Part shown: one piece after another, positions 1 through 64,000 of the stretch
Layout of the letters: the number at the start of each line of letters is the position of its first letter
How positions within the stretch are numbered: the first letter of the stretch is position 1
Translations under genes and position numbers: made by a program
Notes under the pieces: model-generated
Seen by the model: the letters and a program-made list of their open reading frames with translations, nothing else
What the model was told of the DNA's origin: nothing
Database searches by the model: none
Assembly (NCBI GenBank): GCA_903925015.1
Contig: CAIYDY010000441.1
Coordinates: 62,001-126,000 of the forward strand
Direction: 5' to 3'
Length of the DNA: 64,000 nt
DNA from: an uncultured Acidobacteriia bacterium
Lineage (GTDB): Bacteria; Acidobacteriota; Terriglobia; Bryobacterales; Bryobacteraceae

Positions 1-2371
1 GGGGCGGGTGTCCTCCAACAGCATGATCGCTGCCGTGAATGGCATGCGAATTACGGGAAAAGGCTCGGCCCCGCTCGCGGATTGGGCGCTAACCGCACAG
101 ACGCCCATCGACGCCACCGGCGCGATCGAAGCTCTTGATCTAACAACCCTCCCGGAAATTCAGAAGCTGAAGCTCGGTATCGCGGGCCTTCTCTCTGCCA
201 AGGCCGCAGTCTCGGGCACGGTGGGAGCTCCGGTTGTAGCTGCGGACGTCATCCTCGGCCGCGGAACCATTGAGGGACAGCCTTTCGATTCCATATCGGG
301 AAAGGCCCAATGGGCAAACCGCGATTTGCAGAGCTTCGCCGGTATCTTTGTTTCGGGATCCAAGCGCGTCAATATTACGGCGGCGCTTGGACGCGGCACG
401 GATCTGGAGTTCAATTTCACCAGCAATACGATGGCGCTCAATGAGATCGCCCTCGTGCGGGCCCGACAACCCGATATCCAAGGTTTCGGCAAATTCCATG
501 CCGATGGCTTGGTAAAGATCACAACTGACTCCAAGGGAGACTCGCGCGCTGACTTAGCTCGCGTTCGGGCCGACGCCTCCGCCAACGGGCTGGAGCTTTT
601 TGGGCGCAATCTGGGAGACGCCCGATTCACCGCACAAACGAACAACGGCATCGTCTCCACCCATTTCGAATCGAATGCCGCGAAGGCCTCCATCCGGGGT
701 GACGGTACCGTGCGGTTGGGCGGCGAATATGTGGCCAACGCCAAAATCCAATTCATGGAGTCGGCGTTGAATCCGCTGGTGGCGCTGATCCTCAAGTCCG
801 AGGACGCCAAGTCGTTGAATTTCGACGGAACGCTCGAAGCGACGTTGGCGGTTACTGGACCCCTCCTCAGGCCGGAGGACATCACGGCGGTGTTCGACAT
901 CCCCAAGGTTGAGGTACATCCCTTGGCTGGCACACCCGTAGCCAAACTCCTGCCCGGATATTCGGTGGTGAACGATGGGCCGATCCGGGTTTCCATGGCG
1001 AAGTCGGTGGCCAAGGTCGAGAGCGCGCATCTCAAAGCGCCCCAGACGGACGTGTCGGTGACAGGTACGGTCTCGCCCTTTGCACCCAATACGGCCTTGG
1101 ATTTGAAGGTTCGCGGCGACTTGAACCTCGCATTGCTACACACGCTAAGTCCCGATTTGACGTCCTCCGGGGTGCTGACTCTGGATGCAATCGTGCGCGG
1201 GGGATTTACCGCGCCGGAACTCTCGGGCCGCGCAGTTCTGCGGAACGGGGACTTCCACTACAGCGAGTTCTCGAACGGCCTTTCATCCGCGAACGGGGAA
1301 ATCACGTTTACCGGATCGAGGGCGAACATACAATCGCTCAGCGCGGAATCGGGCGGTGGACGGGTGCAAGCGACGGGTTTCGCATCGTGGAGTGGCGATC
1401 AAATCGCCTTCCGTGTTGAAGCGAAGGGAACCGAGGTGCGCGTGCGCTATCCCGAAGGTGTGAGTTCCGTTTCCGATGCCGCGATCACGCTCTCCGGAAC
1501 CCAACAGAGGAGCCAGGTATCGGGAACCGTGACTGTACATCGAATTGCGGTCAACCCAAAATCGGATGCCGCTACGATCCTGCAGCTATCGGCGCAGCCT
1601 CTGAAGGTCGCCCCTCAAGGCGGCCTGCTGGCCAACATGAATCTGGATGTCCAGGTGGCAACGGCACCGGACGTTGCGATCCAGACCAGCGTGACAAAGA
1701 GCGTCAGCGCGGATGCGAATCTGCGGCTGCGCGGGACGGCCACCAATCCGGCAATATTGGGACGCGTGAACATCACGCAGGGCGAGGTTGTGTTCTTCGG
1801 CAACAAGTACGACATCAACCAGGGCACAATCTCATTCTTCAACCCGACAAAGATTGAGCCGGTCCTGAATCTGGACTTGGAAACGAAGGCTCGCGGGGTG
1901 GATGTGATCCTGACCGTGGCCGGTCCCATGAGCAAGCTCAACGTCAGCTACCGGTCCGATCCACCGCTGCAGTTTTCGGATATCGTGGCGCTGTTGGCGA
2001 CCGGACGGACGCCGGTGGACCCAACGCTATCCGGGCAGGCGCAGGGGTATCAGCAACTGGGCGCGTCGGAATTGGTGGGCCAGGCAATTGCCAATCCAGT
2101 GGCGGGACGGCTGCAACGGTTTTTCGGTGTCAGCCGGCTGAAGATCGACCCTCAGTTGACTGGTTTGACGGGTAGCCCTCAGGCTAGGTTGACCATCGAG
2201 CAGCAGATCACGCCCGAGATCCTGTTCACCTACATCACGGACGTGTCGAACACCAATACGCAGCTGTTCCGTGTGGAATGGGCGTTCAACAAGAACTGGT
2301 CAGCGATTTTGACCCGCCAGGAGAGTGGCTACGTCGGGATCGATTTCGCATACAAGAAGCGATTCAAGTAG
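1..2371 (+). CDS. tamB: TamB-like translocation and assembly module protein, 3' part only
   Basis: This is the C-terminal ~790 residues of a very large envelope protein; the frame is open to the left edge, so the true start lies outside the window and the internal GTG at 8 need not be used. The protein is a long run of repetitive beta-strand sequence, as in the DUF490/TamB beta-taco fold. Near the end it carries the family-typical segment SDPPLQFSDIVALLATGR, and it finishes in an aromatic-rich strand (YVGIDFAYKKRF). TamB proteins span the periplasm and work with a TamA/BamA partner in outer-membrane protein insertion or phospholipid transport. The partner would normally be encoded upstream, beyond the edge. 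The assignment is firm at family level; the role is inferred from the family. Confidence 0.85.
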   Translation, partial: GRVSSNSMIAAVNGMRITGKGSAPLADWALTAQTPIDATGAIEALDLTTLPEIQKLKLGIAGLLSAKAAVSGTVGAPVVAADVILGRGTIEGQPFDSISGKAQWANRDLQSFAGIFVSGSKRVNITAALGRGTDLEFNFTSNTMALNEIALVRARQPDIQGFGKFHADGLVKITTDSKGDSRADLARVRADASANGLELFGRNLGDARFTAQTNNGIVSTHFESNAAKASIRGDGTVRLGGEYVANAKIQFMESALNPLVALILKSEDAKSLNFDGTLEATLAVTGPLLRPEDITAVFDIPKVEVHPLAGTPVAKLLPGYSVVNDGPIRVSMAKSVAKVESAHLKAPQTDVSVTGTVSPFAPNTALDLKVRGDLNLALLHTLSPDLTSSGVLTLDAIVRGGFTAPELSGRAVLRNGDFHYSEFSNGLSSANGEITFTGSRANIQSLSAESGGGRVQATGFASWSGDQIAFRVEAKGTEVRVRYPEGVSSVSDAAITLSGTQQRSQVSGTVTVHRIAVNPKSDAATILQLSAQPLKVAPQGGLLANMNLDVQVATAPDVAIQTSVTKSVSADANLRLRGTATNPAILGRVNITQGEVVFFGNKYDINQGTISFFNPTKIEPVLNLDLETKARGVDVILTVAGPMSKLNVSYRSDPPLQFSDIVALLATGRTPVDPTLSGQAQGYQQLGASELVGQAIANPVAGRLQRFFGVSRLKIDPQLTGLTGSPQARLTIEQQITPEILFTYITDVSNTNTQLFRVEWAFNKNWSAILTRQESGYVGIDFAYKKRFK

Positions 2372-2489
2372 TTCTGATCCGAGCGCGAGAATCGGATGGT
2401 GGCCACTGCGCCGGGCCGATATCCTGGGTTCATGAAGTCCGCGCCGATTCGCACCGGAGTTGGGCAAGGCCCATGGAAGACGACCTATC

Positions 2490-3179
2490 TTAAGGCTTCA
2501 GGCCAATAGCACTTTCGACCTCGTTCAGGAGCGTCTGGTTCTGCGTGATCGCCGTTTCACGCTCCTTCGACCCGGCTGGGACAATCACCATGCCGTGGGG
2601 CCCGGGACGGTCCACGAACGGGCTCTTCCCCATGACACCGCCGATGTCTGAATCCAGCAGATACGGCGCATAGAACATGTAGTGTGCCACCGTCCGTGCC
2701 AGCTTGCCGCCATTCAACATATAAGTTGCCGGCGACAACATGTAGGCCATACCGGGCCGGGCTGGCGGTCGATATTTGCCGGATTGGAAGCCATCGGCCA
2801 TGATGCGGTCCACAGATTCCGGGGACTCTCCCTTGAGACGGAGCATCGCGTCGTCCATAAATGCCAGCAGAATGGTGCGTGTCCCCTCCTCGTCGAAGCA
2901 AACGGGGTAGAAGTTACCGCCGCGTCGGCTGACGATGCAAGTGTAGGGGTTGGCAGCGTCCTTCACCTTGACGTAGCCGGATTCCGCCAGCACCCAGATG
3001 CCGGCACCCTCGCGCAGATGGGGCGGCAACGCGTTTACGGCGAGGCGAAGTTCCAAATCCCGGGGCAGCATCAGGATCTTGCTCCCGGATTCGTTGTGTT
3101 TGTGGTCCTGCCCAAAGGCGGGAATGCTGGCCAGCAATGCCAGTGCGACTGCGGTGACAGTCCATTGTTTGCGTCTCAT
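2490..3179 (-). CDS. Secreted protein of unknown function
   Basis: 229 residues with a clear Sec signal peptide (MRRK, a hydrophobic stretch, then a likely cut after AFG around residue 23). The mature part contains a SRRGGNFYPVCFDEEGT segment and no catalytic motif that I recognise. An AAGGA ribosome-binding site precedes the ATG. It is the last gene of a three-gene minus-strand operon, starting 15 bases after the MarR-type regulator, so it is probably under that regulator's control. Similar-length exported proteins of unknown function are common in Acidobacteria. I do not assign a function. Confidence 0.75.
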   Translation of the reverse strand: MRRKQWTVTAVALALLASIPAFGQDHKHNESGSKILMLPRDLELRLAVNALPPHLREGAGIWVLAESGYVKVKDAANPYTCIVSRRGGNFYPVCFDEEGTRTILLAFMDDAMLRLKGESPESVDRIMADGFQSGKYRPPARPGMAYMLSPATYMLNGGKLARTVAHYMFYAPYLLDSDIGGVMGKSPFVDRPGPHGMVIVPAGSKERETAITQNQTLLNEVESAIGLKP

Positions 3180-3194
3180 GCGGCTTTTCCTTCT

Positions 3195-3653
3195 TCAGTC
3201 CATTGCTTGTTTGGCAGCTTTGGCGACTTGGCCGAATGCCTTCAACATGGTGTCCCATTCCCCGGCGGCAAGGGCGGAGCGCAGTTTCTCCTGCGCACGC
3301 ATCCAGCCGGGTCTTGTTTCGGCGAGGATCCGCTCGCCCTCGGGTGTCAAACGGTAAGTCTTCCTATCACCATTCTTTGGGGAATCCCCGACCGGTGTGA
3401 TCCAACCATTGCGCTGCATCAGGCGGAGATTGCGTGAAAGTGTGGTCTTATCAAGGCCCAGGGCGCGCGCCAAGGGCGTCTGCCCAATGCCGGGACGGTA
3501 CTGGAATGCGGATAGCAGCGCGAACTGGGGTGGCTCGATCGCCGGCCCCATCTCTTGGCTGTAGAGTTGGGTGACGAGGCGGGCGGTGCGCCGTATGGTA
3601 GCGCAGGCGCAATCGAGGTCCGGCAACGTGGCCGGAGTGGCATCAATCGGCAT
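3195..3653 (-). CDS. MarR-family transcriptional regulator
   Basis: 152 residues. The winged helix-turn-helix lies at about residues 55-100, with the recognition segment LARALGLDKTTLSRNLRLMQ followed by a wing ending near DRKTYRLTPEGE. This is the usual MarR length and layout, with dimerisation helices at both ends. The gene starts 3 bases after the stop of the upstream secreted YCII-like gene, so the two are co-transcribed. A perfect 16-bp palindrome at 4075-4090 over the operon promoter is a very likely operator, implying autorepression relieved by a small ligand. The ligand cannot be read from the sequence; phenolic or oxidant sensing is typical of the family. Confidence 0.92.
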   Translation of the reverse strand: MPIDATPATLPDLDCACATIRRTARLVTQLYSQEMGPAIEPPQFALLSAFQYRPGIGQTPLARALGLDKTTLSRNLRLMQRNGWITPVGDSPKNGDRKTYRLTPEGERILAETRPGWMRAQEKLRSALAAGEWDTMLKAFGQVAKAAKQAMD

Positions 3654-3656
3654 GAC

Positions 3657-4082
3657 CTATTTCTTGCCCGCGGGCGGTGCTGCGATGAGCAGCCGAAGGG
3701 GTGTCAGCGGTCCCAAGGTCATGTATTCAAAAGAGGCAAAGTTGTTCTTGATCAGCGGCAAGGGTTCCAACAATGCCTTGGCCTCCTCGACAGTCTTGCA
3801 GTCCAGCAGGAAGACAACGCCCTTGCCGTCGCCGCGCGCGAACCACTGTTGGATCCGACCGTCCAGGTAGAGTTGTACTGTATCGCGGACCTCGGTGTTC
3901 ATCACCTGCATGATCGCGTCCCGCTGGACGCCGGGTTTCACCGTCAGCGTCGCCAGAACGTGTGTGACCTTGGTCGATGCGGGCCCGGGTGGAGGGGCCT
4001 GGCAGAAGGCGGGGAGTGCGACCGATAGCATCAGCAGGGCGAGGCCGAGGAAGGGGCTCTTCGTTTGCGATTGAAGTTGCAT
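3657..4082 (-). CDS. Secreted YCII/muconolactone-isomerase-like small protein
   Basis: About 141 residues from the ATG at 4082 (a TTG two codons further upstream is possible). Residues 1-29 are a Sec signal peptide (SPFLGLALLMLSVALPAFCQA). The mature part, about 105 residues, has the alpha-beta layout of YCII/muconolactone-isomerase-type ferredoxin-like proteins: THVLATLTVKPGVQRDAIM, a central FARGDGKGVVFLLDC strand, and KTVEEAKALLEPLPLI. It is first in an operon with a MarR regulator. The start codon lies inside the 16-bp palindrome, and the predicted transcription start is within a base or two of the ATG, so the mRNA is probably leaderless. The fold assignment is tentative and the substrate is unknown. 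Confidence 0.7.
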   Translation of the reverse strand: MQLQSQTKSPFLGLALLMLSVALPAFCQAPPPGPASTKVTHVLATLTVKPGVQRDAIMQVMNTEVRDTVQLYLDGRIQQWFARGDGKGVVFLLDCKTVEEAKALLEPLPLIKNNFASFEYMTLGPLTPLRLLIAAPPAGKK

Positions 4083-4090
4083 ATGCAACT
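4075..4090. promoter_or_regulatory. Perfect 16-bp palindrome, probable MarR operator
   Basis: AGTTGCATATGCAACT is a perfect inverted repeat of the size and base pattern bound by MarR-family dimers. It lies directly downstream of the predicted -10 of the YCII-marR operon and covers the transcription start and the ATG. Bound repressor would therefore block initiation. The marR gene is in the same operon, so autoregulation is expected. The divergent thioredoxin-like gene begins 48 bases away and could share the control. Confidence 0.8.
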
Positions 4091-4119
4091 ACGATAGCGC
4101 GGACTTCCGTCCAGTGCAA
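4091..4119 (-). promoter_or_regulatory. Predicted sigma-70-type promoter of the YCII-marR operon
   Basis: On the minus strand a -35 TTGCAC (4114-4119) is followed after 17 bases by a -10 TATCGT (4091-4096). The start would fall at about 4083-4084, essentially at the ATG at 4082. The -10 matches consensus at four of six positions. Confidence 0.5.
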
Positions 4120-4137
4120 GAGCAGTATGCTAAAGAA

Positions 4138-4671
4138 ATGATCCGCGTCCTTTCAGCCCTGTTTTTAGCCGGAACCGTCCTATTCGCTCAGACGGGAGCG
4201 CCGACCCCGAAGATTCCCCGGCCTGCTGGCAACTTCGCCATCCAGACAGCACCTGAAAAATACACTTGGATCAGCGAATTCCAGGGCAAGACGTGCCTTC
4301 TCGCATTCATTGAGACCACGTGTCCGCACTGCCAATTCACAACCGGGATTCTGAACAAGATCCAAACCGAGTACGCCGCGAAGGGTGTCACCGTCATCGC
4401 GTCGGCAATCGAGCCGATGTCCTCCCTCCACATCCCTGCCTTTCAGAAGCAGTTCCAGCCGAAGTTCACGGTTGGATACAACGAACTAGGCTATGTGGCC
4501 AAGTTCCTGGGCCTGCCGGAAAACGATCCGTTCTTTGTGCCGCAGATTGTGATGATCGACAAGTCTGGAGTGATCCGCGCGCATCTGACCGGCGACAGCC
4601 CGGAAATGATCCAGGACTCGCAGGAAAAGAATCTCAAAGCTCTAGTGGATAAAGTTCTGGCCGCAAAATAG
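4138..4671 (+). CDS. Exported thioredoxin-like (TlpA/AhpC-TSA fold) protein
   Basis: 177 residues from the ATG at 4138 (a longer GTG start at 4114 would put extra residues ahead of the signal peptide and is less likely). It has an N-terminal signal peptide (LSALFLAGTVLFAQTG). The thioredoxin fold contains the redox motif CPHC in ETTCPHCQF, then IASAIEPMSS, a cis-Pro-type region (VPQIVMIDKSGVI) and a C-terminal helix. CPHC is the DsbA-type active-site dipeptide, but the overall layout is TlpA-like. It should act in the periplasm on thiols. It is divergent from the MarR-controlled operon, whose operator is 48 bases away. Confidence 0.82.
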   Translation: MIRVLSALFLAGTVLFAQTGAPTPKIPRPAGNFAIQTAPEKYTWISEFQGKTCLLAFIETTCPHCQFTTGILNKIQTEYAAKGVTVIASAIEPMSSLHIPAFQKQFQPKFTVGYNELGYVAKFLGLPENDPFFVPQIVMIDKSGVIRAHLTGDSPEMIQDSQEKNLKALVDKVLAAK

Positions 4672-4697
4672 GGGTCGGCGACCCTTGAACTGGGCCC

Positions 4698-5651
4698 CTA
4701 GCCCTTCAATTTCAACAGCTTCGCACCATTCTCCCACGCCAACTTGCGGAAAATCGCGGGCGTGGTGGAGTTCTTCAGCACCGTCAAAGTCTCCCGTGCC
4801 ACGCACTTGCCGGAAAGCCTGCTGGCCGCCGGATTCCCCGCTTGGCTGATACCGCTACCCTTGCCATCGGCGCAGGAGCAATCGCTACCAAAGATAAGCT
4901 TGTCCTGGTGGCGGACAAGGAAAGCCTTCGTGAACTCGGGATCACGGGACAATGCGTTGTTGCCGGAGTTGGCAGCGAGATCGCCGTAGAGATTGGCGTA
5001 GTCGCCCAAAAGTTTGTCCGTGACGCCGCCGCGCTTGATCGGACCCGGGGGATAGGCTGTGTCGTTCGCGTAGTCGGCGGAAACGTTCGCCCAGAACGCG
5101 TCGGCATGGCCGAGGAACTTGGTCTTGGGGTAGGCCTTCAGGATTGCTTCGAAATTCTTGAAGCCGGTGGAGAAGACTCCCTCGGTCGGTGTGTGCGGGA
5201 CTTCCTGGAAGTGCACCATGACCGGAACGTTCAGCTCGGCAGCCAAGGAGTACATCCGGCGGAGTTCGGGACCGGCAGCCTCGACGTGGAACTTGATCTC
5301 GCCCAAGCCGCAAGCTCCCGCCTTGACGGCCTCGGTAAGAATCGCCTCGGCATCGGGCTTTGTGATGTCGGCACTAGCGAACCAAACAAAACGACCAGGA
5401 TGTTTGGCTTGAATCGCCTTCACCTGATCTGCGGCATTGGCACCGCGCGTCAGGAGTACAGCGTTGCTCACGCCGCAGCCGTCCAAATGGGCGATGTTGG
5501 CATCCGGCGTGGGGCGCATGTGAAAGTGGTTGTCACGGACGGGACCACCCCAATCCGGTGCAGCTTGGGCCTGCGCGCAACTGGTTGCAGCGGCCGCTGC
5601 AGCAGCAGTTTTCAAGAAAGAACGTCGATCTATCATCGCTTGGGTGCTCAT
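4698..5651 (-). CDS. TAT-exported amidohydrolase-2-like metal-dependent hydrolase
   Basis: 317 residues from the ATG at 5651 (a second ATG at 5636 is also possible). The open frame extends further upstream but that part overlaps tpiA in another frame and reads as non-protein. The N-terminus has a twin-arginine signal (DRRSFLKTAAAAAAATSCA). The mature part resembles the amidohydrolase-2 TIM barrel: DNHFHMRPTPDANIAHLDG near the start, PVMVHFQEVPH, FLGHADAFWANVS, and LIFGSDCSCADG with the late Asp ligand. The usual early HxH reads HFH. It follows tpiA on the same strand with a 65-base gap. The substrate is not predictable. Confidence 0.82.
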   Translation of the reverse strand: MSTQAMIDRRSFLKTAAAAAAATSCAQAQAAPDWGGPVRDNHFHMRPTPDANIAHLDGCGVSNAVLLTRGANAADQVKAIQAKHPGRFVWFASADITKPDAEAILTEAVKAGACGLGEIKFHVEAAGPELRRMYSLAAELNVPVMVHFQEVPHTPTEGVFSTGFKNFEAILKAYPKTKFLGHADAFWANVSADYANDTAYPPGPIKRGGVTDKLLGDYANLYGDLAANSGNNALSRDPEFTKAFLVRHQDKLIFGSDCSCADGKGSGISQAGNPAASRLSGKCVARETLTVLKNSTTPAIFRKLAWENGAKLLKLKG

Positions 5652-5716
5652 GGTGTGGGCCTGCGTAGGATCATATCGCATCCAGACCCACACCGGGCAA
5701 ACGGACCGAACCGGCC

Positions 5717-6475
5717 CTAGAATTTGACCACTGCGGCGAACGACTTCGGGTCCAAACTGGCACCGCCGACCAGGGCACCGTCGATGTCCTCTTCCGACAT
5801 CAACTTCGCCACGTTGTCCGGCTTCACGCTGCCACCGTAAAGAATACGGGTTGCCGCAGCTGCATCGGCCCCAAACGCAGCCTTGATCTTGCTGCGAATG
5901 AACGCGTGGGTTTCCTGTGCTATCTGGGGCGTCGCCGTCCGACCAGTCCCGATAGCCCAAACCGGCTCGTACGCGATCACAATCTTGGAAAATTCCTCAG
6001 GCGTCAGCGGTGCCAAACCTCCGTCGAACTGTGCCCCAAGAACGACCTCCGTATTGCCGCTTTCGCGCTCTTCCAGTTTCTCCCCGATGCAAACGATTGG
6101 GGTGAGGCAATATTCCAGAGCTGCGCGAACCTTCTTGACGACATCCGCCTCGGCCTCGTGGAAATACTCCCGCCGCTCGCTGTGGGCGACAATGACGTAC
6201 TTGCAGCCCAAGGCATTCAACATCAGGCCGGAAATCTCGCCCGTGAACGCGCCTTCCTTGGCTGGGTACAGGTTTTGGCCACCGATTGCAATGTTGCTGC
6301 CTTCGGTCGAGCCCACAGCCGCCTCCAAATTCACAAAAGAGGGGCAAATGGCAATGTCGCAATTGGAAACACCGGCCACCAGGGGCTCAAAGGCATCGAA
6401 GAATGCGCGTGTCTCGGCGGGCGTCTTGTACATCTTCCAATTGCCGGCCATCAAGGGTCTTCTCATAGGATTCAT
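5717..6475 (-). CDS. tpiA: Triose-phosphate isomerase
   Basis: 252 residues, full length. It interconverts glyceraldehyde 3-phosphate and dihydroxyacetone phosphate in glycolysis, in the cytoplasm. The N-terminal substrate lysine is in AGNWKMYK, the catalytic His in VIVAHSERRE, and the catalytic Glu with loop 6 in YEPVWAIGTGRTATP. The C-terminal phosphate-binding segments YGGSVKP and GALVGGASLD are present. Its ATG overlaps the deoB stop by four bases (ATGA), so translation of the two is coupled. A second in-frame ATG three codons later (MRRPLMAGNWK) is equally good. Confidence 0.98.
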   Translation of the reverse strand: MNPMRRPLMAGNWKMYKTPAETRAFFDAFEPLVAGVSNCDIAICPSFVNLEAAVGSTEGSNIAIGGQNLYPAKEGAFTGEISGLMLNALGCKYVIVAHSERREYFHEAEADVVKKVRAALEYCLTPIVCIGEKLEERESGNTEVVLGAQFDGGLAPLTPEEFSKIVIAYEPVWAIGTGRTATPQIAQETHAFIRSKIKAAFGADAAAATRILYGGSVKPDNVAKLMSEEDIDGALVGGASLDPKSFAAVVKF

Positions 6476-7644
6476 AACAGGTCTTTTAGGAAACTGGTGC
6501 CTTTCTCGATTGACGTGCCAAAGTTCTCGGCGACCGTCCTACCAATGTCGCTCAGCGTGGACCGCAGGCCCAGATTCACACCCCGGCGCACATTCGGTCC
6601 GAAACAAATCAGCGGTGTGTATTCGCGGCTGTGGTCGGTGGAGGGGGTGGTGGGGTCGCAACCGTGGTCAGCGGTGAGAATCGCCAAGTCTCCCGGCTGG
6701 AGAGCAGCCTCGAATTCGGGAAGCCATCGGTCGAACGCCTCCAAGGCCCGCGCGTAGCCTTCAACGTCGTTGCGATGGCCGTAGAGTTGGTCGAAGTCAA
6801 CCAAGTTGACGAAAATCAAGCCCGAGGAGGGCTCCCGCGTGGTGGCCAGAGTCTTTGCCATGCCATCGGCATTGGATTTCGTGGAGGCGTGGTCGCCGAT
6901 GCCGCGACCCAGGAAAACGTCGAAGATCTTGCCTACACTTTGTACTGGCACACGTGCAGCCTCCAGCCGGTCCAGCAACATTCCATCGGGGGGGGGAACG
7001 GCATAGTCGTGGCGATTGGTGGTGCGCTGGAAGGCCCCGGGCTCGCCTTCGAAGGGGCGGGCAATCACTCGGCCCACCTCGTTCTTGCCCCGAAGAATCT
7101 CGCGTGCAATTTCGCACATCCGGTACAGCTCCCAAAGCGGGATAACCTCTTCGTGGGCGGCAATCTGGAAAACGCTGTCGGCAGATGTATAAACGATTGG
7201 GGAGCCGGTCTCGACGTGCTGCGCCCCGAGTTCCTTGATGATCTCGGTACCCGACGCGGCCTTATTTCCTAGTATGGAGCGACCGATGCGAGACTCAAAT
7301 GCCGCAATCACGTCTGAAGGGAAGCCATTTGGATACACCGGAAACGGATTGGTCAAGTGAATCCCGACCATTTCCCAGTGCCCGGTTGTGGTGTCCTTGC
7401 CCGGGGAGGCCAAAGTGCAGCGACCATAAGACCCTTCCGGTGCTGACGCCGGTGGAAGCTGGGGCAGCGGTTTCAAATTGCCCAGACCAAGGCGGAGCAA
7501 ATTGGGTACCTCCAATCCCCGCTGGCGCACGATATTGCCGAGAGTGTCGCTCCCGACATCACCATAGGCAGAGGCATCGGGCATCTCGCCTACCCCGACG
7601 CTATCCAGAACGATCCAAATCACCCTACTGAACACTCCCTCCAC
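6472..7644 (-). CDS. deoB: Phosphopentomutase
   Basis: 390 residues. It converts (deoxy)ribose 1-phosphate to (deoxy)ribose 5-phosphate in nucleoside salvage, linking to glycolysis. The N-terminal metal-binding strand IVLDSVGVGEMPDA, the phospho-acceptor region GKDTTTGHWEMVGI, and the late metal ligands TADHGCDPTTPSTDHSRE are all clear for this alkaline-phosphatase-superfamily enzyme. It heads a minus-strand operon with tpiA and the amidohydrolase gene. The gene is divergent from the chemoreceptor-like gene, with an 85-base intergenic region to that gene's preferred start. Confidence 0.97.
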   Translation of the reverse strand: MEGVFSRVIWIVLDSVGVGEMPDASAYGDVGSDTLGNIVRQRGLEVPNLLRLGLGNLKPLPQLPPASAPEGSYGRCTLASPGKDTTTGHWEMVGIHLTNPFPVYPNGFPSDVIAAFESRIGRSILGNKAASGTEIIKELGAQHVETGSPIVYTSADSVFQIAAHEEVIPLWELYRMCEIAREILRGKNEVGRVIARPFEGEPGAFQRTTNRHDYAVPPPDGMLLDRLEAARVPVQSVGKIFDVFLGRGIGDHASTKSNADGMAKTLATTREPSSGLIFVNLVDFDQLYGHRNDVEGYARALEAFDRWLPEFEAALQPGDLAILTADHGCDPTTPSTDHSREYTPLICFGPNVRRGVNLGLRSTLSDIGRTVAENFGTSIEKGTSFLKDLL

Positions 7645-7729
7645 TATACCGTTTCACGATCGACACGAACTTGTGCAAAAAGTTCTAAAGGTTTTCGAGA
7701 CACCACCCGATAAGACAATTGGAGGCCCC

Positions 7730-9484
7730 TTGCAGAAGCGTTTGCGGCAGGACGTCAAGCAGTTGATCGCGGGTGGTGCTGCCCTCGCGATGCTGGTCAT
7801 CCTCCTTGCCGCATTGACCGCGCACGAAGGGCGACATGTGGCGGTATCGGCGACCGACCGCGGAATACGCAACCAACGCTTGAAGCGGATCCTGGAGCGG
7901 GCCAATGGAACTGTTTCCAACGCCGTCAATGCGGCATCGCCGGATGAAGTGAAGTCGGTCGACAGCAGACTGAAGGCTACCTTCAGCGACCTCGAAGCTC
8001 TCGATGTGGACTGCCGCGCAATTCGCCAATCAACCGAAAGATGGGCGGTGGCTCACCGCACCGGACAGAACCTAGCCCAGCGCCAGGCCGAACTACGTGC
8101 ACAATTGGAGCACGAGGGAGAGACGATTGCTACCACGATCCGGACGATCCAAGTCTCCATGAGTCCACGTCACTCGACCACCGAGAATCAAACAGGCCGT
8201 GCGTTTGCCGCCGCAAATGGGCTTGCGGAAGATGCACGGCAAGTGAACGCCGCCGCATGGCGGATCCTTGCCGAATCTGGGCATGCCGGTGCCATCTCCC
8301 CCAGCAATGCTATCGAACGATGCAGAAAAGCCCAGGCCTCGCTAGTTCCCCGTCTTCCCGTATTGGGTGCTGTACCTCGGCTTGGCACCAGTATCGCCAT
8401 CCTTCAAACCGCTTACGGGCGCGTCGAGAGCCTGATCGCATCGCCCGGAGGTATCGCCGCGGTGGGCAATTCAACACTGGTTGCAGAAAAAGCACGCCGG
8501 GAAGCTTTGGCAGAACTGTCTGCGGAACTTGGCGGAGTATATTCTCGCGAACTAGACCGTAGCCACGCGTCGAGTGTTGCCACCGCCGAATCGGGAACAA
8601 CAATTGCGTGGCTGGGTGCGTGGGCGGCAGTCCTCACGATGGCGTCCGGCATGGCAGCCTCCGCTCTAATCAAACGGAGGGCGCGCGAATGGCTTGCCGC
8701 AATGCCTCCAATGCCGGAACCAATGTCTGGAAAACCGGAGGCGCATCCTGAAGCGATGAAAGGCATTCCCAGACTAACTGCGACCTTGCGGGAATTCGGA
8801 CGAATCTTGGGCGAGTCCATCACAGCTGAAACCGCTCCAACTTGGGCCCCGGCCGAAAGCATCCGGGCACGCGCCAATGTCAATGCGACCAGCGCGGCCA
8901 ATGCCGGTGCATTGGCCGGGGCCGCGCTAGAGTCCATCCGCAACTTGGCAACCTCAGGGACTGAAATTGGCAAGCTGACAAAATCCATGAAGAACATCTC
9001 ATTCAAGACCAACCTGTTGGCACTCAATGCCGCCATCGAAGCCGCTCATGCGGGTCCAGCCGGGGCGGGATTCGGGATAGTAGCCGGAGGCGTCCGTGAC
9101 CTAGCGCTGGAAGCGGAGGGCACCACCGACGAAATCGAACTCCGGAACGGTGTCTTGGAACGTGAGACCGGAAAATTATCGGACTTGGTCAGTGAAATCA
9201 CCGAGGCCCTTCTCCGCATTCGGGAATCGCAGGTTCTCATTGAGGCCCTTGCGTTGAGTTCCGCTATCCCTCCCGGTCGCAGCCGTTCCAGCCTCAACCG
9301 CACCCGGGAATTGGGCGAAATGTCAGGCCAAATGTTGCGCTTGGCGGCGGAAATAGAGGGAGTCGCCCTCCCGCAACCGGCCCATGCATCGGACCTTCCC
9401 CCATCAATCCCTCTCGGGGAGCAAAACCGTGGACCACGCATCGTTCCCAAACCCAAGGTCCGTCGCGCTGCGGCGGGAGGATAA
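7730..9484 (+). CDS. Divergent methyl-accepting chemotaxis-like membrane protein
   Basis: About 584 residues. I prefer the TTG at 7730, which has a perfect GGAGG four bases upstream; a GTG at 7673 would add 19 residues without a visible ribosome-binding site. Layout: first membrane segment near residues 13-30 (IAGGAALAMLVILLAALTA), a helical extracytoplasmic sensor of about 250 residues, a second membrane segment (IAWLGAWAAVLTMASGMAA), then a helical cytoplasmic part. The MCP hairpin tip is recognisable as TNLLALNAAIEAAHAGPAG followed by GFGIVAGGVRDLA. It differs from consensus AGExG and VAxEVR at Glu positions, and the flanking adaptation helices are short. Signalling capacity is uncertain; no che genes are in the window. 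Confidence 0.72.
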   Translation: MQKRLRQDVKQLIAGGAALAMLVILLAALTAHEGRHVAVSATDRGIRNQRLKRILERANGTVSNAVNAASPDEVKSVDSRLKATFSDLEALDVDCRAIRQSTERWAVAHRTGQNLAQRQAELRAQLEHEGETIATTIRTIQVSMSPRHSTTENQTGRAFAAANGLAEDARQVNAAAWRILAESGHAGAISPSNAIERCRKAQASLVPRLPVLGAVPRLGTSIAILQTAYGRVESLIASPGGIAAVGNSTLVAEKARREALAELSAELGGVYSRELDRSHASSVATAESGTTIAWLGAWAAVLTMASGMAASALIKRRAREWLAAMPPMPEPMSGKPEAHPEAMKGIPRLTATLREFGRILGESITAETAPTWAPAESIRARANVNATSAANAGALAGAALESIRNLATSGTEIGKLTKSMKNISFKTNLLALNAAIEAAHAGPAGAGFGIVAGGVRDLALEAEGTTDEIELRNGVLERETGKLSDLVSEITEALLRIRESQVLIEALALSSAIPPGRSRSSLNRTRELGEMSGQMLRLAAEIEGVALPQPAHASDLPPSIPLGEQNRGPRIVPKPKVRRAAAGG

Positions 9485-9597
9485 ATCCGTCCGGCCAAAA
9501 TTTGCATCTCCCGCTACAATGCCAACCTCAGTAAGATAGTAGGAAGAAGACTGGAATATTCAGTCTGGGTCCTTGGATAATACGACTGGAGGTTGTA

Positions 9598-10263
9598 ATG
9601 CGAATTCCCAATTTCGGCACCTTGGCTATGGCCCGGGTCGCCTTGGCACTACCGGTTGTGGCGGCTGGCCTAATGGCCGCTTCCACCTTCCCGGATCCCC
9701 CTGCTCCCACGGCCGCACCAGCGGCAAAAAAAGCCACTGCAGTCCTGGCGGGCGGCTGCTTCTGGGGCATGGAAGGTGTCTTCGAGCATGTAAAGGGTGT
9801 CGTTGATACCCAAGTGGGCTACTCGGGCGGCGCCAAGGAAACGGCGCACTACGAAATGCTGCACGATGGCAAAACCGGTCACGCCGAGTCCATCAAGGTC
9901 ACGTACGATCCAACCAAAATCACTTTCGGGCAACTCCTGAAGATTTACTTCTCAGTGGCGCACGACCCTACCACACTGAACAGGCAGCACTATGATGTTG
10001 GAACCCAGTACCGCTCCGCCATCTTCTACTCCGATGAAGACCAAAGGCAGGTTGCCCAGGCCTACGTGAAGCAACTGGACGCCGCCAAGGTCTTCAAGAG
10101 CCCGATCGTCACCCAAATCGTCCCGCTACAGGCGTTTTATGCGGCTGAGGACTACCACCAGCACTACTTGGACCTCAACCCCACACAGCCGTACATCGTG
10201 AGCCAGGACTTGCCGCTGATCGAAGCCCTAAAGAAGCAGTACCCTGAACTGTACAAGAAGTAA
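9598..10263 (+). CDS. msrA: Exported peptide-methionine (S)-S-oxide reductase MsrA
   Basis: 221 residues with an N-terminal signal or anchor (about residues 6-28). It reduces methionine-S-sulfoxide in proteins. The catalytic cysteine is in GGCFWGMEGVF, followed by QVGYSGG and the HYEMLHDG, HAESIKVTYDP and QHYDVGTQYRSAIF family signatures; DYHQHYLD lies near the C-terminus. A strong GGAGGTT ribosome-binding site precedes the ATG. msrB follows 15 bases downstream and also has an export signal, so the pair repairs oxidised envelope proteins covering both sulfoxide stereoisomers. Confidence 0.96.
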   Translation: MRIPNFGTLAMARVALALPVVAAGLMAASTFPDPPAPTAAPAAKKATAVLAGGCFWGMEGVFEHVKGVVDTQVGYSGGAKETAHYEMLHDGKTGHAESIKVTYDPTKITFGQLLKIYFSVAHDPTTLNRQHYDVGTQYRSAIFYSDEDQRQVAQAYVKQLDAAKVFKSPIVTQIVPLQAFYAAEDYHQHYLDLNPTQPYIVSQDLPLIEALKKQYPELYKK

Positions 10264-10278
10264 GGAGCACTCTCAACC

Positions 10279-10836
10279 ATGAACCCAACAGATACATTCA
10301 CCAACCGGCGCGAATTCATGGGCGTTCTAGCGGGTCTCGGGGCCGCCTCAGTCGCGATTGCCGCGGCGGACAAGAACAACAAACCTGTGAAGATCGTCCA
10401 ATTTGACGACGCGGGAAACCGCACTGGAGCCAGCGAAGTGGAAAAAATCGTGAAGACCGAGGCGGACTGGAAGAAGCAACTCTCGCCCGAGCAATTTGAA
10501 GTCACCCGCAAGAAGGGTACCGAGCGGGCGTTCACCGGCAAGTACGCCAACAACCACGCGGACGGTGTCTACCACTGCATCTGCTGCGACACGCCACTCT
10601 TCGATTCGAAGACGAAATTCGAGTCCGGTACCGGCTGGCCGAGCTTCTACCAGCCGTTGGCAAAAGAAAACGTGACCGATCACGTGGACCGCAGCTACGG
10701 GATGGAGCGCACGGAAAGCGTCTGTACCCGTTGCGAAGCGCATTTGGGCCATGTCTTCCCGGACGGGCCCAAGCCCACAGGCCTACGGTACTGCATGAAC
10801 TCGGCCTCGCTCAACTTCGTACCGCGCAAAGCCTAA
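10279..10836 (+). CDS. msrB: TAT-exported peptide-methionine (R)-S-oxide reductase MsrB
   Basis: 185 residues. A twin-arginine signal ([20 protein letters not shown]) is followed by the MsrB domain. Zinc-binding CxxC pairs are seen in [10 protein letters not shown] and [13 protein letters not shown], the substrate motif in [10 protein letters not shown], and the catalytic Cys in [11 protein letters not shown]. The enzyme reduces methionine-R-sulfoxide. It is in an operon with msrA (AAGGAG ribosome-binding site in the 15-base gap). The exported form is less common than cytoplasmic MsrB; the TAT route suggests export after zinc is bound. Confidence 0.96.
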
Positions 10837-10860
10837 ACCCCAACCGAACCTAAACGAAAA

Positions 10861-10894
10861 GGGGGACGCGGATTCGATCCGCGTCCCCCTTTTT
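10861..10894. terminator. Strong bidirectional rho-independent terminator
   Basis: A perfect 13-bp stem (10861-10873 with 10877-10889) and a 3-base loop TCG is flanked by AAAA on one side and TTTTT on the other. It works in both directions and separates the convergent msrAB operon and the beta-propeller gene. Confidence 0.95.
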
Positions 10895-10914
10895 GTCTGC
10901 TTTTCCCAATTTGG

Positions 10915-13344
10915 CTAGATCGGCTTTGGCCGGAAGTGCTGTCCAACCGATCCAGTAGACAACTTGCGCACCGACCCCGTCACATTCGGTGAAACTACCG
11001 AAAGGGTCGCGGTTTCCTGACTCGACTGCCCACCGATCGTAACCACCACCGCAGCCGGGCCTGTCGGAACGTCGGAGGGCACCCGGATTTTCACATCCAT
11101 CGCGCCCGCCACTGAGCCGACCGTGCTCCCCGCGTAATACACCTTTGCATCGATCCCACCCACGGTCACCGATACTTGCCCATTCAATCCCGCAGGGCCG
11201 GCAACCACGGATCCCGTCGATGATGCCGGTGACGTGACACCACCGCCCGTTCCGGACAAGACGACAATGGAGCCCGTAGCGGCAGGGTTATCGGCACTAT
11301 TGGTGCTGCCATCTTGGTTGACGAAAGCTCCGGGACCGCTGCCGGATGAATCCGCAGTGAACAAGCCAGGCATGGCGTCCTCCAAGGATAAAATCTGGGA
11401 TTGCGCCGGAGCACCGTTGTACGTCAAGAGAATCTTAACTTTGCCCGAGCCTGCAACCTCGTATGGAACAATCACGGACACCATGCCGGTTGAAGCGGCA
11501 TACAGCGGCCCGGGAACGCCATTGAAAGTGACCTGCACACCGGCCAGTTGGGTACCCAAGCTCCCGTTGGCATCCACACTGCCCACCGCCATGTCATTCG
11601 GTCCCAAATACTGGCCAAGGATAGCGAGCACTTCGCCGGGTGCCACAGGCCCGTTCGCATAACTGGCCCCGTTCACAATTCCGGTAATGACCGGCGTGTG
11701 CACCGACGTCGTATTGTGATTCGACACCGCACCGTAGACGGCTAACTGGTTGTCGCCCGTTGGGACGAAGACCTTCCCGTTCGCGACCATCGGATTGGTG
11801 AACTTCATATATCGGCCCACGGCGTCTCCGCTGTTCATCCCGCTATTCCAGATCTCCGCCAACCCATCGGCGTTGTAGGCATGCAGAACTGCGGGGGAGC
11901 GTGGGGAACCGGTCGGACCCAAGACCCATAGGATCCCGGTGCCAGCCGTGTACCCGTTGGCTGAAATCGCCATGCCTTGGAAGGGAACTGGGAAGCCATC
12001 GGGGCTGGAGGCGGTCGGCGTCGACGGGAACCTCCCGTTCGAAAGCTTGAATGCCGTCATCGACATGTTCGCCGAGTGCGTATACAGCACCGGGCCATCC
12101 GACTTGTTCCAGAGGACCATGTTGAACAAGAGTGGCATACCCGTATCCAACCGCTGGGCGATCTGAGCGTCATTGGACGAATTGTGACCCATCTTTGTGC
12201 GGTCCATCGAATACAGAATGCCGGCCTTGCCACTCGCAACCACCAAATTTGTGCCGGGAATCACAATCGGACCGGCAACCAGATCGGAATCCGTGTCGTT
12301 CAATGATTGGAAATCGAAAGGCGTAAAGTAGTCGGCGACCTTCGTTGCGGTCGGGTCCAGCTTCAGAACGCTATTACCGAAATTCGCAGTCATGTCCGCA
12401 GTGCCGTTGCTGGCCACCAAATAGATGTTCCCGGCATCATCCGTCGCAGGACCCCGGCCGGATTGCCAGAATGCACCGCCGTCGCCGCCCGGTGTGGGAT
12501 TGAACACCGAAACCTGCTGCTGGATGTTCGCCGCGCTGTAGCCGAAAAGCCATCCATGGTACGGCTCTCCATCTCCATGCGATCCAAATGCAACATAAAC
12601 GACGCCCTTGGACAGCAGCAAAGCTGGCCGCTGCAGGTGTTGGCCCGCGTCGAAGGCAAGACTCCCGTCCTTGCTGTCCGAGCTGGTTCCAGGAACCTTT
12701 GCTTGGATTGTGACCGGCGAGTTGGGACGTTCGGCTCCGCTGGCGCAATCGATCGCGTGTAGACGGTAAAAGTAGGCACCCTTCTCGAATGTTGCAGCCA
12801 CGGCGTAAATCGTTCCTGAAGCCGAATCGATTACCGGTGTCCCAAGGATCCCGTTCTCCGGTGTGATATCGGCATAAGTACCCCAGTCGGTTTCGTAGGT
12901 GGAGGTCGGCACCGACGGGCCAAAATTTACGGTCCAGAGCGGCATGCCCGGCGCGTCGGCGTCGAAGGCATACAGGGAATTGTGCATCGTTGCGACAAAA
13001 ACGACATTGTGGGTACTGCTCAAGCCAGCCGATCCAGCCACTTTCAGTCCCTGCAGATACAGTGGCTGCGCATAAATCTGGCCATCCACGGCCAGCGTGA
13101 AAACTCTTCCAAAAGTTGCAGGTTTTACGGTCGACGGGGTTAGCGTTGTCTCCAACAGGTAGGCCCCAGTGCGGGCGTTGTCATAAAGGCCCGTGAGGAC
13201 GGACCCATCCACTGTCTGGCCGATTGCACCGCGAATCTGCAGCGCGGAGGGCTGTGACGAATGTGAAACGTAGTAGTAGATACCGCTAGCTGCAACGGCT
13301 GCAGCTGCAATCAACGCGGCGTATTGGCGATTTCTGGAAACCAT
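10915..13344 (-). CDS. Large secreted beta-propeller protein with Solibacter-type C-terminal domain
   Basis: 809 residues. An N-terminal signal/anchor (YAALIAAAAVAASGIYYYVS) is followed by about 500 residues with PQQ/WD-propeller-like repeats (VFTLAVDGQIYAQPLYLQGL, VVFVATMHNSLYAFDADAPG, ILGTPVIDSASGTIYAVA, GKVFVPTGDNQLAVYG). The C-terminal ~230 residues start at PVITGIVNGASYANGPVAPG and continue with LAILGQYLGPNDMA, matching the pattern of the Solibacter uncharacterised C-terminal domain (TIGR03437). There is no evident quinoprotein active site, so this is likely a structural or binding surface protein. It stands alone behind the terminator at 10861. Confidence 0.8.
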   Translation of the reverse strand: MVSRNRQYAALIAAAAVAASGIYYYVSHSSQPSALQIRGAIGQTVDGSVLTGLYDNARTGAYLLETTLTPSTVKPATFGRVFTLAVDGQIYAQPLYLQGLKVAGSAGLSSTHNVVFVATMHNSLYAFDADAPGMPLWTVNFGPSVPTSTYETDWGTYADITPENGILGTPVIDSASGTIYAVAATFEKGAYFYRLHAIDCASGAERPNSPVTIQAKVPGTSSDSKDGSLAFDAGQHLQRPALLLSKGVVYVAFGSHGDGEPYHGWLFGYSAANIQQQVSVFNPTPGGDGGAFWQSGRGPATDDAGNIYLVASNGTADMTANFGNSVLKLDPTATKVADYFTPFDFQSLNDTDSDLVAGPIVIPGTNLVVASGKAGILYSMDRTKMGHNSSNDAQIAQRLDTGMPLLFNMVLWNKSDGPVLYTHSANMSMTAFKLSNGRFPSTPTASSPDGFPVPFQGMAISANGYTAGTGILWVLGPTGSPRSPAVLHAYNADGLAEIWNSGMNSGDAVGRYMKFTNPMVANGKVFVPTGDNQLAVYGAVSNHNTTSVHTPVITGIVNGASYANGPVAPGEVLAILGQYLGPNDMAVGSVDANGSLGTQLAGVQVTFNGVPGPLYAASTGMVSVIVPYEVAGSGKVKILLTYNGAPAQSQILSLEDAMPGLFTADSSGSGPGAFVNQDGSTNSADNPAATGSIVVLSGTGGGVTSPASSTGSVVAGPAGLNGQVSVTVGGIDAKVYYAGSTVGSVAGAMDVKIRVPSDVPTGPAAVVVTIGGQSSQETATLSVVSPNVTGSVRKLSTGSVGQHFRPKPI

Positions 13345-13411
13345 AGTGCTTCCCTCTACTATCTATGTGTCTAAATTTACCTGGCGGTTACACAACTTTT
13401 GCAACAGTCTG

Positions 13412-13840
13412 TCATTGCGGCCCGGATGGCTCAAGAATTCGGGATGGACTGAACCCAGTGATCCTCCAGCGTCCGCGCAACTTCTCGATCCGTAGATGCA
13501 CACGCTCACGCCGACGGATCACTTCCCCACTCGCCCGGCCCTTGATTTGCAGATACCAATCGGAATCGATTTCGTGGATCGCGCCGGTCACTGTCCCGGT
13601 CACGACATCGATTGCACAGAGGACCTCGGATTGCGCCACCAGAGCCTCGATATTGGCGGAGACACTCTCGAACCCCTTCATCGCCCGGTCGAATACGCCA
13701 ATCGCGGCAACGGCGTCGCCTTGACTCAATGCCATAGCCAAATCCGCCAGCACAGCTGGAACCGGATCCTGCTGGCCGTTCAAGCACGGAGCCGCCAGAA
13801 ACACAAAAGCCGCCGCGAAAGCGACGGCCCTGGTGTTCAT
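13412..13840 (-). CDS. Small secreted protein, nuclear-transport-factor-like size, unknown
   Basis: 142 residues from the ATG at 13840; a longer frame would overlap argJ and reads poorly. The signal peptide is MNTRAVAFAAAFVFLAAPCL followed by NGQQ. The mature part (DPVPAVLADLAMALSQGDAV, then GAIHEIDSDWYLQIKG and RWRITGFSPSRIL) has the helix-then-sheet order of SnoaL/NTF2-like domains, but I see no catalytic residues. It follows argJ by 13 bases and could be transcribed with it. Confidence 0.6.
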   Translation of the reverse strand: MNTRAVAFAAAFVFLAAPCLNGQQDPVPAVLADLAMALSQGDAVAAIGVFDRAMKGFESVSANIEALVAQSEVLCAIDVVTGTVTGAIHEIDSDWYLQIKGRASGEVIRRRERVHLRIEKLRGRWRITGFSPSRILEPSGPQ

Positions 13841-13853
13841 TCGTAACCGGTAG

Positions 13854-15041
13854 TTAGGTCCGGTAGTTGGCATTGATGTGGATGTAATCCTCGGTCAAGT
13901 CGCAGGTCCAGAAAGTGGCGCTGCCCTTGCCCTTGCCTGTGATGCGGAAGACGATGGAGACGTCGGTGTCATCCAAGCGCAACTTCATGTCGCCCTCGTC
14001 GAACGGTGCGGCCAAGCCGTTGCGGCAAACCTTCACGTCCTGGAGGGTGATGTCCACAGTGGCGGGATCGAAATTGACACCCGAGTTCCCGGCGGCCGAC
14101 AAAATTCGCCCCCAATTGGGATCGGAACCGGCAATCGCGGTCTTGACCAGCGGCGAATTAGAAATCGACCGGGCGATCGAGGCGGCCGAAGCATCGCTGA
14201 TCGCGCCATGCACCTCCACCGAAACCAGCTTGCGTGCACCTTCGCCGTCGCGCACAATCTGCCGCGCCAGCGACTGTAGCGTTTCCGTAAGAGCCTCTTC
14301 GAAGATGCTCATTTCCTTCGGATCGGGGCGGACGCCGGACGAGCCGTTGGCAAGAACAATCAAAGTGTCATTCGTCGAGGTGTCACCATCGACCGAAATC
14401 CGGTTGTAGCTCACCTCGGTTGCGCGGACCAACATCCGGCGCAGCAGCGTTTGCGGAATCACGGCATCGGTCATCACGAAACCGAGCGTGGTGGCCATGC
14501 GAGGGTGGATCATACCGGAACCCTTGGTGACGCCCGCGATGCGGACGGTGCCCCGGCGCAGAGTCACTTCCCGGGAAGCGCCCTTGGCTTGCAGATCGGT
14601 GGTCAGGATGGCGCGTGCGACATCGGGAAGGGCGTTGTCGTCCAACTTTTCCACCATCGCGTCCAGCTTGTTCAGGATCAGGTCTCCGTCCAACTCCACC
14701 CCAATGACGCCGGTGGATGCGGACAGGACTTGATTGGGCTGTAGTTTCAACAGCTTGGCAACTGCCTTCGTGGTGTCCAAGGCAACACGGTCGCCGGACT
14801 TGGTTGCGCAATTCGCGTTGCCGGCATTGACCAGAATGGCACCGCAGACGCCCTTGGACGCACGCATGTTGGCCCGGGCCAGCTTGACGGGGGCCGCCTG
14901 CACCTTATTGGTGGTAAATACGGCGGCCGCCGCAGCGGGCACCGCGGAAACGATCAGGGCAAGATCGTCCCTTTCCTGTTTGCGGATGCCAGCGTAGGCC
15001 GTCGCGTACTTGAAGCCGAGCGGTAAGTCGAATGGTCTCAT
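13854..15041 (-). CDS. argJ: Bifunctional glutamate N-acetyltransferase/amino-acid acetyltransferase
   Basis: 395 residues. It recycles the acetyl group between N-acetylornithine and glutamate in arginine synthesis. The autocleavage region is KGSGMIHPRMATTLGFVMTD; cleavage is expected between Ala and Thr of MAT, giving alpha and beta chains, and this Thr is the nucleophile. Other family segments include ILVNAGNANCATKSGD, VSASTGVIG (here LSASTGVIG) and SDPNWGRILSAAGNSG. It lies 64 bases after fmt on the same strand. Confidence 0.97.
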   Translation of the reverse strand: MRPFDLPLGFKYATAYAGIRKQERDDLALIVSAVPAAAAAVFTTNKVQAAPVKLARANMRASKGVCGAILVNAGNANCATKSGDRVALDTTKAVAKLLKLQPNQVLSASTGVIGVELDGDLILNKLDAMVEKLDDNALPDVARAILTTDLQAKGASREVTLRRGTVRIAGVTKGSGMIHPRMATTLGFVMTDAVIPQTLLRRMLVRATEVSYNRISVDGDTSTNDTLIVLANGSSGVRPDPKEMSIFEEALTETLQSLARQIVRDGEGARKLVSVEVHGAISDASAASIARSISNSPLVKTAIAGSDPNWGRILSAAGNSGVNFDPATVDITLQDVKVCRNGLAAPFDEGDMKLRLDDTDVSIVFRITGKGKGSATFWTCDLTEDYIHINANYRT

Positions 15042-15105
15042 TTCTGTGTTTTCAAAATCGCAGTGTCGTAATCGTTTTTGTAGCGTTGTCTATAAATCGT
15101 TCAAG

Positions 15106-16050
15106 TCAGGCCAGCAGCTCGCCGCCCGAAAGGCGGTGTCCATTGGCAAAAACAGCCGCAGTCATGCGCTGGCGGCCTTCCAGTTGAACTTCCAGTAATT
15201 GTAGGGGAGCCTGATCCCCGGCGACGGCGAACACGCCGCCATCCTCAAATACAAGACCGTTTTTCCAGTCCGCCCGGTTACCCACGTTCCGGTGTACCGA
15301 TGGAAGCTTGGAACGCCAGATGCGCAATGACTGTCCCCGGAAGGAGGTGTGCGCACCCGGCCACGGTTGCAGGCCCCGAATCAAATTGTGTATTTCCTGT
15401 GCGCTCCGGGTCCAATCGATTCGGCCATCCTCTTTCTTGAGAATGGGGGCATAGGTGGCGATAGCATTGTCCTGCGGGACCGGAACCGCAACGCCGCTTT
15501 CCAACTCCGACAAGGTCCGTACCAAAAGATCCGCACCGGCCTTGGCAAGGCGCACCCCGAGCTCGGGTGCGGTTTCATCCCCGCCAACCGTCGTTTCCCA
15601 GGAGCCCAATACATCCCCTGTGTCGAGACCTGCGTCGATCTTCATCGTGGCCACACCCGTCGTTGCAAATCCGCGGGCTACAGCCCACTGGATCGGTGCC
15701 GCGCCGCGCAACTCAGGCAGCAACGAGGCATGCACGTTGATAATACCGTGTTTTGGGATGTCAATGATAGCCTGGGGGATAATTTGGCCATATCCGACCA
15801 CAACCATCACATCCGGAGCCAGTTCGCGCAGGTGTTCCACGGATTCCGGCCGGCGAATCCGTTCGGGCTGGTAGACCGGCAAGGCGTGCCGGATTGCAGC
15901 CTTTTTCACAGGTGACGGAATCAACTCCTGTTTCCGGCCCTGGGGACGGTCCGGCTGCGTCACCACCTCCAAAACGCGGTGACCGGCTTCGATCATGCGC
16001 TCCAGTGTGGCAACGGCAAACTCGGGCGTGCCCAAAAAGACGGTGTTCAA
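15106..16050 (-). CDS. fmt: Methionyl-tRNA formyltransferase
   Basis: 314 residues from a TTG start four bases after the def stop; no ATG fits the family N-terminus (NTVFLGTPEFA). It formylates Met-tRNAi using 10-formyl-THF. The formyltransferase signature HASLLPELRGAAPIQWAV and the active-site Asp region KIDAGLDTGDVLG are present; the C-terminal oligonucleotide-binding domain begins near LRIWRSKLP. With def it forms the start-methionine formylation/deformylation pair. The TTG start and tight spacing imply coupling to def translation. Confidence 0.96.
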   Translation of the reverse strand: MNTVFLGTPEFAVATLERMIEAGHRVLEVVTQPDRPQGRKQELIPSPVKKAAIRHALPVYQPERIRRPESVEHLRELAPDVMVVVGYGQIIPQAIIDIPKHGIINVHASLLPELRGAAPIQWAVARGFATTGVATMKIDAGLDTGDVLGSWETTVGGDETAPELGVRLAKAGADLLVRTLSELESGVAVPVPQDNAIATYAPILKKEDGRIDWTRSAQEIHNLIRGLQPWPGAHTSFRGQSLRIWRSKLPSVHRNVGNRADWKNGLVFEDGGVFAVAGDQAPLQLLEVQLEGRQRMTAAVFANGHRLSGGELLA

Positions 16051-16054
16051 GAAG

Positions 16055-16606
16055 TTATTCCCACTCCCCGGACTGCTGCAGTTTCCGAATCTTGCGCTTG
16101 ATCAACTCCCGCTTGAGCGAGCTCAGATGGGATAGGAACAGAACGCCGTTCAGGTGGTCGATCTCGTGTAGCATGGCGCGGGCCAAAAGTTCGTCGCCTT
16201 CTATCTCAAAAAATTCGCCTTTTTCGTCCTGCGCTCTCACCACGACCCGCATCGCCCGGGTAACCGGTTCGCGGAAACCTGGAATACTGAGGCAACCTTC
16301 CTCACCGGTCTGCTTGCCCTGCTTGCTGATCACAACAGGGTTGATCAGGACGATTTGATCGGGCTCGTCCTCTTCCTCGCCCTCCGCAAGTTCCTCGCCT
16401 TCGTCGCGGCCGCTCACGTCGATCACGGTGACCCGCTTGGCCACGTTGATTTGGGGTGCAGCCAGACCGACGCCCCGCTTGGCGTACATGGTCTCGAACA
16501 TGTCCTCGACCAGTTTGTACAGCTCGGGTGTATCGAATTCGGTTACCGGATCTGCGGGCCGCTCAAGAATCGGGTTGTTGAGATATTTGACGATGTCCAA
16601 AACCAT
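16055..16606 (-). CDS. def: Peptide deformylase
   Basis: 183 residues. It removes the N-formyl group from nascent proteins. All three family motifs are present: GVGLAAPQ, EEGCLSIPG and HEIDHLNGVLF, giving the metal ligands Cys and two His and the catalytic Glu. Between the first two motifs there is an acidic insertion (GRDEGEELAEGEEEDEPDQ) that most deformylases lack. fmt starts four bases downstream; aroC ends 14 bases upstream. Confidence 0.97.
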   Translation of the reverse strand: MVLDIVKYLNNPILERPADPVTEFDTPELYKLVEDMFETMYAKRGVGLAAPQINVAKRVTVIDVSGRDEGEELAEGEEEDEPDQIVLINPVVISKQGKQTGEEGCLSIPGFREPVTRAMRVVVRAQDEKGEFFEIEGDELLARAMLHEIDHLNGVLFLSHLSSLKRELIKRKIRKLQQSGEWE

Positions 16607-16620
16607 CTAGAAAATCCCCA

Positions 16621-17787
16621 TCAGAACTCGCGCACCTGCTGCAGGTAGCCCTCGTAATTTCGTTTTGCCTCAACGAGCGAATCGCCGCCGAATTTTTCCA
16701 GCATGGCTCCTGCCAGTACGATTGCCACCATGGATTCACCAATCACCCCGGCTGCCGGAACGACACAGACATCGGAGCGCTCATAGGCCGCCTTTGAAGG
16801 TTCGCGTGTCTCCAAGTCCACTGATTCCAACGGCCGCCGGAGAGTTGAAATCGGCTTCAGGAAGCCGCGCACGCGTAATTCCTCGCCATTGGTCATGCCG
16901 CCTTCGATTCCACCGGCGCGGTTGTTGCCCCGATAGAACTCCCGGTCATCCTTCCGGTAGTGAATGGTGTCCTGAACCTTGGACCCGAAACTGGCCGCGC
17001 CCTCCTCGGCACTGCCAATTTCCACACCCTTCACCGCCTGCATCGACACGATGGCCTGCGCCAGCTTGCCATCCAAGCGGGAATCCCAGGTGGCATGGGA
17101 GCCCAAGCCCACGGGCAAGCCACGGGCGACCACTTCAAAGATGCCGCCTGCGGTGTCGCCGGTGCGGTAGGCTTCATCCACGAAGCCCTTCATCTGCTGC
17201 TCCACCTCGGGATCGACGCAACCGAGAAGCACTTCCGATTTCTTGTTGAGCTCCACGATTTCTTCCCAAGTGGCGGCTCGCGGCATCCGAACGGGGCCCA
17301 CCGCGATCACGTGGCTCAAAATCCCGATGCCGAACTCCGCCAGATACTGCTTGGCGATGGCTCCGATGGCCACGCGGGCCGTGGTTTCGCGCGCACTGGC
17401 ACGCTCCAGGATGTAACGGGCGTCCGGGAAATTGTATTTGATCGCACCGGAAAGATCGGCGTGGCCAGGACGTGGGCGAGACACGGGCTTGTGCAGCGAC
17501 ATGTCACCGGGCGTCACCGGCAGCGATTCCGTCCAGTTTTTCCAATCGGCATTGGCAATCACCATGCCGATCGGCGCACCGATTGTCTGGCCATGGCGCA
17601 CGCCTGCCACGATCGAGACGCGGTCGGTCTCAATCTTCATGCGGCCGCCTCGGCCAAATCCCTGTTGCCTGCGCCAGAGTTCGTGGTTGATCGCCTCTTG
17701 GGCGATTGGTATGCCGGAAGGGAGCCCAGTCAGGGTTGCGAGCAGACACTCGCCATGGGACTCTCCCGCCGTTTCAAAGCGGAACAT
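16621..17787 (-). CDS. aroC: Chorismate synthase
   Basis: 388 residues from the ATG at 17787 (MFRFETAGESHGECLL, the usual N-terminus); a TTG four codons upstream is less likely. It makes chorismate from EPSP with FMN. Family signatures: GESHGE at the start, GRGGRMKIETDRV, SRPRPGHADLSGAIKY, RASARETTARVAIGAI and NNRAGGIEGGMTNGE. A perfect -10 TATAAT lies 14 bases upstream of the ATG, so the leader is only a few bases. It heads the run aroC-def-fmt-argJ. Confidence 0.97.
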   Translation of the reverse strand: MFRFETAGESHGECLLATLTGLPSGIPIAQEAINHELWRRQQGFGRGGRMKIETDRVSIVAGVRHGQTIGAPIGMVIANADWKNWTESLPVTPGDMSLHKPVSRPRPGHADLSGAIKYNFPDARYILERASARETTARVAIGAIAKQYLAEFGIGILSHVIAVGPVRMPRAATWEEIVELNKKSEVLLGCVDPEVEQQMKGFVDEAYRTGDTAGGIFEVVARGLPVGLGSHATWDSRLDGKLAQAIVSMQAVKGVEIGSAEEGAASFGSKVQDTIHYRKDDREFYRGNNRAGGIEGGMTNGEELRVRGFLKPISTLRRPLESVDLETREPSKAAYERSDVCVVPAAGVIGESMVAIVLAGAMLEKFGGDSLVEAKRNYEGYLQQVREF

Positions 17788-17801
17788 TTTCTGAACCAAA
17801 C

Positions 17802-17807
17802 ATTATA
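17802..17807 (-). promoter_or_regulatory. Consensus -10 box upstream of aroC
   Basis: TATAAT on the minus strand, 14 bases before the aroC ATG. A good -35 is not evident at 17 bases. The predicted start would leave a leader of about 8 bases. Confidence 0.5.
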
Positions 17808-17906
17808 GGTTGAACTACTATGTTGACAGAAAAACGGGATTTCCGCCAGTCCCCCCTACCTTGGGCAGGTCGAGGAGTCCGCAGACTGTGCTAGCTTAAT
17901 AGACGA

Positions 17907-18290
17907 ATGAGTACATTTTCATCCACGGATACGTTCCGCCGGACGATCTGCTCATTGCTGCTGTTCCTATTCGCTTGGCAGGCGGCTGCCCCGATTGCCT
18001 TGGCCTCGGTCCAGGACGGCGGGATGGCCTGTTGCCGCCGTTTGCACGGCAAACACACGTGTTGCGACCATTTCAAGCGGTCCGACACGCCCGTTCTCAG
18101 CGAGGCTCGGGGTTGTGGTGGCGATTGCGATTCCGTGGCTCCCGGTGATTCGCCGGTCTTTAGCCGCAATTTGCCAACCGCTTTCACCCACCCGGACAGC
18201 ACCCCGCTCGGACTTTTGACGGTCACGCGTAACTTCGTCGCCGCACAACTCTCCGTAGATTTCCTCCAACGTCCGCCACCCGCTGCCTAG
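17907..18290 (+). CDS. Small secreted Cys/His-rich protein, first of a related pair
   Basis: 127 residues. The N-terminus is a signal peptide (RRTICSLLLFLFAWQAAAPI) with a cut likely after LAS. The mature part has MACCRRLHGKHTCCDHFKR and GCGGDCDS, two dense Cys clusters suited to metal binding or disulfides, and it ends in FLQRPPPAA. The next gene (18347) has the same plan and ending, so the two look like diverged duplicates. Small exported proteins with CC/H clusters often sit beside copper or heavy-metal genes; that link is inference here. It begins a plus-strand cluster with an Oar-like receptor and a CxCC propeller. Confidence 0.65.
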   Translation: MSTFSSTDTFRRTICSLLLFLFAWQAAAPIALASVQDGGMACCRRLHGKHTCCDHFKRSDTPVLSEARGCGGDCDSVAPGDSPVFSRNLPTAFTHPDSTPLGLLTVTRNFVAAQLSVDFLQRPPPAA

Positions 18291-18346
18291 CCCAGATCCG
18301 CATTTTCTCCAGTCCATCCGTATTCACGTTCCGGACTCAGACTCTT

Positions 18347-18784
18347 ATGCATCCGTTTGCACGCGCTTCCGCATTTTGGCGGCGCGGAGGTTTCATTTCC
18401 TCCGTGCGGATGCGGAACTGCGTCGCAATCCTTCTTTTGGCCGCGTTCGCGTTTGGGATCGCCGCACCCGCCATCCAAGCCGCGACTGCGTCTGAAACGG
18501 CTTGCACCTGCTGCAAAGACATGGCCAAGGGTTCGTGCCATCGGAAAGGGCACTCCGGCAGCCATCAGCCTGATGAACCCGCTTGGCGCGCTGGCACCTG
18601 TTCCACGGAATGCGCCTGCGATGGCACCTCACCCGATTCGGTATCCCTAACTGCAAACCAACCCTCGGCCTGCACGCACCTATTCCCAAAGTTCCTCTCG
18701 TCCTGTTCCGGAACCCGGTTCCCCGGTCCACCTTCGTCCGAGCTCACCCGATTTCAACGTCCCCCGCCAACCTGCCCGGCCTAA
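18347..18784 (+). CDS. Small secreted Cys/His-rich protein, second of a related pair
   Basis: 145 residues from the first ATG; translation may instead begin at the ATG at 18410 (MRNC), which gives a more typical signal peptide (VAILLLAAFAFGIAAPAIQA). The mature part has ACTCCKDMAKGSCHRKGHSG, then TCSTECACDG, further Cys (SACTHLF, SSCSG), and ends FQRPPPTCPA. Order of clusters and the RPPP tail match the neighbour at 17907. Eleven or so mature Cys plus several His make metal binding plausible. A 57-base gap separates it from the preceding gene, and the receptor gene starts 57 bases after it. Confidence 0.65.
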   Translation: MHPFARASAFWRRGGFISSVRMRNCVAILLLAAFAFGIAAPAIQAATASETACTCCKDMAKGSCHRKGHSGSHQPDEPAWRAGTCSTECACDGTSPDSVSLTANQPSACTHLFPKFLSSCSGTRFPGPPSSELTRFQRPPPTCPA

Positions 18785-18841
18785 TTCCGTCCTAACGCGG
18801 ATTTTGCACGCAGCCAAACAGGTTGAAACGGGAGACGAAGG

Positions 18842-21667
18842 ATGAAAAGAGCTTCGAAGACGGTATTTCTATTTATGGCAGGGCTAGCCGCAAGCGCCGC
18901 CAATGCCCAGCAATCGGTTAATTACGCCACCATCGGCGGATTGGTGACCGATGCAACCGGCGCCACCATCGAGGGCGCGGACATCGCGGTCAGGCAAATC
19001 GACACCAATATTTCCACCACCGCACGCACCAACCACGATGGGCGCTATCTTTTGCCCTATTTGAAGGTGGGCCGCTACGAGGTTTCCGCCCGAAAGACCG
19101 GATTCCAGGAAGCGATCCGGCCCGTGACGCTCACGGTGGGGGCGGCCTTCGACCTGCCGTTCTCCCTGGTCGTCGGACAAGCCGAAACCCGGGTCGAAGT
19201 GAGCGGGGAGCCGCCTCTGATCGAGACATCCCGAACGCAGGTGGCCGGAACGATCTCCCAGGCCGAGGTGCGGAACCTGCCGATGAACGGTCGGAACTAC
19301 CTCGACCTAGCGCTTTTTGTGCCGGGCGTTTCAGCGACCAATACGGCATCCAACCAACTATTCGCCGAGACCTCGGCCATACCCGGCCAGGGAATCTCTG
19401 TCGGGAGCCAACGGAATTTCTCCAACAGCTTTATCATCGATGGCGTAAGCGCAAATGACGACGCCGCGGGCCTGGCCGGAACCTTTGTCGGGGTCGATGT
19501 GGTGCAGGAATTCCAAGTGGTGACCTCGGGGGGACAGGCCGAATTCGGGCGCGCGCTCGGCGGCTACATCAATCTGGTCACAAAGAGCGGCGGTAACACC
19601 CTGCACGGGGATCTCTACGGTTATTTCAAGAACAGCCGTTTCAACGCGGCAAACGCCCTTTCCAATACGGTTCTGCCGCTGACGCAAGCCCAGTCTGGCG
19701 GCAGCATTTCGGGACCGGTGGCCCGCGACAGAACGTTCTACTTCACGAATTTCGAGTCGAGGCAGCTGAACCAATCTGGCTTCAGCACCATCACGCCAGC
19801 CAATGTGGCAGCAATCAACGCGCGCTTGGCCGCCGTGAAGTACCCCGGCCCACCTGTTACCACCGGCCAGTACCGGAATCCGATACACAGTCAGACGTTC
19901 CTCGCCAAGGCCGACCACCGTTTCAGCGCCAAGGACCAGTTCACGGCCCGCTACAACCTCTACCATGTGGCGAGCCTGAATTCACGTGGTGCCGGGGCCC
20001 TGAACGCACCCACCGCTTCTGCCAACCTGTTCGACACGGACCAGACCCTGACCGCCAGCAATGTCGCCACCATCTCGCCCCGGATGGTGAACGAAACACG
20101 AATTCAGTTCACCAACAGCAGTCTGGCTGCGCCGCCCTCGGATCCGGTGGGGCCCGCCGTCAGCATTTCGGGCATTGCCACGTTCGGCACGCTTTCCGGC
20201 TCTCCCACCGGCCGGCTGAACAGGCTATTTGAGGTGACCGATAGCCTGTCGGTGCAGCAGGGGGCGCACGCGCTTCGGGTCGGCGCCGACTTTCTTTACA
20301 ACAACGACACGATCACTTTTCCACGCACCAACCGAGGCAGCTACACCTTCTCCTCATTAGCCAACTTTCTCAGCGGTACCTACGCGAATTCCGGTTTCGC
20401 ACAGACCTTCGGCGTCACGCAGGTCCATCAAACGAATCCGAATCTTGGCATCTACGCCCAGGACGAATACAAAGTCACGCGCGACCTGACGCTCAATCTC
20501 GGTATCCGGTACGACCTGGAGTGGCTCCAAACCATTGCCACGCAAAAGGGCAATATCTCCCCGCGTGCCGGATTTGCTTGGTCGCCGGTCGGCTCCCGAC
20601 GGACAGTGTTCCGTGGCAGTTTCGGCCTCTTCTATGACCGGCTCCCGCTCCGTCCGCTTGCAAATGCGATGCTTTCCGCCGTGAACTCGACCGTGGTAGG
20701 AAATCTGCAGCAATCCAGCATCAGCCTTTCCCCGACCCAGGCCGGAGCACCGGTTTTCCCCTCCATTTTGGCCACGCTGACGATACCACCCGGAGTGCTG
20801 TTCAATTTCACCACCATGAATCCCCGGATGCGCAACGCATATTCGGAACAAGGCAGCTTTGAAGTGGAACAGCAGGTGGGCAAGTCGGCCACCGTTAGCG
20901 CGGGCTACCAGCATGTGCGGGGCGTCCACTTGATCATTTCGGTGAACCAGAACGTACCGTCGTGCGCCGCAGTCGGAACGAATAACGGTTGCCGACCGAA
21001 TTCGGCGTACGGGAACAACAGCCAGTACTCGTCCCTGGCCGATTCGCGCTACGACGGCGGGCACGTGAGTTTTGTCCAGCGTCCGGTGAAATGGGGCAAC
21101 TACCGCGTTTCGTACACCTACTCCAAGGCGCTGAACAATGTTGGGGAGAATTTCTTTAGCTCGCCGCTGAATCCGTTCAACATTTGGCAGGACTATGGCC
21201 GGTCAGACGACGACCAGCGCAGCCGGTTCGCCATGGAGGGTACGGCGCATACGGCCACAGGCCCCGCGCATTCCATGCTGGGGCGGATCAGCCACGGGCT
21301 CCAACTGAGCACCTCGTTGACGGCCTACTCCGCGCTGCCGTTCAACATCACCTCCGGCGTCACCACGATTCAAGGCACTGCCGGGCGTCCCGTCGTCAAC
21401 GGGAACTTCATTGACCGCAATCTGGGCACAAGTTTCGCCCAGTGGAATTGGAACGCGCGACTCAGCCGAACCTTTGCAATCGGCGAACGGATGAAGCTCC
21501 AGGCAATGGCCGAAGGCTTCAATTTGCTGAACCACACGAATGTGGTCCAAGTGAACGGTACTTTCGGGGCGGGGGCTTACCCCTCGGCACCCAACACCAC
21601 GTTCCGCCAGATTCTGGCCGTCAACGACCCCCGGACGCTTCAGTTTGCGCTCCGGCTGGGTTTCTAG
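18842..21667 (+). CDS. Oar-like TonB-dependent outer-membrane receptor
   Basis: 941 residues. Signal peptide at 1-22 (VFLFMAGLAASAANAQ). An N-terminal carboxypeptidase-regulatory-like domain (ATIGGLVTDATGATIEGADI, then DGRYLLPYLKVGRYEVSARK) is followed by a plug region (EVRNLPMNGRNYLDLALFVP, IDGVSANDD) and a long beta-barrel ending in an aromatic residue (LQFALRLGF), as outer-membrane proteins do. This architecture is greatly expanded in Solibacter-type Acidobacteria. A GGGAG ribosome-binding site precedes the ATG. Genes on both sides encode Cys-rich exported proteins, suggesting a shared ligand, perhaps a metal. Confidence 0.88.
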   Translation: MKRASKTVFLFMAGLAASAANAQQSVNYATIGGLVTDATGATIEGADIAVRQIDTNISTTARTNHDGRYLLPYLKVGRYEVSARKTGFQEAIRPVTLTVGAAFDLPFSLVVGQAETRVEVSGEPPLIETSRTQVAGTISQAEVRNLPMNGRNYLDLALFVPGVSATNTASNQLFAETSAIPGQGISVGSQRNFSNSFIIDGVSANDDAAGLAGTFVGVDVVQEFQVVTSGGQAEFGRALGGYINLVTKSGGNTLHGDLYGYFKNSRFNAANALSNTVLPLTQAQSGGSISGPVARDRTFYFTNFESRQLNQSGFSTITPANVAAINARLAAVKYPGPPVTTGQYRNPIHSQTFLAKADHRFSAKDQFTARYNLYHVASLNSRGAGALNAPTASANLFDTDQTLTASNVATISPRMVNETRIQFTNSSLAAPPSDPVGPAVSISGIATFGTLSGSPTGRLNRLFEVTDSLSVQQGAHALRVGADFLYNNDTITFPRTNRGSYTFSSLANFLSGTYANSGFAQTFGVTQVHQTNPNLGIYAQDEYKVTRDLTLNLGIRYDLEWLQTIATQKGNISPRAGFAWSPVGSRRTVFRGSFGLFYDRLPLRPLANAMLSAVNSTVVGNLQQSSISLSPTQAGAPVFPSILATLTIPPGVLFNFTTMNPRMRNAYSEQGSFEVEQQVGKSATVSAGYQHVRGVHLIISVNQNVPSCAAVGTNNGCRPNSAYGNNSQYSSLADSRYDGGHVSFVQRPVKWGNYRVSYTYSKALNNVGENFFSSPLNPFNIWQDYGRSDDDQRSRFAMEGTAHTATGPAHSMLGRISHGLQLSTSLTAYSALPFNITSGVTTIQGTAGRPVVNGNFIDRNLGTSFAQWNWNARLSRTFAIGERMKLQAMAEGFNLLNHTNVVQVNGTFGAGAYPSAPNTTFRQILAVNDPRTLQFALRLGF

Positions 21668-21677
21668 GAGATATCCA

Positions 21678-22757
21678 ATGAACGCAATATTGATTCTGGC
21701 AACTTCGGTGATGGCCGCCACCATGGGCCCCGCGCCGGACAAGACTCCCTACCGGCAGCCGCAACTGGCTGTCGGCGATGGCACGGTAGCGATGGCTTTT
21801 GCAAGCGGTGGATCGGTGATGCTCGCCATGTCTTCCGACCACGGCCAAACTTTTTCGGCACCCGTGAGGGTTTCCGAGTCGCCCGTGCTGGCTGTCGGCC
21901 GCCATCGCGGCCCCCACGTAACCTTTACCGGGCGTGACATGGTGGTCAGCGCCGTGGTCGGGAAGACCTTGGCGACCGGCCAGCACGCCCATGGTTTGCC
22001 CGCGGACGGCGATCTTGTCGTGTGGCGGTCCGCGGACAAGGGCAAGACTTGGTCGAAGCCCGTGATTGTGAACGACGTTTCTGGAGCGGCACGCGAGGGA
22101 CTGCACGCGCTCGCGTCGGACGGCCATGGCCATCTTGCGGCCACATGGCTCGATCTAAGGCAGGCCGGGACGCGGCTCTACGGGGCCTTCTCGAACGATG
22201 GCGGCGCGACGTGGTCGAAAAATATCTTGGTTTACGAAGCGACAGGCGGCACGATCTGCCAGTGTTGCGCCCCCGTGCTTGCTGCGACCGGCACCGGCAA
22301 CTTCACCGTGATGTTCCGGAACGTGGTTGGAGGCAGTCGCGACCTGTATACGCTGGAGTTGCGCGACGGCAAGGTCGCGTCGAGTCCGGTCAAAGTAGGC
22401 CTCGGAACGTGGGAGATCAACGCATGCCCGATGGACGGTGGCGGCATGGTGTATTCCGATGGCAAGCTGGTTAGCGCATGGCGGCGGAGCGACGAGGTTT
22501 ACCTGACCACACCCGATACCCCGGAAACCCGGATCGGCACGGGCGTGGACGTGGTGGTCGCAGTGAGCGGGGGCCAACCCTACGTCGCGTGGCAGAAAGC
22601 GGGTAAGGTGCAGGTGTGGAATGCGGGGAAGACTGAGGTCTTGCAGGAGCAGGGTGGGGCAATGCCGTCCCTTGTGGCGCTACCGGACGGCGGTGTGCTG
22701 GCCGCGTGGGAAACCGATGGTGCCATCCAAACGCGGCGGGTGGGCGAAACGCGATAG
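21678..22757 (+). CDS. Secreted BNR/sialidase-fold propeller with conserved-looking CxCC motif
   Basis: 359 residues from the ATG at 21678, which has AGGAG seven bases upstream (an upstream GTG would overlap the receptor). Signal-like N-terminus AILILATSVMAATMG. Repeats of BNR type are visible: MSSDHGQTFSAPV, RSADKGKTWSKPV, FSNDGGATWSKNI. A Cys cluster (GGTICQCCAPVLA) and a later NACPMDGGGMV are not part of a sialidase active site, and the Arg triad is not evident, so sialidase activity is doubtful. The Cys suggest metal or haem-like binding or disulfides. It begins 10 bases after the receptor stop. Its last codons lie in a duplicated segment also found before tRNA-Leu. Confidence 0.75.
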   Translation: MNAILILATSVMAATMGPAPDKTPYRQPQLAVGDGTVAMAFASGGSVMLAMSSDHGQTFSAPVRVSESPVLAVGRHRGPHVTFTGRDMVVSAVVGKTLATGQHAHGLPADGDLVVWRSADKGKTWSKPVIVNDVSGAAREGLHALASDGHGHLAATWLDLRQAGTRLYGAFSNDGGATWSKNILVYEATGGTICQCCAPVLAATGTGNFTVMFRNVVGGSRDLYTLELRDGKVASSPVKVGLGTWEINACPMDGGGMVYSDGKLVSAWRRSDEVYLTTPDTPETRIGTGVDVVVAVSGGQPYVAWQKAGKVQVWNAGKTEVLQEQGGAMPSLVALPDGGVLAAWETDGAIQTRRVGETR

Positions 22758-22809
22758 AATTGGGAAGCGGTTCCCCGCACACGGAAATGCCGGGTGGGGG
22801 CGGCGAAAC
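22731..22809 (+). repeat. Direct repeat, left copy, with decayed tRNA-Leu 5' end
   Basis: The first 33 bases are identical to 23573-23605, and the rest is a diverged match with small indels. The last ~22 bases (from 22788) correspond to the first 16 bases of tRNA-Leu in the right copy. The left part contains the last nine codons of the propeller gene. The repeats flank the DUF104/vapC locus. Confidence 0.8.
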
Positions 22810-23284
22810 TCACTCTTGGATCAAGCCGGGATTCGCAGGGTCAACCGCCGGGCATCCGCAAGTTTCAGCCACTTCGCAAAGTCGCTTGTCGGCTGAAATC
22901 ATTACTGAAATCCGGGATGCCTCCAGCATATCTAAAGCAACCGCGAGTTGCAGAGCATCAAGGGTCCTCAGGCCCCGCGATACCCCGTGAAGCCTCAGCA
23001 GTTTTGCACGGAGCGATAGTGTTTCGGTTCAATGGGCGGTCCGACCAGTAGCCGATCCTGCGCAATGTCTGCTCGAAGCCGTCGCAGGGCCAGGGATCGC
23101 CCGTTCTCATCGAGCGCGCCGGTTCGGACCTTAATCGCAAATACGGACTCCATCTCGACCAAGGATAGTCGAGACACGATTCCTTTAGATCTTGGCTGGT
23201 GCAAAATACTCTCGACGTGGTCTGAGCCTATTTCTTGTGGTAGAGCTTGGCCAGAGCGCTGGTGTCAAGGAAATGGCCGGTCAA
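22810..23284 (-). pseudogene. VapC-like PIN-domain toxin broken by two frameshifts
   Basis: Three successive reading frames join into one PIN protein of about 158 residues. Frame one starts at the TTG directly after the antitoxin stop and reads TGHFLDTSALAKLYHK (first catalytic Asp), then hits TAG at 23228-23230. Frame two continues EIGSDHVESILHQP through VEMESVFAIK to a stop at 22995-22997. Frame three gives LLRLHGVSRGLRTLDALQLA and VMISADKRLCEVAE, with the later PIN acidic residues. Each break is explained by one missing base, the first near 23235 and the second near 23003. The active toxin cannot be made without recoding. Confidence 0.85.
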
Positions 23285-23539
23285 TTAGCGTTCTTCCCGC
23301 AACGCAATAACTGCGTCGGCCAGCGATCCCGAAATTGACGAGAGCGCCCACCGAACCTCCTGGAGGCTGACGTCGTCATGTTTGGCAGCTTCCCATTCCT
23401 CGGGTTCAAAATAGCCAGCCACGTCGTCCTCGGCAGGGCTGGCGATGGTCACGAAAACGTGTTGTCGGTTTATGAGCGTCAAGCTTTCGATCGGCCTGAG
23501 CACCCCGTTCTCGTAAACGGCCTCGAACATCATCGCCAT
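23285..23539 (-). CDS. DUF104/AF2212-type antitoxin
   Basis: 84 residues. The opening FEAVYENGVLRPIESLTL is the hallmark of the DUF104 (AF2212-like) antitoxins that pair with VapC PIN toxins, followed by NRQHVFVTIASP. The rest is an acidic toxin-binding tail (DDVAGYFEPEEWEAAKHDD). The stop is directly followed by the toxin start. The frame is fully open, while the toxin is broken. A start three codons in (MFEAVY) is equally possible. Confidence 0.85.
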   Translation of the reverse strand: MAMMFEAVYENGVLRPIESLTLINRQHVFVTIASPAEDDVAGYFEPEEWEAAKHDDVSLQEVRWALSSISGSLADAVIALREER

Positions 23540-23572
23540 GTCATTCAGTTTAGCGAATTCTGGACGGGCGAA

Positions 23573-23648
23573 ACGCGGCGGGTGGGCGAAACGCGATAGA
23601 ATTGGAAGGCGGTTCCCAGCACCCCGAAATATGCCCGGGTGGCGAAAC
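23573..23648 (+). repeat. Direct repeat, right copy, running into tRNA-Leu
   Basis: Right-hand copy of the segment at 22731-22809. It ends with the first 16 bases of tRNA-Leu, so the repeated unit includes the tRNA's upstream region. It also holds a 12-base tandem (GGGCGAAACGCG) at 23566-23577 and 23583-23594. Confidence 0.8.
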
Positions 23649-23721
23649 CGGCAGACGCACCGGACTTAAAATCCGTTTCTCCGCAAGGAGAGTGCGGGTT
23701 CAAGTCCCGCCCCGGGCACCA
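23633..23721 (+). tRNA. tRNA-Leu(UAA)
   Basis: An 89-base type II tRNA with encoded CCA. The acceptor stem GCCCGGG pairs with CCCGGGC at the 3' end. The anticodon loop is CTTAAAA (anticodon TAA). A long variable arm (TTTCTCCGCAAGGAGAG) and T-arm GCGGGTTCAAGTCCCGC are present. It reads UUA (and UUG) codons. Confidence 0.97.
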
Positions 23722-23725
23722 AGTT

Positions 23726-24358
23726 TTACCGCACAACGCCAATATCCCGCAATCCGTTCAGCACGAACTGCACGGCAATCGCGGTCAGCAGCAACCCCAT
23801 CATCCGGTTCATGATCTGGATTCCGGTCTGGTGGAGGTACGCTCCCACCTTGTCCGCCGCCGCCAAGATCAGGAAGGACACAAGCGCCACGGCCGCGATA
23901 CAGCCCAGAATTACCGCGTGGCGGGGAAGATCGTTGACCTCTCCCATCAGAACCATCACGGAGGAAATTGAGCCTGGTCCCGCCAGCATCGGCACCCCAA
24001 GAGGGATCACGCCGGGATCTTCCTTTTCAGCCCCTTCTTCGGTTTCGCCCGGTGTTTCCTTGGTGGGCGAACGGCGGGCTTGGAGCATGTCCAGTCCGAC
24101 AAGTCCCAGAATGATCCCGCCCGCAATCTTGAACGCGGGCAAGGTGATGCCGAAAAGCCGGAAGATTGCCGGTCCCGCCAACGCAAACGTCGTCAAAACC
24201 GCGAAGAAAGTCCAGCAAGCCGCAGCAGCGGTCTTGCGCCGGGGTTTGGCACCGGGGTGCGCGGTCATCGAGAGAAACGCAGGCACCGCCGACACCGGAT
24301 CCACCAACACGAAAATCGACGTGAAGGAAACCAGCGCGAATTGCAGCAATGGGAGCAA
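23726..24358 (-). CDS. MarC-family inner-membrane protein
   Basis: 210 residues from a TTG start (no in-frame ATG fits). Six hydrophobic segments are visible, including FALVSFTSIFVLVDPVSAVP, ITLPAFKIAGGIILGLVGLD, and LGCIAAVALVSFLILAAADK. The internal VPMLAGPGSISSVMVLMGE is the typical MarC/UPF0056 signature. A charged cytoplasmic loop (KETPGETEEGAEKEDPG) lies in the middle. The family's function is not established despite its name. It converges on tRNA-Leu, with only four bases between the ends. Confidence 0.9.
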   Translation of the reverse strand: MLPLLQFALVSFTSIFVLVDPVSAVPAFLSMTAHPGAKPRRKTAAAACWTFFAVLTTFALAGPAIFRLFGITLPAFKIAGGIILGLVGLDMLQARRSPTKETPGETEEGAEKEDPGVIPLGVPMLAGPGSISSVMVLMGEVNDLPRHAVILGCIAAVALVSFLILAAADKVGAYLHQTGIQIMNRMMGLLLTAIAVQFVLNGLRDIGVVR

Positions 24359-24394
24359 GGGTGTCGTGCTCCCATTATCCCAACTCTAGTAGCG

Positions 24395-26227
<1,833 letters not shown>

Positions 26228-26279
26228 CCGTTCTTGAGTTTAGCGGATTCTACTCCCCACCCTTATATCCTGAAAGCTT

Positions 26280-27743
26280 ATGGAGACCGCTCCCCCCGAA
26301 CTGATCGCCAAGTATGAGGCCGTGATCGGGCTCGAAGTCCACGTCCAGCTGGCCACGCGCACCAAGATCTTCTGTGGTTGCCCCACCAGCTTCGGTGCCG
26401 CCCCGAATAGCAACGTCTGCCCGGTCTGCCTCGGCCTGCCCGGCGCGCTCCCGGTGCTCAGCCGCGAAGCCGTCGACCTCGCCATCAAAGGTTCGCTGGC
26501 GCTGAATTGCAAGGTCGCCCGCCAGTCGCGTTTCGCGCGCAAGAACTACTTCTACCCCGATCTCCCCAAGGGCTACCAGATTTCCCAGTTCGATGAGCCC
26601 TTGGCCGAGCACGGCTGGGTCGATATTGTTGTCGATGGAAAGCACAAGCGCGTCGGCGTCACCCGCGTCCACATGGAGGACGATGCCGGCAAGAGCCAGC
26701 ACGAGGGGTTCCGCGATTCCGCCAGCTACACCTATGTCGACCTCAACCGCTCCGGCACACCCTTGATTGAAATCGTCAGCGAGCCCGAAATGCGCTCCTC
26801 CGACGAAGCCTTCGCCTATGTGACGGAACTCAAGCAGGCCATCCAGTTCATGGACGTCTCCACCTGCGACATGGAGAAGGGCCACCTGCGTTGCGACGCC
26901 AACGTCTCGGTGCGCCCGTGGGGCCAGTCGGAATTCGGCACCAAGGTCGAAGTCAAGAACGTCAACTCCTTCCGCTTCCTAAAGCTTGCGATCGAATACG
27001 AGATTGCCCGGCAGGTGGCGGTAATTGAGGGCGGCGGGAAAATCTTCCAGGAAACCCGACTCTACAACCCCGACACCGGTGTCACCGTCGGCATGCGCAG
27101 CAAGGAACAGGCGCACGACTACCGCTATTTCCCCGAACCCGACCTGGTCCCGTTGCGTGTGAGCGAGAAGTGGGAATCGGAGGCGCGTGCCTCCATGCCG
27201 GAACTGCCGTCGCTGCGACGCGCGCGCTTCGTGGAATCCTACGGATTGCGCGAATACGATGCCGATGTCTTGACCGCTTCGCGCGCCTCAGCCGACTATT
27301 TCGAAGAGGTTGTCCGCACCTCCGGTGAGCCGAAGTTGGCCGCGAACTGGGTGATGGGTGATCTGGCGGGCATGTTGAAGCCGTTGGGCAAGGAGATCGG
27401 CGAGTCTCCTGTCGCGGCCAAGCACTTGGGTGAACTGGTGGCGATGGTGGCCAAGAAGGAACTCACCGGCCCGATGGCCAAGGACGTGCTGGCGAAGATG
27501 TTCGAGAGCGGCGACAGCCCTGCCGTCATTGCGCAACGCGAAGGCCTGCAAACCATTAGCGACACCGGTGCGATTGAAAAAATAATCGACGAAGTGATGG
27601 CCGCGAATCCGAAACAGGTGGAAGGCTACAAGGCGGGCAAGGTGACGCTGATCGGCTTCTTTGCCGGACAAGTGATGAAGGCGACCCGGGGACAGGCCAA
27701 TCCGCAGGTAGTGCAGGAACTGTTGAAGGCCAAGCTTTCGTAA
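26280..27743 (+). CDS. gatB: Asp-tRNA(Asn)/Glu-tRNA(Gln) amidotransferase subunit B
   Basis: 487 residues, full length. It is the kinase/tRNA-binding subunit of GatCAB, which amidates Glu-tRNA(Gln) or Asp-tRNA(Asn). Family signature: YEAVIGLEVHVQLATRTKIF, zinc-site cysteines in FCGCP and VCPVCLGLPG, FYPDLPKGYQISQ, and NRSGTPLIEIVSEPE. The C-terminal helical and YqeY-like domain (KPLGKEIGESPVAAKHLGEL onward) is present. gatA and gatC are not in this window. bcp follows with a good AGGAG site. Confidence 0.98.
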   Translation: METAPPELIAKYEAVIGLEVHVQLATRTKIFCGCPTSFGAAPNSNVCPVCLGLPGALPVLSREAVDLAIKGSLALNCKVARQSRFARKNYFYPDLPKGYQISQFDEPLAEHGWVDIVVDGKHKRVGVTRVHMEDDAGKSQHEGFRDSASYTYVDLNRSGTPLIEIVSEPEMRSSDEAFAYVTELKQAIQFMDVSTCDMEKGHLRCDANVSVRPWGQSEFGTKVEVKNVNSFRFLKLAIEYEIARQVAVIEGGGKIFQETRLYNPDTGVTVGMRSKEQAHDYRYFPEPDLVPLRVSEKWESEARASMPELPSLRRARFVESYGLREYDADVLTASRASADYFEEVVRTSGEPKLAANWVMGDLAGMLKPLGKEIGESPVAAKHLGELVAMVAKKELTGPMAKDVLAKMFESGDSPAVIAQREGLQTISDTGAIEKIIDEVMAANPKQVEGYKAGKVTLIGFFAGQVMKATRGQANPQVVQELLKAKLS

Positions 27744-27760
27744 TTAGGAGATGGACGAAC

Positions 27761-28210
27761 ATGCTTAAAGTAGGCGACAAGGCACCGGAATTCAAGGTTC
27801 TGACCGACACGGGCGAGGAATTCGACCTCGCGGCTCACCAGAGTGAGCGCATCGTTCTGTATTTCTACCCAAGGGCCGACACGCCCGGCTGCACCGTCGA
27901 ATCGTGCAGCTTCCGGGATGCGGTCGCGAAGTTCGTGGAGAAGGGTGTCACCGTGCTCGGCGTCTCCCCGGATACCACCAAGGCGCAGGCCAAGTTCAAG
28001 GCCAAATTCGACCTCGGGTTCACGCTGCTGGCGGACGATTCCAAGGACATCGCCATCCAGTACGACGTGTTGAAGGAAAAGAACATGTACGGCAAGAAGG
28101 TGATGGGGGTGGCGCGGACCACATTCGTGATCGAGAACGGTGTGATCGTCAAGATTTTTGACAAGGTCAAGCCCGAAGGCCACGCCGACGAGGTTCTGGC
28201 GGCGCTGTAG
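27761..28210 (+). CDS. bcp: Thioredoxin-dependent peroxiredoxin Q/BCP
   Basis: 149 residues. It reduces peroxides with thioredoxin as donor, in the cytoplasm. The peroxidatic Cys is in FYPRADTPGCTVESCSFRD; the second Cys five residues on is the resolving Cys as in E. coli BCP. GVSPDTTKAQAKFKAKFDL and GVARTTFVIENGVIVKIF match the family. AGGAG lies upstream; it is probably in an operon with gatB and the RNase T2 gene. Confidence 0.96.
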   Translation: MLKVGDKAPEFKVLTDTGEEFDLAAHQSERIVLYFYPRADTPGCTVESCSFRDAVAKFVEKGVTVLGVSPDTTKAQAKFKAKFDLGFTLLADDSKDIAIQYDVLKEKNMYGKKVMGVARTTFVIENGVIVKIFDKVKPEGHADEVLAAL

Positions 28211-28231
28211 AGTCCTGTGAGGATAGCAACC

Positions 28232-28957
28232 ATGTTCCACAATCGACGGACATTGTCCGTATTCATTGGTGTCTCGCTCGGGCTGTCGGCACAGGCCATG
28301 GCCCAGACGTGTAACATCTCACAGGGCGATCTTTTCGTCCCATCAATCAGCAAGCCTGACACGATCAACAAGAAGCCCGGCGATTACTATCTGCTTTCAC
28401 TTTCGTGGTCGCCGCAGTTCTGCACTACACAGCCCGGACAAAGCCCGAAGAACAAATTCCAGTGTCAGGAAAATTCCTTCGGGTTTGTCGTCCATGGTTT
28501 TTGGCCACAAGCCGCGCACGCGCAATCTGTCGCCGACCATCCACGGAATTGCGAACAACCGACTACTGTAATCGCACCCAAGACCCTCAAAGACAATCTC
28601 TGCACCGTCCCCGGCATTCAGCTGATGCAGGACGAATGGGCGAAACACGGAACCTGCGCCTACAAGACTCCCGAGGCCTATTTCGGTGACATCGAGAAGG
28701 TTGTGGGGGCGCTGCACATCCCCGATGTGAGCGGCATGGCGGCCAAAACCAAGAAAAAACTGAATGCAGGTACTCTGATACAAGCCTTTGTAGCCGCCAA
28801 TCCAGGTCTGACGGCTGCGGATATGCAGCTCAACCTAAAGGGAAGCACCTTGGTGGAAGTCCACGTTTGCTACAGCAAGGCGCTCAAGTTCCAGGCTTGC
28901 GAGCCGGGAGCAAACGCAAACGATTCCAGACCACTAACGATTACGCCGAAAAACTAA
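28232..28957 (+). CDS. Secreted ribonuclease T2 family protein
   Basis: 241 residues from the ATG at 28232, with AGGA eight bases upstream. Signal peptide ending AQAMAQ. It should cut RNA nonspecifically outside the cytoplasm through a 2',3'-cyclic intermediate. The two active-site blocks are FVVHGFWPQ (CAS I) and LMQDEWAKHGTC (CAS II), with both catalytic His, the Glu and the Lys kept. Several paired Cys fit an exported enzyme. It starts 21 bases after bcp. Confidence 0.93.
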   Translation: MFHNRRTLSVFIGVSLGLSAQAMAQTCNISQGDLFVPSISKPDTINKKPGDYYLLSLSWSPQFCTTQPGQSPKNKFQCQENSFGFVVHGFWPQAAHAQSVADHPRNCEQPTTVIAPKTLKDNLCTVPGIQLMQDEWAKHGTCAYKTPEAYFGDIEKVVGALHIPDVSGMAAKTKKKLNAGTLIQAFVAANPGLTAADMQLNLKGSTLVEVHVCYSKALKFQACEPGANANDSRPLTITPKN

Positions 28958-29024
28958 GCGAAAGCTTCGGTCCGTTGGGAATAATCCTGTCCGCCTATGG
29001 CATATAGCGTGCAGGAGAAAGCCC

Positions 29025-29243
29025 ATGAACACCCAAAAAGTGACGATCAAGACCGAGCGGAAGCCCAACGTACGTTATTGGCTGGCCGGTATCATCGTTC
29101 TGATTACGTTCGCCCTTGCCGACGTGATCGCTGTTGCATTGCCCTCAATGGCTCTGAGCCCCGCCCAGATCTTCGCTGGCGGAGCCGCCTACGTCCTGAT
29201 TGCGGGTGGATCGCTCTACACCGTTTGGCAGCTCAAGGGCTGA
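29025..29243 (+). CDS. Small two-helix membrane protein, unknown
   Basis: 72 residues. Two hydrophobic helices: YWLAGIIVLITFALADVIAV and FAGGAAYVLIAGGSLYTVW; the N-terminus is basic and cytoplasmic. AGGAGA lies nine bases upstream of the ATG, which supports it as a real gene. It is nearly back-to-back with the convergent protease gene at 29245. No family recognised. Confidence 0.6.
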   Translation: MNTQKVTIKTERKPNVRYWLAGIIVLITFALADVIAVALPSMALSPAQIFAGGAAYVLIAGGSLYTVWQLKG

Positions 29244-29244
29244 C

Positions 29245-30663
29245 CTACGGTCTAGGGCCGAGGGCCACCAAGCCATCCCGGTAGTTGATCGTGACCGTGG
29301 ATTGGCGCAACACCGAGTAGCCCAGGATCCCGGAGATTTGAACTCCTTGGCGGCGGCTAATCTCATCCAAGTCCATACTCACCGGATCCCGCTCGCCGAC
29401 GGTTCTTCCCGCCACTTCCAGCACGAGTGGTGAAATTCGGAAAATACCCTCCACAGCCCCGGTCGCGCCATTCAAGAGCATTGCGCTCGCTACTCCCATC
29501 GGCGGACCGGATGTACCCCGGGCGACCGAGGTCACTGCCGAGCCGGTATCGACGAGGAATAGTCCGGCCTGTCCGCCTTGGACGCGGGCTCTCAACAGGA
29601 GAAAATGCCGGAAACCGTAGGCGTGCGAGGGTTGATCCGAATTTTCTGTCCGGTCGTATCCGATCCATCGGCCCGTACCGACCTCTGGAGGACCGGATTC
29701 GAATGGCGTCAACTCCAGCGTCCGGGACCGGGCATCCAAACGGATCTGGAAGGCCTCGAAAGCATCCATGCCAATCACGCCGTCCGCACCTTCCGCGAAC
29801 GTGCCGGAAAGCACCTCGACGGCGCAGTTCTCGAGCTGGAAATGTTCGCCTACCCGAACTGTATGCGCCACTCCCATGGCACCTCCAACTGCGCCGCCGC
29901 CCAAACCAGTGATTTGGGTCTCCGAGACAATGTCCAAGTCCAGTCGTTTGGCCGCCTTTGGGTTGATGACAATTCCCGAAGCGCCACTATCCAAAACCAG
30001 CCACAGTATCTTACCTCCGTTGATTGAAACAGGGGTCAGTAGGCCGGCTGGAATGAGTCCGTGGGGTTGGTAGGCCTTCAAGGCCACTGTGTAGGGCCGG
30101 TACCCGCTTGCAAGGCGGCCGTGGGGACTGCCGTTCAGCCGCTTTTCCATTACCAGTTGGTTCAAGGATGCTGCTGCAGCTTGGCGATCCTCGTTTACGG
30201 TCAGCGCAATCGCATTTTTTAGAAGCGTTTCACGGCTTTTCGGGTCGGTGGCAAACTCCGTGTAGGACCGAATAATGTCAGGGTCGCGGGGATCGAGACC
30301 ATATGCACGGGACATCAGGCTGCGGGCATTGTTGCGGTGGAACTGGATCAATTCGAGCCGACCCAATCCCCAGTAGGCCCGAGCGCAGCGCTCGTCCACC
30401 CTGATGGCGGCCCTGAAAGCTGCGGCTGCACCATCGAAATCCGCCCGGCGGAACCGGATCTCGCCTTGCAAGGCCAGTAGTCCAGCGTCGGTGCTGTGGA
30501 CCGCGCTGGATAGGATGAGCCGTTCCGCCTCGTCCAGCCGACCACCTTGGAGGAGTTTGCGGGCAGTCACGTGTTCGCCGTGCTGGATTCCCACGCAAGG
30601 AATCGCAGCCAAAGCGACAAACCCCGCCAAGGTGGCCGACCATGAAGCCCGAACGCGTGACAT
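29245..30663 (-). CDS. Secreted TPR plus retropepsin-like aspartic protease
   Basis: 472 residues. Signal peptide SATLAGFVALAAIPCVG. Residues ~30-150 are TPR-like helices (LLALQGEIRFRRADFDGAAA, AYWGLGRLELIQFHRNNARS). The C-terminal ~290 residues hold two aspartic-protease halves: LWLVLDSGASGIVINPKAAK and AGLFLVDTGSAVTSVARG, each with D-S/T-G. GVIGMDAFEAFQIRLD and GILGYSVLRQSTVTINYRDG are the typical following strands. Retropepsin-like proteins normally dimerise from one D-T-G copy, whereas this chain carries both. Likely periplasmic; substrate unknown. Confidence 0.8.
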   Translation of the reverse strand: MSRVRASWSATLAGFVALAAIPCVGIQHGEHVTARKLLQGGRLDEAERLILSSAVHSTDAGLLALQGEIRFRRADFDGAAAAFRAAIRVDERCARAYWGLGRLELIQFHRNNARSLMSRAYGLDPRDPDIIRSYTEFATDPKSRETLLKNAIALTVNEDRQAAAASLNQLVMEKRLNGSPHGRLASGYRPYTVALKAYQPHGLIPAGLLTPVSINGGKILWLVLDSGASGIVINPKAAKRLDLDIVSETQITGLGGGAVGGAMGVAHTVRVGEHFQLENCAVEVLSGTFAEGADGVIGMDAFEAFQIRLDARSRTLELTPFESGPPEVGTGRWIGYDRTENSDQPSHAYGFRHFLLLRARVQGGQAGLFLVDTGSAVTSVARGTSGPPMGVASAMLLNGATGAVEGIFRISPLVLEVAGRTVGERDPVSMDLDEISRRQGVQISGILGYSVLRQSTVTINYRDGLVALGPRP

Positions 30664-30758
30664 CTTCCTGATGCCACTATATTACGGTTCAGTTACGATT
30701 GCATTATAAAAATGTAAATCAGCCCGATTCGGACTTGTTATGGGTACGGACTAGGCTC

Positions 30759-31655
30759 CTACGGCCTGAAGGCCCCGGCAACCGGGCGTCCAACCCAGCA
30801 CTCGGGCGCTGCGAGACCCAGCACGGAGGCGATGGTTGCCGCCGTGTCGTACGTGTTAACAGATGACACAATTTCCGTTCCCGACCGCACGCCCGGACCG
30901 ACAGCAATCCACGGAATCTCCAATTCCGTCATGGAGAGACCGCCGTGTTTCTTTTCCACGCCGCCGTGATCCGCCGTCACGATGATCAGGGTATCCGCCG
31001 CGTTGCCGGACTTCGAAACAGCCGCCACCACGTCCCCCACAAGTTTGTCCGCTTGGGCGACGGCGGCATCGAATTCGGGTGAAAGCCAGCCGTGGCCGTG
31101 ACCGGCGTCATCAACCTCGTCCAAGTGTAGGAAGAGAAGCTCGGGCTTCTCGGCGGCCCAGTACTTCAGCCCTGCGTCCACGGTTTCCGGGGATCCCTTC
31201 ACATGCTGGATCTTGGTGGGAATTCCGCGCTCGACGAAGTCGGCAAAACCGTCCCAATCATGGAAGATGGCGATCTTGCTGGCTGGGCGTTGGGCGCGGA
31301 GGATGGAGAAGACGGTCGGAAACTGTGCGTCGGGACCCTTGCAAACCGGTGCGATGGTGAACTTGTCGCGCCGCCAGTCGTTGGATGTGATGCCGTGCTG
31401 TTCGGGCCCGGCACCCATGACCATGGATGCCCAGTTGGGGGCGCTCACGGTCGGCATCACGCCACGGGCATGGATTGTCCATGCGCCACTCTTCATGAGT
31501 GCATGGATGTTTGGGGTGGGGTCGCGCTGGATACTGCCAGTGCCGAAGCCGTCGAGGCCGACAACGATGACGTGGGCCGCGCGGGGCAGGTCGGCTGCCG
31601 ACATGAAACTGGCGCTGGCCAGAATTGCGGCGATGGTGGTGGAGGCAAGGCGCAT
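30759..31655 (-). CDS. Exported alkaline-phosphatase-fold phosphodiesterase
   Basis: 298 residues. Signal peptide TTIAAILASASFMSAADLP. The metal and nucleophile region is VIVVGLDGFGTGSI then MPTVSAPNWASMVMGAGPEQH, where the Thr after MP is the expected nucleophile. The late ligands are HLDEVDDAGHGHGW and IVTADHGGVEKKHGG. This is the type I phosphodiesterase/nucleotide pyrophosphatase family. Substrate unknown. It is on the same strand as its neighbours but separated by 23 bases from the S41 gene and 95 from the protease gene. Confidence 0.9.
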   Translation of the reverse strand: MRLASTTIAAILASASFMSAADLPRAAHVIVVGLDGFGTGSIQRDPTPNIHALMKSGAWTIHARGVMPTVSAPNWASMVMGAGPEQHGITSNDWRRDKFTIAPVCKGPDAQFPTVFSILRAQRPASKIAIFHDWDGFADFVERGIPTKIQHVKGSPETVDAGLKYWAAEKPELLFLHLDEVDDAGHGHGWLSPEFDAAVAQADKLVGDVVAAVSKSGNAADTLIIVTADHGGVEKKHGGLSMTELEIPWIAVGPGVRSGTEIVSSVNTYDTAATIASVLGLAAPECWVGRPVAGAFRP

Positions 31656-31678
31656 TCCCCGTTTATCGCACGGTTGCG

Positions 31679-32818
31679 TTAACGGGCGATGACGGAGATC
31701 CCTATTGGACCGGCTTTGAGAGGCCCAATGGAGCCGCCCTCAAGCCAATTCTGCACCCGCTTTACCTCGTCATCCTTGGCCTGGGGGTTGTTCGGGTCCA
31801 TGGGCAGATAGATGTCGGGTTGGATTCCGGACAGATCCACTGGAAGATCGGGAATGCGGTTGGAGCGCGTGGTTGCGTACCAGAGTCGGCGCTGGCCGGA
31901 GGGGAGTTCGTGCGGGCGGACGTTGGAGTAGTCCAGCGAGCCGTAGGTGCTCCGACCGATCAACTTCACTTGGAAGCTCTGCCTCGCCGCGAGGACGAGC
32001 TCTTCGCAGGAACTCCCGCAACCATGGTCGATCAAAATCGCGACACGGGTGGGACGGCGCGGCTCCAAGCCCTTCAAGCGCTCGAACGTGATGCGCCCGT
32101 CGTCGTCCTGCGGCACATATTGGCCCGGAGCCGCCTTCCTCATGCGGGCGATTCCCCTATCCTCAAACGCCTTGCAAACGTTATCACCAGGAGAAAGGAT
32201 GTCGCAGAACCGCTCCCAGCCCGTAATGTTGTCCGGGGTAGCCAACATTTCCTGTCCAACGTCCACCATCTCGTCCGTCATCAGCCACGGAAGCAACGGG
32301 GTGTAGCTGCTATCGCTGCCGCCGCCGTTGCCGCGTACATCGATGATCCAATTCCGGTGGCTTGCGAGTGCGCCATGATTCTTCTTGATCAGAGCCACGA
32401 GCGGATCCCGGTTGGCGTCGCGGAAGCTCTTGAGCGTTAGCACGAGCGTCTTGGCGGAAAGTACTGCCAAAGTCGGGGTGTCGTCCCGTTTCCGGGCCGT
32501 CGCCGTGCCGGGCTTTCCAGCTTGTGGGCCCAGCGGTTGCAGCTCCAGGTGCCCATGTCGCCACGCTTGGAGATATTGCCGAATCGCCGTGTCGCATGCG
32601 TCGGACGTGGTGGCTTGGCTGGCTGAGTTCCGCGCCAGGGCCAGGGCGTCATCGAAATGCCTCTGGCCAAACTTGGCAAGGTGGTCCTTCGCGCCTGTGT
32701 CATTGGCGAGCAGAAATCCTGGAATCGCGTCCAAGTCCTGCAGGCACTGGCTTGCGACGGATTGTGCGTGGCAGTTTGCGGCTAGACCCAGGACGAGAAA
32801 AAGCCCGATGTTCCACAT
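31679..32818 (-). CDS. Exported S41-family (tail-specific) peptidase
   Basis: 379 residues. Signal peptide IGLFLVLGLAANCHAQS. The S41 core is seen in NWIIDVRGNGGGSDSSYTPL, VAILIDHGCGSSCEELVLAA (nucleophile Ser in GSSCEE) and FQVKLIGRSTYGSLDYSN. No PDZ domain is obvious, so it is closer to the smaller C-terminal-processing/tricorn-core type. It follows the M50 gene by 15 bases and may be the last gene of the GntR-ABC operon. Confidence 0.88.
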   Translation of the reverse strand: MWNIGLFLVLGLAANCHAQSVASQCLQDLDAIPGFLLANDTGAKDHLAKFGQRHFDDALALARNSASQATTSDACDTAIRQYLQAWRHGHLELQPLGPQAGKPGTATARKRDDTPTLAVLSAKTLVLTLKSFRDANRDPLVALIKKNHGALASHRNWIIDVRGNGGGSDSSYTPLLPWLMTDEMVDVGQEMLATPDNITGWERFCDILSPGDNVCKAFEDRGIARMRKAAPGQYVPQDDDGRITFERLKGLEPRRPTRVAILIDHGCGSSCEELVLAARQSFQVKLIGRSTYGSLDYSNVRPHELPSGQRRLWYATTRSNRIPDLPVDLSGIQPDIYLPMDPNNPQAKDDEVKRVQNWLEGGSIGPLKAGPIGISVIAR

Positions 32819-32833
32819 GGTGTTTCTATCAGA

Positions 32834-33967
32834 TTAGCCGTTCAGTTCAATACGGAGGGCTTCTAGCCGTTCCCGTATCGGCACGCCAAGCTTGCCTGGC
32901 TGCGATTTCAATGCCTTGAAGGCGAGTTCCAATTCCTTGAGCGCCGCGGCTTTGTTGCCCTCCGCAGACAAGACAGCCGCTGAGGGCGCGTGGATCTCAT
33001 TTTTGTTGTGGATGCCCGGCAGGCGGCCCAGTTCCAGATTCTTGCGTGCCACTGTCAGATCGTAGCCCGGCAGCGCGTAGAACGATGCTGCCGCCAAATG
33101 GAACGACGGACGCATCGGTTTCGGCATCAGATCAACACGCGCCAATCCGCGATCGAGCCACATCTTGGCCTGGTCCATTTCGCCCCGGTCCAAATGCCAC
33201 ATGTGGCGGAGCCAGCAAGTGTGGACGGACCCTGGGTCGGAATCGAGGCCATCGCCCATCAGTTCGACCATCGGCTGCGGCCATTCCCGTGGCCGTTGCG
33301 CCATGCAGAGGCTGGCAACGGTCGAAAGAGCCATCCAGCGGCGCCCTTCGGGTTGGTCGAAAAGGAGCATTTTTAGTCGCGCGCCGTCGTTCACGAAACC
33401 TGCGGACGTGACCGGCACCAGGGTGACCAATCCAATCAACGGGGAGAGTATGCCGAAGGTGAGTAAAAACAGGGTCGCCATAGGGTGTGTCCCGCCCAGT
33501 AGGAATGCCGGGATGAGCGCGGTCGCACCCAATAGCGAGGCAAGTGGACCACCGGCGACAAAACTTCCCATCTGCCGCTTCAATTCCGGCCCGTAGGATT
33601 GGGGGAGGCACACGGCCAATCCTCCCCAGAGAATGGGTGCCCGGTTCAGGGAGAATCCCAGTCGATCCCCCTCAGCCTCGATCCGCAGGGGGCCAACCAC
33701 ATACAGGAAAAACCGGAATCCACAAAGCACACCTGCCGCCACGTGCCCTGCCTCATGCAGCGCGATAGCCAGGAAGAAGACAACAAAAATGCAGGGCAGC
33801 AGGGCCAGTGGAACCTTGCCCACGCCGGCCAGTCCAATCAGTTTTACGACGCCGAAGCCGCCGAGTGCGCCGACCAGACTGCTTGTCACAGCAAGCAGCA
33901 GGGATTCACGGGACTTCTTCCCACTCTTTTCAGGGACCGCCTGGAGCGGCATGGTTTGCGTTTCCAT
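32834..33967 (-). CDS. M50-type membrane metalloprotease-like protein
   Basis: 377 residues from the ATG at 33967, two bases after the permease stop; the frame upstream overlaps the permease gene. The zinc motif HEAGH lies in a membrane helix (VVFFLAIALHEAGHVAAGVL), as in site-2 proteases, with further helices through LLFLTFGILSPLIG-like segments. The second zinc motif (typically NxxPxxxLDG) is not clear. The C-terminal ~150 residues are helical, TPR-like, and cytoplasmic. It forms an operon with a GntR regulator and an ABC exporter. Confidence 0.75.
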   Translation of the reverse strand: METQTMPLQAVPEKSGKKSRESLLLAVTSSLVGALGGFGVVKLIGLAGVGKVPLALLPCIFVVFFLAIALHEAGHVAAGVLCGFRFFLYVVGPLRIEAEGDRLGFSLNRAPILWGGLAVCLPQSYGPELKRQMGSFVAGGPLASLLGATALIPAFLLGGTHPMATLFLLTFGILSPLIGLVTLVPVTSAGFVNDGARLKMLLFDQPEGRRWMALSTVASLCMAQRPREWPQPMVELMGDGLDSDPGSVHTCWLRHMWHLDRGEMDQAKMWLDRGLARVDLMPKPMRPSFHLAAASFYALPGYDLTVARKNLELGRLPGIHNKNEIHAPSAAVLSAEGNKAAALKELELAFKALKSQPGKLGVPIRERLEALRIELNG

Positions 33968-33969
33968 TC

Positions 33970-34659
33970 CTAGTATTCCTTCCGTTCCACAACAATATTT
34001 GCGCCACCAAGGCTGATCAGCCCGACCGCGACGTAAACGACAATGACCGGCCACGGCAGATCGGCAAGTCCAACCGGAATATGCACTCCAACCTCTTCGG
34101 AGACTGAGACAAATCCCCCACAAAGGAACCCGACTGCCGCCATCCCGATGGTTCCGCCCCACAGTTCGTCCAACCACGTGTAGAGCAAAGTCCCGAGGCC
34201 GAAAAAGCTATAACTGGAGAGCAGGACGACTGGGATGGCGGAGATGATCCGTCCGCTCGGGATCTCGGCCCCCCGAATGGGTGCAAGGAATCCGACCACG
34301 CACACCGAGAGCAGGACAAACACCAGCAACAGCAACCCTCCCAGCGCAGCCCTCACCCAGAGCGAGCGGCGGCGGGACACCGGCAGCGACAACATGAAAT
34401 GCGTGGAGGGATGGGTGCCACGAAGCACGCCCGAGGCCGTCTGTGAATTGATCCCGGAACCAGCCAGAATCATGGCGACCAAAGGTGCGACCACGCCAGC
34501 GAGGGTCAAAATGTAGACATTCCAAAATGGAATCGGGTCGCGCGAGATCTTCGGCATTCCGAACAGGCCTAGCGTCCCCGCCGATGTAACCACCCACAAT
34601 GCCGCTGTCAGCAAGACCCGGGGCCGACATTCCAGCCAAGACTTCCTCCACAGGCTCAT
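33970..34659 (-). CDS. ABC transporter permease (ABC-2 type)
   Basis: 229 residues with six hydrophobic segments (VLLTAALWVVTSAGTLGLFG, VYILTLAGVVAPLVAMILAG, LGGLLLLVFVLLSVCVVGFL, TIGMAAVGFLCGGFV, VIVVYVAVGLISLG). Its start overlaps the end of the ATPase gene by four bases. Between helices two and three the segment HPSTHFMLSLPVSRRRSLWV is typical of ABC-2 permeases. It partners the ATPase at 34656 and the GntR regulator. Confidence 0.85.
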   Translation of the reverse strand: MSLWRKSWLECRPRVLLTAALWVVTSAGTLGLFGMPKISRDPIPFWNVYILTLAGVVAPLVAMILAGSGINSQTASGVLRGTHPSTHFMLSLPVSRRRSLWVRAALGGLLLLVFVLLSVCVVGFLAPIRGAEIPSGRIISAIPVVLLSSYSFFGLGTLLYTWLDELWGGTIGMAAVGFLCGGFVSVSEEVGVHIPVGLADLPWPVIVVYVAVGLISLGGANIVVERKEY

Positions 34660-35552
34660 ACATTCCTCTGAACCAGTTCCAAGAACATTTCCCGCAGCGA
34701 TACCGGTTGCACGTCGACCGACTTGGCCCCGAGCGCCCCACCCTTCTTGACCACGGCCTCCGCAGTTCCGTTTGCAAAGACGGTGAGGGTTCGGCCATCC
34801 GGTTTCACCGTGCCAAAGGCCTTGAATTCCCCGGCGACCAGCGCGGCATCGTTCTGGAACAGCAGCACCACCCGGCGGCAGGAGGCTTTCAAGTCGTCCA
34901 GGCCCCCGTTCATCAGGCTGCGACCCTGGTGGATCATGCAGATGTGGTCCGCAACCTGCTCCATTTCATTCAAGCGGTGCGATGAAAACAGCACCGTTGC
35001 ACCGGATTCGGCTACCAAGCCCACAAGCGCCTGCATGAAGATGTCGACGCCCAACGGGTCGAGCCCGTCCGTGGGTTCGTCCAGCAGGATCAATTCCGCT
35101 CCCCGCGAAAAGGCCATCAGCAGGTGGAGCTTGGCGAGCGCGCCCTTGGAGAGCTGTGTCACCGCTTGTGGGCGCTTGAGCCCGAATTCGGTCAGGTAGC
35201 GGGTTTCCAAGTCGGCCCGCCACTTGGGGTACAGGCCCTTGGTGAAATCGATGACCTCGCCGACATTCATGTAAGGAAAGAAATCCTTCTTTTCCGGCAC
35301 GAAGGCGGTGCGGGCGCGTATTTGCAGACTCTCACCGGCATGCAATGCGTTGAGGCCCAGAAGACTAGCGGTACCCGCATCCGGCCGTGCCATTTGCAGC
35401 AAGAGACGCAGCGTCGTCGTCTTTCCGGCGCCATTCAAGCCCACAAATCCCGCGATGGCTCCGCTGGGGACCGACATGGACAGGCCGTCGAGCGCGTGGA
35501 CTCCGCCATAACTCTTTCGAAGACCCGAGATTTCGATGTCCAATTTCGACAT
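34656..35552 (-). CDS. ABC transporter ATP-binding protein
   Basis: 298 residues. Walker A is GLNGAGKTTT, the Q-loop region AFVPEKKDF, a degenerate signature LSKGALAKLHLLMAF, and Walker B ILLDEPTDGLDP, with switch His in FSSHRLNEMEQ. The C-terminal ~80 residues are the usual extension of YtrB/CcmA-like ATPases. The signature lacks the canonical SGGQ glycines (LSKGA), which also occurs in this subfamily. The gene starts one base after the GntR stop. Confidence 0.93.
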   Translation of the reverse strand: MSKLDIEISGLRKSYGGVHALDGLSMSVPSGAIAGFVGLNGAGKTTTLRLLLQMARPDAGTASLLGLNALHAGESLQIRARTAFVPEKKDFFPYMNVGEVIDFTKGLYPKWRADLETRYLTEFGLKRPQAVTQLSKGALAKLHLLMAFSRGAELILLDEPTDGLDPLGVDIFMQALVGLVAESGATVLFSSHRLNEMEQVADHICMIHQGRSLMNGGLDDLKASCRRVVLLFQNDAALVAGEFKAFGTVKPDGRTLTVFANGTAEAVVKKGGALGAKSVDVQPVSLREMFLELVQRNV

Positions 35553-35553
35553 T

Positions 35554-35952
35554 TCAGTGCGACGCCCCCTTCCGGAATTCGATCTTTTGGAGTTCGGCTT
35601 CCACCATGCGGCGTATCTCCTCGTCGTTCAAACCCAAGGCCGCCGCCTGGGTCACAGCGGTTTCAAAAATTGGACGGGCACGGTCCATGCGATCCTGTAC
35701 CTCCTGATTATTGAGTTTTCCGGTGACAAAAGCCCCCGCTCCGTGGCGGACCTCAATGTAGCCCTCATGCTCCAATTCCCGGTAAGCCTTGGCCACGGTA
35801 TTGGGGTTCATCACGATGACCTCGGCCAATTTCCGGATTCCAGGGAGTTGGTCGCCGTGTTGCAACGCACCGGTTTCGATGCCGTGCTTGACCTGCTCCA
35901 TCAGCTGGAGGTAGATCGGAACGCCGGAGTTTGGGTTGAGACGGAAATCCAC
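35554..35952 (-). CDS. GntR-family (YtrA-type) transcriptional regulator
   Basis: 132 residues, the short YtrA subfamily. It starts at a GTG. The winged HTH is in PIYLQLMEQVKHGIETGALQ followed by LPGIRKLAEVIVMNPNTVAK and AYRELEHEGYIEVRHGAGAF. It lacks an effector domain and ends with a short dimerisation helix. YtrA-type proteins repress the ABC operon they head, and this one is directly followed by an ATPase, a permease and an M50 peptidase. The inducer is often cell-envelope stress; that is family knowledge. Confidence 0.93.
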   Translation of the reverse strand: MDFRLNPNSGVPIYLQLMEQVKHGIETGALQHGDQLPGIRKLAEVIVMNPNTVAKAYRELEHEGYIEVRHGAGAFVTGKLNNQEVQDRMDRARPIFETAVTQAAALGLNDEEIRRMVEAELQKIEFRKGASH

Positions 35953-35973
35953 TTGGCCAGTCCTACAGTCATA

Positions 35974-35999
35974 TTGCCGTAGTACAGTAAGTCTGTCAA
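35974..35999 (-). promoter_or_regulatory. Predicted promoter of the GntR-ABC-M50 operon
   Basis: A consensus -35 TTGACA (35994-35999, minus strand) is followed by 17 bases and a weaker -10 CAATAT. A directly repeated ACTGTA (12 bases or so apart) around the -10 may be part of the GntR operator. Confidence 0.45.
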
Positions 36000-36006
36000 G
36001 CGGGTT

Positions 36007-36510
36007 CTAAAAAGAATTTCCCAGGAATGGCAACATCCGGCCCAAGTACATGACTCCCACCCACAGGAACGTGGAAAGGGAGGCCACAACTTTTGCCCCG
36101 AAGGGCGCGTCGTCGTCCGGTGCCAGACTTTCAACCGTCTTGGAAAGCCCGCTTGCGTGGAACACCAGCACATTCAAGCCAGCCACGGCGATAAAGCCAA
36201 TCTTGAACTGGAAGGCCGGGTTGCGGAGGTAATGGAGCGGGTCGCCGGCAACAAAAATAGCGCCGGTGAGGAGATTGAGGGCAAAACCCGCCACACCCAA
36301 TGGAATGGTCCGAGAGATGGACCGAAGGCTGAGGCCTTTGCCGAATCCCAAAATTCTCAGGTCCAGCAGGCCAACCATGGAGATCAAAAGCACCAAGCCA
36401 AAGAAATGCAGGATCTGGCAGACCGGCCAAACCCACGGGTAGTGGGTCGCCACAAATGCCAGCGGGGTGCCCTTCAGCCATTCAGAGAAGGAATCGATAT
36501 AGACGTCCAT
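36007..36510 (-). CDS. Four-helix inner-membrane protein, unknown, paired with the next gene
   Basis: 167 residues. Hydrophobic helices: WPVCQILHFFGLVLLISMVG, LGVAGFALNLLTGAIFVAG, FKIGFIAVAGLNVLVFHASG, and VASLSTFLWVGVMYLGRML. It contains HY and HF histidines within helices that might bind haem (LHFFG, VFHASG), but this is speculative. It is one base from the stop of a related membrane protein at 36512-36973. The three-gene set with the DUF6152 protein looks like an operon. Confidence 0.7.
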   Translation of the reverse strand: MDVYIDSFSEWLKGTPLAFVATHYPWVWPVCQILHFFGLVLLISMVGLLDLRILGFGKGLSLRSISRTIPLGVAGFALNLLTGAIFVAGDPLHYLRNPAFQFKIGFIAVAGLNVLVFHASGLSKTVESLAPDDDAPFGAKVVASLSTFLWVGVMYLGRMLPFLGNSF

Positions 36511-36511
36511 C

Positions 36512-36973
36512 TCAGTGTCCTGGTCCTTGGGTCCCGAGATAGGCTAGCAAGCGACCGGCGGCAATCGCACCCGTCCAGCAAAAGATGGAAGCGCATGCGT
36601 CCAGTTTCGAGGGGCAAGAAAGCGTCCGACCGATCCGGCGCGCAAACACCACCGCGGCAGCGATGAATGCGAGCTTCACGTAGAAGACCGGATTCGTCAG
36701 TTTCGTGGTTGCCGCGGCACACACCAGCACAACCCCCGACAGCGTGTTGATCCAGAATCCAGCCCAGAGCAAGGGGAAAAACTTCCGGTAGACCTTCAGG
36801 GGCAGTTCCACCCCTCCCCGAAGCACCCGCACGTCCACCGCCACGCTCACACCCGCCGCCATCGCGAGCCCGAGGGTGTGCAGGAACAGGACGGTCGGAT
36901 ATGCGAAAACCGAGCCCGATTCCCGCACCCAGCGGGAAACAGCCAACTGCTCCAACTGGTTCAGGAAGTCCAT
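36512..36973 (-). CDS. Four-helix inner-membrane protein, unknown
   Basis: 153 residues from the ATG at 36973, one base after the upstream stop. Helices include FAYPTVLFLHTLGLAMAAGV, LLWAGFWINTLSGVVLVCAA, and FYVKLAFIAAAVVFARRIG. The order helix-histidine-helix, with LRILG/VRVLRG after the first pair and NPxFxxK before the third, matches its neighbour at 36007, so these are paralogues. Together they could form a heteromeric membrane unit. No function known to me. Confidence 0.7.
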   Translation of the reverse strand: MDFLNQLEQLAVSRWVRESGSVFAYPTVLFLHTLGLAMAAGVSVAVDVRVLRGGVELPLKVYRKFFPLLWAGFWINTLSGVVLVCAAATTKLTNPVFYVKLAFIAAAVVFARRIGRTLSCPSKLDACASIFCWTGAIAAGRLLAYLGTQGPGH

Positions 36974-36974
36974 T

Positions 36975-38168
36975 CTACTGGGGCCGCTGGTTGTTCTTGC
37001 CGGACAGCTCTTTGCAGGCGTATGGCACAAAGGGCTCGTTCGAGAGCGTCATCGTATCGCCGCCGGAGTATTCGGATTTCCAGTAGCTGGGGTCGTCGGC
37101 CTTGTAGGTCCGGGACAGCATACCCGTTTCCGAGTTCACGGCAAACCGCTCCACGGCATGCATTTGGCCGCTGTGGGGGTGGCCCGACATCGGCATCACG
37201 ATACCGGGCAGGAAACCCACGGTATCCACCACCAGCGTGTCGCCTTCCCATTTTCCCGTGGAGTGACCGCCAACACTGGGCGTCACAGACTTCGGGTGAG
37301 CGGCGTTCATGTGGACCGTCCGCACCAAGTCCATGTATCCGTATTTGAGCGTGATTTCCTTCGCAGTCTGGACGATCTCGTTTACATGCTGGTCGTGGGT
37401 CCAGCCGAAAAAGATGTTTGCGGGGCTGCATTGGAGGCCGGGGTCGTCGAAACGCTGGTCGTACTTGGCCTGAACGGCGAGGCCCGCTTCCGTCAGTTGC
37501 GGCAGGTTGCCGGGTCCACCGGGACCCCGTCCGCGACCACCCGGACCTCCCGGACCACCCGGTCCGCGTCCGGCAAAATCGGGACCCCGCCCGCCGGGAC
37601 CCCTCCCCTCGGGACCACCGGGCCCTCGCCCACCTCCGGGACCCCGCCCGCGCCCGCCGGGTCCCCCCTGCGAAACCCAGAATCCGGCCAGATTCGGCTC
37701 TCCCGAAGTTAGTTTCACCGGACGGTTCGATGGCGAAACCACCTTCGAAACCATCGGTGCGGGGGAAAGCTTCGTGAGGTCGGCTTCCCGCCGAATCTCC
37801 ACGCCATCCTCACGGACGAACGAGGTCAACATGCACACGTTCGCCTCACGACGAGCCGGGGCACCTTTGATCACGATATTCTGCCCGGGGCGGAAGGTGT
37901 TGTCGGTCCAGCCGAGCCGGGCCAAAGCCGCGCGGGCCGGCAACTCGCAGCGCCACCCGGCTTTCTTGCCCTTGTCATCCACGTCAAAGTACACGTACCC
38001 GTGGGGATTCACGAATTCAAACTTCGTAATCGACGCCTTGAGCTCGATTGTCTTCTCCAAATCGAAGTGGGGAGCTGCGGCATGGTGTCCAAAGGCGACG
38101 GGCAGGGCGAGCACAAAAACTGCCGATGGCAGCAAGCGGGCGGAGATCGGGGGCCGGAACTCGATCAT
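36975..38168 (-). CDS. Secreted DUF6152-type protein with Gly/Arg/Pro-rich linker
   Basis: 397 residues from the ATG at 38168, which has GGAGG eight bases upstream. Signal peptide LLPSAVFVLALPVAFGHHAA. Residues ~27-125 resemble DUF6152 (FEFVNPHGYVYFDVDDKGKK, RPGQNIVIKGAPARR). Residues ~160-225 are a low-complexity Gly-Arg-Pro tract (GGRGRGPGG repeats). The C-terminal ~180 residues form a second domain (TGKWEGDTLVVDTVGFLPGI, ERFAVNSETGMLSRTYKAD) common in Acidobacteria exported proteins. Two small membrane proteins follow in the operon. Function unknown. Confidence 0.72.
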   Translation of the reverse strand: MIEFRPPISARLLPSAVFVLALPVAFGHHAAAPHFDLEKTIELKASITKFEFVNPHGYVYFDVDDKGKKAGWRCELPARAALARLGWTDNTFRPGQNIVIKGAPARREANVCMLTSFVREDGVEIRREADLTKLSPAPMVSKVVSPSNRPVKLTSGEPNLAGFWVSQGGPGGRGRGPGGGRGPGGPEGRGPGGRGPDFAGRGPGGPGGPGGRGRGPGGPGNLPQLTEAGLAVQAKYDQRFDDPGLQCSPANIFFGWTHDQHVNEIVQTAKEITLKYGYMDLVRTVHMNAAHPKSVTPSVGGHSTGKWEGDTLVVDTVGFLPGIVMPMSGHPHSGQMHAVERFAVNSETGMLSRTYKADDPSYWKSEYSGGDTMTLSNEPFVPYACKELSGKNNQRPQ

Positions 38169-38297
38169 AGTAAGACCCTCCTTCGGGGGTACAACTGCCA
38201 CAATAGCGCCCACTGGTAAGAGACATGTGAAGCAATGTAAGGCCAAGGTAAAAAGCGCCCCGACGGAACACCCCGATCCCGATAGGTTTATGAGAAT

Positions 38298-38325
38298 TTG
38301 ATTTTTCCCCGGTTAGCGCTACAAT
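38298..38325 (+). promoter_or_regulatory. Predicted sigma-70-type promoter for the HTH gene
   Basis: TTGATT (38298-38303), 16 bases, TACAAT (38320-38325). The predicted start leaves a leader of about 125 bases before the GTG at 38459; within this leader I see no riboswitch-like structure. Confidence 0.5.
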
Positions 38326-38458
38326 ACGGAGGTCGGCCTCGTGCCCGGCACGGCCCCGTCGGCCCTCAACATTTGGCTACGCCAGCCACTGCTTACCGTC
38401 ACGTCAAACGGCAAGTACCCCCGTCCATCCGATCCTCAAAACCAAACGAGAGTCAAAC

Positions 38459-38821
38459 GTGAGCATAACCGTGCTCGGCAACAGGGCCTTGCAAATGGCG
38501 ATCCGCGGGAACTTGGTTTCGTTCCCCGCGCAAGCGCCCATCTTCGGAAAACAACCGCGCCGCGACATGCAATGGCGTCTCGCGGTCCTCTACTTCATCA
38601 GGGGTTGGTCAACCCGCGAGATCGCACGCCGCTACGGCTTGACGCGAGAACGCTGCGGCCAGATCATCTCGGACTGGCGCATACGCGCGGTCAACATGGG
38701 GTATATACAAGACGTTACGCCGGAGGACTCGCGCGCCATGGCGGAACTGCTGCGCGTGGCGGGGAGCGAAGGCCCCCCGGCTTTTATCGCGGAATTTTCG
38801 CTGGCCAAGTGCGGGGATTGA
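38459..38821 (+). CDS. Small HTH DNA-binding protein, sigma region-4-like
   Basis: 120 residues from a GTG start. The core DMQWRLAVLYFIRGWSTREI then ARRYGLTRERCGQIISDWRI is a helix-turn-helix resembling sigma-70 region 4. The N-terminal ~35 and C-terminal ~35 residues have no recognised domain. It converges on ridA. It probably acts as a DNA-binding regulator; targets are unknown. Confidence 0.65.
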   Translation: MSITVLGNRALQMAIRGNLVSFPAQAPIFGKQPRRDMQWRLAVLYFIRGWSTREIARRYGLTRERCGQIISDWRIRAVNMGYIQDVTPEDSRAMAELLRVAGSEGPPAFIAEFSLAKCGD

Positions 38822-38832
38822 ACCCCGCCCGG

Positions 38833-39216
38833 TCAGGCCTGTGGCTTATAGGCCACGCAATCGATCTCCACTTTGATGTCGGCAAAGAACTTGCAGACCA
38901 CGGTGGTCCGTGCCGGCTTGGCATCGCCGAAAAATTCCGTATAGACCTCGTTCATCTTCGGAAAGTCGGACCCTTCCGATAGGAACACGCCGACACGTAC
39001 CGCGTCCGCCATGGAGGCCCCGGCACCTTCCAGGATCCGCTTGATGTTGTTGAGCGTCATCCGGGTTTCCTGTTGGATGTCGCCGGGAACGTACTGGTTG
39101 GTTTCCGGGTCCACGGCCAACTGGCCGGAGACAAAGATAAAATCACCGGCGCGTACGGCCGGAGAATACGGGCCGCGGGGGGCCGGTGAACCTGGAGGGG
39201 AGAGTCGTTCGATCAT
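38833..39216 (-). CDS. RidA-family enamine/imine deaminase
   Basis: 127 residues, full length. It hydrolyses reactive 2-aminoacrylate-type enamines. The family segments AVRAGDFIFVSGQLAVDPET, NIKRILEGAGASMADAVRVG and ARTTVVCKFFADIKVEIDC are present; the key Arg of the active site is in PARTTV. It follows trxB by five bases on the same strand, so the two are co-transcribed. Confidence 0.95.
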   Translation of the reverse strand: MIERLSPPGSPAPRGPYSPAVRAGDFIFVSGQLAVDPETNQYVPGDIQQETRMTLNNIKRILEGAGASMADAVRVGVFLSEGSDFPKMNEVYTEFFGDAKPARTTVVCKFFADIKVEIDCVAYKPQA

Positions 39217-39221
39217 TTTTC

Positions 39222-40145
39222 TTAGTGTCCTTCAGCCTCTAACAGGCGTTCGGTTTCAATGGCGGCCATGCAACCGGCACCCGCTGCCGTAATGGCTTGG
39301 CGGTACACCCGGTCCTGCACATCTCCCGCATGGAAGACTCCGTGAATGTTCGTGCGGGCACCGCCATGGGAGACGATATATCCGTCCGGATCCAAATCCA
39401 ACTGGCCTTTGAAAACCTGCGTGTTCGGGATGTGTCCGATGGCGACGAACAAGCCGTCCACCTCGCGGATTGTGCTCTCACCTGTCACCAGGTTCTTAAG
39501 GCGCACGCCGGTCACGATATGCTTTTCAACGTCGAACACTTCCTCGACCGCCGAATTCAACACCAGTTCGATCTTCGGATTCGCCTTCACGCGGTCCAAC
39601 ATGATCTTCGACGCCCGGAAACTGTCCCGCCTATGCACCAAAGCCACGTTGCGTCCGAAGCGTGTGAGGAAGTTCGCCTCCTCCATGGCCGAATCGCCGC
39701 CGCCCACCACCATAATCTGCTTGTCGCGGTAGAAAAAGCCGTCGCACGTGGCGCAGGAGCTCACGCCGTGCCCGATGAGTTGCTGCTCGGAGGGCAGGTC
39801 CAGCCACCGGGCCTTCGCGCCCGAAGCGACGATCAGGACACGCGTCTCGATCCATTCCCCCTCGACATTGAGTCGGAATGGGCGCTTGGAAAGATCCGCC
39901 TCGATGACGGCACCGTCGAGGTAGGTGGCTCCGAAGCGCTCGGCCTGCTTCTTGATGTTCTCCACCAAGTCGGGGCCGAGGATGCCCTCGGGGAATCCGG
40001 GAAAGTTCTCGACTTCAGTGGTGATGGAGAGCTGGCCGCCAGCTTCGTGGCCCTTGATGACGAGCGGCTTCAGGCCCGCGCGCGCGGTGTAGACGGCTGC
40101 GGTGTTGCCAGCGCAACCGGATCCAATGATAACGACGTTTTGCAT
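39222..40145 (-). CDS. trxB: Thioredoxin-disulfide reductase
   Basis: 307 residues. FAD-binding GxGxxG near the start (IIGSGCAGNTAAVYTARAG), the redox pair CATC at residues 131-134 (SSCATCDGFFYR), the NADPH site VVGGGDSAMEEANFLTRFG, and the C-terminal FAD motif VFHAGDVQDRVYRQAITAAG. It reduces thioredoxin with NADPH and thus serves MsrA, MsrB, Bcp and related enzymes. It lies 65 bases downstream of the iron-ABC operon on the same strand and could be read through from it. Confidence 0.97.
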   Translation of the reverse strand: MQNVVIIGSGCAGNTAAVYTARAGLKPLVIKGHEAGGQLSITTEVENFPGFPEGILGPDLVENIKKQAERFGATYLDGAVIEADLSKRPFRLNVEGEWIETRVLIVASGAKARWLDLPSEQQLIGHGVSSCATCDGFFYRDKQIMVVGGGDSAMEEANFLTRFGRNVALVHRRDSFRASKIMLDRVKANPKIELVLNSAVEEVFDVEKHIVTGVRLKNLVTGESTIREVDGLFVAIGHIPNTQVFKGQLDLDPDGYIVSHGGARTNIHGVFHAGDVQDRVYRQAITAAGAGCMAAIETERLLEAEGH

Positions 40146-40210
40146 GGGGAAATTCTGAGCCTATCAGATGCACCGGGGGGAATGAAGGACTCCGCAGCTA
40201 CCCTAGCCAA

Positions 40211-41356
40211 TCAAGCTGCACCGATTTCCCGCAGTACCCCCGCAGCTTCGGCGGCGGGCAGCACACGGCCCTCCTCGCAGCACTCCCCTCGCGGAATCTT
40301 GCTGCCGTGGGGGCAGGCGTCGGGATGTCCCAGCAGGGTACACATCTTGTCCGTCACCTCCGGGCTCAAAATGTGTTCGAACTTGCACGCGCTCTGCTCG
40401 ATTTCGTCCTCGTCATGGATGTTCAACACGTCCATAAAGAGCCGTTCTGCAAGCCGATGGCGTCGGATCACGTCGCGCGCCCGCGCCTCGCCCTTGGGGG
40501 TAAACTCCTCCAAACCATCGTGCACCGTCACGAGCCCGATGCCCTCCATGGTCGTCACGATCCGCTTCCACTGCACCGGCGTAAACTCGTGCGCCTCAAC
40601 GTGGCCGAAATCATGGCTGGTGTCCTCGGTGCGCATCCAAAGGTGCTCCAAAACCTCGTCGAAGTCCTGGTTTTCCTCGGCCGAGAACACCAGATTCTGT
40701 TTGATGCGCCCGTGTTCCAGATTCAACCGGCGGTCGGCGAGCTTGCCGGCGTTCTCATCGTGGGTCACCATCACGATGGTCCGGCCCTGCTCATGCAACT
40801 GACCCAGAATGCGGAACACGATCTTCTGGTTCTCGGCGTCCAAATTCCCGGTCGGCTCGTCGGCGAGGATGATCCGGGGATCGTTCACCAGAGCCCGCGC
40901 GATCGCCACCCGCTGCTGCTCACCGCCGGACAACTGCGACGGCAGGTGCTTCGCCCGACCGTCCATCCCGACCTGCTTCAATGCCGCCATGGCCTCGGTC
41001 TCGTCCGTCATACTGTGGAAATACTGCGCCAGCATGACGTTTTCGAGCGCGCTCAGATGCGGCACCAGGTGGAATTGCTGGAATACAAATCCCAACGTCT
41101 CAGACCGGAAGCGTGCCAGTTCGGAGCGCGAGAGCGTTGCTGTGTCCGTGCCGTTGATGATCAACGCGCCCGACGAGGGCTGGTCGAGGCAGCCGATCAG
41201 GTTCAGCAGCGTGGTTTTGCCGGAGCCGGAGGGCCCCATGATGGCGATCCATTCACCCTGCCGGGCGCGGAACGAAATGCCATCCACGGCCCGGACCTCG
41301 CCCGATCCCCTGCCGTATACCTTACGGACATCTTTCAATTCGATGAATGCGGACAT
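40211..41356 (-). CDS. ABC ATPase fused to a DtxR-family metal-dependent regulator domain
   Basis: 381 residues, about 150 longer than a LolD/MacB-type ATPase. Residues 1-222 are the ATPase: Walker A GPSGSGKT (41-48), Q-loop Q93, signature LSGGEQ (142-147), Walker B ILADEP (163-168), switch His199. Residues ~226-355 resemble an iron-dependent repressor: a winged-helix-like [10 protein letters not shown] to [18 protein letters not shown], then [12 protein letters not shown] and [15 protein letters not shown]. These keep the metal-ligand pattern of DtxR/MntR (H300, E304, H314, C324, E327, H328). A Cys pair follows (RGECCEE). It partners the two FtsX-like permeases (41356, 42403) and the FTR1 gene. 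The fusion suggests that iron status directly affects transporter or gene control. Confidence 0.92.
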
Positions 41357-42396
41357 TATTCGCCCCTCAGAATGACTGCGGAATCGATGCGGCGGATGCG
41401 CGATGCTGCAATGGTGGTGGCGAAAACGGCCACCGAAAGGGTAACCAGTGTGACGCCGCCGAATATACCCCAGCTGGACTCGACATGGAAGGCTCCACCG
41501 AAGATGCCCCGTCCGATAGCCCCGGACGCGGCGATCCCGACGGCATAGCCGAACGCGGCCGCTGTGGTCGCCAGCAGGGCGGCCTCAGCCACAAAAAATG
41601 CTCCAATGAGGCGGTCCGCCCCACCGAGCGCCTTCAAGATGCCTATCTCCTTGGACCGCTCAACCACCATTTCGCTGAAGTTACTGGTGACGCAAAGGGT
41701 GGTGATACCCAGAACTACCAGAATCAGCAGCAGCAGCGCCATGCGGATCTTCAAAACGACTGCGGATTCCGTTGCGGCAATGGAAAGTACCGTGCGGAAG
41801 TCCGCCATCGAGTAGGCCTTGGACAACTGGTTGCGAATCCCGTCCATGCGCTCGCCAGGGGCCCGGATCTGGACAATACTCAGATCCGCCGCCGGTTGGC
41901 GGAATGGCAGGAGCAGTTCCTGGTCTTCAGGACCACCTGTGGCCAGAATTCCGCGCAGGATGCAATTCGCGAATGGGACAGGCTGGTTGAGCTGGAGCTT
42001 CTGTTGCGCCACCAGAAATTCACCCGCGAGGCAGTCCCCTGCAGCTAGCTCCCTCGTTCCCGTAACATGCCAGTACGCCGTCATGGAGGCGGCTGATTTC
42101 GGATCGAACTCCACCATGGGAATGCCTTTGGTGGCGGAAACGCGGAAGGGCGAAGCCTCCGCACCCAAGGCGCGGGCGGCCTCCACAATCCCCGACGGAA
42201 TGCTGGTGCCGCTTGCAGGTACGGCTACGATGTTCGCACCGTAGGCGCGGAACTCCTCCCGCAACCGGCGCTCCACCGAGCCGTAGATTCCCAGCAACAC
42301 TGTCGCCAGCGTCGCGGCGACGGCCAAAGCAGCAAAAGCGAGAATGAGGCGCTGTTTCCGATAGACCAGTGCGCGAACGATAAATCGTAGGAACAT
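41356..42396 (-). CDS. FtsX/MacB-type ABC permease
   Basis: 346 residues. One N-terminal helix ([20 protein letters not shown]), a large periplasmic domain (~180 residues) and three C-terminal helices ([59 protein letters not shown]). The conserved [19 protein letters not shown] coupling segment is present. Its stop overlaps the start of the ATPase-DtxR gene. It pairs with the permease at 42403. Confidence 0.92.
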
Positions 42397-42402
42397 CCGG
42401 AA

Positions 42403-43647
42403 CTAGACGCCCTCCCGCAGGATCACCGACGGTTCCAAATCCAACGCCTTGCGCAGCGGCTGCCACGCGCCCGCCAGCGAAACCAGAACCGCCGCCAACA
42501 CTACAGCCGCCGGCAGGATCGGCGAAACCTCCACGGCGTCGCCAAAGACAGCCTCCCCGACCACCTTCGCCAGAACAACCCCGCCGGCTGCCCCGACAAG
42601 TCCCCCAACCAAACCCGCCAGCGCAACTTCCATCCCCAACAGCAGCGCCACCAGCCACCGCGCCGCCCCAATCGCCTGCATGATGGCAATCTCGCCGCGC
42701 CGTTCGATCATCGCCGCCGCCGTCAGGCTCCATACGGTCAAAGCCGCCGAAACCAACGCCGCCAACGCGATCAGCAGCATCAACCGACTGACGCGGTCGA
42801 GGATCCGGCCCTCGGAATCGGCAACCCGGCGCACCGGCCTCGCCACGGTGCCGGGGATCGCCTGCTCGATCTCGTACGCAATCGAAAAGACATAGTTGGT
42901 GCAGCTCCAGCGTTCCAGTTCCGATTGGGAGAGGGTTCGGGGGTCCCGCCGGGCGAAGTCATCCTCGGGCTTGGTAACAGCCGCCACATCCAGACGATCC
43001 GCAAGTCCGGGTTTTCCTGCCATCCGTTGCAAGGTGTGGAGCGGCATCAGGAGGTGGTCGTCCGAATCTCCGCCAGTCGAAAGGATTCCCACAATGTGGC
43101 AGACCTCGGAAAAAACCGGCACCGCCCTGCCCACGGTCCACCCCTTGCGGCGCGCCAAGCCTTCGCCCGCGAGGCATTCGCTCGTATCGTCCACGGGCCA
43201 GCGGCCGCTGGTCTGCCAAGTCGGATTCACCGCCCGTACGCCAGTGCGCGCGGCTTTTCCGGTCGGTTCCTGGTATTCGTGATCGAACCACACGCCCTCC
43301 ACGGGAATATCGGCGCTGCGTGCCGATAGCGATGGCGAGAATCCTGTAATCGCAAGCGCCCAGAAGATGCTTTTGACCTTGACCGCCTCCGATTCCGCCA
43401 TGTACGTGGCGTCTCCCGTGGAAGCCGTAGTCACGCCCCCAACCCCGCCGGTCACCACAGCCGCCTTTGCCCGGACCACAATATTTGCGCCAGCCGACCG
43501 CAATTCGCGGTTCACCTTGTCCCCGATCGACAACATCACGCCCAACATCGACGCGGCGACCGCAGAACCCATGGCGATGGCGGCCACCAGCATCACCTTG
43601 CGGCGCGGCGAGCGGCGGATCGAGTCCTGGACGAAGCGTACAAGCAT
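42403..43647 (-). CDS. FtsX/MacB-type ABC permease
   Basis: 414 residues from the ATG at 43647; the upstream part of the frame overlaps the FTR1 gene. Layout: N-terminal helix (VMLVAAIAMGSAVAASMLGV), periplasmic domain of about 240 residues, and C-terminal helices (LMLLIALAALVSAALTVWSL, LLGMEVALAGLVGGLVGAAG, ILPAAVVLAAVLVSLAGAW). The coupling motif is RRGEIAIMQAIGAARWLVAL. It begins 10 bases after FTR1, six bases before the second permease. Confidence 0.92.
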   Translation of the reverse strand: MLVRFVQDSIRRSPRRKVMLVAAIAMGSAVAASMLGVMLSIGDKVNRELRSAGANIVVRAKAAVVTGGVGGVTTASTGDATYMAESEAVKVKSIFWALAITGFSPSLSARSADIPVEGVWFDHEYQEPTGKAARTGVRAVNPTWQTSGRWPVDDTSECLAGEGLARRKGWTVGRAVPVFSEVCHIVGILSTGGDSDDHLLMPLHTLQRMAGKPGLADRLDVAAVTKPEDDFARRDPRTLSQSELERWSCTNYVFSIAYEIEQAIPGTVARPVRRVADSEGRILDRVSRLMLLIALAALVSAALTVWSLTAAAMIERRGEIAIMQAIGAARWLVALLLGMEVALAGLVGGLVGAAGGVVLAKVVGEAVFGDAVEVSPILPAAVVLAAVLVSLAGAWQPLRKALDLEPSVILREGV

Positions 43648-43657
43648 TTCGCGCCGA

Positions 43658-44923
43658 TCAGCCTTTCCGGAACACCTTGACACCCCGCTCAAAAGCCGCT
43701 TCGTCGATCACCAATGTTGAACCGTCGATGCGGGATGCCAATGGGACCGGGTTGCAGCCACCCTCGGTCCCAATCGTCCCGATCAAGATGTTCGACGCGC
43801 AGTTCCGGCACAGAACTTCGGCACCCTTCTGCGAATACCCCTGTGTGCCGCAAATGTTGCAGGCATCCAGCGCCGTCGCGAGCGTGCCGTCCGGTTTCCG
43901 GATCACGATGAAGCGCACATGGACGCCTTGGTCATCCACCGTGTAGCGGTGCAAATTTCCGTCTTCCACTGACGAAACCGGGATGCGAATGGCTTGCCGG
44001 TCGAACACGAGCGGGGTCGCTGCCGAAAGGGAGGAGGCCTCACGGGCGTAGATGAATTCCGCCGTGATGGAAAGGATGAACACGCACGAGGCCACGCATG
44101 ACGCGATCATCCAAGTGCGTTCCCGGCGTGCCGTCCACAACGCCTTCCGCAGGCGTGCACCCTCCAGGCCCTTGGTGTCCGGCACGGAACGCTTCCGCCA
44201 TTCCAGCAGCATCATAGCGGCGGCCATCGCCAGAATCACGATGAAAAAGAAGATATCGTTCTTCACGATCGGACCGATCAGCGCCATTTCCGATTCGCTG
44301 CTTGGCAACACGCCGCTCTCGGACAGCTCATGCAAGCCCGTGATCGCCAATTGCACCACCACCACCATCATGATGACGGTGGTCATTTGAAAAAACTGGC
44401 GGAGGTTGACCCGTATGGTCCCGCGGACGAAACTGACTCCAAAAAGCGCGGCCAGACCCGCTCCAGCCAAGGCCCCGGCCCATTGCATCAGGCCCGCCGT
44501 GTCCAAGCGAACAGCCATCAAGAGCAGAACGGTCTCCACGCCCTCCCGGAAAATCATCAGGAACACGAACGCGAAAATGCCAAACTGGGCTTTCAGCGAT
44601 GCGTTCTCAGATGGTGCTTCCTGCAACCGAGTTTCAATTTCCGCCTTCATAGTCTTGCCGTGGCGATTCATCCAGATGACCATGGAGAACACAAATGCGG
44701 CGCTCACCAACAGGGCCCATCCACCAAACGCGTCCTCGCCGATACCCAGCTTGCCCAAGCCCCATGCTGTTGCAAATGAAGCGATTATCGCCGCCGCCAA
44801 GGCCTTGTAGACGGTGGGCAGGAAGTCCGCCCGACCCGTCTTGCGAAGGTAGGACAGGACGATGGCAATAACTAGGGAAGCTTCGACGCCCTCCCTGAGG
44901 ACGATGATGAAGGTCTGGAGCAT
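43658..44923 (-). CDS. FTR1-family iron permease fused to a DUF2318 cysteine-rich domain
   Basis: 421 residues. Residues 1-~270 are the FTR1 permease with both iron-coordinating REGxE motifs: REGVE at 10-14 and at 126-130 (FLMIFREGVETVLLLMA), in seven-helix FTR1 order. Residues ~285-421 form a periplasmic DUF2318-type domain with DACNICGTQGYSQ, VLCRNCASN and GGCNPVPL cysteines, after a membrane anchor (ASCVFILSITAEFIYAREA). In Campylobacter and uropathogenic E. coli, FTR1 and DUF2318 proteins are separate members of an iron-uptake operon with FtsX-like permeases and an ATPase. Here they are one chain. A P19-like periplasmic iron protein is not present nearby. Confidence 0.93.
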   Translation of the reverse strand: MLQTFIIVLREGVEASLVIAIVLSYLRKTGRADFLPTVYKALAAAIIASFATAWGLGKLGIGEDAFGGWALLVSAAFVFSMVIWMNRHGKTMKAEIETRLQEAPSENASLKAQFGIFAFVFLMIFREGVETVLLLMAVRLDTAGLMQWAGALAGAGLAALFGVSFVRGTIRVNLRQFFQMTTVIMMVVVVQLAITGLHELSESGVLPSSESEMALIGPIVKNDIFFFIVILAMAAAMMLLEWRKRSVPDTKGLEGARLRKALWTARRERTWMIASCVASCVFILSITAEFIYAREASSLSAATPLVFDRQAIRIPVSSVEDGNLHRYTVDDQGVHVRFIVIRKPDGTLATALDACNICGTQGYSQKGAEVLCRNCASNILIGTIGTEGGCNPVPLASRIDGSTLVIDEAAFERGVKVFRKG

Positions 44924-44943
44924 TTTCGCAACTCAGTTGCAAA
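44924..44943. promoter_or_regulatory. 20-bp dyad over the FTR1 operon start, candidate iron-regulator operator
   Basis: TTTCGCAACTCAGTTGCAAA is a near-perfect inverted repeat with a perfect 6-1-6 core (GCAACT-C-AGTTGC, 44928-44940). It begins at the base before the FTR1 ATG and ends four bases before the predicted -10. A repressor here would block the start. The operon encodes a DtxR-like domain, a natural candidate binder. Confidence 0.65.
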
Positions 44944-44946
44944 TCC

Positions 44947-44955
44947 AGTATAGCA
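44947..44955 (-). promoter_or_regulatory. Extended -10 element of the FTR1 operon
   Basis: On the minus strand the sequence TGCTATACT combines a TGn extension with a near-consensus -10 (TATACT at 44947-44952). The -35 at 17 bases is poor, as expected for extended -10 promoters. The predicted leader is about 17 bases and contains the dyad. Confidence 0.55.
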
Positions 44956-44993
44956 AAGGGATCACGGACCGAAAAGGTCCGCGTTAGGCGGCC

Positions 44994-47900
44994 CTAGTAG
45001 TGCAGCTTGAGCACGAACTCGAAATCGCGCGGGTTGCCTGCCGTCGTAATCGTTCCGAATGCGGCCGAGCCGAAGCTCCCGTTCGGGTCGCCCAGTGGAG
45101 GAGTGTTGGATGCGTTGAACGCTTCGGCGCGGAACTCGAGGCGCGCATGGTCGGCGAGGCGGAACTCCTTAACAACCACCAGGTCGGCGTTCTGCAGCCC
45201 TGGTCCCCGGATCGGGTTGCGCGAACTGGTGCCGATGGTGAACTGCGGGGCTGCGGAAAATGCGGCGGTGTCGAACCAGCGCACGGCCGAGCGGCTGGCG
45301 TCCACGTTCGGATTGCCCAACCGGTTTGGCCGCTGCAACGCATAGCCAAGGCTTGCATTGTTGTTGATCGCTTGGGAGATTGCCACGGCGTCGCCGGACT
45401 GCACCCGCACCAGTCCACCGATCCGCCATCCCGAGACCTTCCATACTTTAGGAATCTCGTACACCCAAGACGCCGAGAACACATGTGGGATGTCGCCGGT
45501 GGAAACATCGCGCTCCAACTTCCGGTTGAAGGCGTCCGCCGCGCCGGTTGTGCTGAGCACCGGACCAGTGAAGATGGTTTGCGAAAAGTAGGTGGAGGCG
45601 TTGTCGATCAACTTGGAGAACGTGTAGGCGAAGGTTGCCGTCAAGCCCTTCGACATCCGCCGCTCCAGTCGGACTTGGGCCGATTCATACGCCGAATCGG
45701 CCACGTTGTCCCGGAACAGGACCACATTGGTGAAGCGGGGATATGCCCGTAGCAGCTGCTGCCTCGCAATGGTCGCCGTGTTGAGGGACGAGGAAGCAGG
45801 TAGTTGTCCGAAGTATGGATTCGGCACCTTTTCCAGCAACGTCACCCCCAATGCGAGGCTCGAAGCCGGCAGCTGGTTGAGATTCGCTTCCGGAAGGCCC
45901 AAGTGGGTATTCTTCGAGCCCACATACGCCGCCTCGACGCTCGTGTTGGCTCCGAAAGTCTTCTGCAGCGTCAAATTCCACTGCTGCGAATACCCCGAGC
46001 CCACTTTTCTGTCAGTCCCAAAGACACCCTGCCCCAAACCTGAGTTCGGATTCGGCTCGGTCACCGTGATCCCCGGTCCCGCGGAAAGCACGAATGCCGC
46101 CGTCACATTGTCCTGCGTCTGCTTCCCCAGCGTCTGCACGAACGGAAACTGCGGCAGCGTGAATGGCGTGGTGATTCCAGTTTGCTCGAACACGACGATG
46201 CCGTAGCCCGACCGCACCACCATGGAATTGGTTGGCCGCCAAGCGATCCCCAGACGCGGCCCGAAGTCGCCAAGCGCCAAATCGCGTCCGGTGCGCGGAA
46301 AATCCAACACCTGGGTATTCAGGTTGAAGATCGCAGTCTGGTTGGTGGTCTCCGTGGACGGGAAGTTCAGCGTGTACCTCGTCCCGATGTTGACGGTGAG
46401 CCGGTCCGAAATCCGCCAGTCGTCGTTTGCGAAAAACTCGGCGATGTGCGCGCGTTCCTGCAGCGGCTTTCGCTGGATGTCGATCGAAAACGCGCTCACC
46501 TGGCCCAGAAGCAGCGACGCAACCGCATTGCCGCTGGTCACCCCGGAACGATTCGTCCCCGTCGTATTGATCGTGTAGAGACCGGACGGATTCGCCGGTT
46601 GGAGCACTCCCAGCGCTTCGCGCCGCAGATCCGCGCCGAAGCGGAAGGCGTGGCGGCCCTTGTTCCACGAAAACGTATCCACCAATTCCGTGACCGACGT
46701 TGTGAACTGGGAATTCGCTCCCGCCGATGGACCAATCTGCTGGAAACCCGCCACCGCAAAGGTTGGCGAAATCCCCTGCAGTCCATTCGTTGGCAGATTG
46801 GGTATCTGCAAGGCCGTAGTCTTTGGACTGGAGCCCTCCGACTGGCGGCGCGTGTACCCAATTCTCACCTGATTCAAAAGGGATGGCGACAAAGACCAGT
46901 TGTGCTCCCCCACTGCTTGAATTCCGCTGGTCAGGGTGTTCGAAATCACGCCGGAGGTGATTGTTCCGCTTCCGTCGGGTAACGGAGTCACCGGAGTGTC
47001 GTCGTCATGGAAGTACGAGAACCTGCCCCAAACCCGCTGCCTCTCGCTAACGTAGTGGTCGCCCTTCAAGTCGTACTGCAATTGTGAGTCGGGTTCCACG
47101 CCCAGTCTGACATAGTTGTTCGCCGTGCCGGACAGGTTGGCAGCAGGGTACAGGTTCAAGCCGGCGATTCCAATCGGATCGAACCGGCTCAAGGGTATGG
47201 CATTGCCCGGAAAGGTCTGGCCCGCCGCCGCTGGATCATAGATGGGTGTTGTGGCGGCAAAAGTTCCGGAGTGCTGTGCCGCGTTGGGAACAGTCGAAAA
47301 GCGGGTCACGGCGGTCCGCAGCCGGGCGGACTGCCAGTCCGCGAAGAAAAATGTTCGGTTGCGGCGCAGGGGGCCGCCACCTGCAGCCCCAAACTGGTTC
47401 CGACGGAATTCGGGCTTCGCGCCGGGCTGCGCGAAGTAGTTCCGGGCGTTCAAAGCCTCGTTGCGGAAGTACTCAAACAGCGTGCCGTGTACCTGATTGG
47501 TGCCCGACCTTGTGGTCACAATCACCGCGCCGCCGTTCGACCGCCCGTATTCCGGCGAATACGAGCTCAGGTTGATCCGGAACTCCTCAATCGAATCCAC
47601 CACCGGATAGAACACCACTTGGCCCGGTTCCGGTTGCAGAGCCGAGATACCGTCGTACAGATACTCGTTCGTGCGCGGACGGCTGCCGTTTATGCGTGCG
47701 AGCAAGGACCCACCACTGGGCAGCGCCACCCCCGGTGCCAACGTCACGAGGGGAATGAAATTCCGCCCATCCAACGGCAGCGTACTCACTGCGTCACGCC
47801 CCACCACCATGGAAACGTTTCCACTCGCCTGTTGCAGCAGTGCCGTATTCCCGCTTACTTCAACCGATTCTGGACGCACCCCCAGTTCCAACCGGACGTT

Positions 47901-48203
47901 CAACGCCACCGCATCACCCGTATGCAGCTCCAGCGCCGACTGTCGGTGCGTCTTGAAACCGTCCCGGTCCACCGTCACCGAGTACGTGCCGGCAGGCAGC
48001 GCGGAAAACCTGTATTCCCCACGAGGTCCCGACACCATCGCGAAATGCGCCCGGGTTGCCAACTGCTGCGCAACAACCGACGCATTGCTGACTGCCAGAC
48101 CAGCTGGATCGGACACCGTCCCAAACAGTTGGGCAGAAGTCGACTGGGAATGCGCGGCCATCGGTGTGATGGCAAGCAGAGCGCAGATCCTGGCGACATT
48201 CAT
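44994..48203 (-). CDS. Large Oar-like TonB-dependent outer-membrane receptor
   Basis: 1069 residues from the ATG at 48203 (an earlier start at 48227 is possible). Signal peptide ICALLAITPMAAHSQS. An N-terminal carboxypeptidase-regulatory domain (AQLFGTVSDPAGLAVSNASV, RGEYRFSALPAGTYSVTVDR) leads into the plug (VSTLPLDGRNFIPLVTLAPG) and a long barrel ending in an aromatic residue (DFEFVLKLHY). It lies on the same strand directly before the FTR1 operon (70 bases), which is suggestive of iron-related uptake, although a separate promoter exists between them. No TonB box was identified. Confidence 0.88.
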   Translation of the reverse strand: MNVARICALLAITPMAAHSQSTSAQLFGTVSDPAGLAVSNASVVAQQLATRAHFAMVSGPRGEYRFSALPAGTYSVTVDRDGFKTHRQSALELHTGDAVALNVRLELGVRPESVEVSGNTALLQQASGNVSMVVGRDAVSTLPLDGRNFIPLVTLAPGVALPSGGSLLARINGSRPRTNEYLYDGISALQPEPGQVVFYPVVDSIEEFRINLSSYSPEYGRSNGGAVIVTTRSGTNQVHGTLFEYFRNEALNARNYFAQPGAKPEFRRNQFGAAGGGPLRRNRTFFFADWQSARLRTAVTRFSTVPNAAQHSGTFAATTPIYDPAAAGQTFPGNAIPLSRFDPIGIAGLNLYPAANLSGTANNYVRLGVEPDSQLQYDLKGDHYVSERQRVWGRFSYFHDDDTPVTPLPDGSGTITSGVISNTLTSGIQAVGEHNWSLSPSLLNQVRIGYTRRQSEGSSPKTTALQIPNLPTNGLQGISPTFAVAGFQQIGPSAGANSQFTTSVTELVDTFSWNKGRHAFRFGADLRREALGVLQPANPSGLYTINTTGTNRSGVTSGNAVASLLLGQVSAFSIDIQRKPLQERAHIAEFFANDDWRISDRLTVNIGTRYTLNFPSTETTNQTAIFNLNTQVLDFPRTGRDLALGDFGPRLGIAWRPTNSMVVRSGYGIVVFEQTGITTPFTLPQFPFVQTLGKQTQDNVTAAFVLSAGPGITVTEPNPNSGLGQGVFGTDRKVGSGYSQQWNLTLQKTFGANTSVEAAYVGSKNTHLGLPEANLNQLPASSLALGVTLLEKVPNPYFGQLPASSSLNTATIARQQLLRAYPRFTNVVLFRDNVADSAYESAQVRLERRMSKGLTATFAYTFSKLIDNASTYFSQTIFTGPVLSTTGAADAFNRKLERDVSTGDIPHVFSASWVYEIPKVWKVSGWRIGGLVRVQSGDAVAISQAINNNASLGYALQRPNRLGNPNVDASRSAVRWFDTAAFSAAPQFTIGTSSRNPIRGPGLQNADLVVVKEFRLADHARLEFRAEAFNASNTPPLGDPNGSFGSAAFGTITTAGNPRDFEFVLKLHY

Positions 48204-48314
48204 ACATGACGATTGTACTGTAATCAAGACATAACTCCATTCCCCACGACGCGCGCACCGTCAAGAGAGAATGGAAGGCGTAACACCCCACAAGCAAAGG
48301 CGAACAAGAATCAG

Positions 48315-49187
48315 ATGAAACTACTGCGTTACGGTGCGAGCGGGCAGGAGAAGCCCGGTCTGTTGGACAGCGACGGCAACATCCGGGACCTATCCGGCGT
48401 CATCGGCGATATCGGCCCCTCGGCGATCACTCCCGAGGGCCTGGCCGCCCTCCGTGCGGTCGATGTTTCGACCCTGCCGGTTGTCGACGGCACACCCCGT
48501 CTCGGAACTCCAATCGCGGGTACGGCCAAGTTCATCGCGGTCGGCCTCAACTATTCCGATCACGCGATTGAATCCGGCATGGCGATCCCGAAGGAACCCA
48601 TCCTCTTCACCAAGGCGACCTCCTGCATCGTCGGCCCGAACGATCCAATCGTCCTTCCGGCAGACGCGACCAAGGCCGACTGGGAAGTCGAACTGGGCTT
48701 CGTCATCGGCAAACCAGCCCGCTACGTGGATGAATCGGAAGCTCTCGACTACGTCGCCGGCTATGTCCTGATCAACGACGTCTCCGAGCGCCAGTTCCAG
48801 TTGGAGCGCGGTAGCCAGTGGGACAAGGGCAAGGGTTGCGACACCTTCGGCCCGATCGGCCCGTGGCTCGTCACCTCCGACGAAATCGCCGACCCGCAGC
48901 AACTCGGCGCGTGGCTGGATGTGGACGGCAAGCGGATGCAGACCGGCAACACCAACACGATGATCTTCGGTGTGGCGAACTTGGTCGCCTATATCAGCCG
49001 GTTCATGACCCTGCTGCCAGGCGATATTGTCACCACGGGCACGCCTCCCGGAGTCGGCTTCGGCATGAAGCCCCCCGTTTACCTGAAGGGTGGCGAGGTG
49101 ATTACGCTCGGGATCGACGGCTTGGGCACGCAGCGCCAGGAAGTCCGCGTCTTCACGCCCGGATTCTGGGAAACCTACCCCGCATAA
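48315..49187 (+). CDS. Fumarylacetoacetate-hydrolase-family protein
   Basis: 290 residues from the ATG at 48315. N-terminal small domain, then the FAH fold: AVGLNYSDHAIESGM, FTKATSCIVGPNDPIVLPAD, WEVELGFVIGKPARYV (metal-binding Glu pair), GYVLINDVSERQFQ, and TGTPPGVGFG. These proteins hydrolyse or hydrate 2-oxo/diketo acids from sugar or aromatic breakdown. In rhamnose and fucose pathways a similar enzyme handles 2,4-diketo acids, and the rhaEW-rhaB cluster is close by; that link is speculative. It is divergent from the receptor gene with 111 bases between. Confidence 0.9.
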   Translation: MKLLRYGASGQEKPGLLDSDGNIRDLSGVIGDIGPSAITPEGLAALRAVDVSTLPVVDGTPRLGTPIAGTAKFIAVGLNYSDHAIESGMAIPKEPILFTKATSCIVGPNDPIVLPADATKADWEVELGFVIGKPARYVDESEALDYVAGYVLINDVSERQFQLERGSQWDKGKGCDTFGPIGPWLVTSDEIADPQQLGAWLDVDGKRMQTGNTNTMIFGVANLVAYISRFMTLLPGDIVTTGTPPGVGFGMKPPVYLKGGEVITLGIDGLGTQRQEVRVFTPGFWETYPA

Positions 49188-49205
49188 GGGTTTCAGGACG
49201 GGACG

Positions 49206-49229
49206 GGGCCACCGCGCTTTCGGTGGTCC
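49206..49229. terminator. GC-rich hairpin between convergent FAH and tag genes
   Basis: A 9-bp stem (GGGCCACCG with CGGTGGTCC) and a 6-base loop (CGCTTT). No T-tract follows, so termination strength is uncertain. Confidence 0.45.
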
Positions 49230-49232
49230 CGC

Positions 49233-49811
49233 CTACCTGGGAAGGTATTTCCAGCAGCCTTCCACATGGTCGTCCACCATGCCGCTGGCCTGCATGAAGG
49301 CATAGCAGATGGTGCTGCCGACAAATTTGAACCCCCGCCGCAACAACTCTTTGGACATGGCGTCCGATTCCGGCGAAGTCGCCCGCACGCGGCTCCGGTC
49401 CATGCCCTCAGCGTCCCGCACGGTCGCCCCTCCCACGAAACTCCAGAGGAACCGGTCGAATGAGCCGAACTCCGCCTGTACGGCGAGAAACGCTTGGGCG
49501 TTGCGTTGGGCGCTCTCGATCTTCAGCCTGTTTCGGACGATGCCAGCGTCGGCCATCAGTCGGGCGAAATCTGTGGGTCCGTACGAAGCGAGGCGCACAG
49601 GGTCGAAGCCTTCGAAAGCAAGTCGGAATGCCTCCCGCTTGCGAAGGACCGTGATCCAACTCAGGCCGGCCTGAAAACCCTCCAGCAGCAACAATTCAAA
49701 GAGCGCCCGGTCGTCATGCAGCGGCACGCCCCATTCCTCGTCGTGGTACTGGGTGTACAGCGGGTCGTTGCCGCACCACCAGCAGCGGTCGGCGGAAAGC
49801 GATGTTTCCAA
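49233..49811 (-). CDS. tag: DNA-3-methyladenine glycosylase I
   Basis: 192 residues. It removes 3-methyladenine from alkylated DNA. The N-terminus RCWWCGNDPLYTQYHDEEWG is the Tag family start, with zinc-binding Cys residues and a YHDEEWG segment. The HhH-like core GFQAGLSWITVLRKREAFR and the C-terminal FVGSTICYAFMQASGMVDDH (zinc His) complete it. It stands alone, converging on the FAH gene. Confidence 0.95.
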   Translation of the reverse strand: METSLSADRCWWCGNDPLYTQYHDEEWGVPLHDDRALFELLLLEGFQAGLSWITVLRKREAFRLAFEGFDPVRLASYGPTDFARLMADAGIVRNRLKIESAQRNAQAFLAVQAEFGSFDRFLWSFVGGATVRDAEGMDRSRVRATSPESDAMSKELLRRGFKFVGSTICYAFMQASGMVDDHVEGCWKYLPR

Positions 49812-49949
49812 AGTGTCTCCCTCAACACACTAACACCAATACTCAGGTTTCCAGCCTTGACGAATCCCCAGCCAAACGATATGCTTGGCACGTCTGATAC
49901 GTTTCAAAACAGTCTCAAAGCCCCTCGTCTGTCAAAATGGAAGCATCCG

Positions 49950-52163
49950 ATGTCTAAAGCGAACACCGAACTCCTTCAAGATCTCTGGCTGGATTCCGAG
50001 GCCGAAAAACTAGCCTCCAACCCACTCGCCCTGTTGCGTTACCGCTCGAATCTTCTCGGCGCGGACCTTCGAATCACCAACTTCGGCGGTGGCAACACCA
50101 GCTCCAAGTTCGACCTCGCCGACCCCTTCTCCGGCCAACCCACCCGCGTCATGGCCGTCAAAGGCTCCGGCGGCGACATCGGTTCCATCAAGGAGAGCGG
50201 TTTCGCCATCCTCTATATGGATCGGCTGAACCAGCTCAAGTCCATCTACCGTGGCGAGGAGTTCGAGGACGAAATGGTCTCCTACTACCCGCTCGCCGCC
50301 TTCGGACGCAATTCCGTCGCCGCCTCCATCGACACCGCCCTCCACGCCTTCCTCCCCTGGGACCACGTCGACCATCTCCACCCCGACTGGGCCATCGCCA
50401 TCGCCGCCAGCGCCAACGGCGAGCGCAAGATGCACGAATTCAACAAGGAATTCAACCGCAACATCGTCTGGCTCCCGTGGCAACGCCCCGGTTTTGAGCT
50501 TGCGCTGATGCTGGAAGCCGCCGTGAAGGAGAACCCCAAGGCCGACGGCCTGTTCCTCGGTAGCCATGGCCTCTTCACTTGGGGTGACACCCAGCGCTCC
50601 TGCTACGTCAATTCCATCGAGACCATCGACCAAATGGGCCGCTTCATCAACGCGAGTGCCGCCACCAAAGGCAAGGTATTCGGCGGTGTCAAGCGGGAGA
50701 ACGTGGCAGATCGCGAAGCCATCGCGGCCGCAATCCTGCCCGCCCTGCGCGGCATCTGCTCCTCCAACAAGCGCCAGATCGCCCACTACGCCGACCACGC
50801 CGACGCCCTCGAATTTGCCGGTTCCGAATGGGGCCAGGAACTCTGCGCCCTCGGCACCAGCTGCCCGGACCACTTCCTCCGCACCCGCATCTGCCCGATG
50901 TTCGTCGATTGGGCCCCAGGCGAGAGCTTGGAAATCCTCAAGAAACGCATCGCAGACACAGCCGTCGTCTACCGCAAGGAATACGCCGACTACTACAACG
51001 CTTGGGCACTCCCCGATTCGCCGAAACTCCGCGACTCCAACCCGTCCGTCGTCGTGATCCCCGGCCTCGGCCTCTTCGGCTTCGGCAAGAACAAGAAGGA
51101 AGCGCGCATCACCACCGAATTCTTCATCAACGCCATCCACGTGATGTCGGGTGCGGCGGCTTTGGAGGACGGCAACATCCCCAACCCGCTCGCCCAAGCG
51201 CGCCGCCCCGAGCAGTCGCAGCACTTCGCCACCGCCCACAACTACGTCGCCCTGCCCCGCCCGGAAGCCTTCAAGATCGAATATTGGGCGCTGGAAGAAG
51301 CGAAATTGCAGCGCATGCCGGCGGAGGCCGAATTCAGCCGCAAGATTGCCTTGGTGGTCGGTGGCGGTAGCGGTATCGGCCGCGAAGTGGCTCTGATGCT
51401 CGCCAAGCGCGGTGCCCACATCGTGGTCGCGGACATGAACGCCGAAGCGGCTGCGGACGTCGCGAAGGAAGTCGCCAAGCTGACCTCCTCCGAAACTGTT
51501 TCGTCGGTCGCGGTGAATCTCGCTTCCTCGGAGAGCCTCGCCGCTGCGATACGCCATACGGTCCTCACCTTCGGCGGCGTGGATACGGTCATCAACACGG
51601 CCGCAATCTTCCCTGTGGGCACCGGCCCCGGCGGCAAGCTGACCGAATCGCAGTGGAACACCACGTTCCTCGTCAACGTAACCGGCAACTTCCTGCTGGC
51701 CGAAGAAGTCAAGAAGGTTTTGGTGGAACAGGGTCTGCCCTCGACCATCGTGCTGACCAGCTCCGCCAACGCCGTGGTGCCGAAGTTCGGCAGTGAAGCC
51801 TACGACATCAGCAAGACCGCCCTGAACCACCTGATCCGCGAATTGGCGGTCGGTTTCGGGTCGCTCGCACGCGTCAACGGCATCGCACCGGCGACAGTCG
51901 TGGCCGGATCGACCATGTTCCCGCGCGACCGCGTCATGCAGTCGCTCTCGAAATACAAGATCGCGTACGACGAATCGGAGTCCACCGAGGACCTCCGTGA
52001 TAAGCTGGCAAACTTCTACGCCCAACGCACGATTACGAAGCGTCCCATCCTGCCCAAGGACAACGCGGCGGCCATCGTGTGGCTTGCGGGTGATGAAAGT
52101 GCCAAGACGACTGGGCACATCATCCCGGTCGATGGCGGTCTGCACGAAGCGTTTTTGCGCTAG
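49950..52163 (+). CDS. rhaEW: Bifunctional rhamnulose-1-phosphate aldolase/short-chain dehydrogenase
   Basis: 737 residues from the ATG at 49950. Residues ~1-440 are a class II aldolase-like domain (SNLLGADLRITNFGGGNTSS, MAVKGSGGDIGSIKESGFAI, LHAFLPWDHVDHLHPDWAIA with zinc-binding His). Residues ~460-737 are a short-chain dehydrogenase: KIALVVGGGSGIGREVALML, catalytic Ser in IVLTSSANAV and YDISK near residue 617. The B. subtilis RhaEW (YuxG) fusion cleaves L-rhamnulose 1-phosphate to DHAP and L-lactaldehyde and oxidises the latter to lactate. A cupin gene follows, and rhaB lies 5 kb downstream past an island. Confidence 0.93.
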   Translation: MSKANTELLQDLWLDSEAEKLASNPLALLRYRSNLLGADLRITNFGGGNTSSKFDLADPFSGQPTRVMAVKGSGGDIGSIKESGFAILYMDRLNQLKSIYRGEEFEDEMVSYYPLAAFGRNSVAASIDTALHAFLPWDHVDHLHPDWAIAIAASANGERKMHEFNKEFNRNIVWLPWQRPGFELALMLEAAVKENPKADGLFLGSHGLFTWGDTQRSCYVNSIETIDQMGRFINASAATKGKVFGGVKRENVADREAIAAAILPALRGICSSNKRQIAHYADHADALEFAGSEWGQELCALGTSCPDHFLRTRICPMFVDWAPGESLEILKKRIADTAVVYRKEYADYYNAWALPDSPKLRDSNPSVVVIPGLGLFGFGKNKKEARITTEFFINAIHVMSGAAALEDGNIPNPLAQARRPEQSQHFATAHNYVALPRPEAFKIEYWALEEAKLQRMPAEAEFSRKIALVVGGGSGIGREVALMLAKRGAHIVVADMNAEAAADVAKEVAKLTSSETVSSVAVNLASSESLAAAIRHTVLTFGGVDTVINTAAIFPVGTGPGGKLTESQWNTTFLVNVTGNFLLAEEVKKVLVEQGLPSTIVLTSSANAVVPKFGSEAYDISKTALNHLIRELAVGFGSLARVNGIAPATVVAGSTMFPRDRVMQSLSKYKIAYDESESTEDLRDKLANFYAQRTITKRPILPKDNAAAIVWLAGDESAKTTGHIIPVDGGLHEAFLR

Positions 52164-52197
52164 TCAGCCCGCAGGAAATACTTAAGGAATCTCCGAA

Positions 52198-53409
52198 ATG
52201 TCGAACAGAACCTTCTTCACTGACGCGCTTACGGCTGGCGACGGCATCGTCCGTCTAGCCCCCTGCTGGGTGCCGCGTTCGTTCCTGATGCCCGGCGGGC
52301 GCTTGAAGCTCGACCCGCGCGACCTCTATGCCCTCGGCGCACACCGCGGCGGCATCGACGAGCGCTGGTTCTCCTCCACCACCAAGGCTGCCAACGGCCC
52401 GCTCACGGCTCACGACGAAGGGCTTAGCTACATCGAGTTCGCGGGGAAGAAGCTTCTGCTCAAGGAAGCCATCGAGACCGTCGGCGACCTGTTCCTCGGC
52501 GCGGACGTGATGGCCGAGCACGGCGGTTGGAACCTGCTTTGCAAGTTTTTCGACAACCTCGGTCCGATTCCCCACCACCTGCACCAGAACGACGAGTTCG
52601 CGGCGCGCGTGGGCCAAAAGGGCAAGCCGGAAGCCTACTACTTCCCACCGCAGTACAACTTCAAGGACAACAACTTCCCCTACACCTTCATGGGGTTGAA
52701 TCCGGGTACGACGAAGGACGATCTGCGCCGCTGCTTGGAAAAGTGGAACGAGGGCGACAACGAAATCCTATACCTGTCGCGCGCTTATAAGCTGAAGCCG
52801 GGCACGGGTTGGCAGGTGGACCCGGGTATCCTGCACGCTCCGGGGTCGCTGGTGACGTACGAGCCGCAGGTGAACTCGGACGTTTTCGCGATGTACCAGT
52901 CGCTGGTGGAAGGCCGCGGGGTGCCGTGGGACCTGCTGGTGAAGGACGTACCGGTGGAGCACCACCAAGATCTGGATTACCTGATCGACATGCTGGATTG
53001 GGATGCCAACGTAGACCCGGACTACTCGGCGAACCGCTTGTTCCATCCGTACGAGGTTCCGGGAACTGGGTCTTTGGAGCTGGGTTACTCGGATAAGTGG
53101 ATTGTCTACTCGACGCCGCACTACTCGGCGAAGGAGTTGACGGTGTATCCGGGCCAGACCGTGACCATCAAGGACGCGGCGGCGTACGGCATGATTCTGA
53201 CGTCGGGCTGGGGCATGATTGGCAAGCATGTGGCGGAGACGCCGAGCTTGATCCGGTATGGCCAGATGACGCAGGATGAGTTCTTTGTCACCGCGGATGC
53301 TGCCAAATCTGGCGTCGTGATTGAGAACAAGTCGGCGACGGAGAATCTGGTGATGCTGAAGCACTTTGGACCGGGCAATCCGGAAGCTCCTACGACGAAG
53401 CTGTCGTAG
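52198..53409 (+). CDS. Type I phosphomannose-isomerase-like cupin, candidate rhamnose isomerase
   Basis: 403 residues. Two segments look like the type I PMI active site: IPHHLHQNDEFAARVGQKGK then PEAYYF (metal-ligand His/Asn-Asp-Glu pattern) and VTYEPQVNSDVFAMYQS, which follows GWQVDPGILHAPGSL as in PMI's sugar site. A second cupin barrel lies in the C-terminal third (KELTVYPGQTVTIKDAAAYG). It is 34 bases after rhaEW and thus in its operon. No RhaA or RhaI isomerase is visible here, so this enzyme could convert L-rhamnose to L-rhamnulose; that is inference from context. Confidence 0.78.
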   Translation: MSNRTFFTDALTAGDGIVRLAPCWVPRSFLMPGGRLKLDPRDLYALGAHRGGIDERWFSSTTKAANGPLTAHDEGLSYIEFAGKKLLLKEAIETVGDLFLGADVMAEHGGWNLLCKFFDNLGPIPHHLHQNDEFAARVGQKGKPEAYYFPPQYNFKDNNFPYTFMGLNPGTTKDDLRRCLEKWNEGDNEILYLSRAYKLKPGTGWQVDPGILHAPGSLVTYEPQVNSDVFAMYQSLVEGRGVPWDLLVKDVPVEHHQDLDYLIDMLDWDANVDPDYSANRLFHPYEVPGTGSLELGYSDKWIVYSTPHYSAKELTVYPGQTVTIKDAAAYGMILTSGWGMIGKHVAETPSLIRYGQMTQDEFFVTADAAKSGVVIENKSATENLVMLKHFGPGNPEAPTTKLS

Positions 53410-53564
53410 GGGGCATCCCGATGCCGACGATCAGCTCCTTCTACGGATTTTTGTGAGATCAAAGGCTAGGCACTCCTCCCGAAGAAGAGCTGCCTAGCTT
53501 GGGATTACTCTAGTGCGGAGTACGGAATGCTGCAAGGTGATAGCCCGAGAGAGGATGACGTAGT

Positions 53565-54626
53565 ATGCCCGACTTCGGCCCGAATTGGAAGTACGTTAGG
53601 GATCTTGCTGAGGGCGGACAAGCACACACATTCTTGGTCGTGTCTACCACAGATCCCACAGAGACGCAGTATGTCCTAAAGCGCCTCAAGAATCTCGAGC
53701 GCCGCGAGCGCTTTGGTCGGGAGGTCCGCGCTTGCATGGCGCTCAACCATCCAAACATCTTGCGAATCAATGCCTACGGTGAAGCCAAGGGCAAGCCGTT
53801 TTTGGTGTCTGAATACTGTTCTGGCGGCTCGCTATCGGACCAGAAGAAGCCGCTGGGTGGGCCCCTAGAAATCCTTTCCATGTTCAAGACGATCTGCGAA
53901 GGCGTCATGTTCGCGCACACAAACAACATCGTCCATCGGGACATCAAGCCTGACAACATCTTCCTCCGATCGGACGGAACACCTGTTCTGGGCGATTTCG
54001 GAATCTGCTACATAGACGAAGACGGTGCTTGTCTAACTGCCACAGAGGAGGTGGTCGGATCTCGTTGGTATTGTGCACCCGAACTCCAAAACGGTCGAGT
54101 TGACAACATGACATCGCCAACGGCCGCCGACGTCTATTCGTTGGGCAAGGTACTTTATTGGATGATGAGTAACGGCCGCATATTTTCTCGGGAGGAACAC
54201 AGGACGGACGCTTTTCTGCTCGGAAAGAACAGATTCGGAAGTCCAGAATACGAGTTGGTCCACCAACTCCTTGACAAGATGATTGTTGCTGACCCTCACA
54301 AGCGCTGGAATGTACACCGGGTGTATTACGAGGTCGAACGAATGATCAGAGTAGTCAGTATGGGCGGCCACGCAATTGCGCTCAACGCGAAACAATGGTG
54401 CAGCTTTTGCGCGAGCGGTAACTACCGTGTAGTCGTTGATGGTGTGACGTCCGGGAATCCGTTGAAAGCCCGAGAAGAGGCGCAAAACCAGTTTGGGTTG
54501 GCGGCAGCTGCAGCGGGTGCGGCTAGGAATCCGATGTGGCTGATTATGGTGTGCGAGAACTGTGGTCACGTCCAGTTGTTTCGGCCGGACTTAAGCCAAA
54601 AGGGGATAGAGAACTGGCAGCGGTAA
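53565..54626 (+). CDS. Ser/Thr protein kinase with C-terminal zinc-ribbon-like domain
   Basis: 353 residues. Kinase domain ~8-265: a degenerate glycine loop (LAEGGQAHTFLV), ATP Lys39 (QYVLKRLKN), catalytic HRDIKPDNIFL (His124, Asp126), DFGICY (Asp144) and the APE-like YCAPEL. All residues for activity are present. Residues ~275-345 contain two CxxC pairs (WCSFCASG, VCENCGHVQLF) flanking an Ala-rich helix, so a zinc ribbon is likely. No transmembrane segment. The gene is visibly more AT-rich than its neighbours and opens an island that separates rhaEW-cupin from rhaB. Target unknown. Confidence 0.85.
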   Translation: MPDFGPNWKYVRDLAEGGQAHTFLVVSTTDPTETQYVLKRLKNLERRERFGREVRACMALNHPNILRINAYGEAKGKPFLVSEYCSGGSLSDQKKPLGGPLEILSMFKTICEGVMFAHTNNIVHRDIKPDNIFLRSDGTPVLGDFGICYIDEDGACLTATEEVVGSRWYCAPELQNGRVDNMTSPTAADVYSLGKVLYWMMSNGRIFSREEHRTDAFLLGKNRFGSPEYELVHQLLDKMIVADPHKRWNVHRVYYEVERMIRVVSMGGHAIALNAKQWCSFCASGNYRVVVDGVTSGNPLKAREEAQNQFGLAAAAAGAARNPMWLIMVCENCGHVQLFRPDLSQKGIENWQR

Positions 54627-54655
54627 ACAACATATGCCATCGCACTATAAGTTGA

Positions 54656-55450
54656 TCAACACCTATTGGCAAGCGCGGCGCAGATCGTTCCATAGGACTG
54701 TGCCCAGTATATCGAGAACGCCCATAGTTTTGCCTCCGTGCATGTGTCATGGCCGATTTCCAAGAACCACTTGTCGGACCATTCAAGCCTAAAGCCCGTG
54801 CTGTCTGGCGATGAATTTAACAGCTCTAAAAGGTCCTTGACCGCCGACTTTATATTCTCAAGCTTGTCCACGGACTCTTGGCAGAGATATGGCGACACAA
54901 CCAAGCGTTGGAACTCATGCAATACGGACTCTTCACGTGGATGATCACTCACTCGTTGGCTTAATGCCAGCCACACCAATGCTTCCCGGTACAGAAGCTT
55001 TCGAGTGCCGTACGCATTGACAAGCGTTGCTGGTACGCCCCAGTATTCTGCCTTTTCCAGCACCCCAGTGTCGATTGCGAAAATCTGATGTAAGTCGGAG
55101 GCAAACTCTTTGTCCGTGGACCGACTACGTCGGTGCTCTTTATCCTTTGTCATTTCAACAATCAATGCCAGTAGTAACGCCCCGCATAGTGTCAGAAGAA
55201 TGGCAGACGCTATGCAAATGGGCACTGCCCAAGGCCACGCGACAGGGAAGTGAAGGAGTCCGCCCACGCCAACGATGGTTCCGACAAGAAGCAGCCGTTT
55301 GGCCGCCGTAGATGTAACGTGGTAGATCTTTTCGGTCGATGCACCTCGTGCCTCGCTTGCGGACTGCTGTTCCTCAATCCAATTGGTCCGCTGAAGTGCA
55401 GCGATGAACCTAGACCCGCGATTTTGACGATTGGGATTCGATGAGCTCAT
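54656..55450 (-). CDS. Membrane protein of unknown function
   Basis: 264 residues from the ATG at 55450. Two adjacent helices (LLLVGTIVGVGGLLHFPVAW, AVPICIASAILLTLCGALLL) lie near residues 50-100; the rest is a soluble, mostly helical domain (residues ~110-264), without recognised motifs. It converges on the kinase gene, with 29 bases between the stops. AT-rich like the kinase. It may be part of the same acquired unit. Confidence 0.65.
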   Translation of the reverse strand: MSSSNPNRQNRGSRFIAALQRTNWIEEQQSASEARGASTEKIYHVTSTAAKRLLLVGTIVGVGGLLHFPVAWPWAVPICIASAILLTLCGALLLALIVEMTKDKEHRRSRSTDKEFASDLHQIFAIDTGVLEKAEYWGVPATLVNAYGTRKLLYREALVWLALSQRVSDHPREESVLHEFQRLVVSPYLCQESVDKLENIKSAVKDLLELLNSSPDSTGFRLEWSDKWFLEIGHDTCTEAKLWAFSIYWAQSYGTICAALANRC

Positions 55451-55481
55451 AGGAAAAACACTGGGGATTGCCGGCCCAAGT

Positions 55482-55802
55482 CTACGCCGTCCGCCTGATC
55501 GGCACAAACCGAATCTCAACCCGCTGATTCAGCGCCCCCGCAATTCTCCGAAGCATCGCCAGCGAATGACCCTCGTAGTCGGCGTCTTCCAACCGGCAGA
55601 TCACCGATGCCGTCGTGCCGACCAACTTCCCAAGTTGCGCTTGGGTGAGACCAGCATTGGTACGCAGATCGAAAATCTTTCGTGCAATTTCGTCGTTCGC
55701 CCGAGCCTCCTCCAATCCTTTGATCCGGTCGGGCTTGCCCGCGTACAGACGCCGGTGGATGATATCGACCGCGTCGGTTGTTGTCTCCGTGCTCTTAGTC
55801 AT
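55482..55802 (-). CDS. XRE-family antitoxin, HigA-like
   Basis: 106 residues. The HTH is AGLTQAQLGKLVGTTASVIC RLED-type at about residues 50-75, typical of HigA antitoxins encoded after their toxin. Its ATG overlaps the toxin stop by four bases (ATGA). The frame is intact, unlike the toxin. It likely binds its own promoter and the toxin. Confidence 0.88.
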   Translation of the reverse strand: MTKSTETTTDAVDIIHRRLYAGKPDRIKGLEEARANDEIARKIFDLRTNAGLTQAQLGKLVGTTASVICRLEDADYEGHSLAMLRRIAGALNQRVEIRFVPIRRTA

Positions 55803-56171
55803 GCGTCGTGCTCGTCGTAGCGATGTTTCGCCGGATTGGCTCCAAACCGTTTCCTGCGTTCCAGAGCGCGGTCAATCTCCTTTGGCGGAACCGCACGCTC
55901 CTTGACGATCCCGTGCGACACAACGCCGCGACCGTACCGTGGAAGAAATATGGAATCCGGTAGTTCACACCTTGCAGACTCGCCCGAAGTTCGTGAAGCC
56001 ATCCCGCAGCAGATCCGCCTCCGGCCTTCGCAGTTCGTGGCCCATGTCCCGTAGGCGCTCCAACCGCACCTGACACTTGTCTTGCGCCTTCGCCGGGAGT
56101 TCGTCGAGCCACTCCAGGAACGGGCATGAACCGTCCTCCTCGCAGTACAGGATGACACTCGTCTTTGGCAT
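55799..56171 (-). pseudogene. HigB-like (Gp49/RelE-fold) toxin broken by two frameshifts
   Basis: Three frames join into one DUF891/Gp49-like toxin of about 125 residues. Frame one: PKTSVILYCEEDGSCPFLEW to LLRDGF, ending at a stop near 55964-55967. Frame two: HELRASLQGVNYRIPYFFHG. Frame three: VSHGIVKERAVPPKEIDRAL to KHRYDEHDA. Each shift is explained by one missing base (near 55995 and near 55930). The catalytic strand pair is split. The antitoxin partner is intact. Confidence 0.87.
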
Positions 56172-56326
56172 CCTGTCCCAGTCTATTCGCAAACTTGCGA
56201 AAGTGCAAGCGCCCCGAATAATTGCATTCATAAGCTTCGTCCCACGCCAAGTCAGCGTTCCCCGATGTCTACTCCACGGATCGCCGACCGTTTGTCCCAA
56301 GACGAAGTCGTCGTAGGCATACCCAG

Positions 56327-56782
56327 ATGGAACAGCACAACCCCCTCCAGCGGGTTCTTGCGGCAGCGTTCTTCGCCGCTACGAAACATTCGGCCCAGCG
56401 CCGCAAGGGAGTCGCTGCGGAACCGTACATCAATCACCTGCACGGACGTCACCGAAGATGAGCTCAAGGAACGATTTGGCCCCGAAGTCGCCCACTTGGT
56501 CATGGAGGTTACCGATGACAAGTCTGTGCCGAAAGCGGAACGCAAGCGGCTTCATGTCGTGAACGCGCCGAAAAAGTCCGTCGGCGGCCGATGATCAAGC
56601 TAGCCGACAAGATTTCGAATCTCCGCGCCATCAAAAATAGTCCGCCGGTGAATTGGACGGTGGCTCAAAAAGTGGAATACTTGAATTGGTCTCGCCAAGT
56701 GGTGGCTGGCTTGGCCGAGCCGAACCCGGCTCTGAAGGCGGAGTTCGACCAAGCATGCCGCAATCTTACCCAAAATGAATGA
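56327..56782 (+). pseudogene. HD-domain (p)ppGpp-hydrolase-like remnant
   Basis: N-terminal segment LQRVLAAAFFAATKHSAQRR then EPYINHL (frame from ATG 56327) matches the start of SpoT/Mesh1-like HD proteins. The following catalytic block (LLHDTVED region, ~50 residues) is missing. Another frame then continues TDVTEDELKERFGPEVAHLV and DDKSVPKAERKRL; after a further one-base shift the rest reads MIKLADKISNLRAI to the stop at 56782. Without the HD motif it cannot be active. This is likely a decayed gene; no part is likely to be functional. Confidence 0.85.
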
Positions 56783-57074
56783 TGTTGCCACGAAGGTGAA
56801 AGATGTGCCATCGCGATGGAGCGATGCCCGACCATCGAGTTGCTCGCGTGGCGGTCTCCGAACGTAACCTGTCCGCCACATATAATGGCAATGGTGATTC
56901 CGCTGCCAACACCCCGCTGAGAAGTGCCTGAAGTGCGCCCTGATCCATCTCCACCGAGAATCTCCTTTTACCGGCAATGGCACTGGTCGGCAAAATTAGG
57001 GAAGAGGGCCTCGGGCAAACGGTACCGGCAGTTGCCAACTAATAGCTGAGTCATCGACTGGATCCAATCCCCCC
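56783..57074. other. Intergenic region without a supported gene
   Basis: This 292-base gap precedes rhaB. I see no open reading frame with family support, no tRNA, and no clear hairpin terminator. It probably contains the rhaB promoter and island-end scar sequence. Confidence 0.4.
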
Positions 57075-58532
57075 ATGAAATCTGACTACTTAGCCTTTGA
57101 CCTCGGCGCGGAAAGCGGTCGCGCTATTCTTGCCCGTTATGACGGTTCCACCATCGATCTGAAGGAAGTTTCGCGCTTCCCCAACCTGCCTGTTGCTCAG
57201 GCCGGGTCGCTCCGTTGGGACGTCCTCCGACTGTGGTCGGAGATCCGCCGCGTACTGGAACACCCGCCGGTTACCAAAGTCGAAAGCATCGGCTTCGACA
57301 CCTGGGGCGTCGATTACGCCCTCATCGGCGAAGGCGGGCAGTTGCTCGAAAACCCCTACCACTACCGTGACAAGAGGACTGAGGGGATGGTCGAGAAGGT
57401 CTGCGGCATCGCGGGTCGTGCCCGCATCTACGAATTGACCGGCATACAGTTCATGCCGATCAACACTCTCTACCAGTTCTACGCGGGCGCGCAGTCGTCG
57501 CCAAGGCTGATCGCGGCGGCGGACGCGCTGGTTACCATTCCAGATCTCTTCAACTACTGGATGACCGGCAACCTGGGGGCCGAGTACACCAACGCGACCA
57601 CCACCCAGTTCATGAACGCCCGCACGCGTGGCTGGGCTACCGAGATCTTCGACGCCCTCGGACTGCCCACGCGGCTACTTCCACAGATTTTCGAGCCCGG
57701 CGAGGTCATCGGCAAACTGCGAGGCGACGTCTCGAAGGCGTTGGAAGGGACTCCGGTCGTGGTGCCCGCGTGCCACGACACCGGTTCAGCGGTGGCAGCG
57801 GTGGAGACCATGGGGCGGGCGGCGTTCCTGAGCTCCGGAACGTGGTCGCTGCTCGGCACCGAGGTTTCCTCACCGGTGATGACCCCGCGGGCCCTCGAAC
57901 TCAACTTCACCAACGAGGGCGGCGTTTGCGGGACCACCCGGCTGCTGAAGAACATCGGCGGCCTGTGGCTGCTGCAGTCGTGCCGCCGGATCTGGGCCGA
58001 GGCGGGCCGGGAATACTCGTACGACGACCTGCTTGCGGCATGCCGGGAGGAACACCGGCAATTCCGGTCGCTGGTGGATCCGGACTACCCCGCGTTCCAC
58101 AGTCCGGACAATATGGTGGAGGAGATCGAGCGCTACTGCGCGCGCACCGGACAGCCGGTGCCGGATTCCCCCGGCGCATTTACGCGTTGCATTCTCGAAA
58201 GCTTGGCATTCAAGTACCGCTACACGATGGATTCGCTGGAGGAACTGACCGGAACGCCGCTCACCGAGATCAAGATCATCGGCGGCGGATCGAAGAACCG
58301 GATGCTGAACCAGTTCACGGCCGACGCCACGGGTCGGGTCGTACTCGCCGGGCCGGTGGAGGCGACGGCGCTGGGGAACATCGCGGTGCAAATGCTGGCG
58401 ACCGGTGCCGTTTCGTCATTGGCCGAAGCGCGGGCGGCGATTGCCCGGTCGTTCCCCTCGGACCGGTACGAGCCGGTGGAAACGGAGCGTTGGGACCGGG
58501 AGTATCCCCGATTCCGGCAGTTGGTGGGCTAG
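57075..58532 (+). CDS. rhaB: L-rhamnulokinase
   Basis: 485 residues. It phosphorylates L-rhamnulose at C1. FGGY-kinase segments: YLAFDLGAESGRAILARYDG at the N-terminus, FDTWGVDYALIGEGG, YHYRDKRTEGM, and IKIIGGGSKNRMLNQFTADA in the C-terminal ATPase half; CHDTGSAVAAVETMG gives the catalytic Asp. It is on the same strand as rhaEW but 5 kb away, so now has its own transcription start. Confidence 0.94.
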   Translation: MKSDYLAFDLGAESGRAILARYDGSTIDLKEVSRFPNLPVAQAGSLRWDVLRLWSEIRRVLEHPPVTKVESIGFDTWGVDYALIGEGGQLLENPYHYRDKRTEGMVEKVCGIAGRARIYELTGIQFMPINTLYQFYAGAQSSPRLIAAADALVTIPDLFNYWMTGNLGAEYTNATTTQFMNARTRGWATEIFDALGLPTRLLPQIFEPGEVIGKLRGDVSKALEGTPVVVPACHDTGSAVAAVETMGRAAFLSSGTWSLLGTEVSSPVMTPRALELNFTNEGGVCGTTRLLKNIGGLWLLQSCRRIWAEAGREYSYDDLLAACREEHRQFRSLVDPDYPAFHSPDNMVEEIERYCARTGQPVPDSPGAFTRCILESLAFKYRYTMDSLEELTGTPLTEIKIIGGGSKNRMLNQFTADATGRVVLAGPVEATALGNIAVQMLATGAVSSLAEARAAIARSFPSDRYEPVETERWDREYPRFRQLVG

Positions 58533-58540
58533 GCGAGACT

Positions 58541-58816
58541 CTATGCGATCTTGGATTCTCGCTTCAGCGCCTCGTGAAGCAGACTCTTGATAACCGTCTG
58601 GTACCCCATCCCTCGCTTCTCGCCCAACCGTCTCGCCCGCTCGATATCCGTGACCGGCAGGCGTACCGAGATGCTCTTTGTTGGAACGGCACCACGGCGA
58701 CCGTGCTTTACGAGCAAATCAGCAATTACTTCCTGATGCTGGTCCCACCACAATGCCTCCTCGGCCTCCGAGCGGAACTCCGGCATCTCCAGCGGGACGG
58801 ATTCCACAGTCTTCAT
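58541..58816 (-). CDS. CopG/BrnA-like antitoxin
   Basis: 91 residues. Basic ribbon-helix-helix core: TKSISVRLPVTDIERARRLG then GYQTVIKSLLHEAL. The N-terminus (PEFRSEAEEALWWDQHQEVI) is the typical toxin-binding part of the BrnA/CopG type. Its ATG overlaps the toxin stop by four bases. The frame is intact. Confidence 0.85.
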   Translation of the reverse strand: MKTVESVPLEMPEFRSEAEEALWWDQHQEVIADLLVKHGRRGAVPTKSISVRLPVTDIERARRLGEKRGMGYQTVIKSLLHEALKRESKIA

Positions 58817-59084
58817 AGCTTTCCCCTCACCTTCCGTGCCGCCGAGTGTGCGGTAACGACACGAATTCTATTGCCCCGGACTGTATAGACGAACTGCAAT
58901 GCCCGACCCTCGTTCGTGGTTCCAGCGCACAGCATACGCTCTTTCACCACCTCGCAACTGGGTCGCCAGGACAAGCAATGGATTGTTGGCAAACGCTTCC
59001 TCCACTTCGGCTGGGCAGCACCTGATGTCGCGCGATGTGCGCGACATTTGCAGCATCCCAATCAAACTCGCTGGCAGAATCCAT
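58813..59084 (-). pseudogene. BrnT-like toxin broken by two frameshifts
   Basis: The joined protein is about 90 residues, as for BrnT. Frame one: DSASEFDWDAANVAHIARHQ. Frame two: PAEVEEAFANNPLLVLATQL then RGGERAYAV. Frame three: GTTNEGRALQFVYTVRGNRI then RVVTAHSAARK to the end at 58813. Both breaks fit single-base insertions (near 59017, in a C run, and near 58927). BrnA partner intact. Confidence 0.85.
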
Positions 59085-59151
59085 GCACAGCACTATTGTA
59101 CATACAGATATGCATTGCAGGTTTATCGGTGCACGACCTAAGTTGCCGCAA

Positions 59152-59973
59152 TTACGCCGGTTTGGTCGGCTTCCGGAGGCCCTTGGCGAAGTCCGAGCCT
59201 TTGGCGAATTGGCCGCTAAAATCGGCCCGGATGGCTTGGAGGCGGGCGATGTAGGCGTCCAAGGCCTCGCCGACCGCGACCGAATTCGTGTCGAGGATGT
59301 CGCCCCAGAGGTCGAAGGAGCTCATCGCCAGCCGGGTCATGTCCATCAGGCCGGGACCGGCGACTTGGGCCGAGCCGGGGGATTGGTCCCCGACGACGGC
59401 CGCAAGGGCCGTGGATGCCACCTGCGGGAGATGCGAACCCCAAGCTACTAGGCGGTCATGGGTTTCGGGGTCGAGGATGATCTCGCGGGCCCCGAAAAGG
59501 CCAATCCACTGACGAAGGACGCGGGCGACTGGGTGGTCCAGTTCCCCGGTTAGAATCCAGGGGCGTCCACGGAATAGTTCACCATCGGCTGCGGCTGCTC
59601 CGCGCAATTCCTTGCCCGCCATGGGGTGTCCGCCCAGAAACGCGCAACGGGTGAGGGAGCGCCGGGCGGCTTCGGCGATCACGGTTTTGGTGCTTCCGGC
59701 GTCGGTCACGAGGGCGTCGCGGCGCACCATTGGGTCCAGTTTTCCCAAGGTCTCGACGATCCCGTAGATTGGCTGCGAGAGGAAGATCAGGTCCGCCGTT
59801 CCCGCAGCTTCCTCCAGCGACGCGCCCCGGTCGATGGCTCCGCGTTCGAGTGCTTGATCGATGCTGCGCTGGGAGCTGACTCCCAGGATCGTTCCTTGGA
59901 AGCCAGCCTTGCGCAACGCCAAACCGAAGGACGCGCCAATGAGGCCGACGCCCGCTATTGCCACCGTCCGCAC
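59152..59973 (-). CDS. tyrA: Prephenate dehydrogenase
   Basis: 273 residues. It converts prephenate to 4-hydroxyphenylpyruvate for tyrosine synthesis. NAD site VAIAGVGLIGASFGLALRKA at the start; catalytic His region CAFLGGHPMAGKELRGA and the later VAWGSHLPQVASTALAAVVG. No ACT or chorismate mutase domain is fused; a separate chorismate mutase is encoded in the same operon. It begins one base after the DAHP synthase stop, in an aromatic amino-acid operon. Confidence 0.94.
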   Translation of the reverse strand: MRTVAIAGVGLIGASFGLALRKAGFQGTILGVSSQRSIDQALERGAIDRGASLEEAAGTADLIFLSQPIYGIVETLGKLDPMVRRDALVTDAGSTKTVIAEAARRSLTRCAFLGGHPMAGKELRGAAAADGELFRGRPWILTGELDHPVARVLRQWIGLFGAREIILDPETHDRLVAWGSHLPQVASTALAAVVGDQSPGSAQVAGPGLMDMTRLAMSSFDLWGDILDTNSVAVGEALDAYIARLQAIRADFSGQFAKGSDFAKGLRKPTKPA

Positions 59974-59974
59974 G

Positions 59975-60988
<1,014 letters not shown>

Positions 60989-61033
60989 GTTGTTTTGGAC
61001 CCTTCCTCGTCATTACCGGACATTTCGTTTGAT

Positions 61034-61069
61034 GCCGCCTGAAAGGCGGCTGCAGGCAAGATTGCCTGC
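61034..61069. repeat. REP-like pair of hairpins between tyrS and aroF
   Basis: Two adjacent perfect stems: GCCGCCT-GAA-AGGCGGC (61034-61050) and GCAGGCAA-GA-TTGCCTGC (61052-61069). It lies downstream of tyrS and may act as attenuator, terminator or RNA-stabilising element, or be a dispersed palindromic repeat. Only one copy is seen here. Confidence 0.55.
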
Positions 61070-61080
61070 CCCACACACGA

Positions 61081-62361
61081 CTAGCATGCCGCTTGGATGA
61101 GGCGGTAGTTTTTCTTGCCGGAGCGGAGCATCAGGGCGTTGCCCCATGTTAGATCCGCTGTTGTGACAGGCCGTTGGACCGCGGTCTGACGGATGTTGCT
61201 TAGGGAGACGCCGCCGCCTTCGATCAGCTTGCGTGCCGCGCCCTTGCTTTCGGCGACTCCGCAGCGGACCAGGAGATCCACCAAGCCGATGCCGGTTTCG
61301 AGTTCGGCACGCGGAATCGACGTTACAGGGACTTCGCGGGCCAGCATTTCCACGACTTCCGGTGACGGCGAATCGGCCCACTCACCGAACAGGATGCGGC
61401 TGGCGGCTTCCACCGATTGGACCGCTTCCTTGCCGTGGACGATCCCTGTGCACTCGGCGGCGAGGACACGTTGGGCTTGGCGGGCGGCCGGGTTTTCGGC
61501 GACTGCGGTTTCCAGTTGCGCAATGGTGGCCTGATCGAGGAACGTGAACAGCTTCAGGTACTTGACCACGTCCGAATCCGCCGTCTGGAGCCAGTATTGG
61601 TACATCTGGTACGGGCTGGTTCGGGCTGCGTCGAGCCAGACGGCACCTTCCTCGGTCTTGCCGAATTTCTTGCCGGTCGAGGTGGTGAGCAGCGGGAACG
61701 TGATGCCCTCGCTGCGGCCACCCAGAATACGCCGGATCAGCTCGCGGCCAGAGAGGATGTTGCCCCACTGGTCGCTGCCGCCCATCTGGATTTCGCAGTT
61801 GTGGCTCTGGAACAGGTGGTAGAAATCATACGCCTGCAGCAGCATGTAGCTGAATTCGGTGTACGAGATGCCCTGGTCGCGCTCTTCGAGACGGGTGCGG
61901 ACCGAATCGCGCTTGATCATCTCATTGACTGAGAAGTGCTTGCCAATGTCGCGGAGGAAGCCCAGAAGGTCGAGCGGCAGGAGCCAATCGGCGTTGTTGA
62001 GGACCTCGCCCTTTTCGGGGTCGGAAAGATCGAAAAAGCGGGAGAGTTGCTTGCCGATGGAGACGGCGTTGTTCGCCGTGTGTTCCAAGGTGAGCAGGGT
62101 ACGCTCGGAACCCTTGCCGGAGGGGTCGCCGATAAGGCCGGTACCGCCGCCAACCAGAACGAGGGGCTTGTGTCCATGGCGCTGCGCGTGGGCGAGCGCC
62201 ATCACGGGAATCAGGCTCCCAAGGTGGAGGCTATCGGCGGTCGGGTCAAAGCCAACGTACATGGTGCGCCGGGAGGCGCTCAGAAATTGGTCGAGATCGT
62301 CGCCGGTAGTGGCTTCCAGGAAGCCCCTCCAGCGCAATTCCTCAAGAAAGCTGTCGCTCAT
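61081..62361 (-). CDS. tyrS: Tyrosyl-tRNA synthetase
   Basis: 426 residues. Charges tRNA-Tyr. HIGH-like HLGSLIPVMALAHAQRHG, tyrosine pocket YVGFDPTADSLHLG, DQWGNILSGRELI, and KMSKS-like GKKFGKTEEGAVW (here KFGKT). C-terminal S4 RNA-binding domain (GAARKLIEGGGVSLSNIRQT). Its ATG overlaps the chorismate mutase stop by four bases. Presence of the tRNA ligase in a tyrosine operon is sensible but not universal. Confidence 0.97.
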   Translation of the reverse strand: MSDSFLEELRWRGFLEATTGDDLDQFLSASRRTMYVGFDPTADSLHLGSLIPVMALAHAQRHGHKPLVLVGGGTGLIGDPSGKGSERTLLTLEHTANNAVSIGKQLSRFFDLSDPEKGEVLNNADWLLPLDLLGFLRDIGKHFSVNEMIKRDSVRTRLEERDQGISYTEFSYMLLQAYDFYHLFQSHNCEIQMGGSDQWGNILSGRELIRRILGGRSEGITFPLLTTSTGKKFGKTEEGAVWLDAARTSPYQMYQYWLQTADSDVVKYLKLFTFLDQATIAQLETAVAENPAARQAQRVLAAECTGIVHGKEAVQSVEAASRILFGEWADSPSPEVVEMLAREVPVTSIPRAELETGIGLVDLLVRCGVAESKGAARKLIEGGGVSLSNIRQTAVQRPVTTADLTWGNALMLRSGKKNYRLIQAAC

Positions 62362-62678
62362 TGGCCCCCGCCATTCGCCTGCATGCGGTCCCGCTGGACC
62401 TTGCGCATTTCGTCAATGATCCGCTCGAAGATCCGACGGACTGCGTCATTCGGCAGCGGTCCCTGGTTGTTGTCGGTCACGTTGGCGAAAACCTTCTCCT
62501 CGCGGTTGGGCTCATAGACGGGCAACTGCGCCTCTTGTTTGATGCGTCCGACCTCTTGCACGATGGCCGTCCGTTCATTGAGCAGTTGCAGAATCTGCCG
62601 GTCGACGATATCGATTCCGGCCCGGCACTGGGCTAGGGCGGCTTGGGCTTGTGTTAGCGCTTCTGTTGGTTCCGGCAT
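62358..62678 (-). CDS. Chorismate mutase (AroQ type)
   Basis: 106 residues. It converts chorismate to prephenate. The helical AroQ pattern is clear: RAGIDIVDRQILQLLNERTA (catalytic Arg), then VGRIKQEAQLPVYEPNREEK and IFERIIDEMRKVQRD. No transit or fused domain. It is four bases overlapped with tyrS and five bases after trpA. Confidence 0.92.
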   Translation of the reverse strand: MPEPTEALTQAQAALAQCRAGIDIVDRQILQLLNERTAIVQEVGRIKQEAQLPVYEPNREEKVFANVTDNNQGPLPNDAVRRIFERIIDEMRKVQRDRMQANGGGQ

Positions 62679-62683
62679 CGGAT

Positions 62684-63484
62684 TTACGATATCGCGCCGC
62701 CGCTGGTTTTCCCAAGCGGTTGCGTCAACTCCCTCATGAATTGTTCCACTCCGGACGGGTCGCGCTCAATTTGGCGCACAATGGCGCTGCCGACGACCAC
62801 GGCCTCCACCTTGCCGACGAATGCGGCAACGTGTTCGGGCTTGGAGATGCCGAATCCCATCGCGAGTGGCAGGTCCGTGTGGGCGCGCATGCGCTCGACG
62901 AGCGGCATGGCGGAATCGGAAATGTTCTGTTGCTCGCCGGTGATGCCGGTGCGGGACACCATGTAGACGAAGCCGCTGGAATACTGGGCGACCAGTTTCA
63001 GGCGGGCTTCGGTGCTGGTGGGTGCTGCGAGGAAGACGGTGTCGAGACCGGCGGCGCGCATCTGGGACACGTATTCGCCGGCTTCCTCGACACTGGCGTC
63101 GGTGAGGAGGCAGCCATCGATTCCGGCGGCCTTGGCGTCATGCGCGAGGCGCTCAAAACCGTAGCGGAGGGCTGGATTCAGATAGGTGAAGAGCAGGAGC
63201 GGCACTTCGGAGGTCTTGCGGATCTCGCGGGCGATTTCCAGAACGCGGGCGAGCGTGGTTCCGGCCTTGAGGGCGCGTTCGCCGGCGAGCTGGATGACGG
63301 GGCCGTCGGCAATGGGATCGGAGAAAGGCACGCCGAGCTCGATCAGGTCTGCTCCGCCACGTTCAAGGGCTGCAACGAGGCCGGGGGTTGCGTCCGGGGT
63401 GGGGTCGCCTGCGGTGAGGTAGGCGATCATGCCGCAGCGGTTTTCGGCCTTGAGGCGTTGGAAAAGCTGACCGATACGAGTCAT
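62684..63484 (-). CDS. trpA: Tryptophan synthase alpha subunit
   Basis: 266 residues. It cleaves indole-3-glycerol phosphate. [20 protein letters not shown] carries the catalytic Glu and Asp region; [17 protein letters not shown] and [15 protein letters not shown] are family signatures. Its ATG overlaps the trpB stop by four bases, as usual for this heterotetramer. Confidence 0.97.
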
Positions 63485-64000
63485 TTGGCGTCCAGTTCGG
63501 GGAGGTTTTCCCGGTAGATGTCGATGTCCTTGTCACCTCGTCCCGAAAGGTTGACGATGAAGGTCTGGCCGGGGTGCGCGGGGGCGATGCGGATCGCTTC
63601 CGCAACAGCGTGCGCGGATTCGAGGGCGGGGATGATGCCTTCGGTGCGGCTCAGGGTGACGGCGGCGGCGATGGCGTCGGTATCGTTGCAGGAACCGTAC
63701 TCGGCACGGCAGAGATCGTGGAGCAGGGCGTGTTCCGGGCCGACGGATGCGTAATCGAGGCCTGCGGACACGGAGTGGGTGAGCGAGATTTGGCCATCCT
63801 CGTCCTGCAGGAGGTAACTGCGGGTGCCTTGGAGAACTCCGGGGGAGCCGCCTTCGAAACGTGCGGCATGCTGGCCGAGGCCGGGACCGCGTCCACCGGC
63901 TTCGACGCCGATGAGGCGCACGCCGTCATCCTCTATAAAAGGATGGAAGATGCCGATGGCGTTGGAGCCGCCGCCGACGCAGGCGATGACGGCGTCCGGC
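63481..64000 (-). CDS. trpB: Tryptophan synthase beta subunit, C-terminal part
   Basis: The frame is open to the right edge, so this is the C-terminal ~172 residues. PLP-phosphate loop [48 protein letters not shown], and [14 protein letters not shown] match TrpB. It condenses indole with serine. Heads the visible part of the aromatic operon; genes upstream are outside the window. Confidence 0.96.

Follow-up and report, generated by a model that had tools for sequence, protein, structure and literature searches.

In Rhodobacter capsulatus, the CxxxC motif and the proline motif of CutF control CutO via a hairpin, although in a SecM-type assay the proline motif caused no arrest; those CutF-like proteins that have His motifs alone are encoded ahead of HupE/UreJ genes, which are of the nickel/cobalt type (PMC9973294). 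In Bordetella pertussis, a TonB receptor gene requires both the RAPP ending and the CXXC motif of CruR in order to be expressed and to be regulated by copper, and the loss of EF-P has no effect on CruR control (PMC9426467). Leaders ending in RAPP or RGPP have been reported before TonB receptor genes across Gram-negative bacteria (PMC12992588, PMC10987492), and Acidobacteriota are among the phyla with plotted motif frequencies (PMC12992588). RPPP does not occur in PMC12992588 and is named once in PMC10987492, where its presence in E. coli and B. subtilis was examined. It was the strongest-stalling XPPP motif in NlpD and one of the strong group in a second protein; this stalling was seen without EF-P, which may relieve it in the cell (PMC4176338). 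Acidobacteria are not mentioned in the main text of PMC9973294. No description of the system reported here was found in the open-access literature.

The locus lies in a window (the whole stretch of DNA analysed) of 64,000 nucleotides from an uncultured Acidobacteriia bacterium. In the window's ORF list, four genes follow head to tail on the + strand: two small Cys-rich ORFs, P1 and P2, an Oar-like receptor and a beta-propeller. The gaps are 56 nt between P1 and P2, 57 nt between P2 and the receptor and 10 nt between receptor and propeller (the last counted from 21678), in agreement with the single strand and tight gaps of the initial annotation; a divergent ORF (16621-17799, - strand) stands before P1. 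We consider it likely that P1 and P2 are CutF/CruR-type metal-sensing arrest-peptide leaders controlling the receptor and propeller genes, most likely via copper. The features concerned are these:

17907-18290, + strand: P1, small, putatively exported Cys-rich upstream ORF, 127 aa, with CC..CC and a CxxxC (C70/C74), ending QRPPPAA (ORF list, homologue alignments)
18114-18128, + strand: CGGDC motif of P1; C70 lies 52 and C74 lies 48 residues before the Arg of RPPP
18270-18281, + strand: RPPP codons of P1, putative ribosome arrest site (homologues; stalling at RPPP in another protein, PMC4176338)
18347-18784, + strand: P2, second small, putatively exported Cys-rich upstream ORF, 145 aa, ending QRPPPTCPA (ORF list, homologue alignments)
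18386-18403, + strand: predicted GGAGG/CCTCC hairpin over the probable P2 Shine-Dalgarno (folding)
18599-18613, + strand: CSTEC motif of P2; C85 lies 53 and C89 lies 49 residues before the Arg of RPPP
18758-18769, + strand: RPPP codons of P2, putative arrest site and part of the hairpin 5' arm (folding)
18758-18841, + strand: predicted hairpin of the P2 RPPP and next codons (CGTC, CCCG, CAACCTG) with the receptor Shine-Dalgarno region (CAGGTTG, CGGG, GACG) (folding)
18842-21667, + strand: Oar-like TonB-type outer-membrane receptor, 941 aa, proposed regulated gene (profiles, neighbourhoods)
21645-22757, + strand: beta-propeller ORF from TTG, 370 aa (ORF list)
21678-22757, + strand: beta-propeller from ATG, 359 aa, proposed regulated gene and putative metal-binding partner (profiles, alignments, model)
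22257-22268, + strand: CQCC of the propeller, C194, C196 and C197 (alignments of 21 and 31 sequences)
22425-22430, + strand: C250-P251 of the propeller, within NACPMDGG (both propeller alignments)

P2 has three candidate starts, 18347, 18404 (GTG) and 18410. The last is preferred by the homologues, and the real start may be 18404 or 18410, which we regard as uncertain. Rfam gave no match within 17700-23000, and a promoter and terminator scan of the locus gave chance-level hits only.

P1 and P2 resemble each other weakly (31% over 131 aligned columns, BLASTP E 0.001). In each, QRPPP stands two (P1) or four (P2) residues before the stop, and both carry CC/H clusters and a CxxxC (CGGDC and CSTEC), bearing out their first description as two related small proteins with CC/H clusters and shared RPPP ends. 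The N-terminus is hydrophobic in alignments A1 and A2, export signals being judged by eye and alignment. Neither protein had a match of weight in Pfam or NCBIfam, DUF2946 included; for DUF2946 itself (PF11162) there was none at E<=1, and none anywhere in the window genome. The small proteins are of two types, type A, ...ACCR..HSCC...CGxxC...QRPPP (14 rows), and type B, ...LPACCRRDGKHHC...C...KRGPP (12 rows). Searches of 101 same-family genomes at E<=1 gave matches to P1 in 78 and to P2 in 60, mostly weak and some surely due to chance, and at E<=0.01 profiles A and B had matches in 39 and 35, respectively, of 297 genomes of the phylum. Sixty stretches were fetched around propeller or small-protein places, and then 36 more, all outside the window's family.

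Among 70 small ORFs (profile E<=1e-5, at most 240 aa, some rows near-duplicates), 69 have R-x-P-P 2-11 residues before the stop, as RGPP in 48, RPPP in 16 and RAPP in five; L238 is the sole ORF without such an ending. A Cys lies 51-54 residues before the Arg in all 69 (mean 52.6, sd 0.8), the one nearest 53 being taken where several stood at 50-56. Over the same ORFs, the spacing from the CC pair to this ruler Cys varies from 18 to 55 (sd 5.5). Over the 48 residues before the Arg, the 21 RPPP/RAPP rows have a mean pairwise identity of 0.10 and the 48 RGPP rows one of 0.19; in the latter, the last 20 residues before the Arg are partly conserved (0.26).

Because the seeds had been picked by a PP filter, a new profile was built from the signal and Cys region alone (19 rows), with neither linker nor RxPP. 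It matched 69 of 200 class genomes at E<=0.001, and an RGPP or RPPP ending at the same Cys distance was present in all 30 loci kept, six of them seed loci. When the DNA upstream of propellers was scanned by motif alone, 28 of 80 loci gave such an ORF; 27 of these are credible, all among the 38 loci L247-L284; the RAPP ORF of L293 was dropped as a likely chance ORF. This set, in which 13 loci have less than 3.6 kb of upstream DNA, is not independent of the first locus set, since several contigs are common to both. The RPPP ending and the Cys spacing exceed chance, recurring in dozens of homologues, against 0 of 80 loci with the Cys distance on the opposite strand (two of 80 with R[AGP]PP alone). 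The conserved C-terminal R-x-P-P and the fixed Cys-to-Arg distance suggest that P1 and P2 are regulatory nascent chains. The initial view of them as a structural "surface pair" is not supported, and of the surface system for a soft metal or thiol ligand once proposed, it is the soft-metal or thiol theme that likely holds.

The four genes had also been read as one system. The neighbourhood is real: around propellers in same-family stretches (L091-L136), the order small protein, receptor, propeller was seen in 12 of 46, and small Cys-rich ORFs with PP near the stop lie about 2.8-3.0 kb before propellers, with the receptor gene between. It is not, however, obligate. The small ORF is absent by profile in 33 of the 46 family stretches, some of which have little upstream DNA, and a propeller match (E<=1e-3) is missing from 34 of the 36 stretches taken outside the family, in a single-sequence search that can miss distant propellers (the CPCC propeller of L140 was recognised only by eye). 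On this last count, an obligate trio of small protein, receptor and propeller was rejected. The initial annotation had named homologues of the small proteins without the other two genes as what would speak against a joint system, and these 34 stretches, with a small protein and no propeller match, show this in part.

A receptor homologue is the next gene after 50 of 69 small ORFs, another small ORF after eight, a propeller after three and none of these after eight, counting only ORFs with a profile or phmmer match and a possible start -60 to +320 nt from the stop. Family scans downstream of small ORFs covered five genes; among the genes that follow, that of L228 encodes a PepSY_TM protein with a Met/His-rich loop, that of L241 carries a CusF domain, over cut-off, and that of L138 encodes a small protein with CxxCH (cytochrome-like). 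Given the 34 stretches with no propeller match, and the few small proteins that precede PepSY_TM, CusF-domain or cytochrome-like genes in place of a receptor, they are best seen as a portable regulator and not part of an obligate trio. In one genome of the window's genus (G041), a small RPPP protein lies directly before the propeller and a small RGPP protein before the receptor; thus, each target can have its own leader. In another of the same genus (G097; L106), no small ORF accompanies the propeller, and the receptor is encoded on the opposite strand. Two small ORFs are present in 10 of 59 loci, adjacent in eight (L144, L217, L218, L220, L221, L226, L239 and the window), and in five of the 80 loci of the propeller set (L250, L257, L259, L264 and L268), four times as RGPP then RPPP; none of these five is among the 59.

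The mRNA of the P2-receptor junction folds at -39.1 kcal/mol, with nine of 200 shuffles as good (z -1.87), and the receptor Shine-Dalgarno region is predicted to pair with the P2 RPPP codons. Masking these codons as a stalled ribosome would raised the mean unpaired probability of the Shine-Dalgarno and start from 0.35 to 0.52. Pairing of RxPP codons with the start region of the following gene is predicted (p>0.5) at only 33 of 61 junctions. True RxPP:SD duplexes are stronger than swapped pairs (-11.9 vs -10.5; 44 pairs, leaving out six near-duplicate loci, junctions >230 nt and small-to-small junctions), with at most 1 in 20000 permutations as low; the figure was 13 in 20000 without the window, and 143 and 55 in 20000 within two groups. 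The window duplex ranks first for its partner among the 44 pairs, but a synonymous-codon control was only marginal (28 of 44 lower, p 0.039). The P1-P2 junction is strongly structured (z -2.96), and the hairpin over the P2 Shine-Dalgarno is predicted to stay closed whether or not a ribosome sits on the P1 RPPP. A simple P1-to-P2 switch by hairpin opening was rejected, since under footprint masking the P2 Shine-Dalgarno was paired either way. By analogy with CruR, Rho-dependent control of P2 by P1 is possible.

Profiles PF25183 (361 bits, cut-off 30) and CarboxypepD_reg both hit the receptor, so that the label "Oar-like" is fair and the Oar receptor of the initial annotation stands. It had no match to the TonB copper receptor model TIGR01778. 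The receptor of L231, one of two others scanned, resembles that model below cut-off (121 bits vs 472) and haem receptor models slightly less. Some receptors after small ORFs are closely Oar-like, and the rest are ~760-810 aa long and only weakly similar. Among 30 receptor loci from a class search, a small-ORF leader was present in 10 of 15 at >=45% identity and in none of 15 below 45%; the five misses in the former include L381, a fragment without a 5' end, and L370, with only ~400 nt upstream, and the latter include L377, with ~260 nt upstream.

The propeller matches BNR_2 (PF13088; 38.8 bits, cut-off 31.4) and BNR, both over cut-offs, and holds the GGTICQCC and NACPMDGG already pointed out in it. 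It was found in 63 of 101 same-family genomes (E<=0.001). Its closest match among named records is an uncultured Acidobacteriia MAG (97%, L246), and those that follow mostly bear the titles Bryobacterales, Bryobacteraceae or Acidobacteria. The CxCC (C194, C196, C197) and C250-P251 do not vary among 21 sequences, whose identity goes down to 18%, nor among 31 sequences with Acidobacteria, Planctomycetota and Bacteroidota in their record titles (L258, which has a stop codon, was left out of the propeller alignment). AlphaFold2 predicts the structure with confidence (mean pLDDT 91.9, pTM 0.90). Ranked by Foldseek E-value, sialidases come first (E down to 6.5e-12); ranked by VIA-align Z, the lead passes to CylK (31.2, 2.6 Å over 313 residues) and Photorhabdus lectins (~27-28), with sialidases behind them (~22). 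From these fold matches, and from what is known of PLL lectins, the propeller is probably seven-bladed. BNR/Asp-box propellers (sialidases, PLL/PHL lectins, CylK) have the fold in common with it, at 6-18% identity to the window propeller. The invariant CxCC and CP are not known to be features of sialidases, PLL/PHL lectins or CylK.

Copper-type neighbours were looked for in nine of the 14 propeller loci with non-acidobacterial titles. A multicopper oxidase gene stands immediately before the propeller gene in Runella (L318) and Persicitalea (L315); in the former, a CusA-type pump gene comes after the propeller, and a small HYC_CC_PP protein is encoded three genes upstream. The same gene set was seen by eye in L324, and the propeller of Schlesneria (L314) has a copper P-type ATPase and an HMA/CopZ-like gene nearby. 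No copper gene was seen by eye in the other five loci (L313, L320-L323); six neighbour proteins scanned from four of them gave DUF6597/AraC, DUF1501, phosphodiesterase-TPR and molybdopterin matches, with two unmatched. For lone acidobacterial propellers, a copper setting was not found in four loci with one neighbour scanned in each, these being an apiosidase, a URO-D protein, a ceramidase-like protein and a VWA protein.

We suggest that P1 and P2 would each be exported during their synthesis. With the ribosome at R-P-P-P near the stop, about 50 residues would lie between the peptidyl centre and the CxxxC, which would by then be at or barely past the Sec channel. Whether or not the cysteines carry metal, most likely Cu(I), may then alter the length of the stall at RPPP. 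The P2 RPPP codons would be part of the hairpin arm that hides the receptor ribosome-binding site, and a ribosome parked on them would open the hairpin, so that the receptor, and through it the propeller, would be translated. The response could be induction or repression. Receptor and propeller, the latter with its CxCC + C site, may take up or bind copper or a copper chelate. Several results above count against this reading: the proline motif of CutF caused no arrest, EF-P may relieve RPPP stalls, P1 and P2 match no family, the P2 Shine-Dalgarno stays closed, codon pairing is predicted at 33 of 61 junctions with a weak codon control, the window receptor does not match TIGR01778, the neighbours scanned beside lone propellers are not copper-type, and 33 of 46 family stretches show no small ORF by profile.

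Other explanations of P1 and P2 have to be weighed against this. They are Cys/His-rich, with apparent signal peptides, and clustered with exported proteins, as stable periplasmic metal chaperones or buffers acting in trans beside the receptor and propeller might be. We regard this as very improbable: what is kept besides the N-terminal part and the cysteines is the terminal R-x-P-P at a fixed Cys distance, over a linker that varies, and a mature chaperone has no evident need for such an ending, whereas R-P-P-P is a strong stalling motif without EF-P (PMC4176338). A closer relative of our reading keeps the arrest-peptide leaders and has them sense secretion activity or redox (disulfide) state, not metal. 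Sec/YidC monitors have RAPP/RGPP endings too, an enrichment of DsbA and thioredoxin genes after ORFs of this kind is reported as well (PMC12992588, PMC10987492), and the CC clusters could form disulfides. However, receptor, PepSY_TM and CusF genes follow the small ORFs here, no sec gene was noticed among those neighbours that were scanned, and the RPPP-type rows have a CxxxC like the Cu motif of CutF, so that we hold secretion or redox sensing to be quite unlikely.

Whichever way the leaders act, the regulated metal could be zinc, nickel or mercury, or the ligand a thiol or haem, instead of copper. Cys/His clusters bind several soft metals, the His-only CutF-like proteins stand before nickel/cobalt-type HupE/UreJ genes (PMC9973294), and the L231 receptor also resembles haem receptor models. 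Against this, the metal-type neighbours that can be named in related loci are those of copper (multicopper oxidase, CusA-type pump, CopZ/HMA, Cu P-type ATPase, CusF and PepSY_TM). We think another ligand has some chance of being right but is on the whole unlikely, and copper is our best guess for the metal sensed.

Metal-sensing leaders of this kind would give a testable function to nameless small proteins, Oar-type receptors and sialidase-like propellers of soil Acidobacteriota, and would add RPPP endings and tandem sensors to what is known of arrest-peptide control by copper. The 51-54-residue spacing over a variable linker would offer a ruler for the study of metal-to-ribosome signalling from outside the membrane. 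A broader proposal, which we put forward tentatively and would sooner doubt than accept, is that tandem metal-sensing arrest peptides in series form a two-step operon gate in Terriglobia, with RPPP codons as an anti-Shine-Dalgarno arm, and that an Oar-type receptor and a new CxCC + C Cu(I)-binding propeller class make up an undescribed copper uptake route.

Among known systems, HYC_CC_PP (NCBIfam NF047658) resembles the small proteins as a small Cys-rich protein with a late PP, and the Runella L318 protein is a member (48.8 bits, cut-off 28); the window proteins, in contrast, are unmatched, and the late PP in L318 lies outside any R-x-P-P. The RAPP/RGPP arrest peptides share with P1 and P2 the C-terminal R-x-P-P and their nature as small secretory proteins encoded before target genes (PMC12992588, PMC10987492), but here it is RPPP that ends Cys-bearing leaders of a receptor. 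Since TonB-receptor RAPP/RGPP leaders have already been reported, the RGPP relatives found here may be among the known ones. CruR, of the DUF2946 family, is likewise a leader ORF before a TonB-type receptor gene, with a Cys motif and a C-terminal R-x-P-P at fixed spacing (45 intervening residues in CruR, 47-52 here). It differs in having RAPP where RPPP is found here and CXXC where CxxxC stands at that place (PMC9426467), and a C-terminal RAPP with CXXC 45 residues before it was not found in P1 or P2.

The closest likeness is to CutF, and the initial annotation's remark that no known family name fits does not hold for the small proteins. P1 and P2 show four of the six CutF-like features of PMC9973294, in which these proteins are grouped into 29 similarity clusters: a length <150 aa (127 and 145 aa), a PP within the last 15 residues (RPPP two and four residues before the stop), a same-strand next gene within 1000 nt (56 nt and 57 nt away) and the Cu motif CxxxC ~45 aa before the proline motif (CGGDC and CSTEC, 48-53 residues before the Arg). 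As to the N-terminal signal peptide, a further one of the six, the alignments show the hydrophobic N-terminus noted above. They are best read as CutF-like by most of the rules applied and not as members of DUF2946/CruR. As is proposed for P1 and P2, CutF is a small exported protein with CxxxC ~45-50 residues before a C-terminal proline-rich motif, encoded directly upstream on the same strand, with a hairpin over the next gene's ribosome-binding site (PMC9973294). Its target is a multicopper oxidase (PMC9973294), whereas here it would be an Oar-like receptor, and the RPPP endings and tandem sensors set the present locus apart. New here are an RPPP ending that would serve both as sensor output and as hairpin arm, two sensors in tandem, and a CxCC propeller as a proposed regulated partner.

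In two of the stretches fetched around relatives, small ORFs of the proposed metal-sensing leader kind stand before genes other than a receptor gene. In L148 (2749-6816) a small RGPP ORF is followed by a 270-aa gene, and then a small RPPP ORF by a receptor gene, an order that reads as if each target had been given its own leader. The type-A small ORF of L138 (3476-3889, locus as oriented), which ends in ERPPPAA, has no receptor gene behind it; the next gene encodes a small protein that carries CxxCH and looks similar to c-type cytochromes.

Other receptor relatives are preceded by small ORFs of deviant sequence. Upstream of a 62% relative, L362 carries a Cys-rich small ORF of a different kind (650-1123, reverse strand of the locus), with PP late in the sequence and the RxPP ending absent. 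The small ORF upstream of a 47% relative in L371 (796-1248; DDHSHHHEAAAGHAH) is His-rich, with a C-terminal YPPPKQLS, and may be a variant of the Cys-rich leaders that senses through histidine instead.

In L213 (2344-5703, locus as oriented), a small Cys-rich sequence bearing GRPPP and the receptor form a single open frame of 1119 aa, with no stop between them. A natural fusion, an internal start for the receptor or an assembly error could each account for it. Among the records themselves, L273 (CALQCC020000030.1), a MAG contig of 58695 bases, equal in length to contig G024:C30 of a same-family genome, is titled Bordetella parapertussis, and that title looks wrong.

In the window, a 60-nt direct repeat (92%) occurs at 22729-22788 and 23571-23630. 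The first copy spans the final codons of the beta-propeller gene and the adjoining downstream stretch, and the C-terminal residues of the propeller therefore lie within the repeat.
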